Shown one piece after another: positions 1-64,000 of a stretch of DNA of 64,000 nt (within the stretch, counting starts at the first letter, position 1; each line of letters opens with the position of its first letter). The notes below the pieces were generated by a model, which worked only from the letters and a program-made list of their open reading frames with translations, did not search any database and was not told the origin of the DNA. The translations under genes were made by a program, and so were the position numbers. The DNA comes from Pseudanabaena sp. PCC 6802 (GTDB lineage: Bacteria; Cyanobacteriota; Cyanobacteriia; Pseudanabaenales; Pseudanabaenaceae), in NCBI RefSeq assembly GCF_000332175.1, contig NZ_KB235914.1, forward strand, positions 3,282,868 to 3,346,867. The letters run 5' to 3'.

Positions 1-86
1 ATTAGTGTCAATACAAACAGAAACAAGGTGCATTACATTTCATTAATGCACCTGAAAGATTGGCTAATAGTGTTGGAGTAATATAG
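1..86. repeat. hairpin downstream of the 87-470 gene
   Basis: A perfect 10-bp inverted repeat (AGGTGCATTA on the minus strand, about 29-53) with an 8-nt loop lies just past the stop of the small secreted-protein gene. It could be a transcription terminator, although no clear T-run follows, or a degenerate integron recombination site. I could not find the RYYYAAC/GTTRRRY core boxes of an attC around it, so the second reading is weak. Confidence 0.35.
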
Positions 87-470
87 CTATCTGCATTCAA
101 TTACTGTGAAGCGATTAGCACCTTCATTGGAGAAGAAATTAGCTTGCAATTCCCCATCCGTATATCTCTCTATCCATTTCCAATTTATTGTTCGATTTCC
201 CCACCCAAAATCCTGACTTTGCCACTGAGATGCACTTGAATAACGTCTCCAACGACAGAATTGATTAGCAACCTCATTTTGGGCAGGTTTATTACAGCCA
301 TCCTGAAACCTGAAGGAGTTAAGACAAGCATCAATGTACTTCCCTTCAATCTGTGGATTTAAAAAAGTCTCTTTTAGAGGTGCTGCGATAGTAGTGGATG
401 AATTGAGAAAAATTAGAGATACAAAGACTGTAGAAGCTGCAAAAACCTTTGAAGATATTTTCATTGCCAT
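87..470 (-). CDS. small secreted Cys-containing protein, cassette-like
   Basis: I do not recognise the family. The 127-residue product starts with a typical Sec signal peptide: positive residues near position 4-8, a hydrophobic core to about residue 24, and an Ala-rich cleavage region near residue 30. The mature part has four cysteines, which could form two disulfides in the periplasm, and is rich in Trp and Asn. The start codon is 22 nt downstream of a GTTAGAC box (492-498, minus strand) that ends the attC-like stem-loop. That spacing is typical of a gene at the 5' side of an integron cassette. No Shine-Dalgarno is evident, which is common for cassette genes. The role is unknown. Confidence 0.65.
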   Translation of the reverse strand: MAMKISSKVFAASTVFVSLIFLNSSTTIAAPLKETFLNPQIEGKYIDACLNSFRFQDGCNKPAQNEVANQFCRWRRYSSASQWQSQDFGWGNRTINWKWIERYTDGELQANFFSNEGANRFTVIECR

Positions 471-491
471 GACGCATAACTATAATTTGCG

Positions 492-571
492 GTCTAACGG
501 CTTGGGCTTCAGCGGTGGCAAGGGTTTTTGAGTCATTACCAGAGTGTTGAGGCCATCCGCTGCAAGCCCTG
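492..571 (-). other. attC-like recombination site, split by group II intron
   Basis: The plus strand reads GTCTAAC (492-498), then GGGCTTCAGCGG, a 40-nt variable centre, then CCGCTGCAAGCCC and the intron. The two arms pair over about 12 bp with one extra base in one arm, as in the L''/L' boxes of attC sites. GTCTAAC fits the RYYYAAC consensus, and its complement GTTAGAC is a classical R' box. If exon 2 is joined at about 2504, the missing box would read GTTATAC, close to GTTRRRY. The total length of about 86 nt is in the attC range. The site lies between two minus-strand cassette-like genes in the expected orientation. This is a manual reading without a covariance-model test. Confidence 0.5.
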
Positions 572-1070
572 GTGTACGCCCAGCATGGGCGTGAACTAAT
601 GGGGTGAAAGTCCCCTGTAGGAGAACCAGCGTCCAAATGATCAATTTACAGATCCGAGTGACGACCACTACTAGCTTAAGGCAAGAGTGCTTTCGCGAGG
701 AAGTGTTTGAAGGAAGCCGGATAGCAAACCGACGAGCCGACGAACAGAAATGTCATAGAAGGCTGAGACCCCTGGGTGAGTTGGCACAACACAACAAAAC
801 CTCTGGTTCAAGGGGCACAGTAAATGACACGGTTGCGGCGGGACAGTTCACGTTCTTATCTGGGGAGGTCTGTAAGGTTGCGGTTCTAAGAGTAAAGGGA
901 GTCTGAATGAGGTAAGAGCCGGAAACGGTTAGGAAGCCACAGAACCCTAAAGCAAAAAGGACAGCCCACTAAGAGGGAACTCTTGGTGTCAAGCCTTGCA
1001 GAAGTCAGCAGAAGTCATAGTAGTCCAATCCAGGACGAAGGACAGAACATAATTGCCATAAGGAGGAGCA

Positions 1071-2402
1071 ATGAACAACTCAGACGCATCGATGAACCCG
1101 ACCGGGGGAGATGACGGATGGCGTGCTGACATAAAGCCAGCCTTAGACAACCTGATGGCGCGAATATTAGAGCGCAACAATGTGCAACAGGCATGGGGAA
1201 GGGTGAAATCGAACCAAGGAGCAGCCGGAATCGACGGTATGACTATAGGAGATTTCCTCGACTATGCAAGGGAGCATTGGACAGAGATTCGCGCTTCCCT
1301 GAAGGATGGTACGTATCAACCGCAGCCAGTGCGACAGGTAGTAATACCAAAGCCAAGAGGCGGCGAGAGAAAGCTAGGAATACCTTGTGTCATAGACCGG
1401 GTAATCCAGCAAGCCATTCTACAAGTGTTATCGCCAATGTTTGAGCCAGGATTTTCGGACTCAAGCTATGGCAGTCGACCCAAGCGATCTGCCCACGGAG
1501 CAATTCGGCAGGTAAAGTCCGCCATCAAAGCAGGGTATCAAGTTGCGGTAGACATTGATTTGGAGAAATTCTTTGACAATGTAGACCACGACATGCTGAT
1601 GTCCCGCATTGCTCGGAAAGTAACCGATAAGGTACTTCTGGGTTTAATCGGACGGTATCTGCGAGCGGGAGTTATGGTCGGTCACACTTTCGCGGCAACG
1701 GATTGGGGCACTCCACAAGGGTCGCCACTGTCACCGTTGCTCGCCAACATCTTGTTGGATGACCTCGACAAAGAGTTAGAGGCAAGAGGACATCGCTTTG
1801 CTCGCTATATGGATGACTTGGTAATTCTGGTCAAAAGTAGACGGGCAGGGCAGAGGGTGTTGGCTAATATCAGCCGATACCTGAGCCAAAAGCTGAAGCT
1901 CAAAGTAAATCGGCAGAAAAGTCGTGTGGTCAGGACTGACAAATTAGAATTTCTGGGATTTACGTTCCGAGGAATTCGGATTTGGTGGTCAGACCAAGCC
2001 TATCGGGATTTCATACATCGACTGCGGGGCTTAACGTCACGTAGTTGGGGTGTTTCAATGGAGTACCGCATGGAACGATTGAACCGATACTTACGGGGCT
2101 GGATGAACTACTACGGCATTTCCCAGCATTACAGTCCAATTGAGCAGTTGGATGGTTGGTTGCGGCGACGGATTCGCATGTGTTACGGTCAACAGTGGCG
2201 CAGACCTCGCACTCGTATTCGCCATTTGCTTGCTCTCGGAACCAGTAAGCGACAGGCGATTTTGACCGGCATTAGTCGCAAAGGCTATTGGCGGTTGTCA
2301 AAGACTCTGGCAACCCATACGGGAATGACGAATCAGTGGTTACAGCAACAGGGTTGGCTTTCAGTGCGAGAACTTTGGATGAAAGTCCAGGGTTATGCCT
2401 GA
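1071..2402 (+). CDS. ltrA: group II intron reverse transcriptase/maturase
   Basis: A 443-residue LtrA-type protein that helps the intron fold, splice and copy itself into new sites. Visible parts are the N-terminal RT0/RT1 region, RT palm and fingers motifs including the GTPQGSPLSPLLANI block (motif 4), the catalytic YMDD box (motif 5, about residue 245), and the C-terminal maturase X domain with RYLRGWMNYY near residue 340. There is no HNH endonuclease domain, as is usual for group IIC maturases, which prime from replication forks or single-stranded hairpins. The ATG follows a strong AGGAGG. It is complete and not disrupted. Confidence 0.95.
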   Translation: MNNSDASMNPTGGDDGWRADIKPALDNLMARILERNNVQQAWGRVKSNQGAAGIDGMTIGDFLDYAREHWTEIRASLKDGTYQPQPVRQVVIPKPRGGERKLGIPCVIDRVIQQAILQVLSPMFEPGFSDSSYGSRPKRSAHGAIRQVKSAIKAGYQVAVDIDLEKFFDNVDHDMLMSRIARKVTDKVLLGLIGRYLRAGVMVGHTFAATDWGTPQGSPLSPLLANILLDDLDKELEARGHRFARYMDDLVILVKSRRAGQRVLANISRYLSQKLKLKVNRQKSRVVRTDKLEFLGFTFRGIRIWWSDQAYRDFIHRLRGLTSRSWGVSMEYRMERLNRYLRGWMNYYGISQHYSPIEQLDGWLRRRIRMCYGQQWRRPRTRIRHLLALGTSKRQAILTGISRKGYWRLSKTLATHTGMTNQWLQQQGWLSVRELWMKVQGYA

Positions 2403-2435
2403 TTTTCTTGAGGTTTGTTTGCGCGGCGATTATGA

Positions 2436-2496
2436 ACCGCCCGGTGCGGACCCGCATGCCGGGTGGTGTGGGAGGGAAGGGCTAAACACCCTTCTC
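2436..2496 (+). ncRNA. intron ribozyme domains V and VI
   Basis: Domain V (2436-2467): a 9-bp stem ACCGCCCGG/CCGGGTGGT with one G-T wobble, TGCG/CGCA upper stem, GACC loop and a TG bulge. Domain VI (about 2474-2496): GAAGGG/CCCTTC stem with loop CTAAACA. These are the catalytic and branch-point helices of the intron. The branch adenosine should lie in the 3' strand or loop of domain VI, but I cannot assign it. Confidence 0.8.
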
Positions 2497-2535
2497 GACC
2501 CGATTATACGGGTGTCTCACCCAGCCCCTCCCTTC

Positions 2536-2958
2536 TCATTCAACCACCCTTGGTCGGACTTCAAATTCAGACTGTGAGCGAGAAAAACAAGCATCAAACT
2601 CAAAAAGGAAATTAGCCTGTCTTAATATTAAAGGTGCATTGGGGGCTTGAGTCCAGGCAAATGCCAGATTAACCCTCGGAAATGGGGTGATTTGAGCCTC
2701 AACAACGACTGCACGAGCTTCAAAACGCGCTAAATTCCCAGCCAAGATAACCGAAAGATTTTCACTCTCCCAGAGGAAGCCCAGTTGTAGACCCAATTCG
2801 TAGGGCAAAACATTAACACTTGCGCCCGTATCTAGTAAACCTTCGGCGTTTAAGGATCGCCCGTTGAGACTCAGCGTTATAGGCACATATGGCATTCGGT
2901 CAACCATGCCAGGACTGGTGTCAATAATTTTGTAGGGAAATTTTTGGCCGTTAAGCAT
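2536..2958 (-). CDS. retropepsin-like clan AA aspartic protease domain protein
   Basis: A 140-residue protein with the motif LLDTGASVNVLP near residue 42-53, the D-T/S-G active-site loop of single-domain retroviral-type aspartic proteases. Such proteins act as homodimers. They are common in cyanobacterial accessory regions, usually after a small upstream ORF as here, and their targets are unknown. Its start overlaps the stop of the upstream gene by 8 nt (ATGCTTAA), so the two are translationally coupled and probably share one transcript or cassette. It lies next to the 3' exon of the group II intron. No signal peptide is seen, so it is probably cytoplasmic. Confidence 0.7.
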   Translation of the reverse strand: MLNGQKFPYKIIDTSPGMVDRMPYVPITLSLNGRSLNAEGLLDTGASVNVLPYELGLQLGFLWESENLSVILAGNLARFEARAVVVEAQITPFPRVNLAFAWTQAPNAPLILRQANFLFEFDACFSRSQSEFEVRPRVVE

Positions 2959-3169
2959 TCTGTTCTTTTTGCTTTGTCGCCAGAAGACTCATCAAAGTGT
3001 TAGCAGCTTCTGAGCACCCATATGGAGACCATATGGGGTATTCTTGACCCTCGACAAAAAAGTTTACATCTTCTTCTTTCACAAGCTCTGTTGCCAGAAA
3101 TTGCATCAACCGCAGCTTATCAATTTTTGAAAGCTCCTGGATTTGAGACTTGAGTTCAGTCAAAGGCAT
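2951..3169 (-). CDS. small helical protein, antitoxin-like
   Basis: I chose the ATG at 3169 (product MPLTELKSQI..., 72 residues) because a GGAG lies 8 nt upstream. A longer reading from 3241 adds an unlikely N-terminus. The first 30 residues form an amphipathic helix (TELKSQIQELSKIDKLRLMQ) like those of small proteins paired with cyanobacterial toxins or proteases. The gene overlaps the downstream aspartic-protease-like gene by 8 nt. A pair made of a small helical protein and a retropepsin-like enzyme could be a regulator/effector pair, but this rests only on gene arrangement. The function is unknown. Confidence 0.6.
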   Translation of the reverse strand: MPLTELKSQIQELSKIDKLRLMQFLATELVKEEDVNFFVEGQEYPIWSPYGCSEAANTLMSLLATKQKEQNA

Positions 3170-3319
3170 TGATAAAGCTCCATTGCTGAGACTAGAAAGG
3201 GTGAAGATGCAGGGCTGTCGCCTAAAGACAAAGATTAGCACCCACTTATTCTACCAAAAAGCTCTAGCTCACGCTAACCTCAGGATGGTGAAAAACTGAT
3301 TTTGTCTCAAAAAAAGAAT

Positions 3320-3691
3320 TTAACCTTTGTATTTTACCTTCAATTTCATATTGCCTGAACTACCAGCTATCAGTTCAATGGGAAAACCCTCGACATTCGC
3401 TCCTAAGCTCAGCCCTGCTTTTTCAGACATAGTAATCTCAAGTTCATCCACGTCATTTTCTTTGGCGACTCGGATAATTTCAGTAGCTGCTTTTGTCTGC
3501 AACTCAATCTCCTTGGTCACTGCACCAGAAGTCAGAGACTGCACTGCATCTACTAAAAAATTACCAGCTTTCCAATAGAACCATAAAGGAGCTAAAACCC
3601 ATCCATACTCCCACCCATACTTATCAATCAAATCAAATGCTTGTTTTCGACCTTCTGGTGTAGTAACGGCAAATTTTGCAATATTGCTCAC
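3320..3691 (-). CDS. hypothetical protein, first cassette-like gene
   Basis: A 123-residue protein I do not recognise. It has a short aromatic stretch (WEYGWVLAPLWFYWKAG, residues 27-43) that could contact a membrane, a central charged helix, and a C-terminal beta-rich part ending in alternating Lys/hydrophobic residues. There is no signal peptide and no Cys cluster. It is the first gene on the minus strand after the hairpin array and the integrase fragment, the position of the first cassette of an integron. No promoter was identified. Confidence 0.6.
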   Translation of the reverse strand: MSNIAKFAVTTPEGRKQAFDLIDKYGWEYGWVLAPLWFYWKAGNFLVDAVQSLTSGAVTKEIELQTKAATEIIRVAKENDVDELEITMSEKAGLSLGANVEGFPIELIAGSSGNMKLKVKYKG

Positions 3692-3788
3692 TTTGTCCTA
3701 TCCCCTTACTTTGACCATTCTTGTGAAGCCTTCAGTCAAACTAAATCGGTACTTTTAAGTGTTTTTCTTTCATAGGTCTAACTATATA

Positions 3789-4112
3789 TTAAGCCGCACC
3801 TAGCGGTATAGTACTCATACATCTTAGGCTTTTTACCGCAAAATTGCAGTTTAGTACGCATATTTTAATGTTTTGTTGCATATCTACAACTTAGCGTACG
3901 CATTCTGTATCTTTTAGCGCAGATGTGAAGTTTAGCACGCAGAAATTACATGCTTTACCGCGCTTTTGCGGTTTAGTACGCTCATTTTGTATCTTTTACT
4001 TCAGATGTGAAGTTTAGTACGCAGAAATTACATGCTTTACCGCGCTTTTGCGGTTTAGTACGCTCATTTTGTATCTTTATACTGCAGATGTGCGGTTTAA
4101 CATTCTGAATCT
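3789..4112. repeat. array of ~41-bp hairpin repeats with covarying stems
   Basis: About eight consecutive units. The best copies start at 3954, 3995 and 4036, each exactly 41 bp. Each unit has TTT, a 5-bp stem, a 6-nt loop, the second stem arm, then TTTAGTACGC and a 12-nt tail. The stem differs between units but stays paired: ACCGC/GCGGT alternates with ACTTC/GAAGT, and the last copy has ACTGC/GCGGT with one wobble. Outer copies (3789-3953) are more degenerate, and one has lost pairing. The array fills the space between the first cassette-like gene and the truncated integrase, where an integron carries attI. It is not CRISPR, because no spacers separate the repeats. Confidence 0.8.
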
Positions 4113-4133
4113 GGGCACAATAAGTCATATCCT

Positions 4134-4398
4134 ATGCAAGAAAATTCTTCTACTGTATTTGCCATGACAGAAGTGCAGCCGCCTCGCTTACTTGACCAGG
4201 TGCGTCAAGTTATTCGCCTCAAACATATGAGCATAAAAACCGAAGATTCCTACGTCTACTACATTCGAGACTTTATCCTCTATCACAACAAGAAGCATCC
4301 TAGAGACATGGGAGCACCTGAAATCCGGGCATACCTTTCGCATTTGGCGATCGCAAAAAATGCGGCAGCTTCAACCCAAAATGTCGCACGCAATGCAC
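4134..4398 (+). pseudogene. integron-type tyrosine recombinase, N-terminal fragment
   Basis: The first ~88 residues form the core-binding (SAM-like) domain of a tyrosine recombinase. The stretch PRLLDQVRQVIRLKHMSIKT, then SYVYYIRDFI, HPRDMG and AYLSHLA, resembles integron integrases (IntI) more than XerC/XerD. The reading frame is broken at 4399 by an IS5-family element. Joining the flanks after removing the IS and one ACT target copy restores the frame for only a short stretch (ALFALSQWDL, to a stop near 5434). The whole catalytic domain (R-H-R-Y) is missing, so the enzyme is dead. It faces away from the small minus-strand genes, as intI does relative to its cassettes. Confidence 0.75.
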
Positions 4399-4399
4399 T

Positions 4400-5346
4400 A
4401 GACCTCTTGCAGATTAGGTTGAGGTTGAGTTGCCAAAGAACCCCAAGATAGGAAAATATCAGGACATAGCAATAACGAAAAAGCGTCCTGATGATGAACT
4501 ATATAATAGCGCAAACCCTACCTGCTGCACACTTTAAGCGTCGATTTGGTATCGAGACTAATACGTTCAAAGCAATTGTGAAAGTGCTTAAACCAGAGTG
4601 GCGAGCAACGCCAACACCTGGAGCCAAGCCTAAACTCGGACTAGAAGACCGCATATTGGTTGCCTTCGAGTATTGGCGGGAATATCGCACCTACTTTCAC
4701 ATCGCCACTAGTTGGGGCATCAGCGAGTCTACAGTTTGTCGAATAGTGCATTGGGTAGAGGAGACTTTAATCCGCTCACGTCGCTTTCGACTACCTGGGA
4801 AGCGCCAGTTGGTGCGGGGCTTTGGGATACCTACAGTCGCGACGTTGATGTGACTGAAACTCGCATTGAGCGTCCTAAGCGGCACCAACGTGCCTTTTAT
4901 AGCGGCAAACAGAAAGGGCACACGCTCAAATGTCAACTCATAATTGACGCTCTTACTGGGCAGATTATCTGTACGTTTTTCGGCAAGGGGCGACGGCATG
5001 ATTTCAAGCTGTTCAAAGCTTCTGGCATCCATTTCCATCCTCAAACCGAGAGTTTGCAGGACAAGGGTTATCAAGGCATCCAGAAACTGCATCTCTACTG
5101 CCGCTTACCCCACAAGAAACCGAAAGGTGGTCAGCTTACGCCTGAGCAGAAAGCGTTCAACCGCCAACTTGCGCGCCAACGGGTTGGCATTGAGCATGTT
5201 AATCGCCGCTTGAAGATCTTCCGCATCTTATCTGGACGCTATCGCAATCGTCGTCACCGCTTTGGTTTGCGTTGCAATCTAATTGCTGGTCTCTACAATT
5301 TTGAACGCTCTCAAGGCTCCTCAGTTGGCTAATTTGCAAGAGGTCT
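4400..5346 (+). mobile_element. IS5-family insertion sequence
   Basis: A 947-bp element bounded by inverted repeats AGACCTCTTGCAGATTAG (left, from 4400) and its near-perfect complement at the right end (5329-5346). ACT stands on both sides (4397-4399 and 5347-5349), consistent with a 3-bp target duplication. TA or CTA cannot be excluded because the ends are ambiguous. It carries a DDE transposase in two overlapping frames and interrupts the integron integrase fragment. Confidence 0.85.
4491..5332 (+). CDS. IS5-family DDE transposase in two frames
   Basis: The first frame (4491-4853) encodes the helix-turn-helix half (LGLEDRILVAFEYWREYRTY, then GISESTVCRIVHWVE). The catalytic half runs in the -1 frame to 5332 with VDVTET, LQDKGYQG and GIEHVNRRLK supplying the likely D, D and E residues. 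The switch must occur around 4815-4845. Some IS5 subgroups use two overlapping ORFs joined by programmed -1 frameshifting. A TTTGGGA heptamer lies at 4821, but its phase is not the canonical one, so loss of one base from the G-run at 4815-4819 is an equally good explanation. All catalytic motifs look intact. Confidence 0.8.
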
Positions 5347-5433
5347 ACTGTTTGCATTATCTCAATGGGATTTGTCAAGCGTCCGCCAAACCTTCCAGTT
5401 GTTTTCGCCTGCACGATTGCATCAACATCAAAA

Positions 5434-6084
5434 TTAGATTTCACGATCGTCCTCGAAAAGCTTGAATAAAATTATGCCTGCGACAAAGCCGCTGATGTGG
5501 GCGAGGTAGGCTACCCCCGGTTGACCTGGGTTGGACATCGCCGCATAAACTGTTTGCCCCACTAACCAGATGCCCAGGAAAAATAACGCTGGTATCCTGA
5601 TCGTGGTCAGGATGATGAAGATCGGCACCAGGGTCACAATCTCGGCGCGGGGAAAGCGGACGATATAGGCACCCATCACACCTGCGATCGCACCGCTAGC
5701 CCCAATTAACGGGATGCCAGAGCTAGGTGAAAACATGGATTGGGTGATGGCAGCGATCGCGCCGCAAATCAGGTAAAAAATTAAAAATTTCACGCTACCC
5801 AAACGATCCTCAACGTTATTGCCAAAAATCCACAAAAACCACATATTGCCAATCAAGTGCAACCAACTACCGTGTAGAAACTGCGAGCTTAGTAAAGTAA
5901 TGACCTCGCGGTTTGTAAAGGCAAAAAATTCGCGGGGAATAACTGCCCAAGCGCGCAAAAATTGAACGAGTTGGGGGTTGCTCAAACTAATTTGATGCAG
6001 AAAAACCAGAACGTTAACGGCAATCAGCGCATAGACAACCAGAGCCTGCCGCCGCGTAGGGTTGTCATCATAAAGAGGGATCAT
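5434..6084 (-). CDS. rhomboid family intramembrane serine protease
   Basis: A 216-residue membrane protein with six or so hydrophobic segments. The catalytic Ser lies in GASGAIAG and the catalytic His in AHISGF near the C-terminus, the Ser-His dyad of rhomboids. The N-terminal PLYDDNPTRR motif and the loop with a WLH.IGNMWFLWIFG pattern are typical of bacterial rhomboids. It cleaves single-span substrates within the membrane. Its substrate here is unknown. It is divergent from secA, with 129 bp between the starts, so the two promoters share one intergenic region. Confidence 0.9.
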   Translation of the reverse strand: MIPLYDDNPTRRQALVVYALIAVNVLVFLHQISLSNPQLVQFLRAWAVIPREFFAFTNREVITLLSSQFLHGSWLHLIGNMWFLWIFGNNVEDRLGSVKFLIFYLICGAIAAITQSMFSPSSGIPLIGASGAIAGVMGAYIVRFPRAEIVTLVPIFIILTTIRIPALFFLGIWLVGQTVYAAMSNPGQPGVAYLAHISGFVAGIILFKLFEDDREI

Positions 6085-6213
6085 AAAGGGGGATCGTTAG
6101 TGCATTAGTTACTGTAGTTACTGTGGATTAGGTACTATGGGAGTAGAGCAAATTTTTGTTTAATATTTGTTTGATAACTTATTATTTAATACTCCCTGAT
6201 TTCTACGGTAGCC

Positions 6214-9024
6214 ATGTTAAACCTTCAGTCTTTGATCGGCGATCCCAATAAGCGCAAGCTGGATAAGTTTCGTCCCGATTTAGCTTTGATCAATTCCCTA
6301 GAAGCAGACATTAAAGCTTTAAGCGATGAAGAACTACGTGGTAAAACTAATGAATTTAAGCAGCGTCTGGTGCAAGGTGAAAGCCTGGACGATATTTTAC
6401 CCGAAGCATTTGCCGTAGTCAGAGAGGCGGCTACGCGGGTATTGGGGCTGCGCCACTACGACGTGCAAATGTTGGGCGGCATGACCCTGCATAAGGGCGA
6501 AATCGCGGAAATGAAAACTGGGGAAGGTAAGACCCTGGTTGCCACGCTACCCAGTTATCTTAACGCGCTGACAGGCAAAGGCGTGCACATCGTCACAGTT
6601 AACGACTACCTGGCGCGGCGCGACGCGGAATGGATGGGGCAGGTACACCGCTTTCTCGGCTTAAGCGTCGGGCTAATTCAGCAAGCCATGGAACCCATGG
6701 AACGGCAGCGCAACTATGCCTGCGATATTACCTACGCCACTAACAGCGAATTGGGCTTCGACTACCTGCGCGATAACATGGCAACCACAATGGAAGATGT
6801 GGTGCAGCGCCCGTTTAACTTTTGCGTCATTGACGAGGTTGACTCCGTCCTGATCGACGAAGCGCGAACGCCTTTAATTATTTCCGGTCAGGTCGAGCGC
6901 CCCACGGAAAAATATATGGGTGCGGCGGAGATCGCCAAACAGCTAGAGAAAGAAACGCACTACGAAGTTGACGAAAAACAACGCAACGTCATTCTCAACG
7001 ATGATGGCTTTGAAGCAGCCGAAAAGCTGCTCGGCGTTCAAGATTTATTCGATCGCGACAATCCCTGGGCGCACTATGTCTTTAATGCAATTAAGGCAAA
7101 AGAACTCTTCCTCAAAGACGTGAACTATATCGTGCGCGGCGATGAAGTAATCATCGTCGATGAGTTTACGGGGCGGGTGATGCCCGGTCGTCGTTGGAGC
7201 GACGGTTTGCACCAGGCGATCGAGGCAAAAGAGGGAGTTCCAATTGAGAATGAGACCCAAACCCTGGCTTCGATTACTTACCAAAACTTCTTCCTGCTCT
7301 ATCCTAAACTTGGCGGCATGACCGGAACGGCCAAGACCGAAGAAGCGGAATTCGGCAAGATTTACAATCTGGAAGTCACGACCATGCCCACCAACCGCAA
7401 GAGCGGTCGGGTTGACCTGTCAGACGTAGTTTACAAAACCGAGGATGGTAAATGGCGTTCGGTGGCGCTGGAATGCCAGGAAATGCACGAACTCGGTCGC
7501 CCCGTTCTGGTGGGCACGACCAGCGTGGAAAAGTCCGAGCTGCTGTCGCGGTTATTGACCGAACTGAAGATTCCCCACAACCTGCTCAACGCTAAGCCAG
7601 AGAACGTGGAACGCGAATCGGAGATCGTGGCGCAAGCCGGACGGAAGGGGGCAGTGACGATCGCCACGAATATGGCAGGTCGGGGTACGGATATTATCCT
7701 GGGTGGTAATGCTGACTATATGGCACGCCTGAAGGTGCGGGAATTCTTTATGCCGCAAATCGTGCGACCGGATGACGATGAGGACATGGGGGCAGGACAA
7801 CTGCTATTCCCCAATCGTCCCACTGCCGGTCAGGGGTTTGACCCTAACGGGGCGGGCGGCAAGAAGCGCAAGACATGGAAAGCCTCCGATAGCCTTTTCC
7901 CCTGTCAAATTTCCAATGATGCCAAGGCATTGCTCAAAGAGGCGGTTGACTATGCCGTCAAGACCTTAGGCGCGCAGAGCCTCACCGAACTGGAAGCCGA
8001 TGATATGCTGGCAGTTGCAGTGGAAAAAGCACCCACCGACGATGTGGTAATTCAAAAGCTCCGTGCGGCAGCTACGCAAATCAAGCACGAGTATGAAAGC
8101 CTCACCAGCAAAGAACACGAAGAAGTTGTCTCCCTGGGTGGATTGCATGTCATCGGCACCGAGCGTCACGAGTCCCGCCGCATCGATAACCAGTTGCGCG
8201 GTCGCTGCGGTCGTCAGGGCGACCCCGGTTCCACCCGTTTCTTCCTCAGTCTGGAGGACAACCTGATGCGCATTTTCGCTGGCGATCGCGTTGCCGCCCT
8301 AATGGATGCCTTTAAGGTGGAAGAGGATATGCCCATTAGCTCCGGCTTGTTAACCAGAAGCCTGGAGGGGGCGCAGAAAAAAGTAGAAACCTATTACTAC
8401 GACATCCGCAAGCAGGTATTTGAATACGATGAGGTGATGAACAATCAGCGGCGCGCCATCTATGCCGAGCGGTTTAGGGTGCTGGAGGGGCAGGATCTGC
8501 GTGATCGCGTGATCGAATACGCGGAGCGCACGATGGACGATATCGTCAATGCCTACGTCAATCCAGATTTGCCACCGGAAGAGTGGGATTTGACCAGCAT
8601 GGTGAATAAGGTAAAAGAGTTCGTAAATCTTCTTCAGGATTTAGAGCCAGCACACCTGGACGACATGTTTATGCCAGAGATGCAGGCATTCCTGCGCGAA
8701 GAAGTGCGCCGTGCCTACGAAATCAAGGAAGCTCAAGTCGATAGCCTCTCACCTGGATTGATGCGTCAGGCCGAGCGCTTTTTCATCCTCCAACAAATAG
8801 ATACTCTCTGGCGCGAACACCTGCAAGCCATGGAGAGCTTGCGCGAATCGGTAGGCTTGCGCGGCTACGGCCAGAAAGATCCGTTGATCGAATACAAGAG
8901 CGAAGGCTACGAGTTATTCCTGGGCATGATGACCGATATTCGTCGCAATGTCGTCTATTCTCTGTTCGAGTTCAATCCGCAACCACAACCGCAAACTACG
9001 CAGATAGAAGCTGAGTTTGTTTAG
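6214..9024 (+). CDS. secA: preprotein translocase ATPase SecA
   Basis: The motor that drives unfolded proteins through SecYEG at the plasma and thylakoid membranes. At 936 residues it has the family's usual length. NBD1 shows Walker [12 protein letters not shown] (about residue 103) and [19 protein letters not shown]. The preprotein cross-linking, NBD2 ([32 protein letters not shown]) and helical scaffold regions follow in order. Like other cyanobacterial SecA proteins it has an insert in NBD2 (about 520-610) and lacks the C-terminal zinc-binding SecB-docking motif. The gene is complete and stands alone. Confidence 0.98.
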
Positions 9025-9159
9025 TTAGCAGGTGCAGGGATTTGGGGGTTGGATGGTTGTAAATCTTCATCTCAATTCCCAATTCCTATATGCAGGTAAA
9101 CACATGAGATAAACACATCAGATAAACACGTCAGGTAAAATCATTCAGGAGGTGAGATT

Positions 9160-9777
9160 GTGGCTATTGCTCAGACTGTTCCACCTGGTTCGATCCTGGA
9201 TCGGGCAAAATTTTTCCTTACTTTAGATGAGTATCGATCGCTTGAGGAAACCTCTGAGGAGCGACACGAGTACCGTAATGGGGAGATATTTGCAATGTCT
9301 GGAGGTTCGGAAGCGCATAGCGCGATCGCTAGCAATCTATTAATTTATCTGGGGTTCCTGTTGAGGGAAACGGATTTTCGTTTGTATAACAGCGATCTGC
9401 GGATCTGGATTCCTGAATTTCAGTGCGGGACGTATGCGGATTTGACGATCTGTAATGGGAAACCAGAATTTAACGGCGATCGCACCGACGAAATTCTCAA
9501 TCCTATATTGATTGCTGAAGTTCTCTCCCCGTCTACAGAAGCCTACGATCGCGGTAAAAAATTTAGGAAATACCGTTCGTTACCTAGCTTTTGTGAATAC
9601 CTGCTCATTAGTCAAACTGAACCCTACGTCGAGCAATATTACAATCGCGATCGCGATAAAGATCGGCATTGGCAGTTACAAATCTACGAACACCTGGAGC
9701 AGTCAATCTCTTTACACAGCCTCAACATAGAAATTTCCACAACTGAAATTTACCGTCGTATTAGTTTTCAGGAATAA
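9160..9777 (+). CDS. Uma2 family (restriction-endonuclease-like) protein
   Basis: A 205-residue DUF820/Uma2 protein with a PD-(D/E)XK-like fold. Visible family motifs are the N-terminal LTLDEYRSLEETSEERHEYR, the central IPEFQCGTYADLTI with the conserved Asp, and ILIAEVLSPSTEAYDRGKKF with the E-x-L-S-P signature. Such genes are highly multiplied in cyanobacteria, and no clear biological target is known. The start is GTG at 9160, supported by AGGAGGTGA at 9148-9156. A short repeated motif (AAACACATCAGATAAACACG type, 9098-9131) precedes the gene. Confidence 0.85.
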   Translation: MAIAQTVPPGSILDRAKFFLTLDEYRSLEETSEERHEYRNGEIFAMSGGSEAHSAIASNLLIYLGFLLRETDFRLYNSDLRIWIPEFQCGTYADLTICNGKPEFNGDRTDEILNPILIAEVLSPSTEAYDRGKKFRKYRSLPSFCEYLLISQTEPYVEQYYNRDRDKDRHWQLQIYEHLEQSISLHSLNIEISTTEIYRRISFQE

Positions 9778-9912
9778 TTATGTCGGCATGGATAAAGGAG
9801 TTCCTGCATCAGATATTGTCTTAGGTTTTCATTCTCCGTTCAAACGTCAATTTAGTGGATGTGCGATCGCATAACTGGTTAAAAATCTGGAGTTATCAAG
9901 CGAGGGACGATA

Positions 9913-11022
9913 GTGCCTGAAACGGGAAGTGACGATCGCCAAACATATAAGCAAGTCTGCTTGCAGGCAACGGCGTATTTTTCTAGCGGTCGGTTAGCGG
10001 AAGCAACGACTGCCTGTCGCCTCGCAATCGATATCGATCCCAATTCACCGGAGGCATATGCGATTCAGGGTGATATTTGCCAAGCTCAGCAGCAGTTTGA
10101 CGAGGCGATCGCGGCATACTCGCAAGCATTACAATTCCAGCCGAATGACGATTTAGTTGCTAAAGTTTCTAGCAATCTAGGCGATGCTCTCTATAACGTT
10201 AATCGTCGCTTAGAAGCTCTGTCTCAATATGAGAAAGCGATCGTCCTGCAACCCGATGCGGTGAGAGCTAATTGGATGTTGGGATGTATTGCCGAGGAGC
10301 AAGGCTGGATCGAGATTGCACTCCAGTATTACCGCAAGGCAATGACGCTCGATCCGGCATTTTTTACACCGCAGTCCCACGTCAGCGTGGGGAAGCTTCT
10401 GCAAGAGCGAAATTTCTATACTGAGGCAGCTAATTTCTTTAACACCGCATTGCGGCTGCAACCGGACTATGCCGACGCTTACCATGCTATGGGCAATTTG
10501 CTGTTAGCGCAGGGTGATGTGGAAGCAGCATCTCAACTCTACGATCGAGCGGAGATGGTGGAAATTGACCTGATTACAGCGAAGCAATATAACGATTTGG
10601 GCGTGGCTTGCATTAATCAAAATAAACTCGATCTGGCGATCGCGCATTTTCAAAAAGCGATTCAAATTAAACCCGACTACGCCGATGCCCACTGCAATCT
10701 CGGTAACACTTTCCTACAGCAGCACAACCTGCGCGATGCAATTATCTGCTACCAAGAAGCCCTCAACATCGATCCCAATTTCGAGGAGGTTTACTATAAC
10801 CTGGGCACCAGTCTGGCGGAACTGAATCGATTGGATGAGGCGATCGCGTTTCTCCATGCTGCGATTACCGTCAATCCCAACTTTGCCGATGCCCATTACA
10901 ACCTTGCCAGCGCCCTGGTTAAAATGAATGAGAGGGATTTAGCACTGATGGCTTATCAGCGTGCGATCGACCTACGCCCTGACTTAGTTCAAACCCATTC
11001 CAATTTAGGTTTCGATTTATGA
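9913..11022 (+). CDS. tetratricopeptide repeat protein, C-terminus possibly truncated
   Basis: A 369-residue protein made almost wholly of about ten TPR units (pattern A.Y.LG......G....A...Y..AL...P), a scaffold for protein-protein contacts. The GTG start follows GAGGGACGATA. The last repeat breaks off after THSNLGFDL. The DNA at the stop (GATTTATGATTTGTGAC) resembles the end of the dispersed repeat found at 42121-42230, so a repeat insertion may have cut the gene. No signal peptide is seen. The partner is unknown; TPR proteins of this type in cyanobacteria often assist photosystem or pilus assembly. Confidence 0.85.
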   Translation: MPETGSDDRQTYKQVCLQATAYFSSGRLAEATTACRLAIDIDPNSPEAYAIQGDICQAQQQFDEAIAAYSQALQFQPNDDLVAKVSSNLGDALYNVNRRLEALSQYEKAIVLQPDAVRANWMLGCIAEEQGWIEIALQYYRKAMTLDPAFFTPQSHVSVGKLLQERNFYTEAANFFNTALRLQPDYADAYHAMGNLLLAQGDVEAASQLYDRAEMVEIDLITAKQYNDLGVACINQNKLDLAIAHFQKAIQIKPDYADAHCNLGNTFLQQHNLRDAIICYQEALNIDPNFEEVYYNLGTSLAELNRLDEAIAFLHAAITVNPNFADAHYNLASALVKMNERDLALMAYQRAIDLRPDLVQTHSNLGFDL

Positions 11023-11056
11023 TTTGTGACAGCAATCTCTCCATAATTGCCAGGGG

Positions 11057-11087
11057 GTAGGGGCAGGCACGGGGGCACTGCCCCTAC
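11057..11087. repeat. GC-rich palindrome, GTAGGGGCAG type
   Basis: Inverted arms GTAGGGGCAG and CTGCCCCTAC surround an 11-nt centre. A close copy lies at 41944-41981, and a related form lies in the kdpB-kdpF gap (18776-18825). It is a non-coding dispersed repeat. Confidence 0.7.
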
Positions 11088-11116
11088 AAGACTGTACGTT
11101 CTCTTGCGAAAATCTC

Positions 11117-11230
11117 ATACCAATTTAAACAGTAAGCAAGACAGATCGAACGGGGGCAAGGGGTTTCACCCCTTCGTAGGGGCAACGCCCCTACACCCCC
11201 ATCTGTAACCCAAACAATTTAAATTGGTAT
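11117..11230. repeat. MITE-like repeat with ATACCAATTTAAA ends
   Basis: Perfect 13-bp terminal inverted repeats (ATACCAATTTAAA / TTTAAATTGGTAT) enclose a 114-bp GC-rich, self-complementary element. Together with the palindrome at 11057 it fills the gap between the TPR gene and the broken ATPase gene. No coding capacity is seen. Confidence 0.75.
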
Positions 11231-11288
11231 CATTATGCGCGAATTACTGTAATCGATCGCCCGGTTGGGGTTGCGTGCGTTTCTGTTT

Positions 11289-11471
11289 TCAAACGACGCG
11301 ATGGAGAAATGCCATCAATACCAAATGAGGAGCGATTTCGGGGTAGGAGGCGCTCTTGAGCAACGCTTCGCCGTGCTGGAGCCAAAAGGACAGAAACGCA
11401 TCGAGTAACGCATCGGTATTCAGTTCGCCCCGCTCGTTCAGCCAGGTGGGACTGATGATGGGCAAGCTGTC
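11289..11471 (-). pseudogene. C-terminal fragment of AAA-like ATPase gene (distal piece)
   Basis: After the ISKra4-type insertion the frame of the 12668-13603 gene resumes: DSLPIISPTWLNERGELN, LLDAFLSFWLQHGEALL and APHLVLMAFLHRVV, ending at a TGA. Removing the IS and one 8-bp duplicate joins GSQ to DSLPIISPTW with no frame change. The family normally continues beyond HRVV into a PD-(D/E)XK nuclease-like domain, which is absent here. The gene was therefore cut at this end as well. Confidence 0.75.
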
Positions 11472-12667
11472 GGGAGCATCTCAGTTTTGCAAGGCAAGGT
11501 TAAGAGAGCCATTAAGGTAAGCAGAACGGTGTTTGAGGACTTGTGGCACATTATCACGGTTCCATTGAGCGCCAGAGATTTTGATGCGTCTAGCGATTTG
11601 CTTAACAGCAGATTCCACTGCGCCAGAACCAATAGAGCAAATCTGCTCGGTTTGGAAATACCAATAATCAGGAATACGATGGCGATGCTTGTGCAGATAA
11701 GCAATAAAATTGATGCTCTGAGGACTAGCTAAGTGATTGAGCTCAGCAATAGCTGCAGTCACATTACCCCGCCACAAAAAAGCTTCGACCCCAGTCAAAA
11801 GTTGAGCTGTAGCCTCAATTTTATGCAGGTTTTCCACCAAATGGAACCAGTCCAAGATTTCATAGCGACTATCAGGTATAGAGATCTGGGCAATAATATT
11901 CCAAATCCCATCATGTCCATCCCCAATACAGGTAACCATATCTGCTAAAGGCTGTCGATTTACCCAGTCTGTTAAGGCAATGTTATCTTGAAATGTGGCA
12001 AATATGGCTTGTCCATGCAAGTTCACAGCTTTATAGTCCTTCCACTCACTTGGCTGTCCAAGTGGCGTGCGCAGTCTGATTCTGCCTCCATCGACACTTA
12101 ATTCCTCGACCGACTCTTCTACCTCTAGGGGGCTAAATTCATGGCGATGCACCAGGCGCTGTTGTGTACTGCGCGATATTTGCACTCCCATCAACATGGC
12201 TAAGTCTTTGGCGGCTTGTTCGTAGGATACATTCGCACTCAAGATCAGGCTACATCTTTCCACATACGGGCTCACCTGGCTATAGGGGGCTACTTTGAGC
12301 TTCTGCGCTTGCTTTTGCGTGAGGTGGAGCTGTCCGATGCTGCTTTGCACTCGCCTGCGGCGTCCTGCTTCTGTGCCCGTAACTGTGCGGATAAAAACTC
12401 CCTATTTCTGGGCTGACATGTTCGAGGATTTGCTGCCGCACAGCGATTTCGATCCCTTCCAAGCTGGTTAGTTGTTCCGATGGTGTATTCTGATAAAGGA
12501 TGGCGGCAATAGCTTGAACGTGCGCTTGCATTTCTTTTTCCTGCTCTGGAGTCATGGTTGCTCTCCTTGGGGTTGGTTTCTCGTATTCCTATCTTCTGAT
12601 TTCTTCCCCCTTTTGGCTACCCATCTATATTAAGCATTATTACTCAGCGCAAAGTTGAGATGCTCCC
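11472..12667 (-). mobile_element. ISKra4-type insertion sequence with 8-bp target duplication
   Basis: A 1196-bp element with imperfect terminal repeats GGGAGCATCTCAGTTTTGC (left) and GGGAGCATCTCAACTTTGC (right end, complement). The direct repeat AAGCTGTC stands on both sides (11464-11471 and 12668-12675). It sits inside an ATPase pseudogene. It encodes a transposase with one frameshift. Confidence 0.9.
11481..12555 (-). pseudogene. ISKra4-family transposase, frameshifted
   Basis: The N-terminal frame (from 12555, MTPEQEKEMQAHVQAIAAIL) and the main frame (to 11481, with SVDGGRIRLRTP, CIGDGHDGIW, ILDWFHLVENLHK and GSGAVESAVKQIARRIK) belong to one protein. They are separated by a +1 shift at a run of five T (12397-12401 region). 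With one T fewer the sequence reads through as GSFIRTVTGTEAGRR. Catalytic Asp and Glu motifs are present in the main frame, so only the shift stands against activity. Confidence 0.8.
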
Positions 12668-13603
12668 AAGCTGTCTTGCGATCCCAGCGCCAGGACGCGA
12701 GGTAAGACTTCCCGATAAATCGGATTGGCGATCGCTAAGCCTCCGGCTGGATCGCGTACGAGCAATCCCAGATCGACCAGATACTGGCGATCGTCGTTGG
12801 GAGTATTGGGTAACTCTTGTCCCGCTAAAATCGGCTCCATAATCGCTTTGACGCGATTTTCGCGCAGTCGTTCCGCCAGACTATCGAGGTGTGTATCCTG
12901 ACGTTGAATGAGAATCTCTTTTGCCTGGAGAATGTGCTCCGTTGTAATTGGGATGGATACGTCGGTTACTAACTCTTCCACTGCCTCTTTTGCCAGGGCA
13001 TTTACCAACCAGGGTTGTCCCTGCGTCAGTTCAAATGCTAGAGCCATTGCTTCCGGTGTAAAGTTCTGTCCCGTATCCAGCGTGTGTTGTGCGTAGAGTT
13101 CGATGACTTCCTCCGCGTTGAAGTTGCGCATGGTGAGCGATCGCACTTTGATATTAAACGGACTGGAAGTGTTGAGGCGGCGGGACGCATCCTGCAAGGA
13201 ATCGCTGCCACCGGAGGCGACTTTATAATCGCGCACGTCTCGCAAGCCGATGAGACCGACCGATTGCGGAAAAGCGCGAGGACGATTGGGATAGCCATCG
13301 CGCAGTTGACGGAGGATAGAAATGAGAGCTTCATCAAATTGCCTGTTCGGCACCTCCGATATCGTGGCTGAAGGGAGCGCCCACCTCAACTGAAAGCATA
13401 ACAGCCGTATATTGACCGCTATCTGTAAGTTGCTTCGCTAAAGACAGCATAGCTGTGGTTTTGCCAACCTGTCGCGGGGCATGAATGATAAAGTAGGTTT
13501 CCTGGGCAATCAGTCGCTCCAGGTCAGGGACGCGACGGGTTGCAGATAACATGTAGTGGATATCCTCGCGGCAAGAGCCAGCGGTATTGAACCAGCGGGG
13601 CAT
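12668..13603 (-). pseudogene. AAA-like P-loop ATPase gene, deletion and IS insertion
   Basis: The N-terminal part (13603-13334) has a Walker A box HAPRQVGKTTAML. It stops after GGAEQAI, where the frame shifts straight into DEALISILRQL. Relatives have about 45 residues between these points, including the Walker B Asp-Glu. An internal deletion of roughly 140 bp therefore removed the catalytic aspartate and broke the frame. The second part (13335-12668) keeps the sensor/winged-helix region (GLRDVRDYKVASGG, AFELTQGQPWLVNALAKEAV) up to the IS insertion. Intact relatives are standalone ATPases of mobile or defence-like islands with unknown targets. Confidence 0.8.
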
Positions 13604-13750
13604 AAGTTAAACTTTAGCAATGGCTAACCTTAGTTTACCTTCTCGTCACTAAAAACCTGGGTGAAGTAGTATCTGCCATAATTGGGAAATATAGGTCATA
13701 AGTCAACCAGTAGAAGCTAACACTAACCCTTCCAATCTCGCAGCTAAAAT

Positions 13751-15211
13751 ATGCTAGAGGCAAATCAAGTATTACACGATCGCTATCAGGTTCAGAAACA
13801 ACTGGGCCGGAATGCTGGCAGGCAAACCTGGTTAGCCTTAGATCTAGAAAGCCAGGAAACGGTAATACTTAAACTGCTAGCGTTTGGGGAGGAAGTGCAA
13901 TGGCAGGATCTGAAGCTATTCGAGCGCGAAGCTCAGGTCTTGCAGCAACTCAAGCACCCGCGCATTCCCAAGTACCGCGATTATTTTTCGATTGACGATC
14001 GCACCCTCTGGTTTGGCCTGGTGCAGGAATATATTCCTGGCTCGTCGCTTAAGGAATTGCTAGATCGGGGCAAAAAATTTAGCGACAGCGAGATTGTCGC
14101 GATCGCCACGCAAGTTTTGCAAATTCTCACTTATCTCCACGAGCTAAGCCCTCCCGTTCTGCATCGAGATATTAAACCCAGTAATTTGATTTTGGATCGT
14201 AACCAGCAAACCTATTTGGTGGACTTTGGCGCGGTACAGGATAAAGCAGCAGTGGAGGGCAAAACCATGACCATAGTTGGCACCTACGGTTATGCCCCCA
14301 TCGAGCAGTTTGGTGGCAAATCCGTTGCAGCGTCGGATCTCTACGCGCTCGGCGCGACGCTTATCCATTTACTCGTGGGAGTTTCGCCAGCGGAATTACC
14401 ACAAGACAACATCCGTATAGAATTCGAGCATCTCACCAGCGCTCCGCCAAGATTGGTGAAATGGATAGCGAAAATGACAGAGCCATCTGCAAAACAGAGG
14501 TTTAGCTCGGCGAGGGAAGCGATTGCTGCCTTCGAGTCCGGCGATATCCTGCAACGCAAAGCGGACAAAACACAAGAGAATACATCTCAGTCACGTCGTC
14601 AAGACCTAAAAGCACTCTTGCCAAACATAACCTCTATCAAGTTGGAAAAGTCAAAAGCCAAACTTGCTATCACTATACCAGGACGATTTGCCAAAATCGA
14701 ACCCACTAAATGGCGAAAGTTCCCATTGACTTTAGCAATCCAACTTTCCAGTTCGAGGATTTCGTGGCTGGGCTTGGGCGTACTCATCTGTGTATTACTG
14801 ATAGCTTCCCCTGTTTTATTCCACATCACCTTTATATTGCTCAGTACTGGGATTTTTGGACTTATCCCTTTAGTAATTGTATCTCTCATTCTAGTTAACT
14901 TGTTTCAGCCTTATGGATGTACTCATGTCGAGTTTAATCGGCGACAATTCGTGATTCAAAAAATTTTATTTAATTTTATCTTTTTTGAAATTCAAGGTAA
15001 AACCTCTGATATTGATTATGCGATCTGCTATGCTATCGCAGATGATACAGATAGCATCTCTTCCAATGCTACGATCGCCATTCAGACTCAGGATAAGAAA
15101 TACTTGATTAAGAACCATTCTCATTCCTCTAGGGATTGGCAAATCAGCGAACGAGAGACAGTATGGCTCGCTCAAGAAATACAAGACTGGTTAAGAATGG
15201 AAGAGGAATAA
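13751..15211 (+). CDS. Ser/Thr protein kinase with C-terminal membrane region
   Basis: A eukaryotic-type kinase domain (residues 11-270) with ATP-binding Lys41 (VILK), the catalytic loop HRDIKPSN (138-145) and DFG (158-160), all intact. GTYGYAPIEQ is the P+1 region typical of cyanobacterial Spk kinases. Residues 330-385 contain two hydrophobic segments. The last ~100 residues form a cytoplasmic beta-rich tail of unknown role. It is followed after 18 bp by a small membrane protein and a lipoprotein. The three genes probably form one operon, and the kinase may phosphorylate or sense through its neighbours. Confidence 0.9.
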   Translation: MLEANQVLHDRYQVQKQLGRNAGRQTWLALDLESQETVILKLLAFGEEVQWQDLKLFEREAQVLQQLKHPRIPKYRDYFSIDDRTLWFGLVQEYIPGSSLKELLDRGKKFSDSEIVAIATQVLQILTYLHELSPPVLHRDIKPSNLILDRNQQTYLVDFGAVQDKAAVEGKTMTIVGTYGYAPIEQFGGKSVAASDLYALGATLIHLLVGVSPAELPQDNIRIEFEHLTSAPPRLVKWIAKMTEPSAKQRFSSAREAIAAFESGDILQRKADKTQENTSQSRRQDLKALLPNITSIKLEKSKAKLAITIPGRFAKIEPTKWRKFPLTLAIQLSSSRISWLGLGVLICVLLIASPVLFHITFILLSTGIFGLIPLVIVSLILVNLFQPYGCTHVEFNRRQFVIQKILFNFIFFEIQGKTSDIDYAICYAIADDTDSISSNATIAIQTQDKKYLIKNHSHSSRDWQISERETVWLAQEIQDWLRMEEE

Positions 15212-15229
15212 TTCATTCGGGAGGGACAG

Positions 15230-15616
15230 TTGTTGAGGAATAGGATAACACGAAGATGGGTTTCTATAGGTATAGGGGAGGTGGTTTTGTGTTTGATTTT
15301 ACTGGCGATCGCGCCGATATTTCTTAATTCCAATTTACCAATAATTGGCTTTGCGATCTGGTTTGCGATTCCGCTGATGTTCGGCAGCTCAATTATCTAT
15401 ATCATCCGTAAAATAGTTGATACAATAAAAACACGGGATAAGTTTATCGGGGTGTTTCCAGAGTATTCTTACCTGAAAATTACAGATTTTTTGGGCATTT
15501 CATCTCGGGAGATGAGTCAACGACTAGAAGCATACATGGCAATTCAGGACGAAAGCGATCGCGATATTCTCAACATTACACCTCTAGATTTATTGCATCA
15601 ACCTCAAAGAAAATGA
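15230..15616 (+). CDS. small two-span membrane protein
   Basis: 128 residues with two hydrophobic segments (about 14-32 and 38-60) and a charged cytoplasmic tail. I do not recognise a family. The start is TTG, placed by GGGAGGGA about 7 nt upstream. The stop overlaps the start of the next gene (ATGA), indicating translational coupling to the SPFH lipoprotein. It lies 18 bp behind the Ser/Thr kinase gene, so it may be part of a kinase-membrane signalling unit. Confidence 0.7.
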   Translation: MLRNRITRRWVSIGIGEVVLCLILLAIAPIFLNSNLPIIGFAIWFAIPLMFGSSIIYIIRKIVDTIKTRDKFIGVFPEYSYLKITDFLGISSREMSQRLEAYMAIQDESDRDILNITPLDLLHQPQRK

Positions 15617-16551
15617 AATCAAGATTTGGACAGTTTATTCTTTTGGCAGCGATCGTAGGTACGAGTACTGCCTGTGGCGTAGTGCCTGGTACCAGCGTCA
15701 AAACCGTAGAGCCTGGTTACGCTGGACTAAAAATTCAATTATACGGCGGAGAAAAAGGAATTGAGAACGCGCAACTCGTTTCCGGTCGAGTTTGGTATAA
15801 CGGCTACACCGAAGAAGTAGTGATCTTCCCCACTTTCGTCAATACCTACCAATTCACCAAAGATCCAACCGAGGGTTCCCCCAATGATGAAGCCATAGTG
15901 TTTTCCGTAGGCGGCAGCCCCGTCTCGGCAGATGTGGGAATCTCCTTTGGATTTACCTCCGAGCAATTGCCTGGAACTACAAAAACCAAGTTACACCAAT
16001 TCTACGAGACCTATCGTAAGACTCCAGAGCAATTCCGCGCCAACGAACTGAGGAACGGATTGAGAAAATGTTTTGGAGAAGTATCTGAAAATCTGAAGCT
16101 AACGCCTGCCATGCTGCCAGTTAGCCAACAAAAACTAGTTACGAGCGTAGTTGATTGCACGCAGAAGCGATTTCCCATTATTGCAGTTCAAGATATCTCG
16201 TTGCTATCTCCCCTCCGCCTGCCACCAGACATCCAAAAGAGTATCGACGAACAATTTGCCGCTCAACAAGCCGCTCAAACTGCAGAGTCGAATCGCCGTA
16301 AGGTAGAGGCTGAAGCAGCAGCAAACGTAGCAAAGGCGAAAGGGGAAGCGCAGGTCACAATCGAACAGGCAAAAGCAGAAGCAGAAGCGAATCGCCTGCG
16401 GGCAGGTTCGATTACGCCTCAACTATTGGAATTAGAACGATTGCGAGTCGATCGCGCCCGAGTCGAAAAGTGGAACGGTCAGCAAGCCCCCACCATCCAG
16501 TCTCCTAACGTGCAGATTAGCGGTAGCAGCGTCCAAACCCCTGGCAGATAG
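15613..16551 (+). CDS. SPFH/prohibitin-like lipoprotein
   Basis: 312 residues. A lipoprotein signal peptide ends in STAC, with Cys21 the likely lipidated residue. The SPFH (band 7) domain covers about 30-215 and is followed by a long Ala/Glu/Lys-rich coiled coil (220-275). SPFH proteins form ring-like membrane scaffolds. Here the anchor is a lipid instead of the usual transmembrane helix. The start overlaps the upstream gene by 4 nt (ATGA). Confidence 0.85.
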   Translation: MKSRFGQFILLAAIVGTSTACGVVPGTSVKTVEPGYAGLKIQLYGGEKGIENAQLVSGRVWYNGYTEEVVIFPTFVNTYQFTKDPTEGSPNDEAIVFSVGGSPVSADVGISFGFTSEQLPGTTKTKLHQFYETYRKTPEQFRANELRNGLRKCFGEVSENLKLTPAMLPVSQQKLVTSVVDCTQKRFPIIAVQDISLLSPLRLPPDIQKSIDEQFAAQQAAQTAESNRRKVEAEAAANVAKAKGEAQVTIEQAKAEAEANRLRAGSITPQLLELERLRVDRARVEKWNGQQAPTIQSPNVQISGSSVQTPGR

Positions 16552-16571
16552 TTTCAATCATAATCTTTGCG

Positions 16572-16599
16572 AAAAAAAACTCAGCTTTGCAAGGCTAAG
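16572..16599 (-). terminator. Rho-independent terminator of kdp operon
   Basis: On the minus strand: CTTAGC, loop CTTGCAAA, GCTGAG, then eight T. The 6-bp stem contains one G-T wobble. It lies 41 bp past the kdpD stop. The opposite strand has no T-run, so it serves mainly the kdp side. Confidence 0.7.
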
Positions 16600-16639
16600 T
16601 TTAGGTGAGGCCGATCGAGCTAAAGGCATTAGTAAGCAA

Positions 16640-17761
16640 CTATTTGTCAGTAGAAATGATATGCAGATCGATGTGTTTGCGGCGGATTAGCTCCATCAAA
16701 CGTTGGGTGAAAGAGCCTTTGATTAACTTTTGCCAGAAAGATTGCTGAGTTTCACCAATCACAATTTGGGTAATGCGATATTGCTCGGCGACCGCAGCGA
16801 TCGCTTCTGCAACATTGGTGTTACTCACGCGTAGAAATTTCCCTGCAAATTCATGGCAGAGTTTCTCGCATGTTTCAACATGCAGCGATTCTGCTTTACT
16901 GAGGAAGCGATTGGGATTATCGACAAAGATGACGTAAAAAGGAGCGTTCATATAGCTTGCAATGCGAGCGCCTCTGCGCAGCAATTGGATGGCATTGGGG
17001 TAGGTAGAGACGCAGACTAACACTCGTTCGTGCACGCTACAGGCTTGCTCTCTTAAGGTAAGTTCATTGGCTTCTTCTTCGACCGTATCGGCAACTTCGC
17101 GTAACGCTAGTTCTCGTAGGGCGATGAGATTGCGACGTTTAAAGAAATTTTCTAAGGATTGCTGGATTTTGGTAGGGGCGTAAATCTTACCGTCGAGCAG
17201 GCGCTGCTCCAGGGTTTCTGGCGTGACATCAACAACTACCACCTGATCGGCATCTTCCAAGATACGATCGGGAATGCGCTCTCGCACTACCACGCCAGTA
17301 ATGCGAGCGACGAGATCGTTCAAGCTTTCAATGTGCTGAATATTAATAGTCGAGTAGACATCGAGACCAGTCTCTAAGAGAACCTCTACATCCTGATAGC
17401 GTTTCTCGCGTACGGAGCCAGGAACGTTGGTATGCGCCAGTTCATCAACCAACACTAGTTGCGGCGATCGCGCCAGAACTGCGTCGGTGTCCATTTCTGT
17501 TAAGGTTAATCCAGCTTGGGCGATCGTCTTCCGGGGAATGACTTCTATCCCAGTGGCTTTGTCTGCAGTTTCCTTGCGTCCGTGGGTTTCCAGCAGTCCT
17601 ACAACTACATCAATACCCTCTGCTTTAAGCTGATGGGCTTCTTCCAGCATCTTATATGTCTTACCGACACCAGGAGCCATGCCGATAAAGATTTTGTGCT
17701 TACCTCGCCGAGCTGAGCGGATATAGGTACTATCTGGAGAACAATCTGATGAGTGATGCAT
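16640..17761 (-). CDS. kdpD: KdpD-type sensor protein, short cyanobacterial form
   Basis: 373 residues: the N-terminal KdpD domain with Walker-type GMAPGVGKTYKMLEEAH (27-43), VGLLETHGR and LVDELAHTNVPGS, followed by a universal-stress-protein domain (from about 245). The four-helix membrane part and histidine-kinase core of E. coli KdpD are missing, as in other cyanobacteria. It cannot phosphorylate a response regulator by itself. It may sense turgor, K+ or nucleotide and act through another kinase. The divergent kinase/regulator pair at 23353-25156 is the natural candidate. It is the last gene of the kdp operon. Confidence 0.92.
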   Translation of the reverse strand: MHHSSDCSPDSTYIRSARRGKHKIFIGMAPGVGKTYKMLEEAHQLKAEGIDVVVGLLETHGRKETADKATGIEVIPRKTIAQAGLTLTEMDTDAVLARSPQLVLVDELAHTNVPGSVREKRYQDVEVLLETGLDVYSTINIQHIESLNDLVARITGVVVRERIPDRILEDADQVVVVDVTPETLEQRLLDGKIYAPTKIQQSLENFFKRRNLIALRELALREVADTVEEEANELTLREQACSVHERVLVCVSTYPNAIQLLRRGARIASYMNAPFYVIFVDNPNRFLSKAESLHVETCEKLCHEFAGKFLRVSNTNVAEAIAAVAEQYRITQIVIGETQQSFWQKLIKGSFTQRLMELIRRKHIDLHIISTDK

Positions 17762-17816
17762 ATGGAGTAAGGCTTCGTGATAATCGGCAGCACAAACATG
17801 TCTGAGAAATTTGAGG

Positions 17817-18455
17817 TTATTTCTTCAATCCATCTAACGCTAAATTGAGCTTCAACACGTTCGTGCCCGGTTCGCCAAAGATACCTAGGAAACGACCGTC
17901 GGTGTTTTGTGCGATGAGAGTTTCAAGCTGACCTGGTTGTAGTCCCCGTGCCTTCGCTACGCGATCGATTTGCGCTCTCGCCGCTTCTGGGGAGATGTGA
18001 GGATCGAGACTGGAGCCGGATGTATAGATTAGATCGGCTGTTGGCTTTACACCTGCTTTTTGCAATCTGGGGATATCGCCTTCGATCGCTTTCTGCGGAT
18101 TGGGATCGGACTTTCCTTTGATGCGATCTATTAGATCTGGATTGCTTGGAGCCAAATTGCTTGCACCCGAAACTCCTGTTTTGAGAATCCCAGCATCATC
18201 TTTTTGGGGATCGGCTGTGCTGTAGTTCGTCGTGCTGGGACGGCTGTTAAAATATCTATCGCTAGTAAAAGGTTGCCCGATTAACGCCGAGCCGACGGTT
18301 TTCCCTTGGGCATCGGTTAGGATGCTACCATTTGCCTGAAATGGGAAGGCAATTTGCCCAAACGCAAGCATTGCCAGGGGATAGATTAAGGCAGTTATTA
18401 TCCAAAGTACCAGGGTAGTACGTACGGCTCTCCCGATCTCGCGTGTAAAACTCAT
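17817..18455 (-). CDS. kdpC: K+-transporting ATPase subunit KdpC
   Basis: The 212-residue accessory subunit that raises ATP affinity of KdpB. One N-terminal transmembrane helix (about 12-34) precedes a periplasmic domain with QPFTSDRYFNSRPS, the family signature DPHISPEAA, and the C-terminal VLKLNLALD. It includes a Pro/Asn-rich insert around residues 95-150. Its first base (18455) is also the last base of the kdpF stop codon, so the two genes overlap by one nucleotide. Confidence 0.95.
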   Translation of the reverse strand: MSFTREIGRAVRTTLVLWIITALIYPLAMLAFGQIAFPFQANGSILTDAQGKTVGSALIGQPFTSDRYFNSRPSTTNYSTADPQKDDAGILKTGVSGASNLAPSNPDLIDRIKGKSDPNPQKAIEGDIPRLQKAGVKPTADLIYTSGSSLDPHISPEAARAQIDRVAKARGLQPGQLETLIAQNTDGRFLGIFGEPGTNVLKLNLALDGLKK

Positions 18456-18736
18456 TAGAATTTCTCCGGTACGAACATGACAAAGAATAAATAGATAGAC
18501 AACGCCAGCGTTGCTAATCCCAGCACCCCGATCGCCCAGGCTTGGGTGCGAGATAGTTCGTTGTTGTTAGCTGAATAGACGACAGGTGCGACAACAAGAT
18601 TAAAACAGAGAGTCATAAATAAATACAATGGCAGCTTTCGTCTGCGCCATACCGACCGGATCTGAGTTGCACCTTCAAAAATTCGGATCGAATTTCGGGA
18701 CGATGAATTTAATTGGTTTGAATGATGGCTTTTCAT
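18455..18736 (-). CDS. kdpF: KdpF-like small membrane subunit
   Basis: 93 residues, with a C-terminal helix GLATLALSIYLFFVMFVPEKF that matches the KdpF pattern (L..Y..Y....PE.F). KdpF is a ~29-residue stabilising peptide of KdpFABC. This form has a long N-terminal extension with a second hydrophobic segment (about 35-56), a form I know from cyanobacteria. It is placed between kdpB and kdpC, unlike E. coli, where kdpF comes first. Confidence 0.8.
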   Translation of the reverse strand: MKSHHSNQLNSSSRNSIRIFEGATQIRSVWRRRKLPLYLFMTLCFNLVVAPVVYSANNNELSRTQAWAIGVLGLATLALSIYLFFVMFVPEKF

Positions 18737-18775
18737 ATAACTTAGAATCGTGGATTAAATAGAACCGATAATTGG

Positions 18776-18825
18776 GGTGCAGGGGCAGTGCCCCTGCTTG
18801 GGGGTGTAGCCCCCAAACCCACTTA
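18776..18825. repeat. GC-rich palindromes in kdpB-kdpF gap
   Basis: Two adjacent hairpins (GCAGGGGCAGTGCCCCTGC and GGGGGTGTAGCCCCC) lie in the 105-bp gap between kdpB and kdpF. They belong to the same class as the dispersed repeats elsewhere in the window. Confidence 0.7.
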
Positions 18826-18841
18826 ATTTAATTCGTAATCC

Positions 18842-20983
18842 TTAGGACAATGGCAAAATCAAATCGATCGCTTTAATTGCAATAAACGGTGCGATAATCC
18901 CGCCTAATCCATAGATCGACATGTTTCGCTGTAACAGTCGATCGGCGGCGAGGGGACGGAATTGTACGCCTTTGAGCGCCAACGGAATCAACGCAGGAAT
19001 GATTAGAGCGTTGTAGATTAGTGCCGCAACGATTGCCGATTCAGCACTCTTCAATCCCATAATGTTGAGCGCCCCAATCCCTGCTGTTGCAAAGATGGTG
19101 GGAATAATGGCGAAATATTTGGCGATGTCATTGGCGATCGAGAAAGTCGTCAGCGCGCCGCGAGTGATTAGAAGTTGTTTGCCGATCGTGACTAGATCGA
19201 TCAGCTTTGTGGGATCGGAATCGAGATCGACCATGTTGGCTGCTTCTTTCGCCGCCTGGGTGCCAGAGTTCATCGCTAAACCCACGTTGGCTTGCGCCAG
19301 GGCAGGTGCATCATTGGTGCCATCTCCAGTCATCGCAACCAGCTTCCCTTCCGACTGTTCCTGTCGAATTACATCGATCTTGTCTTCGGGAGTTGCTTCC
19401 GCAATGAACTCATCTACGCCTGCTTCTTTGGCAATCACGGAGGCGGTAATGCGATTGTCTCCAGTAAGCATAATGGTTTTTACCCCCATACGGCGCAATT
19501 GATCGAAGCGTTCTCGCAGTCCCGGTTTCACGATGTCTTTGAGATAGATCGCGCCATACATATCGCTGCCCTGGCAAACTGCCAGGGGCGTTCCACCCAT
19601 GTGAGATATGCGCTCGTAGGCTTCATCAAGGGCTTCTGGTACATAACCACCACGAGAGCGGACAAAGCCTTTGATGGCATCGACAGCACCTTTGCGATAT
19701 TCTCGTCCATCTAGATCGGTACCGCTCATGCGCGTGCGGGCGGAGAACTCAATCCCTTCTGCAACTTTGCCATCGATATCGACAGTTGCCCCCAACTCCT
19801 GAGCTAACTTGACGATCGACCGACCTTCCGGCGTTTCATCAAATACGCTAGCAGCGAGGCAAATATTGGCGATTTCCTGCAACGAATGTCCGTTCACTGG
19901 AATAAATTCACTCGCCAGGCGATTCCCTAATGTAATCGTTCCAGTTTTATCTAGCACCAGGGTATTTACGTCCCCGCAGGCTTCCACAGCGCGGCCAGAG
20001 GTGGCGATGACGTTGAATTGCGCTACTCGATCCATACCGGCAATCCCGATCGCGCTTAACAATCCCCCGATCGTCGTTGGAATCAACGCCACGAGCAGCG
20101 AAATTAAGATTGCCACGCTCGCACCAGAGCGAAAAGTATTGGCAGTAGTCGTACCTACCGTTATTTCGAGGAAATTTGCGACATAATTCGCGATCGGCGG
20201 TACGGTTGCCACCACAATCAGAAACACTTGGGTCAAAACTGCCAGCAAAACTGTCAAAGCAATTTCGTTGGGTGTTTTCTTGCGGGAAGCTCCTTCAACG
20301 AGGGCAATCATGCGATCGATAAAACCCTGCCCCGGATCTTGAGTAATTCTCAGCAGCAACTGGTCGGAAATGATGCGGGTGCCGCCCGTCACCGAACTCA
20401 TGATGTCCGTCCCTGGTTGTTTGAGCACCGGAGCCGATTCACCCGTAATCGCGGACTCGTCCACTGATGCAATCCCTTCAATCACTTCGCCATCCGCCGG
20501 AATCATGTCGCCTGCAACCACGCGAACGATATCCCCGCGACGCAGAGCAGTCGAACTGACTGATTCGGTTTTGCCATCGGGTAAAACCTTTTGCGCAGTG
20601 GTATCGGAGCGCGTCGATCGCAGCGAGTCAGCCTGTGCTTTACCGCGTCCTTCCGCTACGGCTTCCGCAAAATTGGCGAAAACCACCGTGAAAAACAAGA
20701 TGAAGGTAATGATGCCGTTCAGCAACCGCTGCTGGTTCATGTCAGCTCGAACAGTACCGAACAGATTGGGATCGAAGGTAACTAGTAGAGTCACGATCGT
20801 GCTCGCCCAAACCACGAACATCACCGGGTTTCTCACAGCAATGCGAGGATCGAGCTTAACGAACGCCTCTTTTATCGCTCTTTGATATAGCCCGCTCAGC
20901 TTTACTTTAGGCGTGTGCTTGCGACTATCGCGAGGGCCGTGGGGTCGCCGAATCGAACGAGTCGAAGTAGAATCGGATTGCAT
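18842..20983 (-). CDS. kdpB: K+-transporting P-type ATPase subunit KdpB
   Basis: The ATP-hydrolysing subunit of the high-affinity K+ pump. [11 protein letters not shown] carries the phosphorylated Asp, TGESAPV is the actuator motif, and [18 protein letters not shown] is the hinge. Seven transmembrane helices are expected. I chose the ATG at 20983 (713 residues); an upstream TTG at 21028 adds 15 residues and is less likely. It is separated from kdpA by an unusual 380-bp gap full of repeats. Confidence 0.96.
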
Positions 20984-21046
20984 AACGTTTGGAATGATGA
21001 ACTGAAGTATAAGTGTGAGTTTTTTCAATCAGTTGTTTTTTCGATC

Positions 21047-21152
21047 TAGTGTTGCAAATCATAAATTTTGCAAGATGGGGGAATGGGGGCAAAGCCCCCA
21101 GAAGGGGTTCCACCCCTCCACCCCCTCCAAAACTTTTGTTTTGGTGTACTAG
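21047..21152. repeat. dispersed repeat C, copy 1
   Basis: A 106-bp element from TAGTGTTGCAAATCATAAAT to TTTTGGTGTACTAG, with internal GC-rich hairpins (GGGGGCAAAGCCCCC and GGGGTTCCACCCC). An inverted copy lies at 42121-42230 against the pgk stop. It is positioned in the kdpA-kdpB gap. Confidence 0.8.
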
Positions 21153-21166
21153 TAAATAAAATCCCC

Positions 21167-21233
21167 GTAGGGGGCAGGTTTTGCAGTTTATCTTCGGTTA
21201 AAACCATTAGGCTTGGGCTAAACCTGCCCCTAC
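21167..21233. repeat. dispersed repeat F, copy 1
   Basis: Arms GTAGGGGGCAGGTTT and AAACCTGCCCCTAC pair around a 40-nt centre. A related element lies at 44061-44125. It is in the kdpA-kdpB gap. Confidence 0.7.
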
Positions 21234-21264
21234 ACCTGGGTATATTGTTTCGTAGAAATCTCCT

Positions 21265-21377
21265 TATAGCGTTTTTCACTTGAGAACGGGTTTTATTGAC
21301 GGGGTGAAGGGGTTCCACCCCTTCTTGGGGGCAGCGCCCCCAAACCCCCTTCTCGTTTTTATCTGAAAACCGCTATA
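21265..21377. repeat. dispersed repeat A, copy 1 (TATAGCGGTTTTC type)
   Basis: A 113-bp element with ends TATAGCGTTTTTC and GAAAACCGCTATA, containing the hairpins GGGGTGAAGGGGTTCCACCCC and GGGGGCAGCGCCCCC. Other copies are at 36696-36852, 61397-61493 and 63963 to the window end. It is the third repeat in the kdpA-kdpB gap. Confidence 0.85.
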
Positions 21378-21410
21378 AGTATCCTTACTTTTTTAGGACT
21401 ACCGATGTTG

Positions 21411-23144
21411 TTAGCCACCTCTAGCAATTTGGAAAGCTTCGGCGATCGGTCCAAGTGCTAGTACTGGGAAGAAGGTGAGCGCCCCGAGGATGAGAATGAT
21501 GCCTGCCGTCACGCCTGTAAACAATCCCGTATCGGTTCTGAGAGTCCCAACTGTCAAAGGCACGGGCTGCTTGCGCGACATGCTATCGGCGAGGAGCAGC
21601 AATGCCACGATCGGGATATAACGACCCGCTAGCAGACTAAATGACGTACTTAAGTTCCACCACAGGGCAGCAGGCGCAGGTTGACTGTCTGATAATCCTT
21701 CAAACCCAGAACCATTGTTGGCAGCGGCAGAAGCATATTCGTACAGCACTTGCGTCAGGCCGTGAAAGCCGGGATTGGTGATGCCGTTAAAAAGACCCTG
21801 GGCGGCATCTGCCCCCGCACTCGGGAAAGATAGCGCGATCGCTCCCGGCAGCAAAATCGCGATCGGATGCACCATCAAAATCAGAAAACTTGCCAGTACT
21901 ACTTCCCGCTTCTCGATCTTGCGTCCTAAAAACTCCGGCGTGCGTCCCACCATTAATCCCGTAACAAACACCGCCAGAATCAGATAAGCAAACAGGTAAG
22001 CCGTGCCTGTGCCCTGCCCACCCCAGACGATTTGCAGCAGCATGTTTGAGAGGGTGACAAAGCCACCACCGGGCATAAAGGAATCGTGCATGCTATTGAC
22101 GGCTCCAGTCATAGTGCCCGTTGTCATGACCGAAAATAGTGCCGACTGCGCCCAACCAAAGCGAACTTCCTTACCTTCTAGATTGGGAGCCAGACTGCCT
22201 AACAGGGCATTGACAGCGGGATTCCCGTTGTACTCGCCGATCGCACCAACGGCAACAAACACCACAAAAATTACCATCACCAACCCGTACACCAACCAGG
22301 CTTGCTTTTTGTGATTGGCAATTACCCCATAGGTGTAGATGAATGACGCAGGAATTGCCACCATACCGACAATTTGTAGCAGGTTGGTAAAGCCATTGGG
22401 GTTCTCAAACGGGTGAGCGGAGTTAATCGCAAAGAATCCACCGCCATTTTCCCCCAGTTCCTTCATCACCTCGAAGTGAGCCACAGGGCCGCGAGCGATC
22501 GCCTGACTAATAGCTGGATTTTCTAACGTGGGAACGATCGCTGGGCCTGCTAGGGTTTCTGGCACCCCAGCAGCGATGAAAACAATCGTACCAACGATCG
22601 CGATCGGTAAATGAATCCGCGTAATCGTCCGAATCAGATCTACGTAAAAGTTGCCCAGCGGTCTGCCGGTCAGTCCCCGAATAAAGGCAACCCCAACTGC
22701 CATTCCGGTGGCAGCCGAGACAAAAAACATGTAGCCCAATCCAGCAAACTGAGCAAAATAACCGTAGGTCGTTTCGCCGGAGTAGTGTTGTTGATTGGTG
22801 TTGGTAATAAACGAAATAATCGTATGCAGGTTTGTGTCCCAGGTGGGCGAACTCAGCCCCGTGGGATTAAAGGGCAACCACCCCTGCCCAAACAGAATCG
22901 AGGCCAGCAGCAGCGCCATTGCCGCATTACTAAACAGCACGGCTCTAGCATATTGCCAACCCGTCATATTCTCTTGGGCTTGGCATCCGCTCAGGCGATA
23001 AATCTGCGACTCGATCAGATTCAAAATTGGATCGAGCAGCGATCGCTGCCCCAGATAGATGCGCGCCATGTATCCACCCAGAAAGGGAGTAATCGCTACT
23101 ACAATCAGCAGCATCAAGGCAATCTGAAACCATCCTTGCAACAT
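21411..23144 (-). CDS. kdpA: K+-transporting ATPase subunit KdpA
   Basis: The 577-residue K+-channel-like subunit, related to the Trk/Ktr superfamily, with about ten transmembrane helices and four selectivity-filter loops (for example [44 protein letters not shown]). It takes up K+ from outside at low concentration, and KdpB supplies the energy. It is the first gene of the operon. The 208-bp region between its start and the divergent kinase gene should hold the kdp promoter. Confidence 0.97.
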
Positions 23145-23352
23145 AAGTCTTTGTTCTTCTCCAACAGAATAATTGATGATTCAACCAGAGATTTTCCCGC
23201 TGAAACCGGATGGGCAATGAAGCAAATTCCTCATCAACTATCATGAACGATTTTGTAGAATTGACAAGGTATAACTTTGCCTCGTTCTTAGCATATACCT
23301 GTGATATAAAAGCGTTTAGATCGGCGTTTATCTGAAAACTGCTATACCCACG

Positions 23353-24489
23353 ATGAAACCTGGTTCTTTATATCGAAACGCTCGCGCTCAATCCAGTCGA
23401 TTGAAATGGTTTTGGATCGTTGTGGGATTATTTTCTATCGTTTTCATTCTGGAGTTCTCCACACCACCTGCATTTATTTTTGGTTATCTTTATATTGCGC
23501 CTATTTTGCTAGCAAGTACTCAGTTGGGCCAAAATTCAACCATCATAGCAACTATAATCTCGATCGCCCTCACCTTACTGAACCTCTGGATACCCGATAG
23601 TACTGATATCCATCCATCAACTATTGCCAATCGCATTATCGTTGTCATAGCATTACTGGTCACCGCTTTTTTGAGCGATCGCAATCGCTATTACCAGGAA
23701 GCAATTACGCAACAGCAATCGCAAATCCAGGCGAAGGAAAACCTAATGTGGTTGCGAGAAGACTTCACTTCTACACTTACTCACGATCTAAAAACTCCAC
23801 TTTTAGGTGCAATTGAAACTCTCAAAGCGCTCCAGCAAGAAAGTTTCGGTGCGGTTTCCTCCGCTCAGCGATCGGTATTTGCCACGATGATCCGCAGCCA
23901 TCAAACCAGTCTACGCCTACTTGAAACGCTACTGGATGTCTATCGCAATGATACCGAGGGCTTAACCTTACACCTCAGCTCGCTGGATCTCACTGCTCTG
24001 GCAGAGGAAACCGCAAGTACATTGCTCGATCTAGCTACGAGCCGTCGGGTGTATCTATCGTTTTGTTATGGAGAATCTGACTTTCGGCGATCGCTCTGGG
24101 TCAACGGCGATGCCTTACAACTGCAACGGGTGTTAACAAACTTACTGGTGAATGCAATTAATCACTCCCGTCGCGGCGATCGCGTGGAAATCGTACTGGA
24201 ATCGCAAGCCTCTTATCAAGTCGTAAAAATCCTGGATACTGGTTCCGGCATTCAACCAGATGAATTTGCGCATCTATTTGAGCGATTTTATCAGGGGCAC
24301 AGCGATCGGCAAGCCAAAGGCACTGGCTTAGGACTTTACCTGTCTCGACAGATCGTTGCCGCCCACGGCGGTATAATTTGGGCAGAGAACCGTTCGCCCA
24401 TCGGTGCTTTATTCGGATTTAAACTTCCAGCCATCTCACCTCATCCCACCCCCCATGACTCCACAACCCCTGCGAATTCTTCTGGTTGA
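23353..24489 (+). CDS. membrane histidine kinase, kdp-adjacent
   Basis: 378 residues. Four transmembrane helices (about 18-36, 38-55, 61-80 and 90-107) make up the whole N-terminal sensor. The HisKA motif STLTHDLKTPL has His144 as phospho-acceptor. The HATPase domain follows with N box NLLVNAINHS, G1 box ILDTGSGI and G2 box GTGLGLYLS. The gene overlaps the next one by 35 nt. It is divergent from kdpA, and the kdp operon here encodes a KdpD without kinase core, so this pair probably controls kdp. That is an inference from position. Confidence 0.9.
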   Translation: MKPGSLYRNARAQSSRLKWFWIVVGLFSIVFILEFSTPPAFIFGYLYIAPILLASTQLGQNSTIIATIISIALTLLNLWIPDSTDIHPSTIANRIIVVIALLVTAFLSDRNRYYQEAITQQQSQIQAKENLMWLREDFTSTLTHDLKTPLLGAIETLKALQQESFGAVSSAQRSVFATMIRSHQTSLRLLETLLDVYRNDTEGLTLHLSSLDLTALAEETASTLLDLATSRRVYLSFCYGESDFRRSLWVNGDALQLQRVLTNLLVNAINHSRRGDRVEIVLESQASYQVVKILDTGSGIQPDEFAHLFERFYQGHSDRQAKGTGLGLYLSRQIVAAHGGIIWAENRSPIGALFGFKLPAISPHPTPHDSTTPANSSG

Positions 24490-25156
24490 AGACGACGAAC
24501 TATTCCGTCTGGGATTGCGGGTGCGCTTGCAGCAGCAGCCAGAGCTGGAAATTGTAGCAGAAGCCGAGGACGGCGAAACCGCGATCGAACTGGCGGGAAC
24601 CCACGCTTTCGACGTTATTTTGTTAGATGTGGGGTTGCCAGGTATGGGTGGCATTGAAACCTGCTATCAGATCAAGCAACGCTATCCCAATCTTCCCATT
24701 CTCATTTTGACTTCCCATTCCCAAACCGCTCTCATTACTCGTTTGGTTGCGGCTGGTGCCCAAGGTTATTGCCTTAAGGGAATTGCAGCCGAAACCTTGA
24801 TTCTAGCATTGCGATCGGTTGCATCTGGGGCATCCTGGTGGGATGCTACGGCAACTGAAACCATTCGCACTGGCCTAGAGCGCTCTACTTTACCCACCAC
24901 TACAGACATACCTTCCAACGAGACTCATGGACTAACCCAACGGGAACAGGAAGTGCTAGCGTTGATTGCCGTTGGCAAAAGCAATCCAGAAATTGCTAAA
25001 GTTCTATACATTACACCTGGCACGGTACGGGTGCACGTGCATTCGATTTTGCATAAACTAGGGGTACGCGATCGCTCCCAAGCAGCGATCGTGGCACAAC
25101 AGAATCAATTAATTTTCGAGTCAACTTCTGAAGATAGAACAAATAGAGAGATCTAA
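24455..25156 (+). CDS. NarL/LuxR-type response regulator
   Basis: 233 residues from the ATG at 24455, which overlaps the kinase gene by 35 nt. The receiver has acidic pair D13/D14, phospho-acceptor Asp58 (VILLDVGLPG), Thr in ILTS and Lys in CLKG. The C-terminal GerE/LuxR helix-turn-helix includes LTQREQEVLALIAVGKSNPE and VRVHVHSILHKLGV. This is unlike KdpE, which has an OmpR-type winged helix, so if it regulates kdp the DNA-binding logic differs from E. coli. Confidence 0.92.
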   Translation: MTPQPLRILLVEDDELFRLGLRVRLQQQPELEIVAEAEDGETAIELAGTHAFDVILLDVGLPGMGGIETCYQIKQRYPNLPILILTSHSQTALITRLVAAGAQGYCLKGIAAETLILALRSVASGASWWDATATETIRTGLERSTLPTTTDIPSNETHGLTQREQEVLALIAVGKSNPEIAKVLYITPGTVRVHVHSILHKLGVRDRSQAAIVAQQNQLIFESTSEDRTNREI

Positions 25157-25163
25157 GGATTGG

Positions 25164-25904
25164 TTAATTCTTCGCGCACAGGTACGTGCCGAGTACACCA
25201 TCGTCTATATGCTTACTTCTAACGGTAAAACCCGATCGCGCCAGCAGACCATCCATTACCCAATCATAGGTGGAATACTCCTCCCTGAAGTGTCCTTCGG
25301 CATCCTCGCGCAGAAAGTCTCCACCTGCTGCTGCTTGCTTCTGTACGAACGCACTGATGTTCGCTAGCGCATCATTCGCATCCATAATTACGTCGTGGAT
25401 GTAAAGCTGTCCGCCAGGCTGCAACATATAATTCATTCGCTGTAGCGCGATCCCCTTCCAAAAATCCGGTAGGTGATGGAACGCAAAGGTTGTCACGATC
25501 GCATCCACGGGGCGATCGCCATGCTCGTAGGTGAGAAATCCTGCGTGGTGGAATTCGATGTTCGATACACCTGCCTGCCCTGCCCTGGTGCTGGCGAGCG
25601 CCAGCATAGCCTGCGAAACATCAACGGCATACACCTTGCTACAGCGCCGAGCGGCTTGAATGGCAAATACACCAGTACCAGATCCAAAATCTATCAGCGT
25701 GTCAGTAGAGCCGATTTTGAGTACGTCCAGGACGCGATCGCTTTCAGCTTCAATATCGCGAAAATCCGCGTGACTCGAATCGTAGACATCAACTTCAGCT
25801 TTGCTGCCGTAGTCCCTCCCAACTTGCTTAAATTCATCGTATTGCCAAGAAATGTGATTCCGCATCTTCAGTAAAATTTGTTTGCAAACCTGGTTTACGA
25901 CCAT
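25164..25904 (-). CDS. class I SAM-dependent methyltransferase
   Basis: 246 residues with Rossmann motif I LIDFGSGTGVFAIQAA (about 66-81), motif II VYAVDVSQ and motif III DAIVTTFAFHHLPD. The substrate cannot be told. The ATG at residue 14 (25865, MRNHISWQYDEF) is an alternative start, and neither has a clear Shine-Dalgarno. It converges with the response regulator gene, with only 7 bp between stops, and diverges from the next methyltransferase. The two methyltransferases are only distantly similar. Confidence 0.85.
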   Translation of the reverse strand: MVVNQVCKQILLKMRNHISWQYDEFKQVGRDYGSKAEVDVYDSSHADFRDIEAESDRVLDVLKIGSTDTLIDFGSGTGVFAIQAARRCSKVYAVDVSQAMLALASTRAGQAGVSNIEFHHAGFLTYEHGDRPVDAIVTTFAFHHLPDFWKGIALQRMNYMLQPGGQLYIHDVIMDANDALANISAFVQKQAAAGGDFLREDAEGHFREEYSTYDWVMDGLLARSGFTVRSKHIDDGVLGTYLCAKN

Positions 25905-26029
25905 AGGGATATGGTGTTACTTCCACGTCCCTTGCCTAAATTGAGGCATCTACGGCTATATTATATGGAAGCTATCTAGGAAAAACCATCTATTAAACTC
26001 ATACTCTGCATAGAGTAAGGAACTTCACT

Positions 26030-26653
26030 ATGGTCAACCTCTGGTCGTCTGCCGAACATGCACTGCGCTATCTGAGCATGGCCGATGCCATTCCCCATCG
26101 CACTGAGGGCGAAGGTGTACTGTTGGAGCACGTTCCTAAAACGGTGGAGCGGATTCTGGACTTAGGCACTGGTAGCGGTCGATTGCTGTCATTGCTGAAA
26201 ATCGATCGCCCTCACGCTCAAAGTATTGCGCTGGATTTTTCCCCCACGATGTTAGAAGCAGCAAGAACCCAGTTTGCTGGTGATGATTCCGTGCGCGTAG
26301 CTGCTCATAACCTGGACGATCCTCTACCTAGCATGGGCAGATTCGATGCTGTGGTCTCTAGTTTTGCCATTCACCATCTCACCCACGCACGCAAGCGATC
26401 GCTCTACAGTGAAATTTTTGACGTGCTCGAACCCGGTGGCATCTTTTGCAATCTAGAACATGTGGCTTCACCCAATGCCAAAGTACACGCGCGGTTTCGA
26501 GCAGCGATCGGCATCAGCGAACAGCCTGAAGATCCATCCAACCAGTTGCTGGATGTGGAAACACAGTTGCAATGGTTGCGAGAAATTGGCTTTGAGGATG
26601 TGGATTGTTACTGGAAATGGCTGGAATTAGCTTTGCTAATCGGGGTCAAGTAG
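26030..26653 (+). CDS. class I SAM-dependent methyltransferase, shortened C-terminus
   Basis: 207 residues. Motif I is ILDLGTGSGRLLSLL, then IALDFSPTML and FDAVVSSFAIHHL, and PGGIFCNLEHV follows. The start has AAGGAA upstream. The last 20 codons are duplicated in tandem right after the TAG stop (copy 1 26594-26653, copy 2 26663-26722, offset 69 bp). The second copy is in frame and has CAG where the first has the TAG. The present stop therefore looks like a nonsense mutation following a duplication. The ancestral gene probably ended at 26740, overlapping the yjbQ start. Confidence 0.88.
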   Translation: MVNLWSSAEHALRYLSMADAIPHRTEGEGVLLEHVPKTVERILDLGTGSGRLLSLLKIDRPHAQSIALDFSPTMLEAARTQFAGDDSVRVAAHNLDDPLPSMGRFDAVVSSFAIHHLTHARKRSLYSEIFDVLEPGGIFCNLEHVASPNAKVHARFRAAIGISEQPEDPSNQLLDVETQLQWLREIGFEDVDCYWKWLELALLIGVK

Positions 26654-26722
26654 GAATCTTTAGATGATGCGGATTGTTACTGGAAATGGCTAGAATTAGC
26701 CTTACCGATCGGATTTAAGCAG
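26594..26722 (+). repeat. 69-bp tandem duplication at methyltransferase 3' end
   Basis: Two copies of a segment encoding DCYWKWLELAL.IG.K, about 80 percent identical. Only the first lies before the stop codon. Reading through the TAG would add ESLDDADCYWKWLELALPIG and a short tail ending at 26740. Confidence 0.85.
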
Positions 26723-26726
26723 AAAT

Positions 26727-27164
26727 ATGCCAACATTTAGCAAAATTGTAGAATTAGAAACCACTGCAGGAATAAGCATCCATAATCTTACTTCCCAAAT
26801 TGAGGAGTTTGTGGCATCGACCCAAATTAGCAACGGTCAAGCGATCGTGTTTTCGCGTCACACCACGACCGCATTGGCGATCAACGAGTACGAATCGCGA
26901 CTGTTAGACGATATCAAGGTGTATCTCAACAAACTGGCTCCACCTGGCGATCGCTACTTGCATAACGATTTACACCTGCGGATAGTGCCACCCGACGAAC
27001 CAATGAACGCCCATTCCCATCTAATGGCAATGACGCTCAGTACGAGCGAGGTAATTCCGATTGTTGGCGCGAAACTTGCCTTGGGAACGTGGCAGTCCGT
27101 TTTATTTTTCGATCTAGACGGCCCCCGACGGAGAACCGTTTTGCTACAAATATCGGGCGATTAA
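26727..27164 (+). CDS. yjbQ: YjbQ/UPF0047 family protein
   Basis: 145 residues. Conserved features are the N-terminal strand IVELETTAG, FSRHTTTALAINEYE (metal/phosphate-site His and Glu), HNDLHLRI.PPDEP and NAHSHLMAMTL with two His, plus GTWQSVLFFDLDGPR. Members have weak thiamine-phosphate synthase activity in E. coli; the physiological role is unclear. It probably forms one transcript with the upstream methyltransferase. Confidence 0.9.
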   Translation: MPTFSKIVELETTAGISIHNLTSQIEEFVASTQISNGQAIVFSRHTTTALAINEYESRLLDDIKVYLNKLAPPGDRYLHNDLHLRIVPPDEPMNAHSHLMAMTLSTSEVIPIVGAKLALGTWQSVLFFDLDGPRRRTVLLQISGD

Positions 27165-27218
27165 AACCGATTAGGGATCCGCAATTAAATAACCTACCAC
27201 GATCGGGAATGCGCCTCT

Positions 27219-27246
27219 GTAGGGGCGAACGGCCGTTCGCCCCTAC
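27219..27246. repeat. perfect 28-bp palindrome
   Basis: Each 14-bp arm reads GTAGGGGCGAACGG on its strand. It lies between the convergent yjbQ and FGE-like genes and could act as a bidirectional transcription stop, although no T-run is present. Confidence 0.75.
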
Positions 27247-27292
27247 GATTGGTATCCTATCAAACTGCAACTCCCTTATAGCTGTGTTGGCA

Positions 27293-28513
27293 TTAGAACA
27301 GGTCGCAGGCGATGCGGAAGCTGATGTTGAAATACCTCAGATCCGCTGCATATCTGGCACGTTGAGACGAGCGGCAGTAGCCAGGGTTAAAGTCCCAGGA
27401 ACCACCGCGCAACAAGCGCAGGCGGGCATCGCCACCAAAGTCCCAAGCTCTCCCATCAATGGGAGCACCTTGATAATTGTCGTGCCAACAATCCGCGCAC
27501 CACTCCCAAACATTGCCATGCATGTCATATAGCCCAAAGTTGTTAGCAACCTCAAAACTACCAACAGGCGTTGTGCCCTCTCGATATATACCTTGCGGGC
27601 CGTTAGCGTAGATGTGGTTGGCATCGTAATTGGCTAAATCAGCTCTGATCGTTTCCCCGAAATGAAATGGTGTTTGCGTACCCGCTCGGCAGGCATATTC
27701 CCATTCCGCCTCTGTCGGCAAACGATACGGCCTACCCGTGCTTTTTGCCAGTCTGGCGCAAAACTCCACCGCATCATACCAGGACACGCACTCAATCGGA
27801 TGGTTGTTGGTTTTAGGGGTAGCTGGTTGGGGGTTTAGCGATCGCTCTACCTGGGGAAGCTCTGCTACCGCCCGCCATTGCATTTGGGTAACCGTCACCC
27901 TTGACAGATAAAATGCCTTGAGCGTGACCTGATGTAAAGGCGATTCTGCTTCTTCCCGTTTTTCTTCCTTGGGATGAGATCCCATCATAAAAGTACCAGC
28001 AGGGATGGCAATCATATCCAGCTTAATACCATCACCAAGGTCTTCCTGGTAATAATTTGCTGTTTTTGTCTGATTGTCGATTTGCTGCCCCTGGGCATCA
28101 ATGACGATCGCTTGAAAGCTCAACTCTTTTGTCTCAAATTTTGGTGTAGAGAAACTGGAGACGGTAGCAAAAGATTGCAGTTCCTGGCTTGACGTACTGC
28201 CCGATTCGGATCTTGCTTGCACTCGCTTCAGATCGAAATATGCCCGATCTAACTCTGACTGCAAGAGGGCATGATCTTGTTGCAATATGTAAAGCTGATT
28301 CTGGGTTTCAGCTAGCTGGGCCTTCAACTTAGCAATCTCAGCTTGAAACTGCACTCCCTCCTGTACCTGAGCGAGCAGTTGTGCGATCTGAGCTTGAGCA
28401 TCGGCATGAGATTGGGTCAGTTGTAAAAGCTGCTCCCTTAGCTGCGATTGCTCCTGATGCGATCGCTCTAGCTGTGTTTTTAAATCTGGATTTTCTTGAT
28501 TTAGGCGTTCCAT
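27293..28513 (-). CDS. coiled-coil protein with formylglycine-generating-enzyme domain
   Basis: 406 residues. Residues 1-115 are a Gln/Glu/Leu-rich coiled coil (QLREQLLQLTQSHADAQAQI and similar). Residues 150-405 form a sulfatase-modifying-factor (FGE/SUMF1, C-lectin fold) domain with MVSIPAGTFMMGS-like MIAIPAGTFMMGS, VSWYDAVEFCARLA, LPTEAEWEYACRAG, YDMHGNVWEWCADC and LLRGGSW. True FGE enzymes need a C-terminal Cys pair; here GYCRSSQRARYA keeps one. Most bacterial members of this type lack sulfatases and are ligand-binding or signalling modules. No signal peptide is seen. Confidence 0.85.
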   Translation of the reverse strand: MERLNQENPDLKTQLERSHQEQSQLREQLLQLTQSHADAQAQIAQLLAQVQEGVQFQAEIAKLKAQLAETQNQLYILQQDHALLQSELDRAYFDLKRVQARSESGSTSSQELQSFATVSSFSTPKFETKELSFQAIVIDAQGQQIDNQTKTANYYQEDLGDGIKLDMIAIPAGTFMMGSHPKEEKREEAESPLHQVTLKAFYLSRVTVTQMQWRAVAELPQVERSLNPQPATPKTNNHPIECVSWYDAVEFCARLAKSTGRPYRLPTEAEWEYACRAGTQTPFHFGETIRADLANYDANHIYANGPQGIYREGTTPVGSFEVANNFGLYDMHGNVWEWCADCWHDNYQGAPIDGRAWDFGGDARLRLLRGGSWDFNPGYCRSSQRARYAADLRYFNISFRIACDLF

Positions 28514-28687
28514 GAACTCTTAGGGCATATCAACTTTAGATTGCATGGAGATCTCTCCTGGGTAGTCTACTTTACGAACGATACACGTCCATATGCTCAA
28601 TACAGCATGAAGACACCACATTTTAGCACGGGCACTATCCATTAGACATCAGCATAGGCATCGCGGTTACATTGACACGTACAACAG

Positions 28688-30166
28688 TTATACCTCAACC
28701 CAAACTGAGACGGAGCCACCCTTACAATCAAACTCTCCCCAACCCCATTCATTTGTATACACGGGTTCTTGGATATGTTCGGTCAGGTCTACAAACTTAG
28801 CATCCGGTTTTCCAACCTCCATCCATTTGATCCCGTCCGAGCTATTACTCATCAGTACTGCCATAGCTTTAGGATGTTCTGCATCTCCTAGTCTAGTCCA
28901 ACCAATTGTATTGGCACGATCGAAATAGTCGTACTGGGCACCGTAGCCATAGTGACGGCGGGCGTAAAGAAACTTATCAATTAGCCAGCGATGCGATGGC
29001 ATCATGATTTTGTAACGGTTTCCATCTCTCCCGCTGTCTTCATATTCTGCCCCATAGTAGTCAGCATAGAACACGCAGGGATAGCCCTCGCGGCGAAGCA
29101 AAATGATGGCATAGGCAAGGGGTTTGAACCACGGCTCGACCACAGACTCTAGTGCTTGTAAAGGCTGCGAGTCGTGGTTTTCCACAAATGTCACGGCATA
29201 ATAGGGGTTCTGCTGCATTAGCGTGCCATCAAAGATGCGTCGCATATCGTAGTTAGGGCCAGACTTACTGGCGTAATGGAAGTTGTAGTGTAACGGTACG
29301 TCAAACACTGCCATTCTGCCACCGACAGCACCGATGTACCATTGCAGGGTATTAATGTCGGGCATCCAGTACTCTCCCACCACAAACAAGTCCTTCCCAG
29401 CGTGGCGTTCCATTTCATCTAACCATTGTGGAAAAAACCAGGCAGAAATATGCTTAACCGCATCAAGCCGAAATCCATCAATGCTGATAGTGTCGAGATA
29501 CCACTTACCCCAACGGATAATCTCATCGCGTACTTCTTGGCTTTGGAAATCGAGATCGCAACCCATGAGATACGAGAAATTGCCTTTCTCCAGTGCCACG
29601 TAGTCATCAAACTGTTTGCCTTCGAGGAGATAGATCGTGCCGCGATCGCTGCTGTTATACTCGCTATAGTCCACGGCATCAAAGTGCCACCAGTGCCATT
29701 CAAAATTAGAGTACTTTCCCTGCCGACCGGGAAATTTGAAGTGCGTATAGGTTTTGATTTCTTGCAGCCCACCTTTAGGAGTGAGGCGGTTGTCCTGGCT
29801 GTAGGGAGTTGCTTTGGGGGTTTCGGGCAAATCGCCACCCATTTTATGATTGAGTACCGCATCGGCATAGACCTGGAGACCAGCCGCATGGAGTGCTTTA
29901 GTGGCATCAATTAACTGAGCGCGCGTCCCGTATTTAGTACGGATCGTGCCGTGTTGGTTAAATTCACCTAGATCGTAGAGGTCGTAGACTCCGTAGCCCA
30001 CATCAAATTTACCGCTTATACCCTTATAAGCGGGCGGCAACCACATGGCAGTGAACCCAGTATTAGCCAATTCGCTGGCTCTATTTCCCACCTCATTCCA
30101 CAGGCTGCCATCATCGGGGATATACCAGTGAAAATACTGCATCATCGTACCATTAAGGTCTGCCAT
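28688..30166 (-). CDS. cytoplasmic alpha-amylase, GH13
   Basis: 492 residues from the ATG at 30166, chosen because AGGAGCGAGC precedes it. It hydrolyses internal alpha-1,4 bonds of glycogen and maltodextrins. The start NGTMMQYFHWY and the four GH13 regions are clear: DAVLNHK, DGFRLDAVKHI (nucleophile Asp), VVGEYW (acid Glu) and FVENHDSQP (third Asp). There is no signal peptide, consistent with glycogen turnover inside the cell. It lies upstream of nothing obviously related. The gap to mutS holds a GGTGGGCAATGCCCACC hairpin (30263). Confidence 0.93.
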   Translation of the reverse strand: MADLNGTMMQYFHWYIPDDGSLWNEVGNRASELANTGFTAMWLPPAYKGISGKFDVGYGVYDLYDLGEFNQHGTIRTKYGTRAQLIDATKALHAAGLQVYADAVLNHKMGGDLPETPKATPYSQDNRLTPKGGLQEIKTYTHFKFPGRQGKYSNFEWHWWHFDAVDYSEYNSSDRGTIYLLEGKQFDDYVALEKGNFSYLMGCDLDFQSQEVRDEIIRWGKWYLDTISIDGFRLDAVKHISAWFFPQWLDEMERHAGKDLFVVGEYWMPDINTLQWYIGAVGGRMAVFDVPLHYNFHYASKSGPNYDMRRIFDGTLMQQNPYYAVTFVENHDSQPLQALESVVEPWFKPLAYAIILLRREGYPCVFYADYYGAEYEDSGRDGNRYKIMMPSHRWLIDKFLYARRHYGYGAQYDYFDRANTIGWTRLGDAEHPKAMAVLMSNSSDGIKWMEVGKPDAKFVDLTEHIQEPVYTNEWGWGEFDCKGGSVSVWVEV

Positions 30167-30261
30167 GCTCGCTCCTGTTCGATCTTGCGATTGCAAATAG
30201 CAAATATTCTACAATCTTATCGGCACTTGGGCAAAAGCTTCACGATCGTCATTCAAACCGT

Positions 30262-30282
30262 AAGGTGGGCAATGCCCACCCT
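30262..30282. repeat. TGGGCAATGCCCA palindrome
   Basis: A short hairpin AGGTGGGCAATGCCCACCCT in the mutS-amylase gap. A similar but longer palindrome lies at 61333-61359. Confidence 0.6.
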
Positions 30283-30312
30283 ACTACTACGGCAGCTACT
30301 GGTAATTATTTA

Positions 30313-32925
30313 TCATCCATTGGCTTCAAAAATGGTGAGTTGATCCTTATCGCGGCGAGATTTTGATTTAGAAGAATTACGATCGCCTGCATTTCTAAGA
30401 CCCGTAGCAATATGGCTGTTGCGATCGATCTGGACTAATAATTCCTTGGCTCGTTGAATTACAATCGGTGGTAGTCCGGCCAAACGCCCCACTTCAATCC
30501 CATAGGAGCGATCCGCGCCACCGGGCTGGACTTGATGTAAGAAAATAATCTCATCTTCTAGTTCCTTAACCGTAACTTGATAGTTAGCGACATTGGGAAG
30601 CAGGCTCGCAAGCTCGTTTAACTCGTGATAGTGGGTGGCAAATATACTGCGGGCTTTAATCGCAGTTGCGATATACTCCGCTACCGACCACGCGATCGCC
30701 ATACCGTCAAATGTGGAAGTACCGCGCCCGATCTCATCCAACAACACTAGCGATGTCTCTTTGGCATGGTTGAGAATATTCGCCGTCTCGTTCATCTCTA
30801 CCATAAATGTCGATTGTCCCGTAGCTAGATCGTCAACCGCACCAACGCGGGTAAAGATGCGATCGCACAAACCCAGAGCAGCCGATTGAGCAGGCACGAA
30901 ACTACCCACCTGCGCCATCAATTGAATTAATCCCACCTGACGTAGAAAAATACTCTTGCCACTCATGTTCGGCCCCGTGAGAATTATCAGGTCGGGATGC
31001 AGCGATCGCTCAGACGCGCGATCGCCTGATTTATCCCCCGCTTTACTGCCTAAATGCGTGGAATTCGGCACAAAAAATCCGGCTGGTAGGGATTGCTCGA
31101 CTACGGGATGGCGACCGTTGACAATTTCGATGGCGCGATCGTTTTGAATCGTAGGTTTGCAGTAGTTATACTTGACCGCAACTTCGGCGAAGCTAGCCAG
31201 GACATCCGCCGCCGCTAATGCTTGGGCGATGGCGCGCATGCTGGTGATGTGTTTGGCCGCCGCCGCGCGCAGTTCCACAAATAGCTCGTATTCCAATTGA
31301 TTTAGCTCTGCCTTGGCGTTGAGAATGCGAGCTTCGCGTTCCTTTAACTCTGGCGTGATGTAGCGTTCTTCATTCGTGAGCGTCTGCTTGCGAATGTAGT
31401 TGTCAGGTGCTTGCTCGCTCTTACCTCGAGAGATACTGATATAATAACCGAAAGCTTTGTTAAACCCAACTTTCAGCGTGTTAATACCCGTGCGCTCTCG
31501 TTCGGTTTTCTCCAGGGCTGAAAGCCATTCCACATCGTCGATTGCCTGTTGTTTTAGTTCGTCTAGTTGGGGATTGATGCCGGAGCGAATTAGATTACCA
31601 TCGGTGAGATAGATGGGCGGTTCCTCTACCAATGTGGAACAAAGTAAATCGGCGATTTGCTCTAGTTCTGGGGATACGGTTTGGAGTGCTGTCAAGTGAG
31701 GGGTTCGAGCTTCTGCGACCACATCTGCGACTGTCGAGAGTTTGCCGAGCGATGCCGCCAGCGCCACTAAATCCCTGGCATTAGCCGTACCCGCTCCCAC
31801 ACGACTGCACAATCTTTCGATGTCATAGATTTGGCTCAAACTGCTCCGTAAATTCTTGCGCAGGCTGTGATTTCTGGTCAGTTCCTCTACGGTATCGGCG
31901 CGATCGGCGATCGCCTGGATATCCTTGAGCGGCTGTAGCAACCAGCGGCGCAAAGCCCGACTGCCCATAGATGTGGCGGTTTGGTCTAATGCCCAGATTA
32001 ACGATCCGGTAAGGGTGCCATCGCGTACGGTTTGCACGATCTCTAAATTGCGGCGCGTTTGATAATCGAGCAAAAGATAATCGCTAACCGTGTAGGTTGA
32101 GAGATTTTGCAAAGGAGCCTGAGTGTTCTTTTGCGTAGCGGAGAGATATTCCAATAAACCGCCTGCTGCTCTTACTGCTAGAGGTAAGCGATCGCAGCCA
32201 AAGCCTTCTAGCGATCGCACTCGAAACGTTTCTAAGAGACGCTGTTTGGCTTCGGTGAGAATAAATGGGGTCTGCGATCGCATCGTATAGCAAAAATGTT
32301 CCGGCAACTCCGGTGGAAGCGCTGGCACTCCACCACCTAAGGGATTGGGTGTATCGATAGGGATGAGAACTTCAGCGGGTTGCAATCGCAATAGTTCCTG
32401 TACTAGCTGCTCCGTACTATTTAGTTGCGTTGCCAAAAATTCACCTGTGGAAATGTCGGCATAGGCGATGCCCCAATTCTCTGAAGCCGAGACGATCGCT
32501 ACTAGGAAGTTATTTTTCTTGGCCGTCAGCATCCCTTCTTCGATCGCGGTGCCGGGCGTAATCACTCGCGTCACTTCGCGTCGAACTAATCCCTGCGCTT
32601 CGGCAACGGTTTCCACCTGGTCGCAGATAGCAATGGAAAAGCCTTTTTCCACTAACTGGCTGGCATAACGCTCCAGGGCGTGATAGGGAATGCCTGCCAT
32701 CGGAATGCGTCCCGCCTCTTTGCCGCCATCTCTGCCCGTCAGCACCAGTTCCAACACGCGCGACACAGTATGGGCATCTTCAAAAAATGTTTCGTAAAAG
32801 TCGCCCAAGCGGTACAGCAGTAAAGCCTGTGGGTACTGCTCCTTGACATCCAGGTAATGCTGCATCATGGGCGTTAAGGTCGAGCGATCGACCTGGGCTG
32901 AAAGTGGTATGGCGGATTCAGTCAT
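30313..32925 (-). CDS. mutS: DNA mismatch repair protein MutS
   Basis: 870 residues, the usual MutS1 length. The N-terminal mismatch-binding domain has the conserved [11 protein letters not shown] (Phe-x-Glu wedge). Connector, lever, clamp and ATPase domains follow, with Walker [15 protein letters not shown] and [12 protein letters not shown]. The C-terminal helix-turn-helix includes [11 protein letters not shown]. It recognises base mismatches and small loops and recruits MutL. A short Ser/Arg-rich insert (about 647-657) is present before Walker A. No upstream operon partner is seen. Confidence 0.97.
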
Positions 32926-33063
32926 TACTGGAGAATACTTAGGAGGTAAGAGTTTGATAAAGCTCCAGTTTACCAGGTCATTTCTTAATTAAAGAAACGA
33001 GAAGCAAGCTAGCTCAACATCAGAATTCAGTTATGTTAGGATCGAGCGCACGAGAAAAACTTT

Positions 33064-33642
33064 ATGCGTCAACTCAAATACTTGGTTGCTTGTACCGTCG
33101 ATCGCTTTATTGCTGGTCGTGATGATTCTTTCGACTTCTTTTTGATGGAAGGCGAACATATGACTGACATAATTCAGGAATTTCCTGAGACCATGCCAGC
33201 GCACCTACACGATCTCCTGGGAATTGCTGCCAATAATGAAAATAAGCATTTTGATACGGTCTTGATGGGGCGCAGAACCTATGAAATCGGTCAAAAGATA
33301 GGAATTACCAACCCCTATCCCCAGATGCAACAATACTTAATCTCTCGCAGTCTACAGGCAAGCCCAGATCCCAATATTAATTTAGTTTCTACCGATCCTG
33401 TCACCCTAGTCCGAGAATTGAAGCAGCAGCCTGGTAAGGATATCTGGCTGTGTGGCGGTGGCAATTTAGCAACAACACTTTTCCCAGCGATCGATGCGAT
33501 GATTCTAAAAGTACATCCAGTCCTGCTGGGTACGGGTATCCCACTGTTGTCTGGTGCGATTAAACCAACCCCACTGGAAATCACCAGCAGCAAAATCTAC
33601 AATAATGGTTGCATGTTATTGCATTACCGCTTGAAACATTGA
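33064..33642 (+). CDS. dihydrofolate reductase family (RibD C-terminal-like) protein
   Basis: 192 residues of the YwjB/YyaP type: start LKYLVACTVDRFIAGRDDSF, then VLMGRRTYEIG, IWLCGGGNLATTLF and HPVLLGTGIPLL. It should bind NADPH in a DHFR-like fold. The substrate is not known, and it is not the housekeeping FolA. Divergent from mutS (139 bp between starts). Confidence 0.85.
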   Translation: MRQLKYLVACTVDRFIAGRDDSFDFFLMEGEHMTDIIQEFPETMPAHLHDLLGIAANNENKHFDTVLMGRRTYEIGQKIGITNPYPQMQQYLISRSLQASPDPNINLVSTDPVTLVRELKQQPGKDIWLCGGGNLATTLFPAIDAMILKVHPVLLGTGIPLLSGAIKPTPLEITSSKIYNNGCMLLHYRLKH

Positions 33643-33740
33643 AACAATGCAATGAACTTTTTAGGGCGTATTTTTGGTGTTTTTTGCACCCATCGATCGA
33701 ATTCTTGGTAGAACGGCAGCAACTTCAGGGATGGAAATCT

Positions 33741-34154
33741 ATGCGTTATCGTAGACTCAGCTACTCCTATACCGGCATTTTTACTGGAATGGGTTCCCCC
33801 TCGCCCACCGCTCCTTGGGGGAGCCGCATGCATGCAAGTTTTGCTCACCCGCAGTGGCACCCCCCTGCCGACCTGCACGAAACCCCCACAGCGTTAATTG
33901 TCAAAGTAGAAATTGCTGGTTTAGCAGATGAAGATTTTGAGATTTGTCTCTATGAAAATGCCCTGACGATCGAAGGGGAGAGAGCGTGGGAAATGCCCGA
34001 GGGAGATCGGCAATATCATGCGGTGAACATTCAATACGGATCGTTTCGTCTAGACGTACCCCTCAAACATAAGATCGATTGCGATCGCGTTCAGGCTCGC
34101 TACGATCGCGGTTTTCTCTACGTCATGCTACCGAAAATGGAGGTGGAGTCGTGA
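33741..34154 (+). CDS. Hsp20/alpha-crystallin small heat-shock protein
   Basis: 137 residues from the ATG at 33741 (GGGATGG upstream). The alpha-crystallin domain covers about 45-133: ETPTALIVKVEIAGL, LTIEGER, YGSFRLDVPLKHKID and DRGFLYVMLPK (last strand). It lacks a normal C-terminal I-x-I extension, so its oligomer assembly may be unusual. It binds unfolding proteins without ATP. The stop TGA overlaps the GTG start of lon (GTGA), so chaperone and protease are translationally coupled. Confidence 0.88.
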   Translation: MRYRRLSYSYTGIFTGMGSPSPTAPWGSRMHASFAHPQWHPPADLHETPTALIVKVEIAGLADEDFEICLYENALTIEGERAWEMPEGDRQYHAVNIQYGSFRLDVPLKHKIDCDRVQARYDRGFLYVMLPKMEVES

Positions 34155-36616
34155 CTCACGCAGGTTCGAGCAATGCTGGAAATAATAACGAGTATATTCC
34201 CGAGATTCCCGACGCGCTTCCGGTTTTACCGCTAATCGATACCGTGGTCGTACCCATGGCAGTAGCTCCCATTGTGGTGGGACACCAGCGCTCGATCGAT
34301 CTAGTAGATGAGGTAATGCGTACCAATCGCCTGTTGGCATTAGTGGCTCAGCGCGATCCGGAAGCACATCCAGCGGGGCCAGACGATATCTACCGCGTCG
34401 GTACCGCCGCCATTATCCACCGACTCCTGCGGTTGCCAGATGGAACCTTACAACTGGTCGTGCAGGGATTAGAACGAATTCGGATTCTAGATTTTTTGCA
34501 GATAGAACCGTTTCTGGTGGCGAGAATTGACAGAGCGCCCGAACGCACGGTGGTAAATATGGAAATAGAAGCCCTGCGCCGTACCCTGGGCGACCTGTTT
34601 CGCAAACTCGTGCCTTTAACAAACGATATTCCCGACGAACTGGCATCTGCTGGCGACAATATCAGCGACCCGCGCATGTTTGCCTATCTGGTGACAGCGA
34701 TGATGCCGATGGAAACTACAGTGCGGCAGGAAGTGTTGGAATTGGATGACACCGCAGATAAACTAAAACGGTTGATTAACTTGATGCAGCAGGAGCTAGC
34801 TGTCCGGGAGTTGCAACAGCAAATTGCTTCTGATGCCCGGGAAAAAATTTCCAAAACTCAACGGGAATATATTTTAAGAGAACAATTAAAGTCGATTCAG
34901 CAAGAACTGGGCGAGGAGGATACCGAGCAAGCCGAAATTCAAGAGTTGCGCCAACAGATGGAAGCAGCCAATCTACCTGCAGAAGCGCACAAAGAAGCCT
35001 TCCGAGAATTATCGCGACTGGAGCGCTTGCCCGCAATATCGCCGGAGTATGGTACGATCCGCACCTATCTCGACTGGATGGTGAGCCTACCCTGGAATGC
35101 CACGACTGGCAGCGCGATCGACCTCGTTTGTGCGGGTCAAATCCTCGATGAAGATCATTATGACTTGGAACGGATCAAAGACCGGATTTTAGAATACTTA
35201 GCGGTCAAAAAACTGAAAGCAGATCGTCAGGCTCAGTCAGGTTTACAGTCTCAATCTCAGCGGGAGACTGAGAATACCGATCGCAAAGAAACTGATAGCA
35301 TGACTGAGAGCATTTTTGATGACAGCCGTCGAGAACCAATCCTGTGTTTTGTGGGACCGCCCGGTGTCGGCAAAACCTCTCTCGGACAGTCCATTGCCCG
35401 CGCCATGGGGCGCAAGTTCGTGCGTATCAGTCTGGGTGGCATTCACGACGAAGCCGAAATTCGCGGCCATCGCCGTACCTATATTGGAGCTTTACCCGGT
35501 CGCCTGATTCACGCCTTGCGACGAGCAGAAACTGCCGATCCCGTGTTTATGTTTGATGAGGTAGATAAGCTAGGCAGAGGCTTTCAAGGCGATCCGGCGG
35601 CTGCACTCTTAGAAGTTCTCGATCCAGCTCAGAATCATGCCTTTGTGGATACTTATCTCAGCGTTCCCTTTGACTTGTCCAGGGTGCTGTTTATCTGCAC
35701 GGCAAACACAATTGAAACTATTCCATCACCGTTACTCGATCGCATGGAGATTTTGAGCCTTTCTGGTTACACGGAAATGGAAAAGCTGCACATTGCCCGT
35801 CGCTATCTGCTGCCCAAACAATTGCGCGCTAACGGTTTGCAGCTGCACGAACTCAAGATTCCCGATGCCGACTTGCAACGTATTATTCGCGAGTATACCC
35901 GTGAAGCGGGAGTACGCAATTTGGAACGGGAAATCGGTACTGTGATTCGCAAAGTGGCTCGCAAAATAGTCGAAGGTGCGACAACCCCAATTACGATTGA
36001 GGCGGAACAGATTCCAGATTACTTGCGACGACCCCGGTTTGAGAATGAAGTGGTGGAACGGATCGATCGCCCTGGCATTGCCACCGGCCTGGCATGGACT
36101 CCCGCAGGTGGAGACGTATTGTTTGTCGAAGCTGCAATGATGGGCGGACAGGAGGAACGGTTAGTACTGACAGGGATGTTGGGGGATGTGATGCGCGAAT
36201 CGGCGCAGGCGGCTCTATCCTACGTGCATTCCAATGCGGAGAAACTCGGTATCGACCCCAAAACCTTTGTGGGTAAAGTGGTACACGTCCACGTACCTGC
36301 AGGGGCAACTCCTAAAGATGGGCCTTCGGCGGGGGTGACGATGGTAGCAGCGATCGCCTCCCTTGCCTCTGGCCGCTTGGTAAGGAACGATGTGGCTATG
36401 ACTGGCGAAATTACGCTGCGCGGGAAAGTGCTACCTGTAGGCGGTATTCGTGAAAAAATGCTGGCTGCCTATCGAGCAGGAGTAAAAACGGTGATTTTGC
36501 CGCAGCGCAACCAACCAGATCTGGAGGACGTGCCCGATGAAGTGCAACGCGACCTGAAGTTTGTGTTTGCAACTGCTGCTGAGGAGGTGTTGGCGGCTGC
36601 CCTGGCACCTGTATGA
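34151..36616 (+). CDS. lon: ATP-dependent Lon protease
   Basis: 821 residues from GTG at 34151, which follows GGAGGTGGAG and overlaps the Hsp20 stop by 4 nt. It degrades misfolded and regulatory proteins in the cytosol. Domains in order: N-terminal LON substrate-binding domain ([14 protein letters not shown] to about 200), coiled coil, AAA+ with Walker [10 protein letters not shown] and [10 protein letters not shown], and the protease domain with catalytic Ser in KDGPSAGV and Lys in [13 protein letters not shown] 45-residue polar insert (about 355-395) precedes Walker A. Lon is absent from many cyanobacteria, so its pairing with hsp20 may be an acquired module. Confidence 0.95.
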
Positions 36617-36695
36617 GGTGGCGGCATCCTGCAAGAGTGGCGCGCAACTCTCGTGGCACGGCAGTAGCGCGATATCCTCACCCCAATTCTCCAGC

Positions 36696-36852
36696 TATAG
36701 CGGTTTTCAATTGAGAACGGGTTTTATTTTTGGGGTGAAGGGGTTCCACACGGCAGTGGCTCTAGCGGGAAACCCCCAAGACCGCCCTGCCTCCCCTTCT
36801 TGGGGGCAACGCCCCCAACCCCCCTACTCCTTCCGATCTGAAAACCGCTATA
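36696..36852. repeat. dispersed repeat A, copy 2
   Basis: Ends TATAGCGGTTTTC and GAAAACCGCTATA (13-bp perfect terminal inverted repeats) around GC-rich hairpins. Confidence 0.85.
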
Positions 36853-36918
36853 TAACTATTTATTTTTGTTGCACCCTGATTTAGTGCAGGCGAGTTTTGG
36901 GTAAAGATAGTGTAAGGA

Positions 36919-37022
36919 TATAGCCGTAGACAGATCGGTTATTACAGGGGGTGTGGGCGCAGCGCCCACACGCAGGGGTGGAAACCCTGCACCCCGTCCT
37001 AAGCCTATTGGCTATAGCTATA
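36919..37022. repeat. dispersed repeat B, copy 1
   Basis: Begins TATAGCCGTAGACAGATC and ends GGCTATAGCTATA, with an internal GTGTGGGCGCAGCGCCCACAC hairpin and a CAGGGGTGGAAACCCTG hairpin. Other copies are at 42018-42119 and, inverted, at 56330-56428. Minimal forms lie at 55918-55949 and 61494-61515. Confidence 0.85.
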
Positions 37023-37199
37023 AAGTAAAAAATAAGGAAAAGGCGGGAGCATCCCGGTTTTGCAATTACCCCTCCACCTCCGGTACCTCCCCTTGCCAAG
37101 GGGAGGATGGGTGGGGTTATGAACCTGCAAACTTGAGATGCACCCGAAAAGGCGGTTGTTTGACTGCATAAATTAGTTGCGTCAGGGGGATAGTAAAGG

Positions 37200-38198
37200 A
37201 TGAGGATATTAGGAATGGAAGCACCAAACAGGAGCAACCCTAAAGTTCAAGATCGAGATTTTCTACAGATTGTCCTGGCTGAGTCTAACTCAACCATTAG
37301 CGAGCCAATTGTAGCTGAATTAGGCAAAGACCAACATCGGATCGTCAGATGCGCCAACCTTCAAGAGACAAATCGGGCAATGGACAGTCACGTGCCCGAT
37401 CTGTTAATTATTGGCAATTTAGAAGATTCGAGTTGTTTAGAGGTATTTCGCGAGTGCGCGCAAAAATTTCAAAATTTGCCGATAATCTTGCTGTGTCATA
37501 CGCTTGAGGTCAACCAATTTTTCAAGGATTGGGTAGTTGCCAAAGGCGGCTGCGATGTCATGAGCGGTTCCCCTACAAAACTGCATCTACTCAGGCAAGG
37601 GTTGCAAAATTTGATGGGTCGAGACCAGTCTGTCGAACCAGCTCAAGCTGCTCCTGCGCCTGCAAAAATTCAAGAACCTGCTCCACCACCTGCACCTGCA
37701 TCTAAGCCTGCATCGAATCTGCCCAGCCCGCCGCCGCCACTACCAAAACCACCACAAGCGATCGCGCAAAATGCCAAACCTGCACCAAAAGAGCCGGTAA
37801 AAGCTGCCCCAATTCCCACCTCAAGCCCTGGTAAGAGTTCGCGCTTCCAACAAACCTTAACTTATCAACAAACTCTTGCCGCCCTGAATGAAATTTCGGA
37901 AATAAGTCTCAAGTACTTCGGAGGTCTGGTGATTGGTAATTATTGGAAAAAAGCCCATAAAAGCTTAACAGCAGAACATCTCTGGCTGGAATGCTGGTCG
38001 GTCGATCATACTGGGGTAATTTCCTTTGTCAGCCAGGATATCCCGCAAGAAAACCTGACTGAGAGGCAATTCGAGAGTTTACTGCTTTGGGTCAAAGGCT
38101 TTCTTAAGGAATGCGATCGCATCATTGCCGATTACATAGAGCTTTTGCGGCAGAGCAACCCATCCGAACAGGTCAAACAGATTATTACCAATCTCTAA
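37200..38198 (+). CDS. pseudo-receiver protein with Pro-rich linker
   Basis: 332 residues. Residues 20-140 form a receiver-like fold (FLQIVLAESNSTISEPIVAE, then DLLIIGNLEDSS). The phospho-acceptor Asp is replaced by Gly and the Lys motif is lost, so it cannot be phosphorylated in the normal way. A Pro/Ala-rich linker (148-215) follows, then a C-terminal ~115-residue domain I do not recognise. Its receiver is clearly paralogous to that of the next gene, which has the same LAESN and LGN/IGN motifs. It starts the PSII-assembly-like cluster. An in-frame ATG at 37215 is an alternative start. Confidence 0.8.
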   Translation: MRILGMEAPNRSNPKVQDRDFLQIVLAESNSTISEPIVAELGKDQHRIVRCANLQETNRAMDSHVPDLLIIGNLEDSSCLEVFRECAQKFQNLPIILLCHTLEVNQFFKDWVVAKGGCDVMSGSPTKLHLLRQGLQNLMGRDQSVEPAQAAPAPAKIQEPAPPPAPASKPASNLPSPPPPLPKPPQAIAQNAKPAPKEPVKAAPIPTSSPGKSSRFQQTLTYQQTLAALNEISEISLKYFGGLVIGNYWKKAHKSLTAEHLWLECWSVDHTGVISFVSQDIPQENLTERQFESLLLWVKGFLKECDRIIADYIELLRQSNPSEQVKQIITNL

Positions 38199-38379
38199 AC
38201 ACTCATAAGCATAAATTATCATGTAAATGCTACTGCCTTGTAAATATTTGGGTAGTATTACATTCAAGAGTTGTATTTGATTTTTAATATTAACTTTTGT
38301 AATTACCTTACAAGTGCTTGCTGCGATCGGCAATTTCAAATTAATTTAAACCATCAAACAGGGGAGATATTAATAAATT

Positions 38380-39366
38380 ATGACCAAATCTAATCGTACG
38401 GAAGAAAAGTCACACACTGTTTCCTCTGCTGATGCCCGACATAATGCTGCCACATTGAGAATAGTCCTGGCCGAATCCAACCCTGCAATCCATCAGAGAC
38501 TACTAAAAACTATTGAAGGGATTGGCAAGTGGATTGTCTATCCTTGTTCGGAATATACAGAGCTAGTCCAGACCCTCTCATCCGGTGCTGCCGATCTGCT
38601 GATTTTAGGTAATGTCGATAATGGTAGTTGCTTTGAAATCTTCCAACTCTGTAATAAGGAATGGGATAAGTTACCCGTAATTTTAGTATCCCATGAAGTC
38701 GTTATCCCTGAGTTCTACCGTCACGCGCTAGCAGAGAGCAAGGGCTTGGGTGGTGTTGTTAGTAGCGATCCCATCAATCATAACGAACTGGTGCGCGTAA
38801 TTCAGAATGTCACCGGAGTGATTCGCGCCCAGAAACAGGCACAGTCTTTGAATTTCCCCTCGGTTAAAGATGTGGATACTTTTGTCCCGTTACAAATTGA
38901 CAGCCAATTAACAACAGCAGCCACAGGCGAACAATTACTGAACGTATTACTCAGCAATAAAGTTAACGTTCTCAAAGCCTGCGGTGGCAACGGGCGTTGT
39001 GCCACCTGTCATGTCTTTGTGAAAGAGGGGATGGATGCTTTATCGCCTCCTACACAGCAAGAACGTTTGACATTGAGTTTAATGCGGATCGAGCAATCTA
39101 ATGCCCGTCTAGCTTGTCAATGTAAAGTTTTGGATCGCGGCGTTGTTCTAGAAGTTCCCAAGGGGAAATATGTAAATTCAGAAGCAGAATTAGAGTCACT
39201 GGTTGGCAAGAAAGCACAGCAATCTCTCGTGCACCCATTCACAGGGGAAGTGTTGGTGCAGGAAGGAAAACTCATTCTGCGCACTGCTTTGGAAAAAATG
39301 CAAGAACTAAACCGCGAGTTCGAGAAAGAAATGGGAGTTCTATTATCCTTGCACGAAGGTATTTAA
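38380..39366 (+). CDS. pseudo-receiver fused to 2Fe-2S ferredoxin domain
   Basis: 328 residues. Residues 26-145 are a pseudo-receiver: the expected phospho-Asp is Gly77 in DLLILGNVD. Residues 165-262 are a plant/adrenodoxin-like 2Fe-2S ferredoxin with Cys201, Cys207, Cys210 and Cys246 as cluster ligands (C-x5-C-x2-C...C), followed by a ~65-residue tail. Ferredoxin domains of this type occur in the Synechocystis photosystem II assembly operon (Slr0148). The fusion suggests a redox sensor whose output domain no longer uses phosphate. It is followed by a V4R gene after 4 bp, in one operon. Confidence 0.85.
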   Translation: MTKSNRTEEKSHTVSSADARHNAATLRIVLAESNPAIHQRLLKTIEGIGKWIVYPCSEYTELVQTLSSGAADLLILGNVDNGSCFEIFQLCNKEWDKLPVILVSHEVVIPEFYRHALAESKGLGGVVSSDPINHNELVRVIQNVTGVIRAQKQAQSLNFPSVKDVDTFVPLQIDSQLTTAATGEQLLNVLLSNKVNVLKACGGNGRCATCHVFVKEGMDALSPPTQQERLTLSLMRIEQSNARLACQCKVLDRGVVLEVPKGKYVNSEAELESLVGKKAQQSLVHPFTGEVLVQEGKLILRTALEKMQELNREFEKEMGVLLSLHEGI

Positions 39367-39370
39367 AATT

Positions 39371-40093
39371 ATGAAAACCACGAAAGAGATCGTAACTTTT
39401 CAGACTCCTCCAGTTCCCATGCCCTCTGTCTGGAGAGTCTGTCACTACAGCCGATACACCTTCTTCAACTTCGATATGCAGCAAGGTGAGATCTGGGACT
39501 ATCATCAGCAACGCAATATTCTAGCAGGAGAAGAATTCATCGTTTCTCTGCTCAAAGGCTTAGAGCATGAAGTTGGTGAGTCCGCTGGCTGGCTGCTATA
39601 CACGATCGGTCTGAACTGGGGCAAGCAAGATGCGATCGCATTTGAAGAATGGTTGGAGGGGTACTATAAACTCACTCTGCAAACTGCTAATCTCGCCTTT
39701 GCCATGGAGACATGGTGGTGGCCCCTAACCGCCCAAGGTTGGGGAACGTGGAAGTTAGACCTGCAATCACTCAAAGATGGCTTCATTTTTGTCGATCTGT
39801 TTGACTCAGCCGTGGCTAAAACGTTAGGTAATATCGGTAAGCCTGTATGTCACCTTTATGCTGGCCTGTTAGCAGGATTCTTTAGCGTAGTCTTTAATAA
39901 GAACCTGAGCAGCACTGAAGTGCAATGTTACTCTATGGGTAATGATTTCTGTCGTTTTCTCATTGGTTCAGAAAAACGCATTCGAGCCACCGAGTTTTGG
40001 ATTTCTTCCGGCGCAACAGCAGCGGATATTGAGAACCGCTTCCTCGCAGAAGAAATTCCCGCTGAAGTCGAACTACTAGTCAAAGAAGGTTAG
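39371..40093 (+). CDS. V4R domain protein (4-vinyl reductase-like)
   Basis: 240 residues. The V4R fold covers about 55-205, with the family's GLNWGKQ near residue 78, a Trp-rich strand (METWWWPL), HLYAGLLAGFFS and the last Cys motif VQCYSMGNDFCRFLIGS. V4R domains bind small hydrocarbons or tetrapyrroles, as in BchJ and the related Slr0144/Slr0147 of Synechocystis. It probably handles chlorophyll or bilin precursors at photosystem assembly. Spacing is 4 bp from the ferredoxin fusion and 2 bp to the next gene. Confidence 0.85.
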   Translation: MKTTKEIVTFQTPPVPMPSVWRVCHYSRYTFFNFDMQQGEIWDYHQQRNILAGEEFIVSLLKGLEHEVGESAGWLLYTIGLNWGKQDAIAFEEWLEGYYKLTLQTANLAFAMETWWWPLTAQGWGTWKLDLQSLKDGFIFVDLFDSAVAKTLGNIGKPVCHLYAGLLAGFFSVVFNKNLSSTEVQCYSMGNDFCRFLIGSEKRIRATEFWISSGATAADIENRFLAEEIPAEVELLVKEG

Positions 40094-40095
40094 AC

Positions 40096-40707
40096 ATGAA
40101 AAGCGATCGCGGCTCGACCAAAAAAATAAAAACCGATTTCCTCAGCCTGTTTCTGAGTTGGCTAAGAGGAATTGGGAGCAAACTGAGGCGCATGGTGAGG
40201 CGCTTGCTTTACCCAAATCGGGGTAGACGCGCCCAGATGGTGGCACATACGCCTGACATTAAAATTGCTCCATTAATGGGAGCAGAGAAGATTCATCAAA
40301 TGGAATCTTTAACTGTTGGGAGTTTGATGACAAAAGTAGAGTGGCAGGCTCCCCAAAAGATTAGCGCTGAAATACCTCTAGAAACTCTAGAAGCAACACC
40401 TACCCGTAAAAGTATCCCTGGATTTGACGAGTCGGAATCTCTAACGGTGGGTAATGCACGCGCAAGCTTGCAGCTAACTACACCTCGCCCTGTTACGGAG
40501 GAAATGCCTGAGCCTGACTCAAAAGTGGCAGTTTCTTCAATCCAGGCGGTATATCCTTCCGATCGCATGCCTCCAATTATGGGAACAGAACAATTCCCTC
40601 GCCGACGCTCTTTAACAGTTGGCAATCTACTGGAGACCGTCCAGTGGAAGACTCTCCAGTCACCTTCTCAAACCTCTACTATCGAAGACAAGATTAATTG
40701 GGATTAG
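40096..40707 (+). CDS. basic protein with three SLTVG repeats
   Basis: 203 residues, family not recognised. The N-terminal 45 residues are strongly basic with an amphipathic stretch (FLSLFLSWLRGIGSKLRR) that could bind membrane or phycobilisome. Three repeated units follow, each with SLTVG (71, 115, 182) and then a [VL]xW/L strand (TKVEWQAP, ASLQLTTP, ETVQWKTL). In two units a (P)xxMGxExxxxx segment precedes. The repeats look like short linear binding motifs on a disordered chain, suggesting a linker or scaffold that holds three copies of a partner. It lies inside the V4R/phycobilisome-like operon, and its start is 2 bp after the V4R stop. Confidence 0.75.
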   Translation: MKSDRGSTKKIKTDFLSLFLSWLRGIGSKLRRMVRRLLYPNRGRRAQMVAHTPDIKIAPLMGAEKIHQMESLTVGSLMTKVEWQAPQKISAEIPLETLEATPTRKSIPGFDESESLTVGNARASLQLTTPRPVTEEMPEPDSKVAVSSIQAVYPSDRMPPIMGTEQFPRRRSLTVGNLLETVQWKTLQSPSQTSTIEDKINWD

Positions 40708-40786
40708 AAGTCTAGATTGTAGCGCCAGCTTAGACCAACTGGAGATACAAGTTTTACAGATATCGCAAATTTAAGGAGAATAATTC

Positions 40787-41251
40787 ATGATTACTTTATT
40801 AGAAAATGTCCTCGAGCGAGCGGATGGTAATTACGTAAGTCCTGAGGATCTTCAGCTTTTGGATAAGGCACTTTCTTCTTGGAAGGCTCGTAAAGCGGCA
40901 TATAATGCCTTGCAAGAGAAGGAACCTGACATTATTAGCGCTGCTGTGACAATGATGAAAAATGGCGATCGCTTCGAATCGAAACCAATGGATAGTCTGG
41001 GGGTAGATCGCTGCCAAAGAGATATGACTTTGGGATTGCGTTGCTGCGCTCTTGCCATGCTGTTACAAGATGAAGAAATGCTGAAAGATAGAGTACTGTA
41101 CTGGCAACAAAATATTTTCCGTGCCATGCAACTGAACTATCAGGGCTACAAGTTTCTTTGGCAAGCAGTCAAATCTCAACTCCCCGGCGAGCAGGCGGCA
41201 TTCTTTAGCCCCTACATGAAGCTTGCCCATGAAATGATGGCCGCCGAGTAA
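40787..41251 (+). CDS. phycobilisome/allophycocyanin-like globin
   Basis: 154 residues, all helical, of the phycobilisome protein family but divergent (no typical N-terminal ApcA/B hairpin signature). The C-x-R-D motif around the chromophore cysteine is kept: Cys76 in DRCQRDM corresponds to the bilin-binding Cys84 of phycobiliproteins, so it may bind a bilin. It resembles the phycobilisome-like Slr0146 of the Synechocystis PSII assembly operon. An AAGGAG lies upstream. It sits between the SLTVG-repeat protein and the second V4R gene. Confidence 0.8.
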   Translation: MITLLENVLERADGNYVSPEDLQLLDKALSSWKARKAAYNALQEKEPDIISAAVTMMKNGDRFESKPMDSLGVDRCQRDMTLGLRCCALAMLLQDEEMLKDRVLYWQQNIFRAMQLNYQGYKFLWQAVKSQLPGEQAAFFSPYMKLAHEMMAAE

Positions 41252-41276
41252 ATATTAACTGACAAGGAGAAAATCG

Positions 41277-41921
41277 ATGGAATTATCCTCCCCACAGAAG
41301 GAGTCAATTCCTTCTAGTTACTTTAACCCAAGAGCTTATGTCAAGTCCAACCCCGCCACAGGCTTGTTAGCTAGCCGCCAGGGCAAGCGCTTGATCGCTT
41401 TACCGGAATTACTAATTAGTAGCATTCACGACACCTTGCACGAAGAAGCTGGAGAAGCAGCTCCCATCGCTTTCTATACATTTGGCTTCAGTTGGGGCAA
41501 GTCTTTCTACGAGAGAATGCGCAAAGAATTGGAAGTCTATAACGGCTGCTCCATTGACGAGATGAATGCTCCTGAATTTTTTGCGACTTTGCAACAGCTC
41601 TGGGGCGTGCATGGCTTAGGTCAAATTACCGTGGATTTCTCTTTTGCTAAACAGGGGCTTTTGCTGGTGACAATTGAGAACTCAGGTATATCCAAAGCGG
41701 AGGCGCGCTCTGTATCTAAATCCTTCAGCATAGAAGCGGGATTTCTTGGAGGTTGGTTTTCAGCCCAAACTCAGCGCGGTTTGGGTGCTTGCGCCACCGA
41801 CTGGGATGTAGAGCTTCGCCGAACGCAGTATTTAGTTGGAGCAAAATCGCAAATCGAACAAATTGAGTCGAAGTTTATTAGTCAAGGCAAGAGAACGCAA
41901 GCGATTATGGAAAATATTTAA
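41277..41921 (+). CDS. second V4R domain protein
   Basis: 214 residues, shorter than the first V4R protein (39371-40093). The V4R core has FYTFGFSWGKSFYERM (about 62-77) and EAGFLGGWFSAQTQRGLGACATDWD, with Cys in the same C-terminal place. The two V4R proteins may form a heterodimer. AAGGAG precedes the ATG. It ends the operon; repeat DNA follows. Confidence 0.82.
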   Translation: MELSSPQKESIPSSYFNPRAYVKSNPATGLLASRQGKRLIALPELLISSIHDTLHEEAGEAAPIAFYTFGFSWGKSFYERMRKELEVYNGCSIDEMNAPEFFATLQQLWGVHGLGQITVDFSFAKQGLLLVTIENSGISKAEARSVSKSFSIEAGFLGGWFSAQTQRGLGACATDWDVELRRTQYLVGAKSQIEQIESKFISQGKRTQAIMENI

Positions 41922-41943
41922 GTCCTAGGATCGATCCCAGTAA

Positions 41944-41981
41944 CCGTAAAGGGGTCAGGCACGGGGGCACTGCCCCTACGG
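41944..41981. repeat. GC-rich palindrome, GTAGGGGCAG type, copy 2
   Basis: CCGTAAAGGGGTCAGGCACG and the complementary CACTGCCCCTACGG. The same core occurs at 11057-11087. Confidence 0.65.
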
Positions 41982-42017
41982 TTATCGGTATCGATCGATC
42001 CGTTTGTGCGTGGGAAT

Positions 42018-42119
42018 TATAGCTGTAGACAGATCTGTTAGGACAGGGGGTGTGGGGGCTGCGCCCCACGCAGGGGTCCACCCCTGCACCCCGTCCTAAG
42101 CCTATTGGCTATAGCTATA
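42018..42119. repeat. dispersed repeat B, copy 2
   Basis: TATAGCTGTAGACAGATCTG start and GCCTATTGGCTATAGCTATA end. It is about 90 percent identical to copy 1 at 36919. Confidence 0.85.
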
Positions 42120-42120
42120 G

Positions 42121-42230
42121 CTAGTACACCAAAACCAAAGTTTTGGAGGGGGTGGAGGGGGTGAAACCCCCTTCTGGGGGCAAAGCCCCCCATTCCCCCA
42201 TGTTGCAAAATTTATGATTTGCGACACTAG
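42121..42230. repeat. dispersed repeat C, copy 2 (inverted), touching pgk stop
   Basis: CTAGTACACCAAAACCAAAG at the left and ATTTATGATTTGCGACACTA at the right, inverted relative to 21047-21152. The last three bases (CTA at 42227-42229 on plus) are the pgk stop codon TAG on the minus strand. Together with repeat B copy 2 this occupies the gap between the V4R operon and pgk. Confidence 0.85.
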
Positions 42231-43429
42231 GCATCGTTTAATGCCGCAATGCCGGGGAGGACTTTGCCTTCCAGCAGTTCAAGGCTAGCGCCACCACCAG
42301 TAGAGATATGGCTCATCTGTTCGGCCACGCCTACTTTTTCTACTGCTGCTACGGAATCGCCGCCACCGATGATCGTGATCGCACCTTTGCCAGTTAGACC
42401 GGCTAGGGTATGGGCGATCGCTTCGGTACCGACAGCAAACTTATCAAACTCAAATACACCCATCGGGCCGTTCCAAATGACGGTTTGGCAGTCCGCTAAA
42501 GCATCTTGAAATACTTTGACGGAGTCAGGGCCGATATCCAGACCCATCCAGCCATCGGGAATACCGTTGATGCTGACGGTTTGCGAGTTAGCATCGGGCT
42601 TGAAGTCATCGGCGACAACCACATCTGTGGGCAAGAGGAACTGCACGCCGCGCTCTTTTGCCATTGCTTCTAGCGATCGCGCTAGATCTAACTTATCTTC
42701 CTCAACCAAAGATTTACCTACTGCTAAGCCACGGGCTTTGTAGAAGGTGAAGATCATGCCACCGCCGAGGAGCAACTTATCGACCTTGCCGAGCAATGCT
42801 TCGATCACACCAATTTTGCTCGATACTTTAGAACCACCCACGATCGCTGCTAAGGGGCGCTTTGGCGAGTCAATCGCACCGCTGAGGTACTGCAATTCTT
42901 TGTCCAGCAGGAATCCAGCTACAGAAGGACTGAGGTACTTCGTCACGCCTTCGGTAGAGGCATGGGCGCGGTGAGCAGTCCCAAAAGCATCATTGACATA
43001 CATATCTGCCACCAAAGCAAGCTTCCGTGCAAATTCTGGGTCGTTTTTCTCTTCTTCAGGGTAGAAGCGGACGTTTTCCAGCAATGCTACGCCGCCATTA
43101 CCCAAGTTGCTAACTTTAGCTGCTACATCATCGCCAATGCAGTCATCGCACTTGACCACAGGTTGCCCTAATAACTCGGCCAAGCGAGTAGCGATCGGGT
43201 CAAGTCGGAGGCTCTCGGTAACACCTTTTGGTCTACCCAAGTGACTAGTTAGAATTACTTTAGCACCAGCATTAGTCAAATGCTGAATGGTTGGTAGTGC
43301 TGCCCGAATACGGGTATCATCCGTAATTGCACCCGTTGCATCTTGAGGGACATTAAAGTCAACCCTAACCAAAACTTTCTTGCCCGCGAGGTCAGAAGAA
43401 GTTAAATTTGCTAAAGTTTGCTTAGGCAC
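42227..43429 (-). CDS. pgk: phosphoglycerate kinase
   Basis: 400 residues, the usual length. It transfers phosphate between 1,3-bisphosphoglycerate and ADP, in the Calvin cycle (reverse) and glycolysis. The N-terminal [14 protein letters not shown] with substrate Arg/Asp residues, [10 protein letters not shown], the nucleotide hinge region and the C-terminal [11 protein letters not shown] are intact. The stop codon lies in the end of the dispersed repeat C, so the last codons (ALNDA) may have been replaced when it inserted. A short AT-rich region (43430-43493) separates it from the divergent Usp gene. Confidence 0.97.
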
Positions 43430-43493
43430 TGGAAAAATCCTCCAATTTTTACTTGTGTTTGTTAATGTCGTTCTAGATCTTACCTAAGAGTAG

Positions 43494-43889
43494 ATGTTTA
43501 ATACGATCTTGTTTCCTGTCAATCGAAGTCGCGAAGCCCGTCAAGCCGCTGACGTGGCGATCGAGATGGTAAAAAAATATCAGGCGCGATTGGTTGTCCT
43601 GTCTGTAGTTGAACCTGCTGAGGGTGAAGATGCGAACGCAGCATCCGCTGAAGCTACAGAACTATTGAATAAAGTCAAAGCTACCCTGCAAGAAGTAGGG
43701 ATTGCCGCAGAACTGAAACTTGCGCAGGGTAAGCCTGCGTTTGCCATCTGCGATGTTGCCGATGAAGTTGGAGCAGACCTCATCATCATTGGTTCTCGGG
43801 GCATGAGCCTGACAGACGAACACCCCGAGGGCAGCGTTAGCCAGAAGGTAATTAACCTTTCCCCTTGCCCAGTTCTGGTCGTACCCTGA
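43494..43889 (+). CDS. universal stress protein (UspA family)
   Basis: 131 residues with one Usp fold. The ATP-binding motif G-x2-G-x9-GS-x is seen as IIIGSRGMSLTDEHPEGSVSQ, and the N-terminal TILFPVNRSREA. It likely binds ATP, dimerises and acts in stress. It is divergent from pgk, with no operon partner, since tRNA-Leu follows on the other strand. Confidence 0.92.
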   Translation: MFNTILFPVNRSREARQAADVAIEMVKKYQARLVVLSVVEPAEGEDANAASAEATELLNKVKATLQEVGIAAELKLAQGKPAFAICDVADEVGADLIIIGSRGMSLTDEHPEGSVSQKVINLSPCPVLVVP

Positions 43890-43892
43890 TTA

Positions 43893-43973
43893 TGCGGATG
43901 AAAGGACTCGAACCTTCACGTCAAAGACACTAGAACCTAAATCTAGCGCGTCTACCAATTCCGCCACATCCGC
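43893..43973 (-). tRNA. tRNA-Leu (anticodon UAG)
   Basis: On the minus strand it runs GCGGATGTGGCGGAATTGG through CATCCGCA. The acceptor stem GCGGATG/CATCCGC pairs perfectly. The anticodon stem CTAGA/TCTAG holds loop TTTAGGT with anticodon TAG. A class II long variable arm (TGTCTTTGACGT region) and the T-loop GGTTCGAGTCC are present. No CCA is encoded. It decodes CUA and neighbouring CUN codons. Confidence 0.95.
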
Positions 43974-44295
43974 GAACCGAATATCCATCATACTGCAAAC
44001 TGGGAATGGCAGTGATGGCAATCTATAAAAAATTTAGGTTGTTGTAAAAAATTCACTGACGTAAGGGCAGGTTTTGTACAAGCACTATTGGTAAAAGTCA
44101 ATAACTTCTATCCAAACCTGCCCCTGCCCGTACATAGAGCATATAAGTGAAAATTTACAGGTAGAAATTTCTTCGCTGACCGCTGCTAGCTAACTTTCAC
44201 ACATTATTTCAGATTGCTATATGACAATTTGCCAGTGTTAAAATTTCATCAGAGACTGTCTGGAACCTAATTGCAAGCGGTCTACCATCCCCTTT
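43974..44295. other. 322-bp gap with repeat F copy 2
   Basis: No gene is seen. A hairpin repeat lies at 44061-44125 (GTAAGGGCAGGTTTTG ... CCAAACCTGCCCCTGC), related to the one at 21167-21233. The remaining ~170 bp are AT-rich and should contain the promoter of the downstream gene. Confidence 0.6.
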
Positions 44296-44733
44296 GTGCA
44301 ACTACCAAAAGCTCCAAAATCAAAGGCGCAAAAAATCGACCGATCGCAGGTCTATCCTTGCCCGTGCCCAAAACGCGCTAAACTCAAACCAATTACGCTG
44401 ACTGATGCCTTTGGCTGCGATCGCTGCTCTTTAATTTTTGCGATCGAAGATGATAGCTACAGCTTAGTACGCCTAGGAGGTATAGATCCCTATCGCCGTG
44501 CTTGGTATTGGAATGGCATGCGCTGGCAGCCCGTACGCCATGTCAACTTCAATTACGCCAGAGAACTTTTACCGATACAGCTAGTTATGGTGCTATCGGT
44601 TGTATTAATGTTTTTATTATTAGTAGCTATTAGCCAAACTCAAGATAGAAGAATTCTGCTTGCGATCGTAGTTACTATTCCAATTATTCTAGTAGTCTAC
44701 TGGTTATTACTGTTGCGCCGTCGGGAACCTTAG
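44296..44733 (+). CDS. zinc-ribbon-like small membrane protein
   Basis: 145 residues; start GTG at 44296. The N-terminal half has four cysteines as CPCP...CDRC (residues 18-47), a possible zinc ribbon. The C-terminal half has two hydrophobic segments (about 94-115 and 120-138). I do not recognise a named family. It lies 14 bp upstream of proA, so it may be co-transcribed. Confidence 0.75.
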   Translation: MQLPKAPKSKAQKIDRSQVYPCPCPKRAKLKPITLTDAFGCDRCSLIFAIEDDSYSLVRLGGIDPYRRAWYWNGMRWQPVRHVNFNYARELLPIQLVMVLSVVLMFLLLVAISQTQDRRILLAIVVTIPIILVVYWLLLLRRREP

Positions 44734-44747
44734 TTGAAGATCGAGTT

Positions 44748-46013
44748 ATGAATACAGTAAGCCCAGTACCTGAAGATTTAACGGGTTTTGTCTATCAATC
44801 CCATGCAGCTTCCATGTACCTTGCCTCCGTCAAATTCGAGCAGAGGAATCAAATCCTGCAAGAAATCGCAGAAGTTTTCAAGCAGCAGCGCAATCAGGTA
44901 TTAGAGGCGAATACGCTCGATCTTGAGGCCAGTCGAGAAATGGCCGTACCTGATATTCTGCTGGAGTGGCTGAAACTAACACCGGAACGCCTCCAAAACG
45001 CAATTGACTGTATTAAGCAACTAGCATTATTGCCCGATCCTCTATCTGCAGGTATTTCCAACCCCGATGGCTTCAGGCGCGTGCCGCTAGGCGCAATGGC
45101 ATTTGTTTATGAGGCATTTCCCCAACTGGGACTGGTGGCAGCCGGTATGTGTTTAAAGGCGGGGAACAGCCTGATCCTCAAGGGGGGAAACGAAAGTATT
45201 AACACCAATACCGCGATCGCAAATATCATCCAGGATGTACTGCATAGTTTCGACCTACACGATGCCACGCTGGCGATCGCTCCTAAGGGCAGTGCCATCA
45301 AAGATTTACTGACCCAGGAAAAGTATTTACGATTGGCAATTCCCTACGGTCGTCCTAGCTTTGTCCAGCAGGTGTGCAAACAATCAACTGTGGCAGTAAT
45401 GCCTTCGGTAATGGGTAACTGTTATGCCTATATCTCCCCCACCAGCAGCCTGGATTATGCTTACCAGATCGTCAAATCCAGTCGCAGTAGCGAGCCTGAC
45501 CCTGTCAATGCCATTGAAAAAGTCATAGTACATCGCGACTGGCTCGATCGCGGTCTGGTGGACTGGATTATTCGCCTGCAAGAACAGGGACTGGCAGTGC
45601 GGGGCTGCGACACCATTGTGGCGCACTGTCGCCCGCATATAGATCGCCTGCACAGCGAAGTGGCCGCAGAGACCCAGTGGGGACAAGCTTATCTTGACGA
45701 CATTATTGCAATTCGGGTAGTGGATCGCCTCGCTGAGGCGATCGCCTGGATAAACCAGTACAGTAGCGGTCATGCCGATGCCATCCTCACGGACTCGCTC
45801 CAGGAAAGCCACCAATTTGCCAACGAAGCCAATAGCAGTACCATATACATCAATACCCCAAATCAATTTAAGCGTCTTGGTAGCCTGGATGCCAATGGCA
45901 ATAAACGAGTACTGCTGGGGATGTCTAGTCTGAAGACGCGCGGTTCATCTCGCCATCCGGGCGCGATCGATTTGTACGCTCTTACTACTACTAAACGAGT
46001 TATAACGGGTTAA
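44748..46013 (+). CDS. proA: glutamate-5-semialdehyde dehydrogenase (gamma-glutamyl phosphate reductase)
   Basis: 421 residues. It reduces gamma-glutamyl phosphate with NADPH to the proline precursor glutamate-5-semialdehyde. An aldehyde-dehydrogenase-like fold is seen: Rossmann [20 protein letters not shown], the catalytic Cys in [12 protein letters not shown], and [17 protein letters not shown]. It is shorter and more divergent than typical ProA (the usual GTGxCH is MGNCY), as in the second ProA paralogue of cyanobacteria. It ends 2 bp before gloA. Confidence 0.88.
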
Positions 46014-46015
46014 CT

Positions 46016-46411
46016 ATGAAACTTCTCCACACAATGCTCCGGGTTGGCGATTTAGAGCGCTCGATCGCTTTTTACTGCGATATTTTGGGAATGAAGTTGT
46101 TGCGCCGCAAGGACTATCCCGATGGCAAATTTACCCTGGCATTTGTCGGCTACGGCGATGAAGCCAGCAATGCTGTCATCGAACTAACCCATAACTGGGA
46201 TACGCCATCCTACGATTTGGGTAATGGCTTTGGTCACGTGGCTTTGGGAGTTGAAAATATCTATACTGCCTGCGATGCGATCAGATCGTTGGGTGGTAAG
46301 GTGACGCGCGAACCGGGGCCGATGAAACATGGTTCTACCGAAATTGCTTTTGTTGAAGATCCCGATGGCTACAAGATCGAACTGATCCAACTCAAAGGCA
46401 GGGCTGATTAG
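46016..46411 (+). CDS. gloA: lactoylglutathione lyase (glyoxalase I)
   Basis: 131 residues. It converts the methylglyoxal-glutathione hemithioacetal to S-lactoylglutathione, a detoxification step. Metal ligands are visible: His5 ([16 protein letters not shown]), Glu (VIELTHNWD), His (FGHVALGV) and Glu (YKIELIQ). This is the short bacterial Ni/Co type. The 2-bp gap to proA indicates one operon. Confidence 0.95.
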
Positions 46412-46482
46412 TTGCTTGTTAATTGCACTGGTTTTGTTGCAAGATTGTGGGGTTGGCAAAAACAGGTACTTGCAAGCTTTTA

Positions 46483-47829
46483 ATGAAAGTATTAATCGAT
46501 CTCGACACAACGCAGGCGCACCAGCGCCTCACTATTGATACTACTGGATCGGCAAAATCGGGGTTAAGGGGTAGCATATCGATACCAGGGGATAAGTCTA
46601 TTTCCCATCGGGCTTTAATGCTGGGTTCCCTGGCGGAAGGTGAAACGCGAATTCGGGGCTTGTTGTTGGGGGAAGATCCGCGCAGCACTGCCGCCTGTTT
46701 TCGGGCGATGGGAGCAACCATATCCGATCTCAACTCCGATCTGGTTTGCGTGCAGGGGATTGGCTTAGGCAACTTAATGGAGCCACAGGATATTCTCGAT
46801 GCTGGGAACTCCGGTACGACCATGCGGCTGATGCTGGGCGTTCTGGCCAGCCATGCCGGACGTTTTTTTGTCGTGACTGGCGATCGCTCGTTGCGATCGC
46901 GCCCCATGTCCCGCGTAGTCAACCCACTGCGTCAAATGGGTGCCAGTATTTGGGGGAGGGAAAGCGGAGCCAAAGCACCGCTCGCCATCTCAGGGCAAAA
47001 CCTGTTACCAATGCGCTACAACTCACCTGTTGCTTCCGCACAGGTGAAGTCTTGTCTGCTGCTAGCAGGCTTAATGACTAATGGCGAGACAATCGTGACG
47101 GAGCCGGAGCGATCGCGCGATCACAGCGAACGGATGCTGGCAGCCTTTGGTGCCGATCTGACCGTTGATGTCAGTACGAATACAGTGTCGCTAAAAGGAC
47201 CTGCCCGCTTGATCGCTCAAGAGATTACCGTACCGGGTGATATCAGTTCCGCCGCATTTTGGTTAGTAGCTGGTTCGATCGTGCCGGACTCAGATTTGCT
47301 AATTCAGAATGTTGGCGTTAACCCCACGCGTACGGGCATTCTGGAGGCACTGGCAGCAATGGGAGCCGATATCACGCTGGAAAATGCCCGTGAAGTAACT
47401 GGCGAACCCGTAGCCGATCTGCGGGTTCGATCGACCAAACTCAAGGCTTGCAAAATTGGCGGTGGGGTCATCCCGCGCCTGATTGACGAAATTCCCATCC
47501 TGGCAGTTGCGGCTGCCTTTGCCGAAGGCACTACCATCATCGAAGATGCCGCCGAACTACGCATTAAAGAAAGCGATCGCATTGCAGCGATGGCAAAAGA
47601 ACTCTCTAAGTTAGGCGTAAATATCAGCGAGCTACCCGACGGTCTAGAAATTAAAGGAGGCAACCCGTTAGTGGGAGATGCCGTGGACAGTTACGACGAT
47701 CACCGCGTTGCCATGAGCTTAGCGATCGCGGCGCTGATGGCAGATGGCAAAACCGTCATCGATCGTGCCGAATCTGCGGCGATCTCCTATCCATCATTCG
47801 TTCCTACTCTGCGACAGGTTTGCGTTTAG
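46483..47829 (+). CDS. aroA: 3-phosphoshikimate 1-carboxyvinyltransferase (EPSP synthase)
   Basis: 448 residues from the ATG at 46483; a TTG at 46423 would add 20 residues that do not look native. It is the sixth step of the shikimate pathway. [16 protein letters not shown] binds shikimate-3-phosphate, [15 protein letters not shown] the PEP site, and [18 protein letters not shown] and [10 protein letters not shown] complete the second domain. GNSGTTMR is of the class II-like type, which is naturally less glyphosate sensitive in some bacteria. It converges with the DedA gene, with a 4-nt overlap of stops. Confidence 0.95.
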
Positions 47830-48458
47830 TCAAAATCCCGCTGCGACTCCTTTTTCTTTTTGAGGATGCGAGTGACGATAAAAGCGATCGCCGCCACGAT
47901 TAGAATTACTAAAACGATCTTGGAAACAGGCCCGAGATAGTCATCCACCAAGGTATAGTTTTTGCCCAGCAAAAAGCCAGCTCCCGTTAAGAAAGTCGTC
48001 CAAATGGCAGTGCCAATTGTGGAATAAATGACAAATGGTGTCAGTGGCATCCGCGCAATACCTGCGGGAATGGAAATTAGGGTGCGCACTACTGGCACGA
48101 GGCGACCAAACAGTACGCCACGAGTACCGTACTTCTCAAACCAATGTTTAGAACTGTTAACATCTTTACCCGAAATGCCGATCCACTTACCGTAACGATC
48201 CATCAACCGTCCTAAACGCTCCGCCCCTAACAGCGATCCTGCAAAATACCAAGGAAAAGCACCCAGTACCGTACCAATTACACCTACGATGATCGACGGT
48301 ACTAGCTGGAGTTGCGTATTAGGTAAGGAAGCCGTGTAGCCTGCCAAGGGCATGATCAGTTCGGAAGGAATAGGGGGGAATAGATTTTCTAGAAACATGA
48401 GCAGTCCAATTCCCAAATACCCCAGGGAATTCATGGTGTTAACGATCCATTCATTCAT
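47826..48458 (-). CDS. DedA family membrane protein
   Basis: 210 residues with about five hydrophobic segments. Family signatures are [18 protein letters not shown] near the N-terminus and the [22 protein letters not shown] loop, with the conserved Arg and Pro (VxRTxxxxxAGxxxM). DedA proteins act as lipid (undecaprenyl phosphate) flippases or proton-linked transporters. A Lys-rich C-terminal tail is present. Confidence 0.93.
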
Positions 48459-48574
48459 CCGCCTAAATTCCTAATAGTTAAGAACAAAGTACTAGCTACT
48501 AAATCATGGTATCGCTATTCGGCAAGAACGCAAATTGAGATCTCTAGAAAGAAGGCAGCGATAAGTCCCTAAGT

Positions 48575-50629
48575 TCAACGCCGACAGTAGAGTACTACGA
48601 CTGTGAGGTCGTCGGGAAGGGAAATGCAATCGGGAGCAAGGCCAATCAGGCGGTTGAGAATATCTGCAGCACCATCGACTCCTTTTAAAGGCTCTACCAA
48701 TGCATTCACATCTTTTGCCAAGGGTGGAAAAACCTCAAGCAAGCCGTCGCTGTAGAGGAGCAGGGCATCGCCGCGATGCAATTGCGTACTGCCACCTTGA
48801 TAGTTTTGATCGGGAAGGATGCCGATGGGCATGCCTCCCTTATCTAAGTGTTCGAGCCTACCATCGGCACGCCGGATCAGGACGTGACCGTGCCCGGCAT
48901 CTACATAGTTAAGCTGGCGTTCTGCCAGATCTAGCTGCCCCTGAAAGAGGGTCACAAAGCTCTCTGCCCGCACCAAGTCTGGTTCCAATGTACTATCTAT
49001 TTTGCGGATTTTCTGCGGTGGTAAACTTTGGGAATCGATCGCATGTAAAGTTGCTCTCACGGTTGTCATTAAAAGTGCCGCAGGCATACCTTTACCCATC
49101 ACATCTCCCAATGTGAAGTTAAATAGATCGGGTGAGGATAACTGCCAATCGTAGAAATCCCCGCCCACTTCTTTAGCAGGAATGCAGCGAGCAGCTAACT
49201 CAAATCCTGGTAAGGGGGGAATCGTCTTAGGCAACAGATCCGCCTGCACCTGACCGGCACGAGCCAGTTCTGCTTGCAAGGCTTTGTTGGTTTTTTGGAG
49301 TTCGTTTGTGCGTTCCTCAACTTTCTGTTCTAGCGATCGCGAATAATCTTCCAACTGGGCGCGGGACTGTTGAATCTCCGCACTCATCCGATCGAATGCC
49401 TTTGCCAGTACGGATATTTCCTTAATATTGCTGGCTGGGATCTCTTGCCCAAATTCCCCTTCTGCCATCTTATGGCTCGCCCGTTCCAATTGCTGCAGGG
49501 GGCGAGCGATCCAGCGGGCAATGAGAAAGCCACACAATATAGCGATCGCCAACGCCAGCAAACAAAGGCCAAGTGTAGTGAGATTATTAGCATAAATTTG
49601 CCCTAAGAAGTCTGACTCCGGCACCACTACAATAATCAGCCAGTTCAAACCATACTCATCTTTCCAATTCCTAATCTGAACGAACTGTCGCTCGCCTGAA
49701 AGTAGAAATTCCAGCTCCTGCTCCCTCCCTAAATTGTCAAACGAGCCAAATTTCTCAAGCAGATGTTGTGCGGTTGCCTGGAGCAGCGGATCGTTACTCT
49801 CAGTAGCGTGCAAGCGTTTCACCTCAGATCCCGTCACAATAAACGGTTGCGCGTCGGTTGAACTAGCTACAATTTTCCCGGAACGCTCGACGATCATCGT
49901 TTTACCTGATTGTCCCACTTTGAGACTTTGGAGGAATTGACCAACTTGACTGAGAATATAGTCCACGCCAATCACGCCAATTAGCTGTCGCTGTCGATCG
50001 TAAAGAGGGTAGCTATGGGAAACAGATAATACTTGTCGGTTTTGCCATTGATAGATGGGAGTCCAGGTTGGCTTACCTGCCTTAACAGCGCTGATATACC
50101 AGCCTTCCTGCCTGACATCCTGTTCGTCTCGCTCTACACTATGCAAGCCCTGACGATTCCCTTTCCCATCAGTTGTATAGGTGTAGATGCGATCTATCCC
50201 CTGGCTCTCCAAAATCTCCGAGATTCGCAATTCCCCATTGTCAAGTCTCTCCACACCAATAAATTCGCGTTTTTCATTAGCGAAGTTAATATATCCCACA
50301 TCAAACAAACGCATCTGCTGCCAAAAGTATTTACCCAACTTGGTAAAATCTTTAAGGTCGAATATGCCTATATCGATCGCGTTGGCATTGGCACGATTGA
50401 TCTTGGGTGGCAGAGCCAGGTAGCGATCGAGCTGGGTATCGATGCGCTCCACAATTTCATGACGCAATTGATTGGCAACATTGTTAACGGCTTCTTGCCC
50501 GTTACGCCATGACAACCACCCGGTCAGACCGACTGCAGCACATATTTGCACCACAAAAGGCACCATCAAGACTGACTTGAGCGATATCTGGTGAACTCGA
50601 TCTGACTTTATTTGCTGCTTTTGTGCCAT
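48575..50629 (-). CDS. membrane-bound RsbU-like SpoIIE/PP2C phosphatase
   Basis: 684 residues from ATG 50629; an upstream start at 50722 would add 31 less likely residues. Order: short N-terminal region, a first transmembrane helix (VLMVPFVVQICAAVGLTGWL), a large extracytoplasmic double-Cache sensor (about 55-350), a second helix (TLGLCLLALAIAILCGFLIA), HAMP, a coiled coil, and the SpoIIE phosphatase (from about 455, with VGGDFYDWQ, LGDVMGKGMPAALLM and the last DDLTVVVLYC). It would dephosphorylate an anti-anti-sigma-type protein on an external signal. No partner is next to it. It diverges from rpsL. Confidence 0.88.
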   Translation of the reverse strand: MAQKQQIKSDRVHQISLKSVLMVPFVVQICAAVGLTGWLSWRNGQEAVNNVANQLRHEIVERIDTQLDRYLALPPKINRANANAIDIGIFDLKDFTKLGKYFWQQMRLFDVGYINFANEKREFIGVERLDNGELRISEILESQGIDRIYTYTTDGKGNRQGLHSVERDEQDVRQEGWYISAVKAGKPTWTPIYQWQNRQVLSVSHSYPLYDRQRQLIGVIGVDYILSQVGQFLQSLKVGQSGKTMIVERSGKIVASSTDAQPFIVTGSEVKRLHATESNDPLLQATAQHLLEKFGSFDNLGREQELEFLLSGERQFVQIRNWKDEYGLNWLIIVVVPESDFLGQIYANNLTTLGLCLLALAIAILCGFLIARWIARPLQQLERASHKMAEGEFGQEIPASNIKEISVLAKAFDRMSAEIQQSRAQLEDYSRSLEQKVEERTNELQKTNKALQAELARAGQVQADLLPKTIPPLPGFELAARCIPAKEVGGDFYDWQLSSPDLFNFTLGDVMGKGMPAALLMTTVRATLHAIDSQSLPPQKIRKIDSTLEPDLVRAESFVTLFQGQLDLAERQLNYVDAGHGHVLIRRADGRLEHLDKGGMPIGILPDQNYQGGSTQLHRGDALLLYSDGLLEVFPPLAKDVNALVEPLKGVDGAADILNRLIGLAPDCISLPDDLTVVVLYCRR

Positions 50630-50854
50630 TGCCAAAGAGCGATCTATAAGCCTATCTATAAATACGGTGACATGTTTATATACGTTGACTATACAGTAGC
50701 TAAGACGGAGGACATTGCCCACTCTGCGTACTAGACGGATACAAGCATAGCAGCCATGAAAACATCAAACTAAATTTGACGCAATTTAGTTAATTTTGCT
50801 ATGATGATGTGCTGTTGATTTAATCATGTAAGACTGCAACCACACTAACTATTT

Positions 50855-51262
50855 ATGCCCACTATCCAGCAGCTCATTCGTAGTGAGCGACAAAAGGCAA
50901 CTCAGAAAACAAAGTCCCCAGCCCTCAAAAGCTGCCCGCAACGTCGGGGCGTATGTACGCGCGTGTACACCACAACGCCAAAGAAGCCAAACTCTGCACT
51001 GCGCAAGGTCGCACGCGTACGCTTGACTTCTGGATTTGAAGTTACAGCCTACATTCCTGGTATTGGGCATAACCTCCAAGAACATTCAGTAGTAATGATT
51101 CGGGGCGGTCGGGTAAAAGACTTGCCCGGTGTTAGGTATCACATCATTCGCGGTACGCTTGACACTGCTGGGGTAAAAGACCGCAAGCAAGGTCGCTCTA
51201 AGTACGGAGCCAAGCGTCCCAAGCCCGGACAAGCTGCTGCACCTGCTGGCAAGAAAAAGTAA
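50855..51262 (+). CDS. rpsL: 30S ribosomal protein S12
   Basis: 135 residues, slightly longer than the usual 124 because of an Ala/Pro/Lys-rich tail. It is part of the decoding centre. [12 protein letters not shown] carries the residue equivalent to Lys42, and [13 protein letters not shown] the Lys87 and Asp88-region (methylthio-Asp site). Both are in the streptomycin-sensitive state. It is the first gene of the str operon, followed by rpsG after 146 bp. Confidence 0.98.
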
Positions 51263-51408
51263 TTCTCTGCTTATTGTTTGTTATTAGCTTGCTAATAGGA
51301 TTGCTACTGAATTCACCTACTTTTAGTAGCGTATTATGAACAAATCTTTCTCACAGCGAATACGTACACACAAGTAACCTCAATCTCTTAAATTTTAAGT
51401 ATCCTAAA

Positions 51409-51879
51409 ATGTCACGTCGTACCAAAGCCGCTAAGCGCGTTACTCCACCTGACGCTGTATATAACAACCGCTTAGTTAATATGTTGATTAAGCGTCTGAT
51501 GAAATGCGGCAAGCTCTCCCTTGCCTCTCGGATTGTATATGAAGCCATGGAAACAGTCGCCGAGCGTACTGGCAGTCCCGCAATTGAGATTTTCGATCGG
51601 GCGATCCGCAATGCTACTCCCCTGGTGGAAGTGAAAGCCAGACGGGTGGGTGGTGCTACCTATCAAGTACCGATGGAAGTGCGCAGCGATCGCGGCGTTG
51701 CTTTGGCGTTACGCTGGCTAGTGCAGTATTCCCGTTCTCGTCCCGGACGTAGTATGGCAAGCAAACTGGCTAACGAGTTGATGGATGCCGCTAACGAAAC
51801 AGGCGGTACCGTACGCAAGCGCGAGGAGACTCACAGAATGGCGGAAGCTAACAAGGCATTCGCACATTACCGTTACTAA
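51409..51879 (+). CDS. rpsG: 30S ribosomal protein S7
   Basis: 156 residues, typical. It nucleates assembly of the 30S head by binding the 3' major domain of 16S r[27 protein letters not shown] and [20 protein letters not shown] are recognisable. In E. coli, S7 also represses its own operon; a hairpin follows in this genome between rpsG and fusA. Confidence 0.98.
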
Positions 51880-51886
51880 CAGATCT

Positions 51887-51949
51887 AGTCTTAAGAACGG
51901 GACGCACTATTACATGAGATCTATGGATTCTTGGTAAGTTCTTAAGACT
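51887..51949 (+). promoter_or_regulatory. 12-bp perfect inverted repeat in rpsG-fusA gap
   Basis: AGTCTTAAGAAC (51887-51898) and GTTCTTAAGACT (51938-51949) pair perfectly around a 39-nt loop. The following bases are TGTGG, so it is not a simple Rho-independent terminator. It lies about 80 nt before the fusA start. An attenuator, RNase processing site or regulatory-protein binding site in the str operon are all possible. Confidence 0.6.
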
Positions 51950-52030
51950 GTGGTTTATGAGTGTGTCTGAGAAAAGCTATAATTCTTAATACAAATTTCA
52001 AGTTCCTGGCATTTACGAGGAAAAACAGTC

Positions 52031-54106
52031 GTGGCACGAACCATAGCCTTAGATAAAGTACGCAATATTGGGATTGCAGCGCACATTGACGCTGGCAAAA
52101 CCACAGCGACCGAGCGTATCTTGTTTTATTCTGGTGTAGTGCACAAAATTGGTGAGGTGCACGAGGGTACAGCAGTAACAGACTGGATGGAGCAAGAGCG
52201 CGAGCGCGGTATTACCATCACTGCGGCTGCCATCAGTACCAGTTGGAAAGATCATAAGATTAATATTATCGATACTCCCGGACACGTAGATTTCACCATT
52301 GAGGTGGAACGTTCTATGAGAGTATTGGACGGAGTTGTGGCGGTATTCTGCTCTGTCGGTGGCGTGCAACCTCAATCAGAAACGGTTTGGCGGCAGGCCG
52401 ACCGTTACAAAGTGCCTCGCATCGTCTTCGTGAATAAGATGGATCGCACCGGTGCTAACTTCTTTAAGGTGTACGGTCAAATCCGCGATCGCCTGCGTGC
52501 CAATGCCGTGCCGATCCAAATTCCCATCGGCAGCGAAGATAAACTCAGAGGCATTGTGGATCTCGTTAAAATGCGGGCCTTCATTTATACGAACGATCTG
52601 GGCACGGATATTCAGGAAACTGATATCCCTGAAGATGTCTTGGAAGAGGCAAACGAGTACCGTGCCAAGTTGGTCGAATCAGTCGCCGAAACTGACGATG
52701 TCTTAACTGAAAAGTATTTAGAAGGTGAAGACCTCACCGAAGAAGAGATCAGGAATGGACTGCGGACTGGTACCATCAACGGCACCATCGTTCCCATAAC
52801 CTGTGGCTCTGCCTTTAAGAATAAGGGCGTGCAGCTCTTATTAGATGCCGTAATTGATTATTTGCCATCCCCAATTGATGTACCGTCAATTCAGGGTCTA
52901 CTTCCCGATGGCAGTACGGATGCAAGACCAGCCAATGATGAAGCACCCATGTCGGCGCTTGCTTTTAAAATCATGGCCGATCCCTATGGTCGTCTCACTT
53001 TTATTCGCGTCTACTCCGGCGTACTCAAGAAAGGCTCCTACGTGCTTAACTCTACTAAAGATAAGAAGGAACGCATTTCCCGCCTGATTATCCTCAAAGC
53101 CGACGATCGCATTGAGGTAGACGAGATGAGGGCGGGCGACTTAGGTGCCGTGCTGGGCATGAAGGATACCTTTACTGGTGACACCCTTTGTGATGATGCC
53201 GCACCAATCGTGCTGGAGTCGCTGTTTATTCCAGAACCCGTAATCTCGGTAGCGGTAGAACCCAAGACCAAACAAGACATGGAGAAGCTCTCTAAAGCCT
53301 TGCAGTCTTTGTCGGAAGAAGATCCCACATTCCGCGTCATGGTCGATCCAGAGACCAACCAGACCGTGATTTCCGGCATGGGCGAACTGCACCTAGAGAT
53401 TCTGGTCGATCGGATGTTACGCGAATTTAAAGTGGAAGCTAATGTGGGTGCGCCTCAAGTCGCATACCGCGAGACTATCCGCAAACCGGTTCGCGCCGAA
53501 GGGAAATTTGTGCGCCAGAGCGGCGGTAAAGGTCAATACGGTCACGTCGTGATCGAGTTGGAACCTGCCGAACCCGGTACCGGTTTTGAGTTTGCTTCTA
53601 AGATTGTGGGTGGTTCCGTACCCAAGGAATACATCAATCCTGCCGAGCAGGGTATGAAAGAAGCTTGCGAGTCTGGGATCGTAGCGGGATATCCCGTGAT
53701 CGACCTGCGCGCAACCTTGGTTGACGGTTCGTACCATGATGTTGACTCTTCAGAAATGGCTTTCAAAATTGCTGGCTCCATGGCAATTAAGGAAGCTGTA
53801 ATGAAAGCCAGCCCGGTTCTGCTTGAACCTATGATGAAGGTTGAAGTAGAGGTACCGGAAGACTTCCTCGGTTCTGTAATTGGGGATCTCAATTCTCGAC
53901 GCGGTCAGATCGAGGGCCAGAGCACTGAACAGGGCATTGCCAAAATTGCATCGAAGGTTCCTTTAGCTCAGATGTTTGGTTATGCTACTGACATTCGCTC
54001 CAAGACCCAGGGTAGAGGCATATTCTCCATGGAGTTTAGCCACTACGAAGAGGTGCCACGTAATGTGGCTGAAACCATCATTGCCAAAAGCAAGAGTAAA
54101 GATTGA
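52031..54106 (+). CDS. fusA: elongation factor G
   Basis: 691 residues. The GTP-driven ribosome translocase. Start GTG, with GAGGAAAAA upstream. G1 [10 protein letters not shown]2 [21 protein letters not shown]3 DTPGHVDF, G4 NKMDR and G5 are intact. Domains II-V follow with no gaps. Part of the str operon between rpsG and tuf (32 bp to the next start). Confidence 0.98.
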
Positions 54107-54138
54107 AGGAATTAATCAGGATAAGGAATATAAGTTAA

Positions 54139-55371
54139 ATGGCACGCGCAAAGTTTGAACGGAATAAACCCCACGTCAATATTGGTACTATCGGTCACGT
54201 CGATCATGGTAAGACCACTCTGACTGCTGCAATTACAATGACCCTGGCTGCGATCGGGCAAGCTGCGGCCAAAAAATATGCTGACATCGATGCAGCACCT
54301 GAAGAGAAAGCACGTGGTATTACGATCAACACGGCACACGTGGAGTACCAAACAGATAACCGCCACTACGCACACGTTGACTGCCCCGGGCACGCTGACT
54401 ACGTGAAAAACATGATCACTGGTGCGGCACAAATGGATGGTGCTATCCTGTTGGTTTCTGCTGCTGATGGTCCCGAGCCACAAACGCGCGAGCACATTCT
54501 CTTAGCTCGTCAGGTGGGCGTTCCTAACCTTGTTGTATTCCTCAACAAAGAGGATCAAATGGAAGGCGAAGAAGAACTGGTCGAACTAGTGGAATTAGAA
54601 GTTCGCGAGCTACTATCTTCCTATGATTTTGATGGCGACAATATCCCCATCGTCAGAGGTTCGGCTCTCAAGGCTGTAGAAGCCCTGACCGCGAATCCCA
54701 AAATTCAAAAAGGCGACAATCCCTGGGTAGATAAGGTCTATGCGCTGATGGAAGCAGTGGATAGCTATATCCCCACTCCCGAACGTGCGGTTGACAAGCC
54801 ATTCTTGATGGCAGTGGAAGACGTATTCTCGATCACGGGTCGCGGTACTGTTGCCACTGGGCGGATCGAACGCGGTAAGGTCAAAATCGGCGATTCGATC
54901 GAAATGGTCGGTATTCGCGATACTCGCACTACCACCGTTACCGGTTTAGAAATGTTCCAGAAGTCTCTGGAAGAGGGGTTGGCTGGCGATAACGTAGGCG
55001 TACTGATGCGCGGTGTCCAAAAGAACGATGTCGAGCGCGGCATGGTGCTGGCAAAGCCCGGTTCGATCACGCCTCACACTCAGTTCGAGTCACAGGTCTA
55101 CATTTTGACCGAGAAAGAAGGCGGTCGTAAGACTCCATTCTTTGCTGGTTATCGCCCTCAGTTCTACGTGCGTACTACGGACGTGACTGGCACGATCGTC
55201 GCATTCACAGCTGATGACGGTAGCAATGCTGAAATGGTTATGCCTGGCGATCGCGTCAAGATGACCGTAGAACTAATCCACCCGATCGCGATCGAGCAGG
55301 AAATGCGTTTTGCTATTCGCGAAGGCGGTCGCACGGTCGGTTCTGGTGTTGTCACCAAAATCGTCAAATAG
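54139..55371 (+). CDS. tuf: elongation factor Tu
   Basis: 410 residues. It carries aminoacyl-tRNA to the ribosome as a GTP complex. [21 protein letters not shown] and NKEDQ are the G boxes. The cyanobacterial insert around residues 190 ([19 protein letters not shown]) is present. It is the only tuf copy in the window. Confidence 0.98.
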
Positions 55372-55397
55372 ACTAACATTCTCGAAACAGAGCTGGT

Positions 55398-55453
55398 GGC
55401 TAGGGGCTAGGATCGAACAGATCTATGCTCCTGGCCAATTCTAGTCCCTAGCC
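55398..55453 (+). promoter_or_regulatory. long inverted repeat in tuf-rpsJ gap
   Basis: GGCTAGGGGCTAG (55398-55410) and CTAGTCCCTAGCC (55441-55453) pair over 13 positions with one G-T wobble and a ~30-nt loop. It lies 30 nt before the rpsJ start. No T-run follows, so a simple terminator is unlikely; processing or attenuation between tuf and rpsJ is possible. Confidence 0.6.
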
Positions 55454-55482
55454 CATTAGCCCATTAAATTTATTTCTCAGAA

Positions 55483-55800
55483 ATGGCAACTTTACAACAA
55501 CAAAAGATTCGGATTCGCCTCAAAGCTTTCGATCACAAGCTTTTAGATACCTCCTGCGAGAAGATTGTGGAAACGGCAAATCGCACTAATGCTGCGGCGA
55601 TCGGCCCCATCCCATTGCCTACTCGTCGTCGCGTTTATTGCCTGTTGCGCTCGCCACACGTCGATAAAGACTCCCGCGAGCATTTTGAAACCCGCACGCA
55701 CAGTCGCATTATCGACATCTATCAACCATCTGCCAAGACTATCGATGCGCTGATGAAGCTCGATCTAGCCGCAGGCGTAGATATTGAAGTTAAGCTATAG
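55483..55800 (+). CDS. rpsJ: 30S ribosomal protein S10
   Basis: 105 residues, typical. It is part of the 30S head and also the transcription antitermination partner Nus[27 protein letters not shown] and the C-terminal DIEVKL are conserved. In cyanobacteria rpsJ follows tuf, as here, and does not head the S10 operon. A strong terminator follows. Confidence 0.98.
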
Positions 55801-55835
55801 TAATCGCGCGATCGCACTTAATTCAAAACAATCTC

Positions 55836-55861
55836 AAGCATAGCTATTTGCTATGCTTTTT
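55836..55861 (+). terminator. Rho-independent terminator after rpsJ
   Basis: A perfect 9-bp stem AAGCATAGC/GCTATGCTT with loop TATTT, followed by TTT. It ends the str operon 36 nt after the rpsJ stop. The next apparent ORF start (55853) lies inside its 3' arm. Confidence 0.85.
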
Positions 55862-56266
55862 GCTAGGGCAATAAACCAACTCGATAATCTCCTGGGCGAA
55901 TGCAATAGTATTCTTGTTATAGCCATAGACAGATCTGTCTATGGCTATATATTTCCACAGAATCTCAAATTTCATACAGGCGATCTTTCAGAAGAGCAGC
56001 AAGCAGAAGATCGCAAGCAGTTAGAATTTATTGATTTCCTGCGATCGCGCTGTAAGACTGTAGAAGTTTATTTTGCAGAAAAATATGATGCCCCTAGAGA
56101 ATTGAATGAAAAATTTGAGTCATTTCCACTAATTTTAGCAGAAACAGAAGACGGTGAATGGATTGGCATTACCCCAGAAGTCGATAACGAAGTCTGCCTG
56201 TACAGACTCCAAGAAAAGGGGGTTAACAAACCAGGATTTGGCATTACAAATATACCAGTTCCATAA
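55853..56266 (+). CDS. hypothetical protein carrying a repeat-derived segment
   Basis: 137 residues, not recognised. The first ATG sits inside the rpsJ terminator, so the true start is uncertain and expression from its own promoter is unclear. A 32-bp perfect palindrome (55918-55949), the minimal form of repeat B, is inside the ORF and encodes IAIDRSVYGYI (about residues 23-33) without breaking the frame. The rest is acidic (DLSEEQQAEDRKQLEF, AETEDGEWIGITPEVDNEVC). The repeat may have split an older, shorter gene that began near residue 34. Confidence 0.5.
   Translation: MLFARAINQLDNLLGECNSILVIAIDRSVYGYIFPQNLKFHTGDLSEEQQAEDRKQLEFIDFLRSRCKTVEVYFAEKYDAPRELNEKFESFPLILAETEDGEWIGITPEVDNEVCLYRLQEKGVNKPGFGITNIPVP
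55918..55949. repeat. 32-bp perfect palindrome, minimal repeat B
   Basis: The left arm TATAGCCATAGACAGA is followed by its exact complement. Its ends match the outer ends of the full repeat B copies (36919, 42018, 56330), so it is a B element without the GC-rich middle. It lies in frame in the ORF at 55853. Confidence 0.9.
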
Positions 56267-56329
56267 CTGTCACAGGAGTGCAATGCCCTTACTCCTGAGC
56301 TGATTATAATCGCTATATAGATCGAGATG

Positions 56330-56428
56330 TATAGCTATAGCCAACAGGCTTAGGACGGGGTGCAGGGGTGGAACCCCTGCGTGGGGGCTGCGCCCCCACC
56401 TGTCCTAACAGATCTGTCTATGGCTATA
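56330..56428. repeat. dispersed repeat B, copy 3 (inverted)
   Basis: TATAGCTATAGCCAACAGGC to AGATCTGTCTATGGCTATA, inverted relative to the copies at 36919 and 42018. It lies just upstream of the Coq4-like gene and can be misread as an N-terminal extension of it. Confidence 0.85.
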
Positions 56429-56466
56429 AAAAGGTCAGTAATAAAGCTACTCAAGGAGAAATCATT

Positions 56467-57141
56467 ATGCTCTTCGGTAAAAGCAAACAATTAAATATCG
56501 ATTTCCTCAGCACTCTCAAAGGAGCGGTTACACTGCTGCGCGATCCCAGTCAGACCGAATCTGTTTATGATGTCGAAGATGGATTGCGTTACTCGAAAGC
56601 AACGCAATTAGCAGTCGATTACGTGAAATCCAAACCTGGAGTTGCTGAGCTAATCGCAGAGCGATACACACCACCTAAAGTAGATATTGAAGCTCTATCA
56701 AAGCTCCCACAAGATTCCCTCGGTTATGCCTATGCTGCGTATATTAAAGAATCTGGCTTCGATCCAAATTTCTATCGTCAGATTGAAGTGGAAGATGATA
56801 TTAGCTACGTGCTGCTGAGAATGCGTCAAACCCACGATCTTTGGCATATTGTGGCAGGATTTACCACTGATGTTCCTGGCGAATTGGGCTTGAAATCATT
56901 TGAGCTGGCTCAAACGCGACGCACGATGGCAGTAGTACTGCTGGCAGGCGGCATTCTAAGCACGTTGTTTAAAGCGCCAGAAAGCCTGGAGTATTTACTA
57001 GATCGTATTGCTGCTGGATATCGCATGGGTGCTAAGGCAAAGCCATTCCTCGCTCAAAAATGGGAAGATGATTGGGAAAAACCTCTAGAGGCATGGCGAA
57101 CTGAGCTAGGTGTCGAGGCGATGCCAGCTTATGTTGCTTAA
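56467..57141 (+). CDS. Coq4-like protein
   Basis: 224 residues from the ATG at 56467 (AAGGAGAA upstream). An earlier ATG would only translate the repeat B copy. The conserved TRQTHDLWHIVAGF-like MRQTHDLWHIVAGF (His-Asp-x2-His) is the metal site of Coq4. In eukaryotes Coq4 supports ubiquinone synthesis (C1 decarboxylation/hydroxylation). Cyanobacteria make plastoquinone, so the role here is open. YRMGAKAKPFLAQKWEDDWE is near the C-terminus. No operon partner is evident. Confidence 0.85.
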   Translation: MLFGKSKQLNIDFLSTLKGAVTLLRDPSQTESVYDVEDGLRYSKATQLAVDYVKSKPGVAELIAERYTPPKVDIEALSKLPQDSLGYAYAAYIKESGFDPNFYRQIEVEDDISYVLLRMRQTHDLWHIVAGFTTDVPGELGLKSFELAQTRRTMAVVLLAGGILSTLFKAPESLEYLLDRIAAGYRMGAKAKPFLAQKWEDDWEKPLEAWRTELGVEAMPAYVA

Positions 57142-57363
57142 ACCGATTGCTGGAGTTGCTTCCGAGTTGCGTGGCAAGTCATCTGTAATGGTTGCGATAC
57201 CACATTGGTCGTCGTTCTATCCAGGTTTTAAAGCTCGTACAGTTGATAATCGCTTGTATGGTGTTGCGATCGCGGTAAACTTAAGTTGTACGATCCTGGG
57301 TTCATGCGGATCTATTGCAGTGCTTTAGAAACAATTGTGTTTTAAGGAAGAGGCAAAAAGTTT

Positions 57364-57774
57364 ATGGCAAGAGTCTTTACTGGTAGGGTTGTAATTCCAG
57401 GTAACAAAATCGACGAATACTTTGCTGCGCTCCAGACAGCTGAAGCGGCAAGAGCACCTTTCAAACAATCACTAGAACAGCTCAATCAAGAGTTTGCAGA
57501 TTTTCTAGGTGCTAAGTACGTGGCAAAAACGGTGAGAAAGCATACTGGTATTGTGGATATGTTTATTGAATTTATCTGCCGCTATACCGATGTCGAAAAA
57601 ATTGACGATATTACAAAGGGAATGGTCAACAGCCAGTTTAGAAGCTGGTATAAGCGCAAGGTATGGGACTCAGCGACAGAGAGCGATCTGCGGGTTGCAC
57701 TCAAAAAGTTCTTTCAGTTTCTGGCTGCGGAGAAGGGTATTGTCAATCAGAAGGCGTTGGATGCCCTGAAATAG
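57364..57774 (+). CDS. hypothetical all-helical protein
   Basis: 136 residues, AAGGAAGAGG upstream, 8 bp before the DUF6671-like gene. Not a named family to my knowledge. The middle and end (TVRKHTGIVDMFIEFICRYT, ITKGMVNSQFRSWYKRKV, LKKFFQFLAAEKG) resemble the SAM-like core-binding half of tyrosine recombinases. No catalytic half is present, so it is not an active recombinase. It is likely a small cytoplasmic protein. Confidence 0.7.
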   Translation: MARVFTGRVVIPGNKIDEYFAALQTAEAARAPFKQSLEQLNQEFADFLGAKYVAKTVRKHTGIVDMFIEFICRYTDVEKIDDITKGMVNSQFRSWYKRKVWDSATESDLRVALKKFFQFLAAEKGIVNQKALDALK

Positions 57775-57782
57775 ATTATTCT

Positions 57783-58646
57783 ATGCGTATTATTTCTCTG
57801 TTTGAGAATCGCACTGCCGTATTGGCAACGATGCATCAAAAAGAAAAAGCGATCGCGCCGCTGTTGGCAAGCGAATTTGGCATGAAAGTAGTTGTTCCCC
57901 CTGATTTCAACACGGATCGCTTTGGTACCTTTACCAGAGAGATCGAAAGACCGGGGACTCAAATAGAAGCTGCCAGACTTAAGGCTCGGGAAGCTTTAAA
58001 TCTAACGGGTGAAACGATCGCGATCGCCAGCGAAGGCAGTTTTTATCCCCATCCCGCCATGCCCCTCATTGCTTGCAATCGCGAAATAGTTTTACTGCGC
58101 GATCGCGCTAACGACCTGGAAATTATTGGAGAGGAAATTTCTACGGACACTAACTACCACCACCACCAGGTTGGTACCATTGCCGAAGCGATCGACTTCG
58201 CGCAAAAGATTGGTTTTCCCGAACATGGCCTGGTTGTGATGAGCGGCCAAAATGCCACTGCAAAAGATGAGATCGTTAAAGGGATTACAAGCGAGGAAAA
58301 GCTAACTCAAGCGATAGAATCCGCTCTCCAGACATCGACGACCAAAACAATTCACCTGGAAACCGATATGAGGGCGATGTACAATCCCACCCGCATGAAA
58401 GCGATTGCTCGGGCAACTCTCAATCTCATTGCTAAACTCCATAGCCTTTGTCCGCAATGTTCGACTCCTGGCTTCGATATTGTCAAACGGTTGCCGGGAT
58501 TGCCTTGCAGTTGGTGCTCCCTGCCCACTTCTCTAATTCGATGTGAAATTTATCAATGCCAAAAATGCCAATACACACAAGAAACTCGATTCCCTAACGG
58601 TATAAAAACCGCCGATCCTTCTCATTGTTCCTATTGCAATCCCTAG
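57783..58646 (+). CDS. DUF6671-like protein with C-terminal zinc ribbons
   Basis: 287 residues from the ATG at 57783; the upstream extension overlaps the preceding gene and is unlikely. The N-terminal part has NRTAVLATMHQKEKAIAPLL and the middle ASEGSFYPHPAMPLIACNRE. The C-terminus has four paired cysteines: CPQC, CSWC, CQKC and CSYC, which should bind two Zn2+ ions. The function is unknown in the literature I recall. It probably forms one transcript with the 57364 gene. Confidence 0.8.
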   Translation: MRIISLFENRTAVLATMHQKEKAIAPLLASEFGMKVVVPPDFNTDRFGTFTREIERPGTQIEAARLKAREALNLTGETIAIASEGSFYPHPAMPLIACNREIVLLRDRANDLEIIGEEISTDTNYHHHQVGTIAEAIDFAQKIGFPEHGLVVMSGQNATAKDEIVKGITSEEKLTQAIESALQTSTTKTIHLETDMRAMYNPTRMKAIARATLNLIAKLHSLCPQCSTPGFDIVKRLPGLPCSWCSLPTSLIRCEIYQCQKCQYTQETRFPNGIKTADPSHCSYCNP

Positions 58647-58676
58647 GATAAAGTACACCTGTAGCGATGCTAATCA

Positions 58677-58764
58677 TTATACGAACGGGGTGCAGGGGTA
58701 GAACTCCTGCGTGGGGCGCAGCCCCACAACCCCTTTTTCACAAATCATTTGTGATTGCTATAGC
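58677..58764. repeat. GC-rich palindromic repeat before the acyl-CoA synthetase
   Basis: Contains GGGGTGCAGGGGTAGAACTC, a GTGGGGCGCAGCCCCAC hairpin and TTTTTCACAAATCATTTGTGA. It shares blocks with repeats B and C. Confidence 0.65.
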
Positions 58765-58798
58765 ACACCTAATCAATACACCCACAGGAAACATTGCT

Positions 58799-61288
58799 AT
58801 GTCAGGCACTAGATCGAAATTTAACACCAACCTTTTAGACCACTCTGCCGCCGTTAGCCTGTGGCAAGTGTGGCAAAAAACTGCCCAAGCCTGTCCCGAT
58901 ACCCTGGCGCTCCACGATCCCCATGCCAAACCCGAAGTGAAGCTGAGCTATCGCGAAGTTGTAGACCAAATAGCAATGTTTGGGGCAGGGCTGCGCTCGA
59001 TTGGAATTCAATTCGGCGATAAGGTATCGTTAATTGCCGATAACTCGCCGCGCTGGCTGATTGCCGACCAGGGCATCCTGGCGATCGGTGCTGCCAATGC
59101 GACGCGCAGCTCGCAGGCAGAGCGTACCGAATTGCTCTACATCATCGAGCATAGCGATAGTATCGCGTTGGTGGTTGAAGATATCGTCACGCTCAAAAAG
59201 CTCCAGCCTGACGTGCAGAGTTTGCCTTTGAAAACAATTATTTTGCTCTCGGATGAAACTCCGCCAGAGGGAGCTTACAATTTCAAACAAATTCTGGAGC
59301 GAGGTAGCGATTCCCATGGGGATGCGTACCGCCGCGATCTCGGCAACCCTCCCATCGACCGCAATACCTTAGCAACTTTGATCTACACCTCTGGCACCAC
59401 TGGCAAGCCCAAAGGCGTGATGCTGACGCACGGCAATCTCCTCACGCAAGTCGAAGGCGGCAAGGACATGGTGCAACCGTTCCCAGGCGAAGTTGCCCTA
59501 TCAATTTTGCCAACCTGGCACTCCTACGAACGGGCTGGCGAGTACTACCTTCTGTCGCAAGGCATGACGCAGATCTACACCAACCTGCGATCGATCAAAG
59601 CCGACTTAGTGAAATACAAGCCCCATTTCATGCTGGCAGTTCCTCGCCTATGGGAGAGCGTCTACGAAGGCATTTCCAAGAAATTTGCGGCTGAGTCGCC
59701 GTTCAAGCAGGCACTAATTAAATTTTTGCTGGCTGGGAGCCAGAACTACATCAAAGCTCGTCGCATCAAGAACGATCTCAGCCTTGAGGCGGGATCGAAA
59801 CTGGTAGCGACCTTAAGGGCGGCGGTTCTATCACCTGTATATTGGCTTGCCCAAAAAATTCTGTTCGAGAAAATTCGAGAGGCGGTCGGTGGCAGGGTAA
59901 AGTACCTCACCAGTGGTGGTGGTTCTCTCCAGCCTCATATCGATCTGTTCTACGAAATGGCAGGTATAGAAATCATCAACGGCTACGGTCTGACGGAAAC
60001 ATCGCCCATGTTGACGGCGCGCCGACCCCATAGGAATCTACGCGGCACGGCGGGCGTGCCTTTGCGAAATACAGAGATCCAGATCGTCGATCTCGATAGT
60101 CGCATTCCTCTAGAGCAGGGCAAAATTGGTCTGGTGATGGCGCGGGGACCGCAAATTATGCAGGGGTACTACAAAAATCCCGAAGCTACTGCTAAGGCGA
60201 TCGATCCGGACGGCTGGTTCGACACTGGCGATCTGGGCTGGCTGACCGCTAATAACGATCTGATCCTGACCGGACGCGCCAAGGACACCATTGTTTTAAC
60301 TAATGGTGAAAATATCGAACCCCAAGCGATCGAAGATGCCTGTACGCGCAGCCCGTACATCGATCAAATTGTACTTGTCGGTCAGGATCGCAAGCAGTTA
60401 GGAGCCTTAATCGTGGCAAACCTTACCCCCCTCGAAGCTGCAAACATCATTCCACCTGGCGCTCAACTACGGGACGTGCTGGAAATTCTCGCAAGCGACA
60501 AGGTGCAGGCAATCTATCGCGAGGAGCTAAATCGGGAAGTCAAAAGCCGCCCCGGCTACACGATTAACGATCGCATCGGCCCCTTTGCCTTTTTACCAGA
60601 GCCAATTACGATCGAAAATGGTTTAATGACACAAACCTTTAAAATTCGTCGTAATGTGGTAACCGATCGGAGAGTGTTCAGATTTTTGTGTAAATTGAGT
60701 CCTGAAGTACGTATTTACGCTGTTTCAGAGGCTCGATACACAAAATTCCGATCGCACCCACCGATCGCTACCGAGATATTATTGACAAGATGTTTATCTA
60801 AAAGTTACCTAGACAATATGGGTTCTATAGATTTTGCTAATCAGCTTCTCGTTAAGCGAGCAGTGAATGTCAAAGTAATCGTGACACCTCGCTGGAAAGA
60901 CGAAATGCAACAGCAACTTCAGTTCCAGATTTCTCAGGCTGATGGGCAAGTTCAGCAACTAGATATGCAGGGTCAGCGTGCAATCTCGGAAATCGAACGG
61001 CAAAGTATTAAGCCACCTGGGCCTGATGTTGCGCGCGAAATTGAGTCAATTCGCTTGGAAGTCAACAGACGCAAGTCAGAAGTGTTAGAGCAGAAAAACC
61101 AATTATTGCAGCAACTCAATCAGGTGCAGGTATTGGAACTGGAGCAAGAGGTTAACCAGGGGCAGTTAGACAGCTTCTTTCCTGTTGGTAAAGGTGACAA
61201 CTTGATCGCCCTGATGCAAGTTGAAGTAGTACTGCGCGATGGTGTCATCGAAGACATCCGGGCGGGGTTCCCAGCAGAAGCAAATTAG
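58799..61288 (+). CDS. long-chain acyl-CoA synthetase fused in frame to YlqD
   Basis: 829 residues from the ATG at 58799 (CAGGAAACA upstream). Residues 1-622 are an AMP-forming long-chain fatty acid-CoA ligase: P-loop TLIYTSGTTGKPKGVMLTHG, ENGLMTQTFKIRRN at the end. In cyanobacteria this enzyme recycles free fatty acids. The native end YRDIIDKMFI and stop (60799-60801) are still visible in another frame. A 90-bp insertion at 60670-60759 with an 8-bp target duplication shifted the frame (net 98 bp) and joined the enzyme through 50 new residues to the downstream ylqD. It may be a functional fusion or may have lost the last residues of the synthetase. Confidence 0.88.
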   Translation: MSGTRSKFNTNLLDHSAAVSLWQVWQKTAQACPDTLALHDPHAKPEVKLSYREVVDQIAMFGAGLRSIGIQFGDKVSLIADNSPRWLIADQGILAIGAANATRSSQAERTELLYIIEHSDSIALVVEDIVTLKKLQPDVQSLPLKTIILLSDETPPEGAYNFKQILERGSDSHGDAYRRDLGNPPIDRNTLATLIYTSGTTGKPKGVMLTHGNLLTQVEGGKDMVQPFPGEVALSILPTWHSYERAGEYYLLSQGMTQIYTNLRSIKADLVKYKPHFMLAVPRLWESVYEGISKKFAAESPFKQALIKFLLAGSQNYIKARRIKNDLSLEAGSKLVATLRAAVLSPVYWLAQKILFEKIREAVGGRVKYLTSGGGSLQPHIDLFYEMAGIEIINGYGLTETSPMLTARRPHRNLRGTAGVPLRNTEIQIVDLDSRIPLEQGKIGLVMARGPQIMQGYYKNPEATAKAIDPDGWFDTGDLGWLTANNDLILTGRAKDTIVLTNGENIEPQAIEDACTRSPYIDQIVLVGQDRKQLGALIVANLTPLEAANIIPPGAQLRDVLEILASDKVQAIYREELNREVKSRPGYTINDRIGPFAFLPEPITIENGLMTQTFKIRRNVVTDRRVFRFLCKLSPEVRIYAVSEARYTKFRSHPPIATEILLTRCLSKSYLDNMGSIDFANQLLVKRAVNVKVIVTPRWKDEMQQQLQFQISQADGQVQQLDMQGQRAISEIERQSIKPPGPDVAREIESIRLEVNRRKSEVLEQKNQLLQQLNQVQVLELEQEVNQGQLDSFFPVGKGDNLIALMQVEVVLRDGVIEDIRAGFPAEAN
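60670..60759. mobile_element. 90-bp MITE-like insertion with 8-bp target duplication
   Basis: Direct repeats ACCGATCG flank it (60662-60669 and 60760-60767). Its ends are imperfect 23-bp inverted repeats with 17 matches, including the inner TTTTGTGTA in the same place on both sides. It has no coding capacity. Removing the element and one ACCGATCG restores the acyl-CoA synthetase frame to its natural stop. Confidence 0.85.
60818..61288 (+). CDS. ylqD: YlqD family protein
   Basis: 156 residues from ATG 60818, now also the C-terminal part of the fused ORF. Pattern: N-terminal VKRAVNVKVIVTPRWKDEM, a long Gln-rich coiled coil (about 30-110) and a short beta end (FFPVGKGDNLIALMQVEVVL, DGVIEDI). 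YlqD proteins are widespread in Firmicutes and cyanobacteria with no assigned function. The natural gap to the synthetase stop is 16 bp, so both were an operon before fusion. Independent translation from this ATG remains possible. Confidence 0.85.
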   Translation: MGSIDFANQLLVKRAVNVKVIVTPRWKDEMQQQLQFQISQADGQVQQLDMQGQRAISEIERQSIKPPGPDVAREIESIRLEVNRRKSEVLEQKNQLLQQLNQVQVLELEQEVNQGQLDSFFPVGKGDNLIALMQVEVVLRDGVIEDIRAGFPAEAN

Positions 61289-61332
61289 ACGTTGGGGCTA
61301 AAGCGATTTCCAGCAAAAAAATAGCGATCGCC

Positions 61333-61359
61333 TGTAGGGTGGACATTGTCCACCCTACA
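61333..61359. repeat. 27-bp palindrome TGTAGGGTGGACA
   Basis: Perfect 13-bp arms around a single T, 45 bp after the ylqD stop. It could act as a transcription stop or be a dispersed repeat like the one at 30262. Confidence 0.75.
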
Positions 61360-61396
61360 AAGTTTTAGCACTGTTGCTACAGCAAACTAATATAGT

Positions 61397-61515
61397 TATA
61401 GCGGTTTTCAGATTGGAGGTGAGCAGGGGGTTTGGGGGCGTTACCACCAAGAAGGGGTTCCACCCCTTCATCTCGTCATTGAAAAACGCTATAACAGATC
61501 TGTCTACAGCTATAA
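61397..61515. repeat. repeat A copy 3 joined to half of repeat B
   Basis: Repeat A spans 61397-61493 (TATAGCGGTTTTC ... GAAAAACGCTATA). Directly at its end is ACAGATCTGTCTACAGCTATA (61494-61515), the outer half of repeat B. The 272-bp gap between ylqD and the AraC gene therefore holds three repeats and little else. Confidence 0.8.
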
Positions 61516-61560
61516 ATACAATGCGTACAATGCGTAATTTGAGCATTCTGAACTGGAATC

Positions 61561-62433
61561 ATGAAAACAATAATCCCTCATCAAATTGAATGCGCTAGAT
61601 TACCCATTTCATCTAGCCGCGATCGAGGTTGGGAGACTATCCTGGTTCAGCAATTTCAAAATCCGGCGGGTGAGGGCAACTTTTTACATCACGACGAACA
61701 CACGCTTTCTTTTTCTCTCTCTCCCCGTCCGGTTCGCATGCAACAAACGCAGGCAGGTAAAACTTTCTCTGGACTGTTCGGGAAAGGTCACATTTCAATT
61801 ACGCCTGCCCAGGTACCGTTTTTTGCTCGGTGGGATAGCGACGATCGCTATTTGCAGATTCGGATTGCATCTCAATTTATCCAGAATGTTGCCAGAGAAA
61901 CTATTGACAGTAGCCCCGATCGCTTAGAGCTATTGACAGAATTTCGGGTTCGCGACCCCCAGATCGAAGCGATCGCTATGATGCTCCTCTCTGAACTCCA
62001 ACAGGAAAATCCAGGCAGCAGACTCTACATCGAATCCTTGGCAAATGTATTGGCCGTACACCTGATCAGACAATATACGGCTGTCAAACCGCATATACCA
62101 CTCTACGAGGGGGGGCTACCGCAGCGCGAACTCATGCAGGTTTTAGACTACATCCACGCTCATCTAGATCGAGATATTAAACTATCAGATTTAGCAGCAC
62201 TGCTCGAAATGAGTCAATTTCATTTCAGTCGTTCATTTAAGCAGGCGATCGGCACCACTCCCTACCAATACCTGCTCCAGCAGCGTATAGAACGAGCTAA
62301 ACAGTTATTAAAGCAATCCGATCGCTCGATCGTGGATATTGCCCTTTCGTGTGGCTTTAACAGTCACAGCCACCTGAGCCAACAGTTTCGCCAGGTTACA
62401 GGCATGACTCCCAAGACCTATAGAGCGGAGTAG
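61561..62433 (+). CDS. AraC family transcriptional regulator
   Basis: 290 residues. The N-terminal ~160 residues are the ligand-binding part, with no named domain obvious. Two helix-turn-helix motifs lie in the last 100 residues: LSDLAALLEMSQFHFSRSFK and DIALSCGFNSHSHLSQQFRQ, with TGMTPKTYR at the end. It resembles regulators with a cupin-like sensor that respond to small molecules. Its target is unknown and no co-directed partner is next to it. Confidence 0.93.
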   Translation: MKTIIPHQIECARLPISSSRDRGWETILVQQFQNPAGEGNFLHHDEHTLSFSLSPRPVRMQQTQAGKTFSGLFGKGHISITPAQVPFFARWDSDDRYLQIRIASQFIQNVARETIDSSPDRLELLTEFRVRDPQIEAIAMMLLSELQQENPGSRLYIESLANVLAVHLIRQYTAVKPHIPLYEGGLPQRELMQVLDYIHAHLDRDIKLSDLAALLEMSQFHFSRSFKQAIGTTPYQYLLQQRIERAKQLLKQSDRSIVDIALSCGFNSHSHLSQQFRQVTGMTPKTYRAE

Positions 62434-62542
62434 CGATCGCTAAGTCCTCAATCGTTACACTGCTCCGGCGCTAAAAATATTCGCGATCGCCAGTAAGGGC
62501 AGCACTACGATGCCTGCCCTAAACCAACAGGAGCGATTCCTT

Positions 62543-62905
62543 TTAGGTGGCGTAATAGAAACGCTCGTGGACTACCTTGCCATCTCTCCAGCGTTGCACG
62601 GATACCTGATCGTGGGTTACCTTACCCCATTCCGCATGGGTGTAATCGACAAACCATTCTGAAATAATCACATCTTCACCATAAGCTACCGCTTTCACTT
62701 CCGCTGTCCGAAATTCAACTAGCTTAGAAAAGAAATCCAGTTCTCTTTGACGATTGGCATCCTTTCCTACCGTCGCGGGCGTTTCATTTTCTTGCATCAC
62801 CACATCATCCGCATAGTATTTCTCAAAAGCTTCCATCGCTTTTCCTTGTAGCACTAAGTTTTTGATGTCTTCAAAATTAGCTCTTAGATCTGTTGCCGTA
62901 ATCAT
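62543..62905 (-). CDS. SnoaL-like (NTF2 superfamily) protein
   Basis: 120 residues, a cone-shaped alpha+beta barrel of the SnoaL type: N-terminal helices with ALVLQGKAMEAFEKYYADDV-like LVLQGKAMEAFEKYYADDVV, then VQRWRDGKVVHERFYY at the end. Members bind or isomerise small molecules. It diverges from the LysR gene with 115 bp between starts, so the LysR protein probably controls it. Confidence 0.88.
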   Translation of the reverse strand: MITATDLRANFEDIKNLVLQGKAMEAFEKYYADDVVMQENETPATVGKDANRQRELDFFSKLVEFRTAEVKAVAYGEDVIISEWFVDYTHAEWGKVTHDQVSVQRWRDGKVVHERFYYAT

Positions 62906-63020
62906 AGTTATTACCTTTTTGTCTTTGATTTTGCTTACAAGATTTATGATGTTATATTCTCCTAGTTTTGAGAAGATGGCAAAATGGAATATGACTTATT
63001 CTTGCTAGGAATTAATCCCG

Positions 63021-63905
63021 ATGCTAGATCTGATTGCGTGCATGAAAAGTTTTGTGCGGACTGTGGAGCTTGGCAGTTTCTCGGCTGTTGCCAAGGAGAT
63101 AAATACAACTCAGCCCACAATTAGCAAACAGATTGCTGCACTAGAAGAGCATTTGGACGTGCAGTTACTGGTGCGATCGACGCGCAAAGTAAATTTGACT
63201 GACGAAGGGATGCGCTTTTACGAACATTGCCAGCATGTGCTGGAAGTGCTATCTGAGGCAGAGTCGAGCGTGGGAAAACGCCAGAATCCATCTGGGCTGT
63301 TACGGGTCAATTGTTCGGTGGCGTTGGGACGGCAGGAGCTATTTCCCAGGCTAAAGCGATTTCTCGATCGCTATCCCGATATTACACTCGACCTGACGAT
63401 GTCCGATCGCTTTGTCGATTTAGTTGAAGAGAGTATAGATGTGGCGATCAGAATGGGTAAATTTCAGGATCGCAATTTGATTTCGCAACTAATTGGAACA
63501 TCCCGCTTTGTTACCGTCGCCTCCGTAGAATATTTGGAGAAATTTGGGGAGCCACAAGTGCCAGCCGATTTACTGCATCACAACTGCATTATTTATACTC
63601 ATCAGTCTACGGGCAATGAGTGGCAGTTTCGCGGCACGACGGTAACCGTGAGTGGAAATCTACGCGTGAATAATACGATGGCACATTGCGAAGCTGTTTT
63701 GGCAGGAATTGGGATCGGGACATCACCCATGTGGGCGTATAGTAAGGAAATTCAAAATCGCTCTGTCAAAGTCATTTTGGTAGATTACGAACCGGAACCT
63801 CTTGCGATTCAAGCTGTCTACCGTCGAGGGCGTTTTCAATCTGCGAAGGTGAAATGTTTTATTGACTTTCTCATGGATGAGCTTAAATCAGGTCTATTGC
63901 AATAA
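63021..63905 (+). CDS. LysR family transcriptional regulator
   Basis: 294 residues. The N-terminal winged helix-turn-helix (about 1-62) has FVRTVELGSFSAVAKEINTT and VSRQ-like ISKQIAALEEHL. A co-inducer-binding periplasmic-protein-like fold follows (about 90-290). It resembles the CrgA/DmlR subgroup (LLRVNCSVALGRQELFPRLK). It is divergent from the SnoaL-like gene and likely regulates that gene and itself through the 115-bp shared region. Confidence 0.95.
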   Translation: MLDLIACMKSFVRTVELGSFSAVAKEINTTQPTISKQIAALEEHLDVQLLVRSTRKVNLTDEGMRFYEHCQHVLEVLSEAESSVGKRQNPSGLLRVNCSVALGRQELFPRLKRFLDRYPDITLDLTMSDRFVDLVEESIDVAIRMGKFQDRNLISQLIGTSRFVTVASVEYLEKFGEPQVPADLLHHNCIIYTHQSTGNEWQFRGTTVTVSGNLRVNNTMAHCEAVLAGIGIGTSPMWAYSKEIQNRSVKVILVDYEPEPLAIQAVYRRGRFQSAKVKCFIDFLMDELKSGLLQ

Positions 63906-63962
63906 TTAATCGCGCCTCCCTAGACTTGTACGATACTTAAGATACAAAGCAAACAATGACAT

Positions 63963-64000
63963 TATAGCGGTTTTCACTTGAGAACGGGTTTTATTGACGG
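63963..64000. repeat. dispersed repeat A, copy 4 (cut by window end)
   Basis: TATAGCGGTTTTCACTTGAG and the following ACGGGTTTTATTGACGG match the left end of copy 1 (21265) base for base over most of its length. The rest lies outside the window. Confidence 0.8.

Follow-up and report, generated by a model that had tools for sequence, protein, structure and literature searches.

Arrays of inverted box pairs at attI sites of cyanobacterial integrons as candidate accessory integrase-binding sites

According to the excerpts of published work cited here, attI sites are read by the integron integrase as double-stranded DNA, by sequence, via L and R boxes and sometimes via accessory sites, and this reading is described as poorly known (PMC4792948). 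The accessory sites of attI1 from class 1 integrons are the integrase-binding repeats DR1 and DR2 beside the core L and R boxes; they favour the attI1 x attC reaction and are termed topological filters in the excerpts of PMC8946536 and PMC8191803, with two direct repeats and ~65 bp given for attI1 in that of PMC4792948. Binding of IntI1 to attI1 involves monomers as well as dimers and is cooperative with attC (PMC2668188, excerpt). The cited part of PMC8191803 has DRs missing from most attI sites and perhaps arising upon mobilisation, and attIA of the Vibrio cholerae chromosomal integron is described there and in the excerpt of PMC8946536 as lacking such repeats. A semi-conserved attI was reported in archaea, in an excerpt that also mentions integrons in Cyanobacteria (PMC9668308). 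Iterated attI arrays from cyanobacteria are described in none of the open-access titles and beginnings of abstracts that we covered. Crossover in integrons follows the GTTRRRY/AAC rule. Core sites of the XerCD dif type consist of inverted 9–11-bp recombinase arms around a short centre.

Here we consider an iterated array in the window, i.e., the whole analysed stretch of 64,000 nt from Pseudanabaena sp. PCC 6802 (G000:C5:3282868-3346867; genome size 5.62 Mb). Eight units of ~41 bp, composed of inner boxes with 16–17-bp centres, occupy positions 3782-4105 (no strand is assigned to the array or its units), between an attI core (3775-3797) and a broken intI gene (4134-4400). A sequence-only reading had proposed a tandem ~41-bp array in the attI position, between the first cassette and the integrase start, and both the repeat and its place are confirmed: TRF yields scores of 149 and 340 for the 41-bp and 82-bp periods, respectively, and the self-similarity of the region exceeds that of dinucleotide shuffles with z = 12.7, none of the 200 shuffles attaining the observed value. 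In the coordinate parse, unit 0 (3782-3816, centre AAGCCGCACCTAGCGGT) overlaps the attI core and is followed by unit 1 (3827-3859; stem ACCGC/GCAGT, one mismatch), unit 2 (3867-3899; GTTG/CAAC, with a variant R box), unit 3 (3907-3940; stem AGCGC/GAAGT, unpaired), unit 4 (3948-3981; ACCGC/GCGGT), unit 5 (3989-4022; ACTTC/GAAGT), unit 6 (4030-4063), and unit 7 (4071-4105; ACTGC/GCGGT, with a T.G pair). The stems of units 1 and 3 were also assessed in the stem re-pairing test described below; unit 6 repeats unit 4 letter for letter, constituting an 82-bp duplication seen by TRF as well. The three stems quoted in the sequence-only reading are thus all present, ACCGC/GCGGT at 3948 and 4030, ACTTC/GAAGT at 3989, and ACTGC/GCGGT at 4071.

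The attI core on the plus strand, GGTCTAA|C TATATA TTAAGCCGC when read toward intI, starts with GGTCTAAC (3775-3782) and comprises a boundary between 3781 and 3782, a 7-bp centre (3782-3788), and an R box (3789-3797); the other strand reads G^TTAGACC. From the comparison with relatives, we infer that the cassette boundary in the window lies at AA|C (G^TTRRRY). Across 11 loci from the family of the window, identity rises from 0.27–0.43 on the cassette side of the core to 0.74–1.00 on the array side, and it is exactly at AA|C that variable sequence gives way to conserved. As this switch coincides with the integron crossover, the array belongs to the integrase side, and cassettes enter at its outer end. 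The location expected of an integron attI, on the start-codon side of intI, is observed both in the window (3775-4105) and in the relatives' loci.

The intI gene next to the array is represented by its 5' part (4134-4400, plus strand), and the product of this fragment corresponds to the N-terminal part of integron integrases (TIGR02249, 7.5e-20; PF13495, 4.5e-24); comparison with MTEPQPPRLL of L003, one of the relatives, suggests that the start is probably at 4164. The gene is interrupted by an IS5-family insertion (4401-5345, plus strand; identified by ORFs, profile search, and sequence) with the ends, determined by eye, GACCTCTTGCA ... TGCAAGAGGTC, the transposase being split over two frames (4491-4853 and 4712-5332). 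3' of the insertion, at about 5377-5403, there is a short intI-like remnant, KRPPNLPVV. As the cis integrase is dead, any present use of the array would need another integrase. The first cassette ORF (3320-3691, minus strand) reads away from attI and has no match in Pfam or NCBIfam; the ORFs left of the array are on the minus strand, in cassette-like orientation, and farther left lies a group II intron, whose reverse transcriptase maps to 1071-2402. In the region 490-2520, this intron apparently resides inside an attC-like site, with GGTCTAAC and a long stem (CTTGGGCTTCAGCGG / CCGCTGCAAGCCC) ahead of the intron start GTGTACGCCC. Group II intron matches (689-854 and 965-1043) were the only ones obtained in the Rfam scan of window positions 1-12000, the array having no match.

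Besides the window's integrase, the same genome encodes two intact integron integrases and one more broken one, each with its own tandem ~40-bp inverted-repeat units upstream, in different letters. L003 is the nearest relative of the window IntI by the N-terminus, and its units are also the most similar to those of the window; unit letters at L002 differ again. The array DNA of the window yields one match in its own genome, and the only one of the 38 genomes of the order to contain it is the window's own. As a separate observation, the same ABC-transporter ATPase start lies downstream of both intact intI genes (L002 and L003), suggesting a duplication that spanned the intI 3' end. Two further arrays of this genome, at G000:C5:2385483 (L334) and G000:C5:2616475 (L366), show no integrase homology within 1.5 kb, so at least six attI-like arrays are present, four of them intI-linked.

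The same architecture was found upstream of intI in other cyanobacteria. From the cassette side, the layout is RYYYAA|C, 6–8 bp, box WTANNCRGA, and then iterated units of an A/T-rich gap of 3–7 bp, box TCYGNNTAW, a centre of 16–18 bp, and the inverted box WTANNCRGA, with the period of 40–42 bp; the 9-bp box is TCYGNNTAW in most lineages, and the consensus of the centres is N3-CCC-N5-GGG-N3. This box-pair model, drawn from the first 39 loci, identifies 201 units upstream of 88 cyanobacterial intI genes (including the window itself, L006, and at least two duplicate records, L220 = L229, both 58,514 bp, and L060 = L240, both 3,782 bp), compared to 5.5 units expected from shuffles; the array recurs beside related integrases. 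At least two units are present in 56 of the 88 loci and at least three in 40, while the 32 loci with fewer than two model units include the window's own lineage, where boxes are different. Among loci fetched after the model had been defined, 33 of 49 have at least two units. Successive units are spaced by 40–42 bp in 87 cases out of 135, the centre is 16–18 bp long in 192 of the 201 units, and the L-box letters T1, C2, G4, T7, and A8 each occur in 183–200 of the 201, this near-invariance resembling that of a protein site. Boxes of the window lineage, which differ in their letters and were parsed by hand, follow the common plan: L box ACATGCTTT, centre of 16, R box TTAGTACGC, and gap of 7.

Loci with at least two units span at least 12 family labels. 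It is very improbable that the arrays are neutral tandem repeats without function: unit number does vary, and the 82-bp duplication in the window is recent, but the architecture and period have been retained in at least 12 families despite the divergence of letters, and are tied to attI.

Integron integrase matches were found in 19 of 37 genomes of the window's order (16 above the cut-off), 23 of 386 in the phylum sample, and 28 of 42 and 35 of 388 in two further orders; the upstream regions of cyanobacterial integrases in these genomes mostly show the same layout. Named cyanobacterial relatives with an array are Nodosilinea sp. FACHB-131, an uncultured cyanobacterium, and Kovacikia minuta, whose plasmid pB is the one cyanobacterial record among the matches listed in the plasmid search. 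In viral contigs, an exact-word scan gave 32 stretches; IntI relatives were gathered from 80 loci. Outside cyanobacteria, the box-pair model finds 11 units in 68 intI loci; units following this plan occur singly in L062 and L066 (Anaerolineales) and in L083 (Acidobacteria), and L074 (Chloroflexota) has two of them. Self-repeats with z > 3 are observed upstream of intI in 26 of 38 cyanobacterial regions (36 of 45 loci plus L060 and L061, the rest having no integrase start or too little upstream DNA), compared to 8 of 68 other regions (from 78 non-cyanobacterial loci, the rest being shorter than 290 bp upstream or incomplete at the start). Some cyanobacterial intI genes have no recognisable array, namely family f20 (L046, L047, L049, L050), L024, L025, L038, and L260.

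A permissive scan for L and R boxes flanking the crossover found AAC, centre, and R box in each of the 56 loci that have two or more units, the centre being 7 bp in 40 of them, although at least the picks in L222, L225, L231, L248, and L264 look false, and in L040 and L247 an inner unit, not the core, was picked. Array boxes run on into the crossover triplet in a minority of units (AA|C in 44 and G|TT in 64 of the 201).

Like attI1, these sites appear to have accessory repeats beside the core; unlike it, the arrays comprise not direct repeats but up to eight inverted box pairs with the ~41-bp period, extending up to ~330 bp, and are found in cyanobacterial integrons both on chromosomes and on plasmids. 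With attIA they share the adjacency of attI to intI and the crossover triplet, attIA having no such repeats. The attI core here resembles the dif-type sites in its inverted arms and short centre, but the array differs in having centres longer by ~10 bp and iterated units. Inverted boxes with TTRRRY-like letters are also reminiscent of attC (59-be), which, however, is recognised as folded strands, while the array units keep sequence rather than structure.

The last point bears on the proposal of the sequence-only reading that the stems covary and that their pairing is selected, the units being folded single-strand hairpins akin to mini-attC and bound by structure. The units are indeed inverted repeats, and folding z is below –3 in 10 of 38 cyanobacterial regions compared to 2 of 68 others. 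When left and right stem halves are re-paired, the observed pairing is reached in 320 of 5000 shuffles for the window array, in 351 of 5000 for the window with L003, and in 160 of 5000 for four related arrays together; in the 22-row alignment of the window lineage, 79.1% of cells are paired compared to 76.4% in shuffles (51 of 500), with 14 of 500 shuffles reaching the covariation score and 4 of 500 the number of further pair types. The covariation signal in the window lineage is weak, though not nil; in the window, unit 3 is unpaired, unit 1 has a mismatch, and the two ACCGC/GCGGT copies stem from the recent 82-bp duplication. In the related arrays L258 and L263 there is no covariation signal, and the stems are mostly mispaired.

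Selected pairing would make halves of the same unit match better than those of neighbouring units, and this is not seen in 56 other arrays (191 units), where true halves form 3.487 pairs and halves re-paired within arrays, 3.467 (358 of 1000 shuffles; for energy, 284 of 1000); the variable positions of the L and R boxes in the same units show no symmetry (1807 of 2000). Complementarity of the centres, 3.42, exceeds that in base shuffles (2.88; 0 of 500) but equals that with halves exchanged among all loci (3.41; 234 of 500), hence being real, yet a fixed consensus symmetry. In 19 units of one family (A3), paired cells are above shuffles (6 of 500) and the covariation score weakly so (27 of 500), but the latter, 0.110, does not surpass the 0.119 of the slid control, and nine of the pairs are disrupted in 2 to 16 of the 19 units. 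A signal obtained with a loose threshold (0 of 500 on pairs; for the window with L003, 26 of 500 on pairs and 116 of 500 on energy) involved many background picks and is absent from the strict 191-unit set.

Covarying stems and selected pairing were therefore not borne out: homologous arrays lacking stem covariation are seen in L258, L263, and the TCYG-type arrays, and covariation as a general property was rejected after four tests (within-array re-pairing, window-type arrays, the 22-row alignment, and the same-family units). Compensatory change with structure kept and sequence not, as in attC, is likewise not observed in the array units beyond the weak window-lineage signal. The mini-attC variant, suggested by the TTRRRY-like letters, was dropped because of the unit length and the absence of structural conservation, the units being ~35 nt and the attC-like sites in L272 and L276, 84–129 nt; a crude attC-like scan gave candidates in 4 of 10 regions, none of them in the window, with one pattern recurring as coding-like sequence (L272/L277). 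We thus regard recognition of the units as folded hairpins as quite unlikely. Still less credible is a transcribed array acting as a structured RNA leader: it lies where the cassette transcript could start, but lacks an Rfam match and general covariation. The symmetry rather looks like that of paired recognition boxes read on double-stranded DNA by two protein copies.

Which protein this might be is suggested by the core. The core R box matches boxes of its own array at 6.716 positions of 9, compared to 6.437 for swapped arrays (48 loci; 0 of 2000), and, with one locus per each of 15 integrase clusters, at 6.569 compared to 6.297 (22 of 2000). This fits one protein reading both, although local duplication could add to, or even account for, the likeness within a locus. 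Since the array boxes resemble the core R box, they are most likely bound, in double-stranded form, by the cognate IntI. Alternatively, the boxes could belong to a different protein and would then be operators of a repressor or nucleoid protein for divergent intI and cassette promoters; the array does fill the divergent intergenic region, its helical phasing would fit any cooperative binder, and some arrays have no detectable intI. Still, the box letters covary with the core R box, which the integrase itself must read, and arrays of the same genome with other boxes belong to other intI lineages, making such operators unlikely.

The arrays without intI were found with a three-box pattern, which matches in 17 of 386 genomes of the phylum sample and 17 of 37 of the order (1 and 0, respectively, for the backward control). 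Homology to integrases is present within 1.5 kb (E <= 0.01) at 22 of the 48 distinct array sites and absent at 26, so that the association between array and intI is not exclusive. Among these orphan sites the core is retained in some (L323, L328, L334, L343, L352, L354, L360, L371, L372), and a stub of the integrase start is seen in L328 and, by eye, in L341, L347, L359, L362, L371, and L372; neither was found in L317, L318, and L321. We read the orphan arrays mainly as decayed integrons with attI left, and their use in trans is possible. L280 has a full attI array (5092-5350) adjoining a stub of intI, MEHRPRKLLEQVRKSF and then a stop, about 16 codons long; an intact intI ~2.7 kb away has no recognisable array of its own.

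Taken as a whole, we consider it fairly probable that the attI is enlarged, with the array as its accessory half, in which phased accessory IntI sites load the integrase beside one core, despite the orphan sites, several with a core or a stub, the intI genes lacking a recognisable array, and the 32 loci of 88 below two units by the box model. Its cassette-side end would be the recombination core, with the L box, 7-bp centre, R box, and crossover at AA|C, and from the core to intI there would follow two to eight box pairs, L and inverted R 16–18 bp apart, every 40–42 bp (about four helical turns). As the array centre is about 10 bp, or one turn, longer than that of the core, the boxes of a pair would face the same side of the helix without being aligned for strand exchange; the pairs would be bound yet not exchanged, most array boxes also having no AAC triplet. 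By loading IntI cooperatively beside the single active site, the array may favour attC x attI insertion, and since it fills the space up to intI, its occupancy would probably also repress the intI promoter; both the loading and the autoregulation we infer from this arrangement. More tentatively, and in our opinion less likely to be true than false, up to eight sites resembling the core, kept silent in recombination by an additional helical turn and by loss of the crossover triplet, would polymerise IntI beside one live core, switching between autorepression and cassette capture, with the orphans docking in trans. Of the recombination or binding platform suggested by the sequence-only reading, then, a probably recombinase-binding platform at the attI of an integron intI is retained, and selected stem pairing is dropped.

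Some loci contain another potential regulatory site, the cyanobacterial-type LexA box, which we take to be RGTACNNNDGTWCB. Such a box (AGTACATCTGTTCT etc.) is located between the array and intI in L060 (= L240), L230, and L236, about 39–59 bp ahead of the conserved LLD codon of intI; the four strict matches represent three distinct loci after removal of duplicate records, and the relaxed form occurs in six loci compared to 0.7 expected. In the excerpt of PMC3108266, only the beta/gamma-proteobacterial LexA motif was found upstream of intI; the cyanobacterial-type boxes suggest that some integrons of cyanobacteria, too, may be under SOS control.

The sequence-only reading knew of no described element of this form, which holds roughly for the iterated form; accessory sites of attI as such are known from DR1 and DR2 of attI1 (PMC8946536, PMC8191803, excerpts). 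What is new is the large number of inverted accessory box pairs at an attI, iterated and widespread, which suggests that integrons can have a far larger landing platform than those usually studied. In the cited part of PMC8191803, accessory repeats are held to be rare and perhaps acquired by mobile integrons. An iterated form of attI found throughout a phylum, in integrons that are mostly chromosomal, allows direct tests of what accessory sites do. The array also provides a sequence signature for locating attI, orphan sites included, and the cyanobacterial arrays extend integron biology past Proteobacteria.

Follow-up and report, generated by a model that had tools for sequence, protein, structure and literature searches.

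A receiver-ferredoxin fusion in a type-2 Fe-S/V4R/bilin-globin gene cluster of Pseudanabaena sp. PCC 6802, a possible signalling paralogue of the pap operon

Mutants of the slr0144-slr0152 (pap) operon of Synechocystis grow more slowly and have lower PSII activity (PMC9145668), and this PSII role may lie with slr0150-slr0152 (PMC10151467). The operon includes Fed5 (Slr0148), an adrenodoxin-like [2Fe-2S] ferredoxin (PMC4284462) that is also a phosphoprotein, with phosphorylation dependent on SpkG (PMC11863333). The underlying set of Fe-S, V4R and globin genes descends from clusters that contain bilin reductases and haem oxygenase, and loss and duplication of genes within such BBAG-type clusters have already been noted in cyanobacteria (PMC10151467, Rockwell et al. 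2023). BBAG globins with a CXRD motif self-assemble with bilins but are poor light harvesters, and their function is not yet known (PMC10151467).

The second group of relevant systems consists of receiver folds without the phosphorylated aspartate. The pseudo-receivers of cyanobacterial CikA and KaiA bind quinones, other aspartate-less regulators (RitR and HP1021) use cysteine redox chemistry, and the switching of bacterial pseudo-receivers has been called a mystery (PMC12632262). The main text of that review does not mention ferredoxin or iron-sulfur, and the word "receiver" is absent from the main text of the BBAG study (PMC10151467).

The six-gene cluster and its two lineages

The window analysed here is a stretch of 64,000 nucleotides from Pseudanabaena sp. 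PCC 6802, a phycobilisome-bearing cyanobacterium with a 5.6 Mb genome. Six ORFs occupy positions 37200-41921, all on the plus strand, and the re-derived coordinates give intergenic gaps of 181, 4, 2, 79 and 25 nt from ORF1 to ORF6, in agreement with the head-to-tail arrangement given in the preliminary description. ORF1 (37200-38198, 332 aa) encodes a pseudo-receiver, a Pro-rich linker and a C-terminal domain, here called CDOM. ORF2 (38380-39366, 328 aa) fuses a pseudo-receiver to a [2Fe-2S] ferredoxin. ORF3 (39371-40093) is a V4R protein of clade A by tree, with a C186-x7-C194 pair, and ORF4 (40096-40707) is a small protein with three SLTVG-type repeats, two of which have the full SLTVGxLxxxVxW form. 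ORF5 (40787-41251) is a BBAG-like globin of the phycobilisome family, as judged from alignment and tree, and its CXRD motif (DRCQRDM) makes it a putative bilin-binding protein. ORF6 (41277-41921) is a diverged homologue of V4R clade B that lacks the second V4R cysteine.

The profile searches proposed earlier identify Fer2 in ORF2 (3.7e-9), V4R in ORF3 (8.2e-20) and Phycobilisome in ORF5 (6.4e-16). Of the two V4R proteins originally claimed, Pfam thus recognizes ORF3 and not ORF6, yet the latter is homologous to the V4R-B protein of another cluster in the same genome (phmmer, 1.2e-37) and groups with this clade in the tree; its V4R-B kinship is one of homology only. Copies of a dispersed repeat lie on the left (36919-37022) and right (42018-42119) flanks, and a phosphoglycerate-kinase-like ORF on the opposite strand follows ORF6. 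Scans for promoters and terminators in the cluster give results close to chance. No kinase, regulator or EAL gene adjoins it.

With its ferredoxin, its pair of V4R proteins and its globin of the phycobilisome family, the locus belongs among clusters of the pap/BBAG kind. With the pap operon it shares V4R-A, a small protein, a globin, V4R-B and an adrenodoxin-like ferredoxin; by operon position, Fed5, itself a regulated protein (PMC11863333), belongs to the same ferredoxin family as ORF2. The Pseudanabaena cluster differs in its pseudo-receivers, in a CXRD globin at the slr0146 position and in a fusion that replaces the free ferredoxin, and it has no counterpart of the plant-type ferredoxin, TPR protein and Ser/Thr kinase encoded by slr0150-slr0152. 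BBAG clusters, including those associated with pre-PcyA, likewise combine a pair of V4R proteins with an Fe-S protein and a bilin globin bearing CXRD. Unlike them, the Pseudanabaena cluster was found to encode neither a bilin reductase nor a haem oxygenase.

The other cluster of the same genome (C5:3632742-3635613; L006 3743-6614, minus strand) encodes a receiver-less ferredoxin, V4R-A, a small protein, a globin and V4R-B, the same order as ORF2-ORF6. Similar receiver-less clusters, termed type 1, occur in many families. Their identity as pap-type clusters comes from synteny with two loci, L124 and L131, in which V4R-A, globin, V4R-B, ferredoxin, globin and TPR genes follow one another as in Synechocystis and in agreement with the published pap layout (PMC4284462). 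The proposed homology to the slr0144-slr0152 cluster is upheld by the shared order of ferredoxin, two V4R, globin and small-protein genes, with kinship to Slr0144, Slr0146 and Slr0147 judged through L124 and L131 as syntenic proxies rather than through the Synechocystis sequences themselves.

Trees of V4R-A and V4R-B both split type 1 from a second lineage, type 2, with an SH-aLRT of 100, and place the ORF1-ORF6 cluster in type 2, not with the pap-type lineage; type 1 also falls on one side of a branch in the ferredoxin (SH-aLRT 87) and globin (93) trees, all four being quick trees without bootstraps and with some long branches. Type 2 is present in three families, that of Pseudanabaena sp. 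PCC 6802 and two others (represented by G233 and G095). All type-2 clusters examined carry an ORF1-type gene immediately before the gene for the ferredoxin or the fusion, except that the ORF1-type gene is absent from two clusters with a fusion, G005 L064 and G002 L068, and that an EAL gene intervenes in G026 L066. In the alignment, type-2 globins have CXRD or a near form of it (CKGD in G095), whereas the type-1 globin at the matching position, including that of the second Pseudanabaena cluster, does not. The ORF1-ORF6 cluster is an ancient type-2 paralogue of the pap-type cluster. This placement, with a separate pap-type copy present in the same genome, lends no support to the initial designation as a photosystem-assembly-like cluster, and a photosystem II assembly role for the ORF1-ORF6 copy is not supported.

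Pseudo-receivers and the fused ferredoxin

The pseudo-receiver of ORF1 spans residues 20-144 (37257-37631). Its Response_reg match in Pfam is sub-threshold (E = 0.057), and the assignment comes from the AlphaFold model, in which pLDDT is mostly 85-95, from VIA comparison of residues 21-143 with solved receivers (Z up to 18.0) and from a residue table. For ORF2, the corresponding domain covers residues 25-146 (38452-38817) and is assigned from a Foldseek receiver match and a sub-threshold Pfam match in a relative. Foldseek returns receiver folds for both models (E of about 1e-6 for ORF1 and 1e-5 for ORF2), and both predicted structures show the alternating β-α arrangement. As the preliminary description stated, the two domains are paralogous, with 31% identity (E = 1.5e-15).

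Glycine occupies the phospho-Asp position in all 19 aligned pseudo-receivers, 14 of ORF1 type and 5 of ORF2 type; it is Gly72 in ORF1 and Gly77 in ORF2, the latter encoded by GGT at 38608-38610. In the same 19 sequences one acidic residue is kept, the second is replaced by Ser, Tyr or Met, and the conserved Lys is absent, so the acidic pair, phospho-Asp and Lys of a phosphorylatable receiver are not found together in any of them. The alignment was referenced to ordinary response regulators, three of them taken from beside the same clusters, and those adjoining regulators keep Asp, Thr and Lys. Judged from the aligned residues, Gly77 is a fixed feature of the family and canonical phosphorylation is impossible for both pseudo-receivers; the original reading of a receiver without its phospho-Asp is confirmed. 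CikA, KaiA, RitR and HP1021 likewise have receiver folds lacking this residue, some of them under redox control (PMC12632262). These proteins use quinone binding or disulfides, whereas the redox centre of ORF2 would be its fused [2Fe-2S] ferredoxin.

The ferredoxin domain of ORF2 (38884-39165) is of the adrenodoxin/ISC type and follows the CX5CX2CXnC ligand pattern, consistent with putative cluster binding; the ligands C201, C207, C210 and C246 are invariant in all five fusions. It is followed by a conserved C-terminal extension (residues 263-310, 39166-39309) that is 71-88% identical between pairs of fusions and is also present in the unfused paralogue. This half of the ORF2 model has a pLDDT below 50 and was not used. 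The fusion occurs at five loci in 4 of 390 genomes of the class, namely Pseudanabaena sp. PCC 6802, G005 (two loci), G026 and G002, all in one family, and no other full-length match exists among the 390. A scan of genome contigs with ORF2 yields only distant ferredoxin matches. The other fusions are 54-64% identical to ORF2. Mean pairwise identity among them is 58% for the receiver, 43% for the linker and 26% for the N-terminal tail, and the excess of the first value over the last indicates that the receiver part is under constraint.

Conservation at five loci rules out that the fusion arose by chance or from a frame shift. Free ferredoxins of G003, G004 and G006 nest among the fusions in the ferredoxin tree (SH-aLRT 82-87). 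Since these three members of the subclade have an unfused ferredoxin, the fusion is not essential. We found no relevant paper on a receiver-ferredoxin fusion in the open-access literature searched, where the gene combination of ORF1-ORF6 also appears to be undescribed, its parts being of known kinds. The novelty claimed for the locus holds in part: few genomes have the fusion, whereas a pseudo-receiver gene of the ORF1 type is a general feature of type-2 clusters across three families, with the two exceptions named above.

CDOM, a conserved domain of ORF1, was overlooked in the initial sequence reading. It comprises about 116 residues (217-332, 37848-38195) and is predicted to be helical (pLDDT of about 95). 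It has no match in Pfam, NCBIfam or PHROG and no significant sequence match in the PDB, and in fold searches with ORF1 all matches are taken by the receiver part. Many cyanobacterial proteins contain CDOM behind differing N-terminal parts, which are either pentapeptide repeats or Roadblock/LC7-like, the latter likeness being inferred for some partners from one sub-threshold Pfam match (0.022). Several of these genes adjoin a type-1 (pap-type) ferredoxin gene. Because CDOM stands behind other modules, several of them beside type-1 ferredoxins, we propose a module replacement: the pseudo-receiver seems to have displaced another N-terminal module on an adaptor already native to this gene neighbourhood.

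Signalling neighbourhoods in related genomes

In G026, a sensor kinase and a REC/AraC regulator are followed by the ORF1 homologue, EAL, fusion, V4R-A, small protein, globin and V4R-B, in that order. One locus of G005 reads kinase, Uma2-type gene, REC/AraC, EAL, fusion and the remaining cluster genes, and the second is confined to a kinase, REC/AraC, the ORF1 homologue and the fusion. In G002, an EAL gene precedes the fusion. Among the genomes with a free ferredoxin, G006 has a REC-EAL gene directly downstream, a kinase was read beside the cluster of G003, and a REC-OmpR-Hpt-REC regulator and a GAF/PAS kinase precede that of G004. The G004 regulator has the domain order of RcaC and is therefore called RcaC-like here. 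The neighbouring kinases, read by eye, show no clear chromophore motif of a bilin-type GAF domain.

The stand-alone EAL proteins contain the catalytic E, N, E, DD, K, E and Q motifs. This family is present in five of the seven subclade genomes, near the fusion in G026, G005 and G002 and elsewhere in the genome of G003 and of G004. The 31 other genomes of the family lack it; other matches are 34-38% identical and lie within longer proteins. Neither a stand-alone EAL nor a full-length REC-AraC homologue is found in the genome of Pseudanabaena sp. PCC 6802, so the link to signalling rests on the relatives. Their kinase, response regulator and EAL neighbours support the signalling module suggested at the outset, as neighbourhoods that are phylogenetically non-independent through shared descent.

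Proposed function and alternatives

We consider it somewhat better than an even chance (about 0.55) that the type-2 cluster is a signalling offshoot of the Fe-S/V4R/bilin-globin cluster, in which the pseudo-receivers act as adaptors for a complex of ferredoxin, globin and V4R proteins. The ORF1-ORF6 cluster would then probably sense redox state or pigment rather than build photosystems. In such a scheme the six products would form one complex, the [2Fe-2S] cluster would report the redox state of an electron carrier, and the globin/V4R pair would bind a bilin or another tetrapyrrole. The receiver folds may serve as docking modules that take their input from the ferredoxin cluster, the globin-bound bilin or both, and pass on the state by protein contact instead of phosphate. 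In the relatives, the likely partners are the EAL c-di-GMP phosphodiesterase and the two-component proteins. A redox switch in ORF2 is plausible from its domain composition; a change of the receiver binding face upon redox change would be the most speculative step. The full version, in which the tethered ferredoxin of a redox/bilin-sensing complex switches a non-phosphorylatable receiver and so controls c-di-GMP turnover and transcription in the relatives, is tentative and, in our estimate, unlikely.

The same genes could instead form a second pap cluster for photosystem assembly or repair, with the receivers as scaffold or docking domains devoid of signalling. Clear homology and common gene order with pap-type clusters favour such a role, as do the growth and PSII defects of the slr0144-slr0152 mutants (PMC9145668). 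However, the type-2 genes represent a distinct and ancient lineage in a genome that keeps its own type-1 copy, their neighbours in relatives are signalling and not photosystem genes, and the segment to which the PSII role may belong, slr0150-slr0152, is the one with no counterpart here (PMC10151467). We regard this role as unlikely. In our estimate slightly less probable still is the handling of bilins or other tetrapyrroles (as carrier, store or reduction system), with the ferredoxin donating electrons, V4R and globin proteins holding pigment, and the receivers added for dimerisation or regulation. The ancestry of the gene set in bilin reductase and haem oxygenase clusters (PMC10151467) and the CXRD motif retained in ORF5 are in keeping with it, but neither enzyme was found among the cluster genes, and the two pseudo-receivers and the kinase and EAL neighbours are left unexplained. 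The receivers of ORF1 and ORF2 might also respond to a quinone or another small molecule, in the manner of the CikA and KaiA pseudo-receivers (PMC12632262), with the ferredoxin merely tethering them to the electron-transport chain; the same degenerate site appears in both receivers, though the redox centre is in ORF2 only, and we consider this improbable.

If this reading is true, a ferredoxin-switched receiver would be a form of pseudo-receiver control outside those covered by the review (PMC12632262): a [2Fe-2S] ferredoxin in fusion with the receiver would add one more route to quinone and cysteine control. A conserved gene set that combines the fusion with c-di-GMP phosphodiesterase neighbours in relatives opens both pseudo-receiver switching and BBAG function to direct tests, and would demonstrate the recruitment of a photosynthesis-linked cluster for signalling.

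Flanks of the six-gene cluster and other genomic features

A dispersed repeat of about 100 bp has a copy on either flank of the six-gene cluster (window 36919-37022 on the left and 42018-42119 on the right). A further copy lies at 56330-56365 on the minus strand, and the core recurs at several other genome sites. The repeat may be a MITE-like element or else an ordinary intergenic repeat. Upstream of the cluster, at 33609-36616, a small heat-shock-protein-like ORF is followed by a putative Lon-like protease gene, both named by eye from sequence. Elsewhere in the window genome (G000), seven genes of the phycobiliprotein family lie on the 46,895-base contig C3, along with matches to response regulators; this short contig may be a plasmid.

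The ORF1 C-terminal domain and a second ferredoxin

Many of the receiver-less, pap-type (type-1) clusters contain an unannotated gene immediately 5' of the ferredoxin gene (loci L112-L120, L126 and L127). Its C-terminal domain is that of ORF1, the first pseudo-receiver gene of the window cluster, and its N-terminus is possibly Roadblock/LC7-like. The L124 counterpart has pentapeptide repeats as its N-terminus and is positioned upstream of V4R-A. Within the paralogous type-2 lineage, which includes the window cluster, clusters outside the pseudo-receiver-ferredoxin fusion subclade (L067, L073-L077, L079 and L080) encode an additional, diverged ferredoxin of 145-191 aa upstream of their pseudo-receiver gene, the ORF1 homologue.

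A repeated motif between V4R-A and the globin

The small protein encoded between V4R-A and the globin contains two to four copies of a short motif, approximately (L)(S/T)V-x-x-(F/L)(F/L)-x-x-(I/V/N)-x-W. Type-1 and type-2 clusters alike encode it, as exemplified by window 40096-40707, the type-1 cluster of the same genome (L006, 4974-5309), L119 and L131. The repeated motif may serve as a linear docking motif.

Follow-up and report, generated by a model that had tools for sequence, protein, structure and literature searches.

How did two genes that are separate neighbours in related cyanobacteria come to be read as one in Pseudanabaena sp. PCC 6802? The question is raised by a locus in the window, which is the whole stretch of 64,000 nucleotides analysed here. 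The ORF reading of the window gives one open frame on the plus strand (58799-61288, 829 aa) that spans both an acyl-activating synthetase and YlqD. The initial annotation attributed this frame to the insertion of a small mobile element, a 90-bp MITE.

One reading frame across two genes

Pfam analysis of the 829-aa ORF identified an AMP-binding domain at residues 26-458 (260.8 bits), an AMP-binding C-terminal match at 496-541 and a YlqD domain at 683-821 (148.7 bits). Both domains lie in a single uninterrupted ORF, which is what we mean here by a fusion. The frame extends mechanically upstream to an ATG at 58667. The locus is composed of the following parts.

58799..60669, plus strand: the first 624 of the original 634 residues of a long-chain fatty-acid/acyl-CoA (or acyl-ACP) synthetase (Pfam; relatives; TQTFKIRRN with K615 retained)
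60662..60669, plus strand: left target duplication ACCGATCG, 8 bp (direct repeat)
60670..60759, plus strand: MITE, 90 bp, with 23-nt imperfect inverted ends (nine identical genome copies; six-frame translation; end comparison)
60760..60767, plus strand: right target duplication ACCGATCG, 8 bp (direct repeat, spacing 98)
60768..60801, plus strand: former synthetase 3' end and stop (YRDIIDKMFI, stop), now in another frame (empty-site reconstruction; relatives' tails)
60802..60817, plus strand: former 16-nt intergenic spacer, now coding linker (empty-site reconstruction)
60818..61288, plus strand: ylqD, 156 aa, own ATG kept, now the C-terminal domain of the fused ORF (Pfam YlqD; single PF11068 match in the genome)

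The old synthetase stop (TAA, 60799-60801) is present but out of frame with the fused ORF, while the ylqD ATG (60818-60820) is present and in frame with it. In these two signals, and in the 8-bp duplications at 60662-60669 and 60760-60767, the DNA reads just as the initial annotation had described it. A 27-nt palindrome (TGTAGGGTGGACATTGTCCACCCTACA) at 61333-61359, 44 nt past the fused ORF, may be a terminator; its pattern is matched at one further site in the genome.

The 90-bp element and its copies

The genome (5.62 Mb, 6 contigs) contains nine letter-identical copies of the 90-bp element, three further full-length copies that are 94-97% identical, one partial copy (83 bp at 89%) and two copies split by a nested IS5-type element. 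A search for other copies had been proposed as a check on the mobile-element claim, and these copies answer it. Because the nine identical copies each have their own flanks, chance is excluded as the origin of the repeat. From the identity of the copies we infer actual transposition, which makes the element family a probably recently active one in this cyanobacterium.

Target duplications were examined in the 12 uninterrupted full copies and the two split ones, the 83-bp partial copy lying outside this test. Exact duplications of 7-9 bp flank ten of the 12; of the remaining two, one shows an 8-bp duplication with a single mismatch and the other lacks a duplication, as do both split copies. The predicted 23-bp inverted ends were found, but they are not perfect, since in the window copy they pair at 17/23 positions. 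The element is classified as a MITE on the following features: 90 bp without a transposase gene, terminal inverted repeats, a target duplication, many near-identical copies and an autonomous partner with similar ends.

A search of 38 genomes from the family of this cyanobacterium found the element in the own genome alone; it is absent from the 37 others. Viral contigs gave no match to the exact 66-nt core of the element, a plasmid search did not find it, and a search of Rfam gave no match.

Another copy (97%), with an 8-bp duplication, is located at C5:3282352-3282441, about 430-520 bp to the left of the window start. Two units of 1040 bp (L009:1001-2040 and L010:1001-2040, i.e. C5:100400-101439 and C5:1357343-1358382) were considered as parents of the MITE and rejected; they are the split copies, each interrupted at the same place by an IS5-type element of about 950 bp. 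They are 99% identical and occupy different sites.

Reconstruction of the empty site

The empty site was reconstructed by removing the 90-bp element and one 8-bp duplication from the window sequence. The result is a normal 634-aa synthetase that ends in RYRDIIDKMFI and a stop (NVVTDRYRDIIDKMFI, stop), a 16-nt spacer and then a 156-aa YlqD. Relative to the synthetase, ylqD here occupies the +1 frame, which is free of stops for 57 nt upstream of the ylqD ATG. Element and duplication together add 98 nt (90 + 8), which is 2 mod 3, and so the reading frame changes. Only one of the six frames of the element is stop-free (29 codons), and this is the one that the fusion uses; the frame shift and this one open frame together produce the continuous ORF of 829 codons. 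The claim that a 98-bp net shift passes through without a stop codon thus holds.

The fused reading departs from the synthetase after R624 and enters ylqD at M674. A linker of 49 residues (625-673) stands in place of the last 10 synthetase residues; about 30 of its residues come from the element and about 19 from the out-of-frame old 3' end and the spacer. The initial annotation spoke of a replaced synthetase C-terminus. This is correct as far as the linker is concerned, but the loss is limited to these 10 residues.

How readily would such an insertion fuse the pair? By computation, insertion in the plus orientation would do so at 10 of 1875 positions, all of them at most 31 nt from the stop codon, and insertion in the minus orientation at none of 1875. 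When shuffled 90-mers were placed at the insertion site of the window, 267 of 2000 would fuse the genes. On these counts random insertion would seldom fuse the pair, yet a fusion is not improbable once an insertion has occurred at the very 3' end.

The other copies provide a context for this position. Among the 11 remaining uninterrupted full copies, four provide an ORF with its C-terminus (the final codons) and its stop, and hence the element often ends up at the 3' ends of genes. The ORFs concerned encode a WD40 repeat protein (L002), a protein with a weak peptidase M6 match (L005), a Uma2 protein (L007) and a transposase (L011). Among the copies examined for ORF context, the window copy alone is read through into a second gene. 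On the minus strand of L010 (195-1040), the opening codons of a 281-aa ORF lie within a MITE copy, in its right end; the element may thus be a source of gene starts as well.

The locus in related genomes

The synthetase search gave matches in 39 of 39 genomes, the own genome included. The cyanobacterial relatives are about 50-68% identical; the nearest one (68%, locus L032) has the synthetase tail ERYRDLIDQMFTKA and a stop, followed by a separate protein starting MGSIDFENQLL. By identity, the closest named neighbour is a Pseudanabaenaceae MAG, and the named neighbours are cyanobacteria. Variants of the synthetase tail, approximately RYxxxIDxMF, are seen again even among spirochaete homologues, and the 10 residues lost from the fused protein correspond to this recurrent tail.

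Thirty loci were read, including the own locus, which is the only fused one. The 29 loci from other genomes comprise 22 with a stop and a separate ylqD, six without ylqD at the locus and one that runs off its contig. A further set of named loci, 23 from cyanobacteria and 17 from other organisms, overlaps with the 29 by at least one (L096 and L045 are the same contig); none of these 40 is fused and 20 have a separate ylqD. The comparison with relatives lacking the element, which the initial annotation had named as a check, therefore yielded no fusion (0/29 and 0/40). In the loci read, YlqD commonly adjoins this synthetase in cyanobacteria. Open-frame values of 815, 789, 787 and 839 aa were considered as signs of fused relatives and rejected; at all four loci the DNA contains a stop, and ylqD is a gene of its own. 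One alignment (A1) was dropped, its consensus having put synthetase tails into YlqD columns.

A YlqD search of 388 genomes gave a match in 374; among the matches listed, the frames are at most 265 aa long, with the exception of 878 in the own genome. The own genome has one YlqD (PF11068) match, and its other synthetase-like matches, element copies aside, are at most 33% identical among those listed; hence both halves of the fusion appear to be the sole copies in the genome.

Together, the copies, the duplications, the empty site and the unfused relatives bear out the central claim that a 90-bp MITE put the synthetase and ylqD into one frame. At the DNA level, the fusion is young and MITE-made.

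A candidate source of transposase

The same genome contains a 1351-bp IS encoding a 417-aa transposase of the IS256 family (NF033543, 428 bits; Pfam Transposase_mut, 395 bits). There are ten identical full-length copies, an eleventh with a 1-nt deletion, and fragments. A PF00872 search of the genome returned 16 matches; ten are the intact transposases, one is weak (44.6 bits) and the others are pieces of this IS. The three IS copies that were read have 7-bp duplications. The ends of the element resemble those of the IS, with 22/23 identical positions at the left and 18/23 at the right, while the interiors are not shared. A 14-nt end motif (CNGAWTTTTGTGTA) occurs 55 times, versus once for the reversed control. 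In the other genomes of the family, 16 of 37 have only partial matches to the IS (64-77% identical among the matches listed).

Because the element and the IS share end sequences, mobilisation in trans is suggested, and the 1351-bp IS is the likely source of transposase for the 90-bp element. Since the right end matches at just 18/23 positions, the element may derive from a different member of the IS256 family. In L019 (494-1050), a truncated IS256-type copy (533 bp) is directly followed by another left end of that IS in the same direction.

The predicted fused protein

The assignment to the synthetase class is based on membership in the AMP-binding family and on close cyanobacterial relatives; the protein may be a cyanobacterial acyl-ACP synthetase of the Aas/slr1609 type. 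K615, in the segment TQTFKIRR, is retained and occupies an invariant column in the seven-row alignment; presumably it is the catalytic lysine of the A10 type. A PDB sequence search with window 58799-60700, which includes 10 residues read into the element, found acyl-ligase relatives only. To our knowledge, YlqD is a family of unknown function, and our search for literature on YlqD together with cyanobacteria found none.

An AlphaFold2 model of the fused protein, built from seven sequences, is of modest quality (mean pLDDT 65, pTM 0.50). In it, the YlqD part consists of two long helices with strands, the helices mostly at pLDDT 68-86. Residues 615-684 are below 50, i.e. the linker is not predicted with confidence.

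In Synechocystis, the acyl-ACP synthetase gene slr1609 has been deleted (PMC3366867); for this reason a loss of the synthetase may be tolerable, if the gene in the window is an orthologue.

Probable origin and expected expression of the fusion

We consider it highly probable that a MITE insertion fused the two neighbours, that an IS256-family transposase acted in trans, and that the event is recent and tolerated. The non-autonomous 90-bp element would have been mobilised most likely by the transposase of the 1351-bp IS and would have taken ACCGATCG as its target, ten codons short of the synthetase stop. The 8-bp duplication and the element would thereby have added 98 nt and brought ylqD into the frame of the synthetase. 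Ribosomes starting at the synthetase would then make a synthetase-linker-YlqD protein, and one joined protein should now be made where relatives make two. As the ylqD ATG is kept, some free YlqD may still be started there. The fusion would be a recent chance event that survived because of its location at the extreme 3' end of the synthetase gene. Mobilisation in trans, translation of the fusion and its tolerance are the parts of this account that we infer.

A different account agrees that the frame is continuous, but has the cell make mainly separate products: YlqD would be started at its own ATG and a hairpin in the mRNA would be cut or would slow the ribosomes, with the fusion a minor or degraded product and the change neutral or mildly harmful. 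We regard this as possible, if doubtful. It is favoured by the intact ylqD ATG at 60818 and by the RNA of the element, which is predicted to form a hairpin of -32.7 kcal/mol versus a mean of -15.9 for shuffled sequences (z -5.9); this strong folding makes RNA cleavage a live rival, and RNase III has been proposed to process a comparable MITE at the 3' end of enhC in Coxiella (PMC5896051). However, a strong Shine-Dalgarno-like stretch was not seen by eye before 60818, and because no stop interrupts the fused frame, at least some of the product should be full-length.

A stronger version of the fusion account is that the MITE has just made a working two-domain enzyme, with YlqD tethered to the synthetase, and that this single-copy fusion is kept as at least the equal of two separate proteins. 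We think this unlikely; if true, the rise of a fused gene out of an operon pair would be directly observable here, in one transposition step.

An error in assembly or base calling could also open the frame, with the real genes still in different frames. There is a short A run at the former stop and spacer, and a one-base error in the 16-nt spacer would break the fused frame. But such an error would need to sit in this spacer or in the last codons, the element is letter-identical in nine places, and its removal restores the synthetase end, the stop and ylqD; we judge this explanation very improbable. A later arrival of the MITE in an already old or ancestral fusion is hardly credible, because none of the relatives (0/29 and 0/40) is fused and, without the element, a stop and a frame difference separate the genes.

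Gene fusions are usually inferred long afterwards; in this case the element, the duplication, the old stop and the old start are all legible, and the one-step path from operon neighbours to a fusion is therefore directly testable. The locus also draws attention to YlqD, a common neighbour of this synthetase in cyanobacteria.

Comparison with known systems

In-frame fusions of MITEs are established (PMC2229807, PMC10969869, PMC5896051, PMC4853749). The joining of two neighbouring genes by a MITE is a less documented variant of these; in the portions of the open-licence literature available to us, we found no report of a MITE that joins two neighbouring conserved genes.

The element resembles IS256-family ISs in its ends and its 7-9-bp duplications, and an intact IS256/Mutator transposase is present in the same genome; it differs in that it has no transposase and shares the ends alone. 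In Coxiella, QMITE2 at the 3' end of enhC alters the C-terminus of EnhC (PMC5896051). As at our locus, a MITE at a gene 3' end changes a C-terminus; there, however, a stop comes right after the element and no second gene is joined. The ERIC, Correia/NEMIS and YAPL MITEs form long hairpin RNA and have open frames that are joined with host ORFs, in some cases through a shifted reading frame (PMC2229807). They share with the window element the MITE-host ORF fusion and the hairpin RNA, whereas the available text of that source describes no fusion of two conserved operon neighbours. Finally, the Rickettsia palindromic elements (RPE) are small palindromic mobile elements with an open frame that is translated within host proteins (PMC2229807, PMC10969869). 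The likeness lies in a small mobile element with an open frame inside a host protein gene; the difference is that an RPE adds a peptide to one protein, while the element in the window unites two genes by a frame shift that bypasses a stop.
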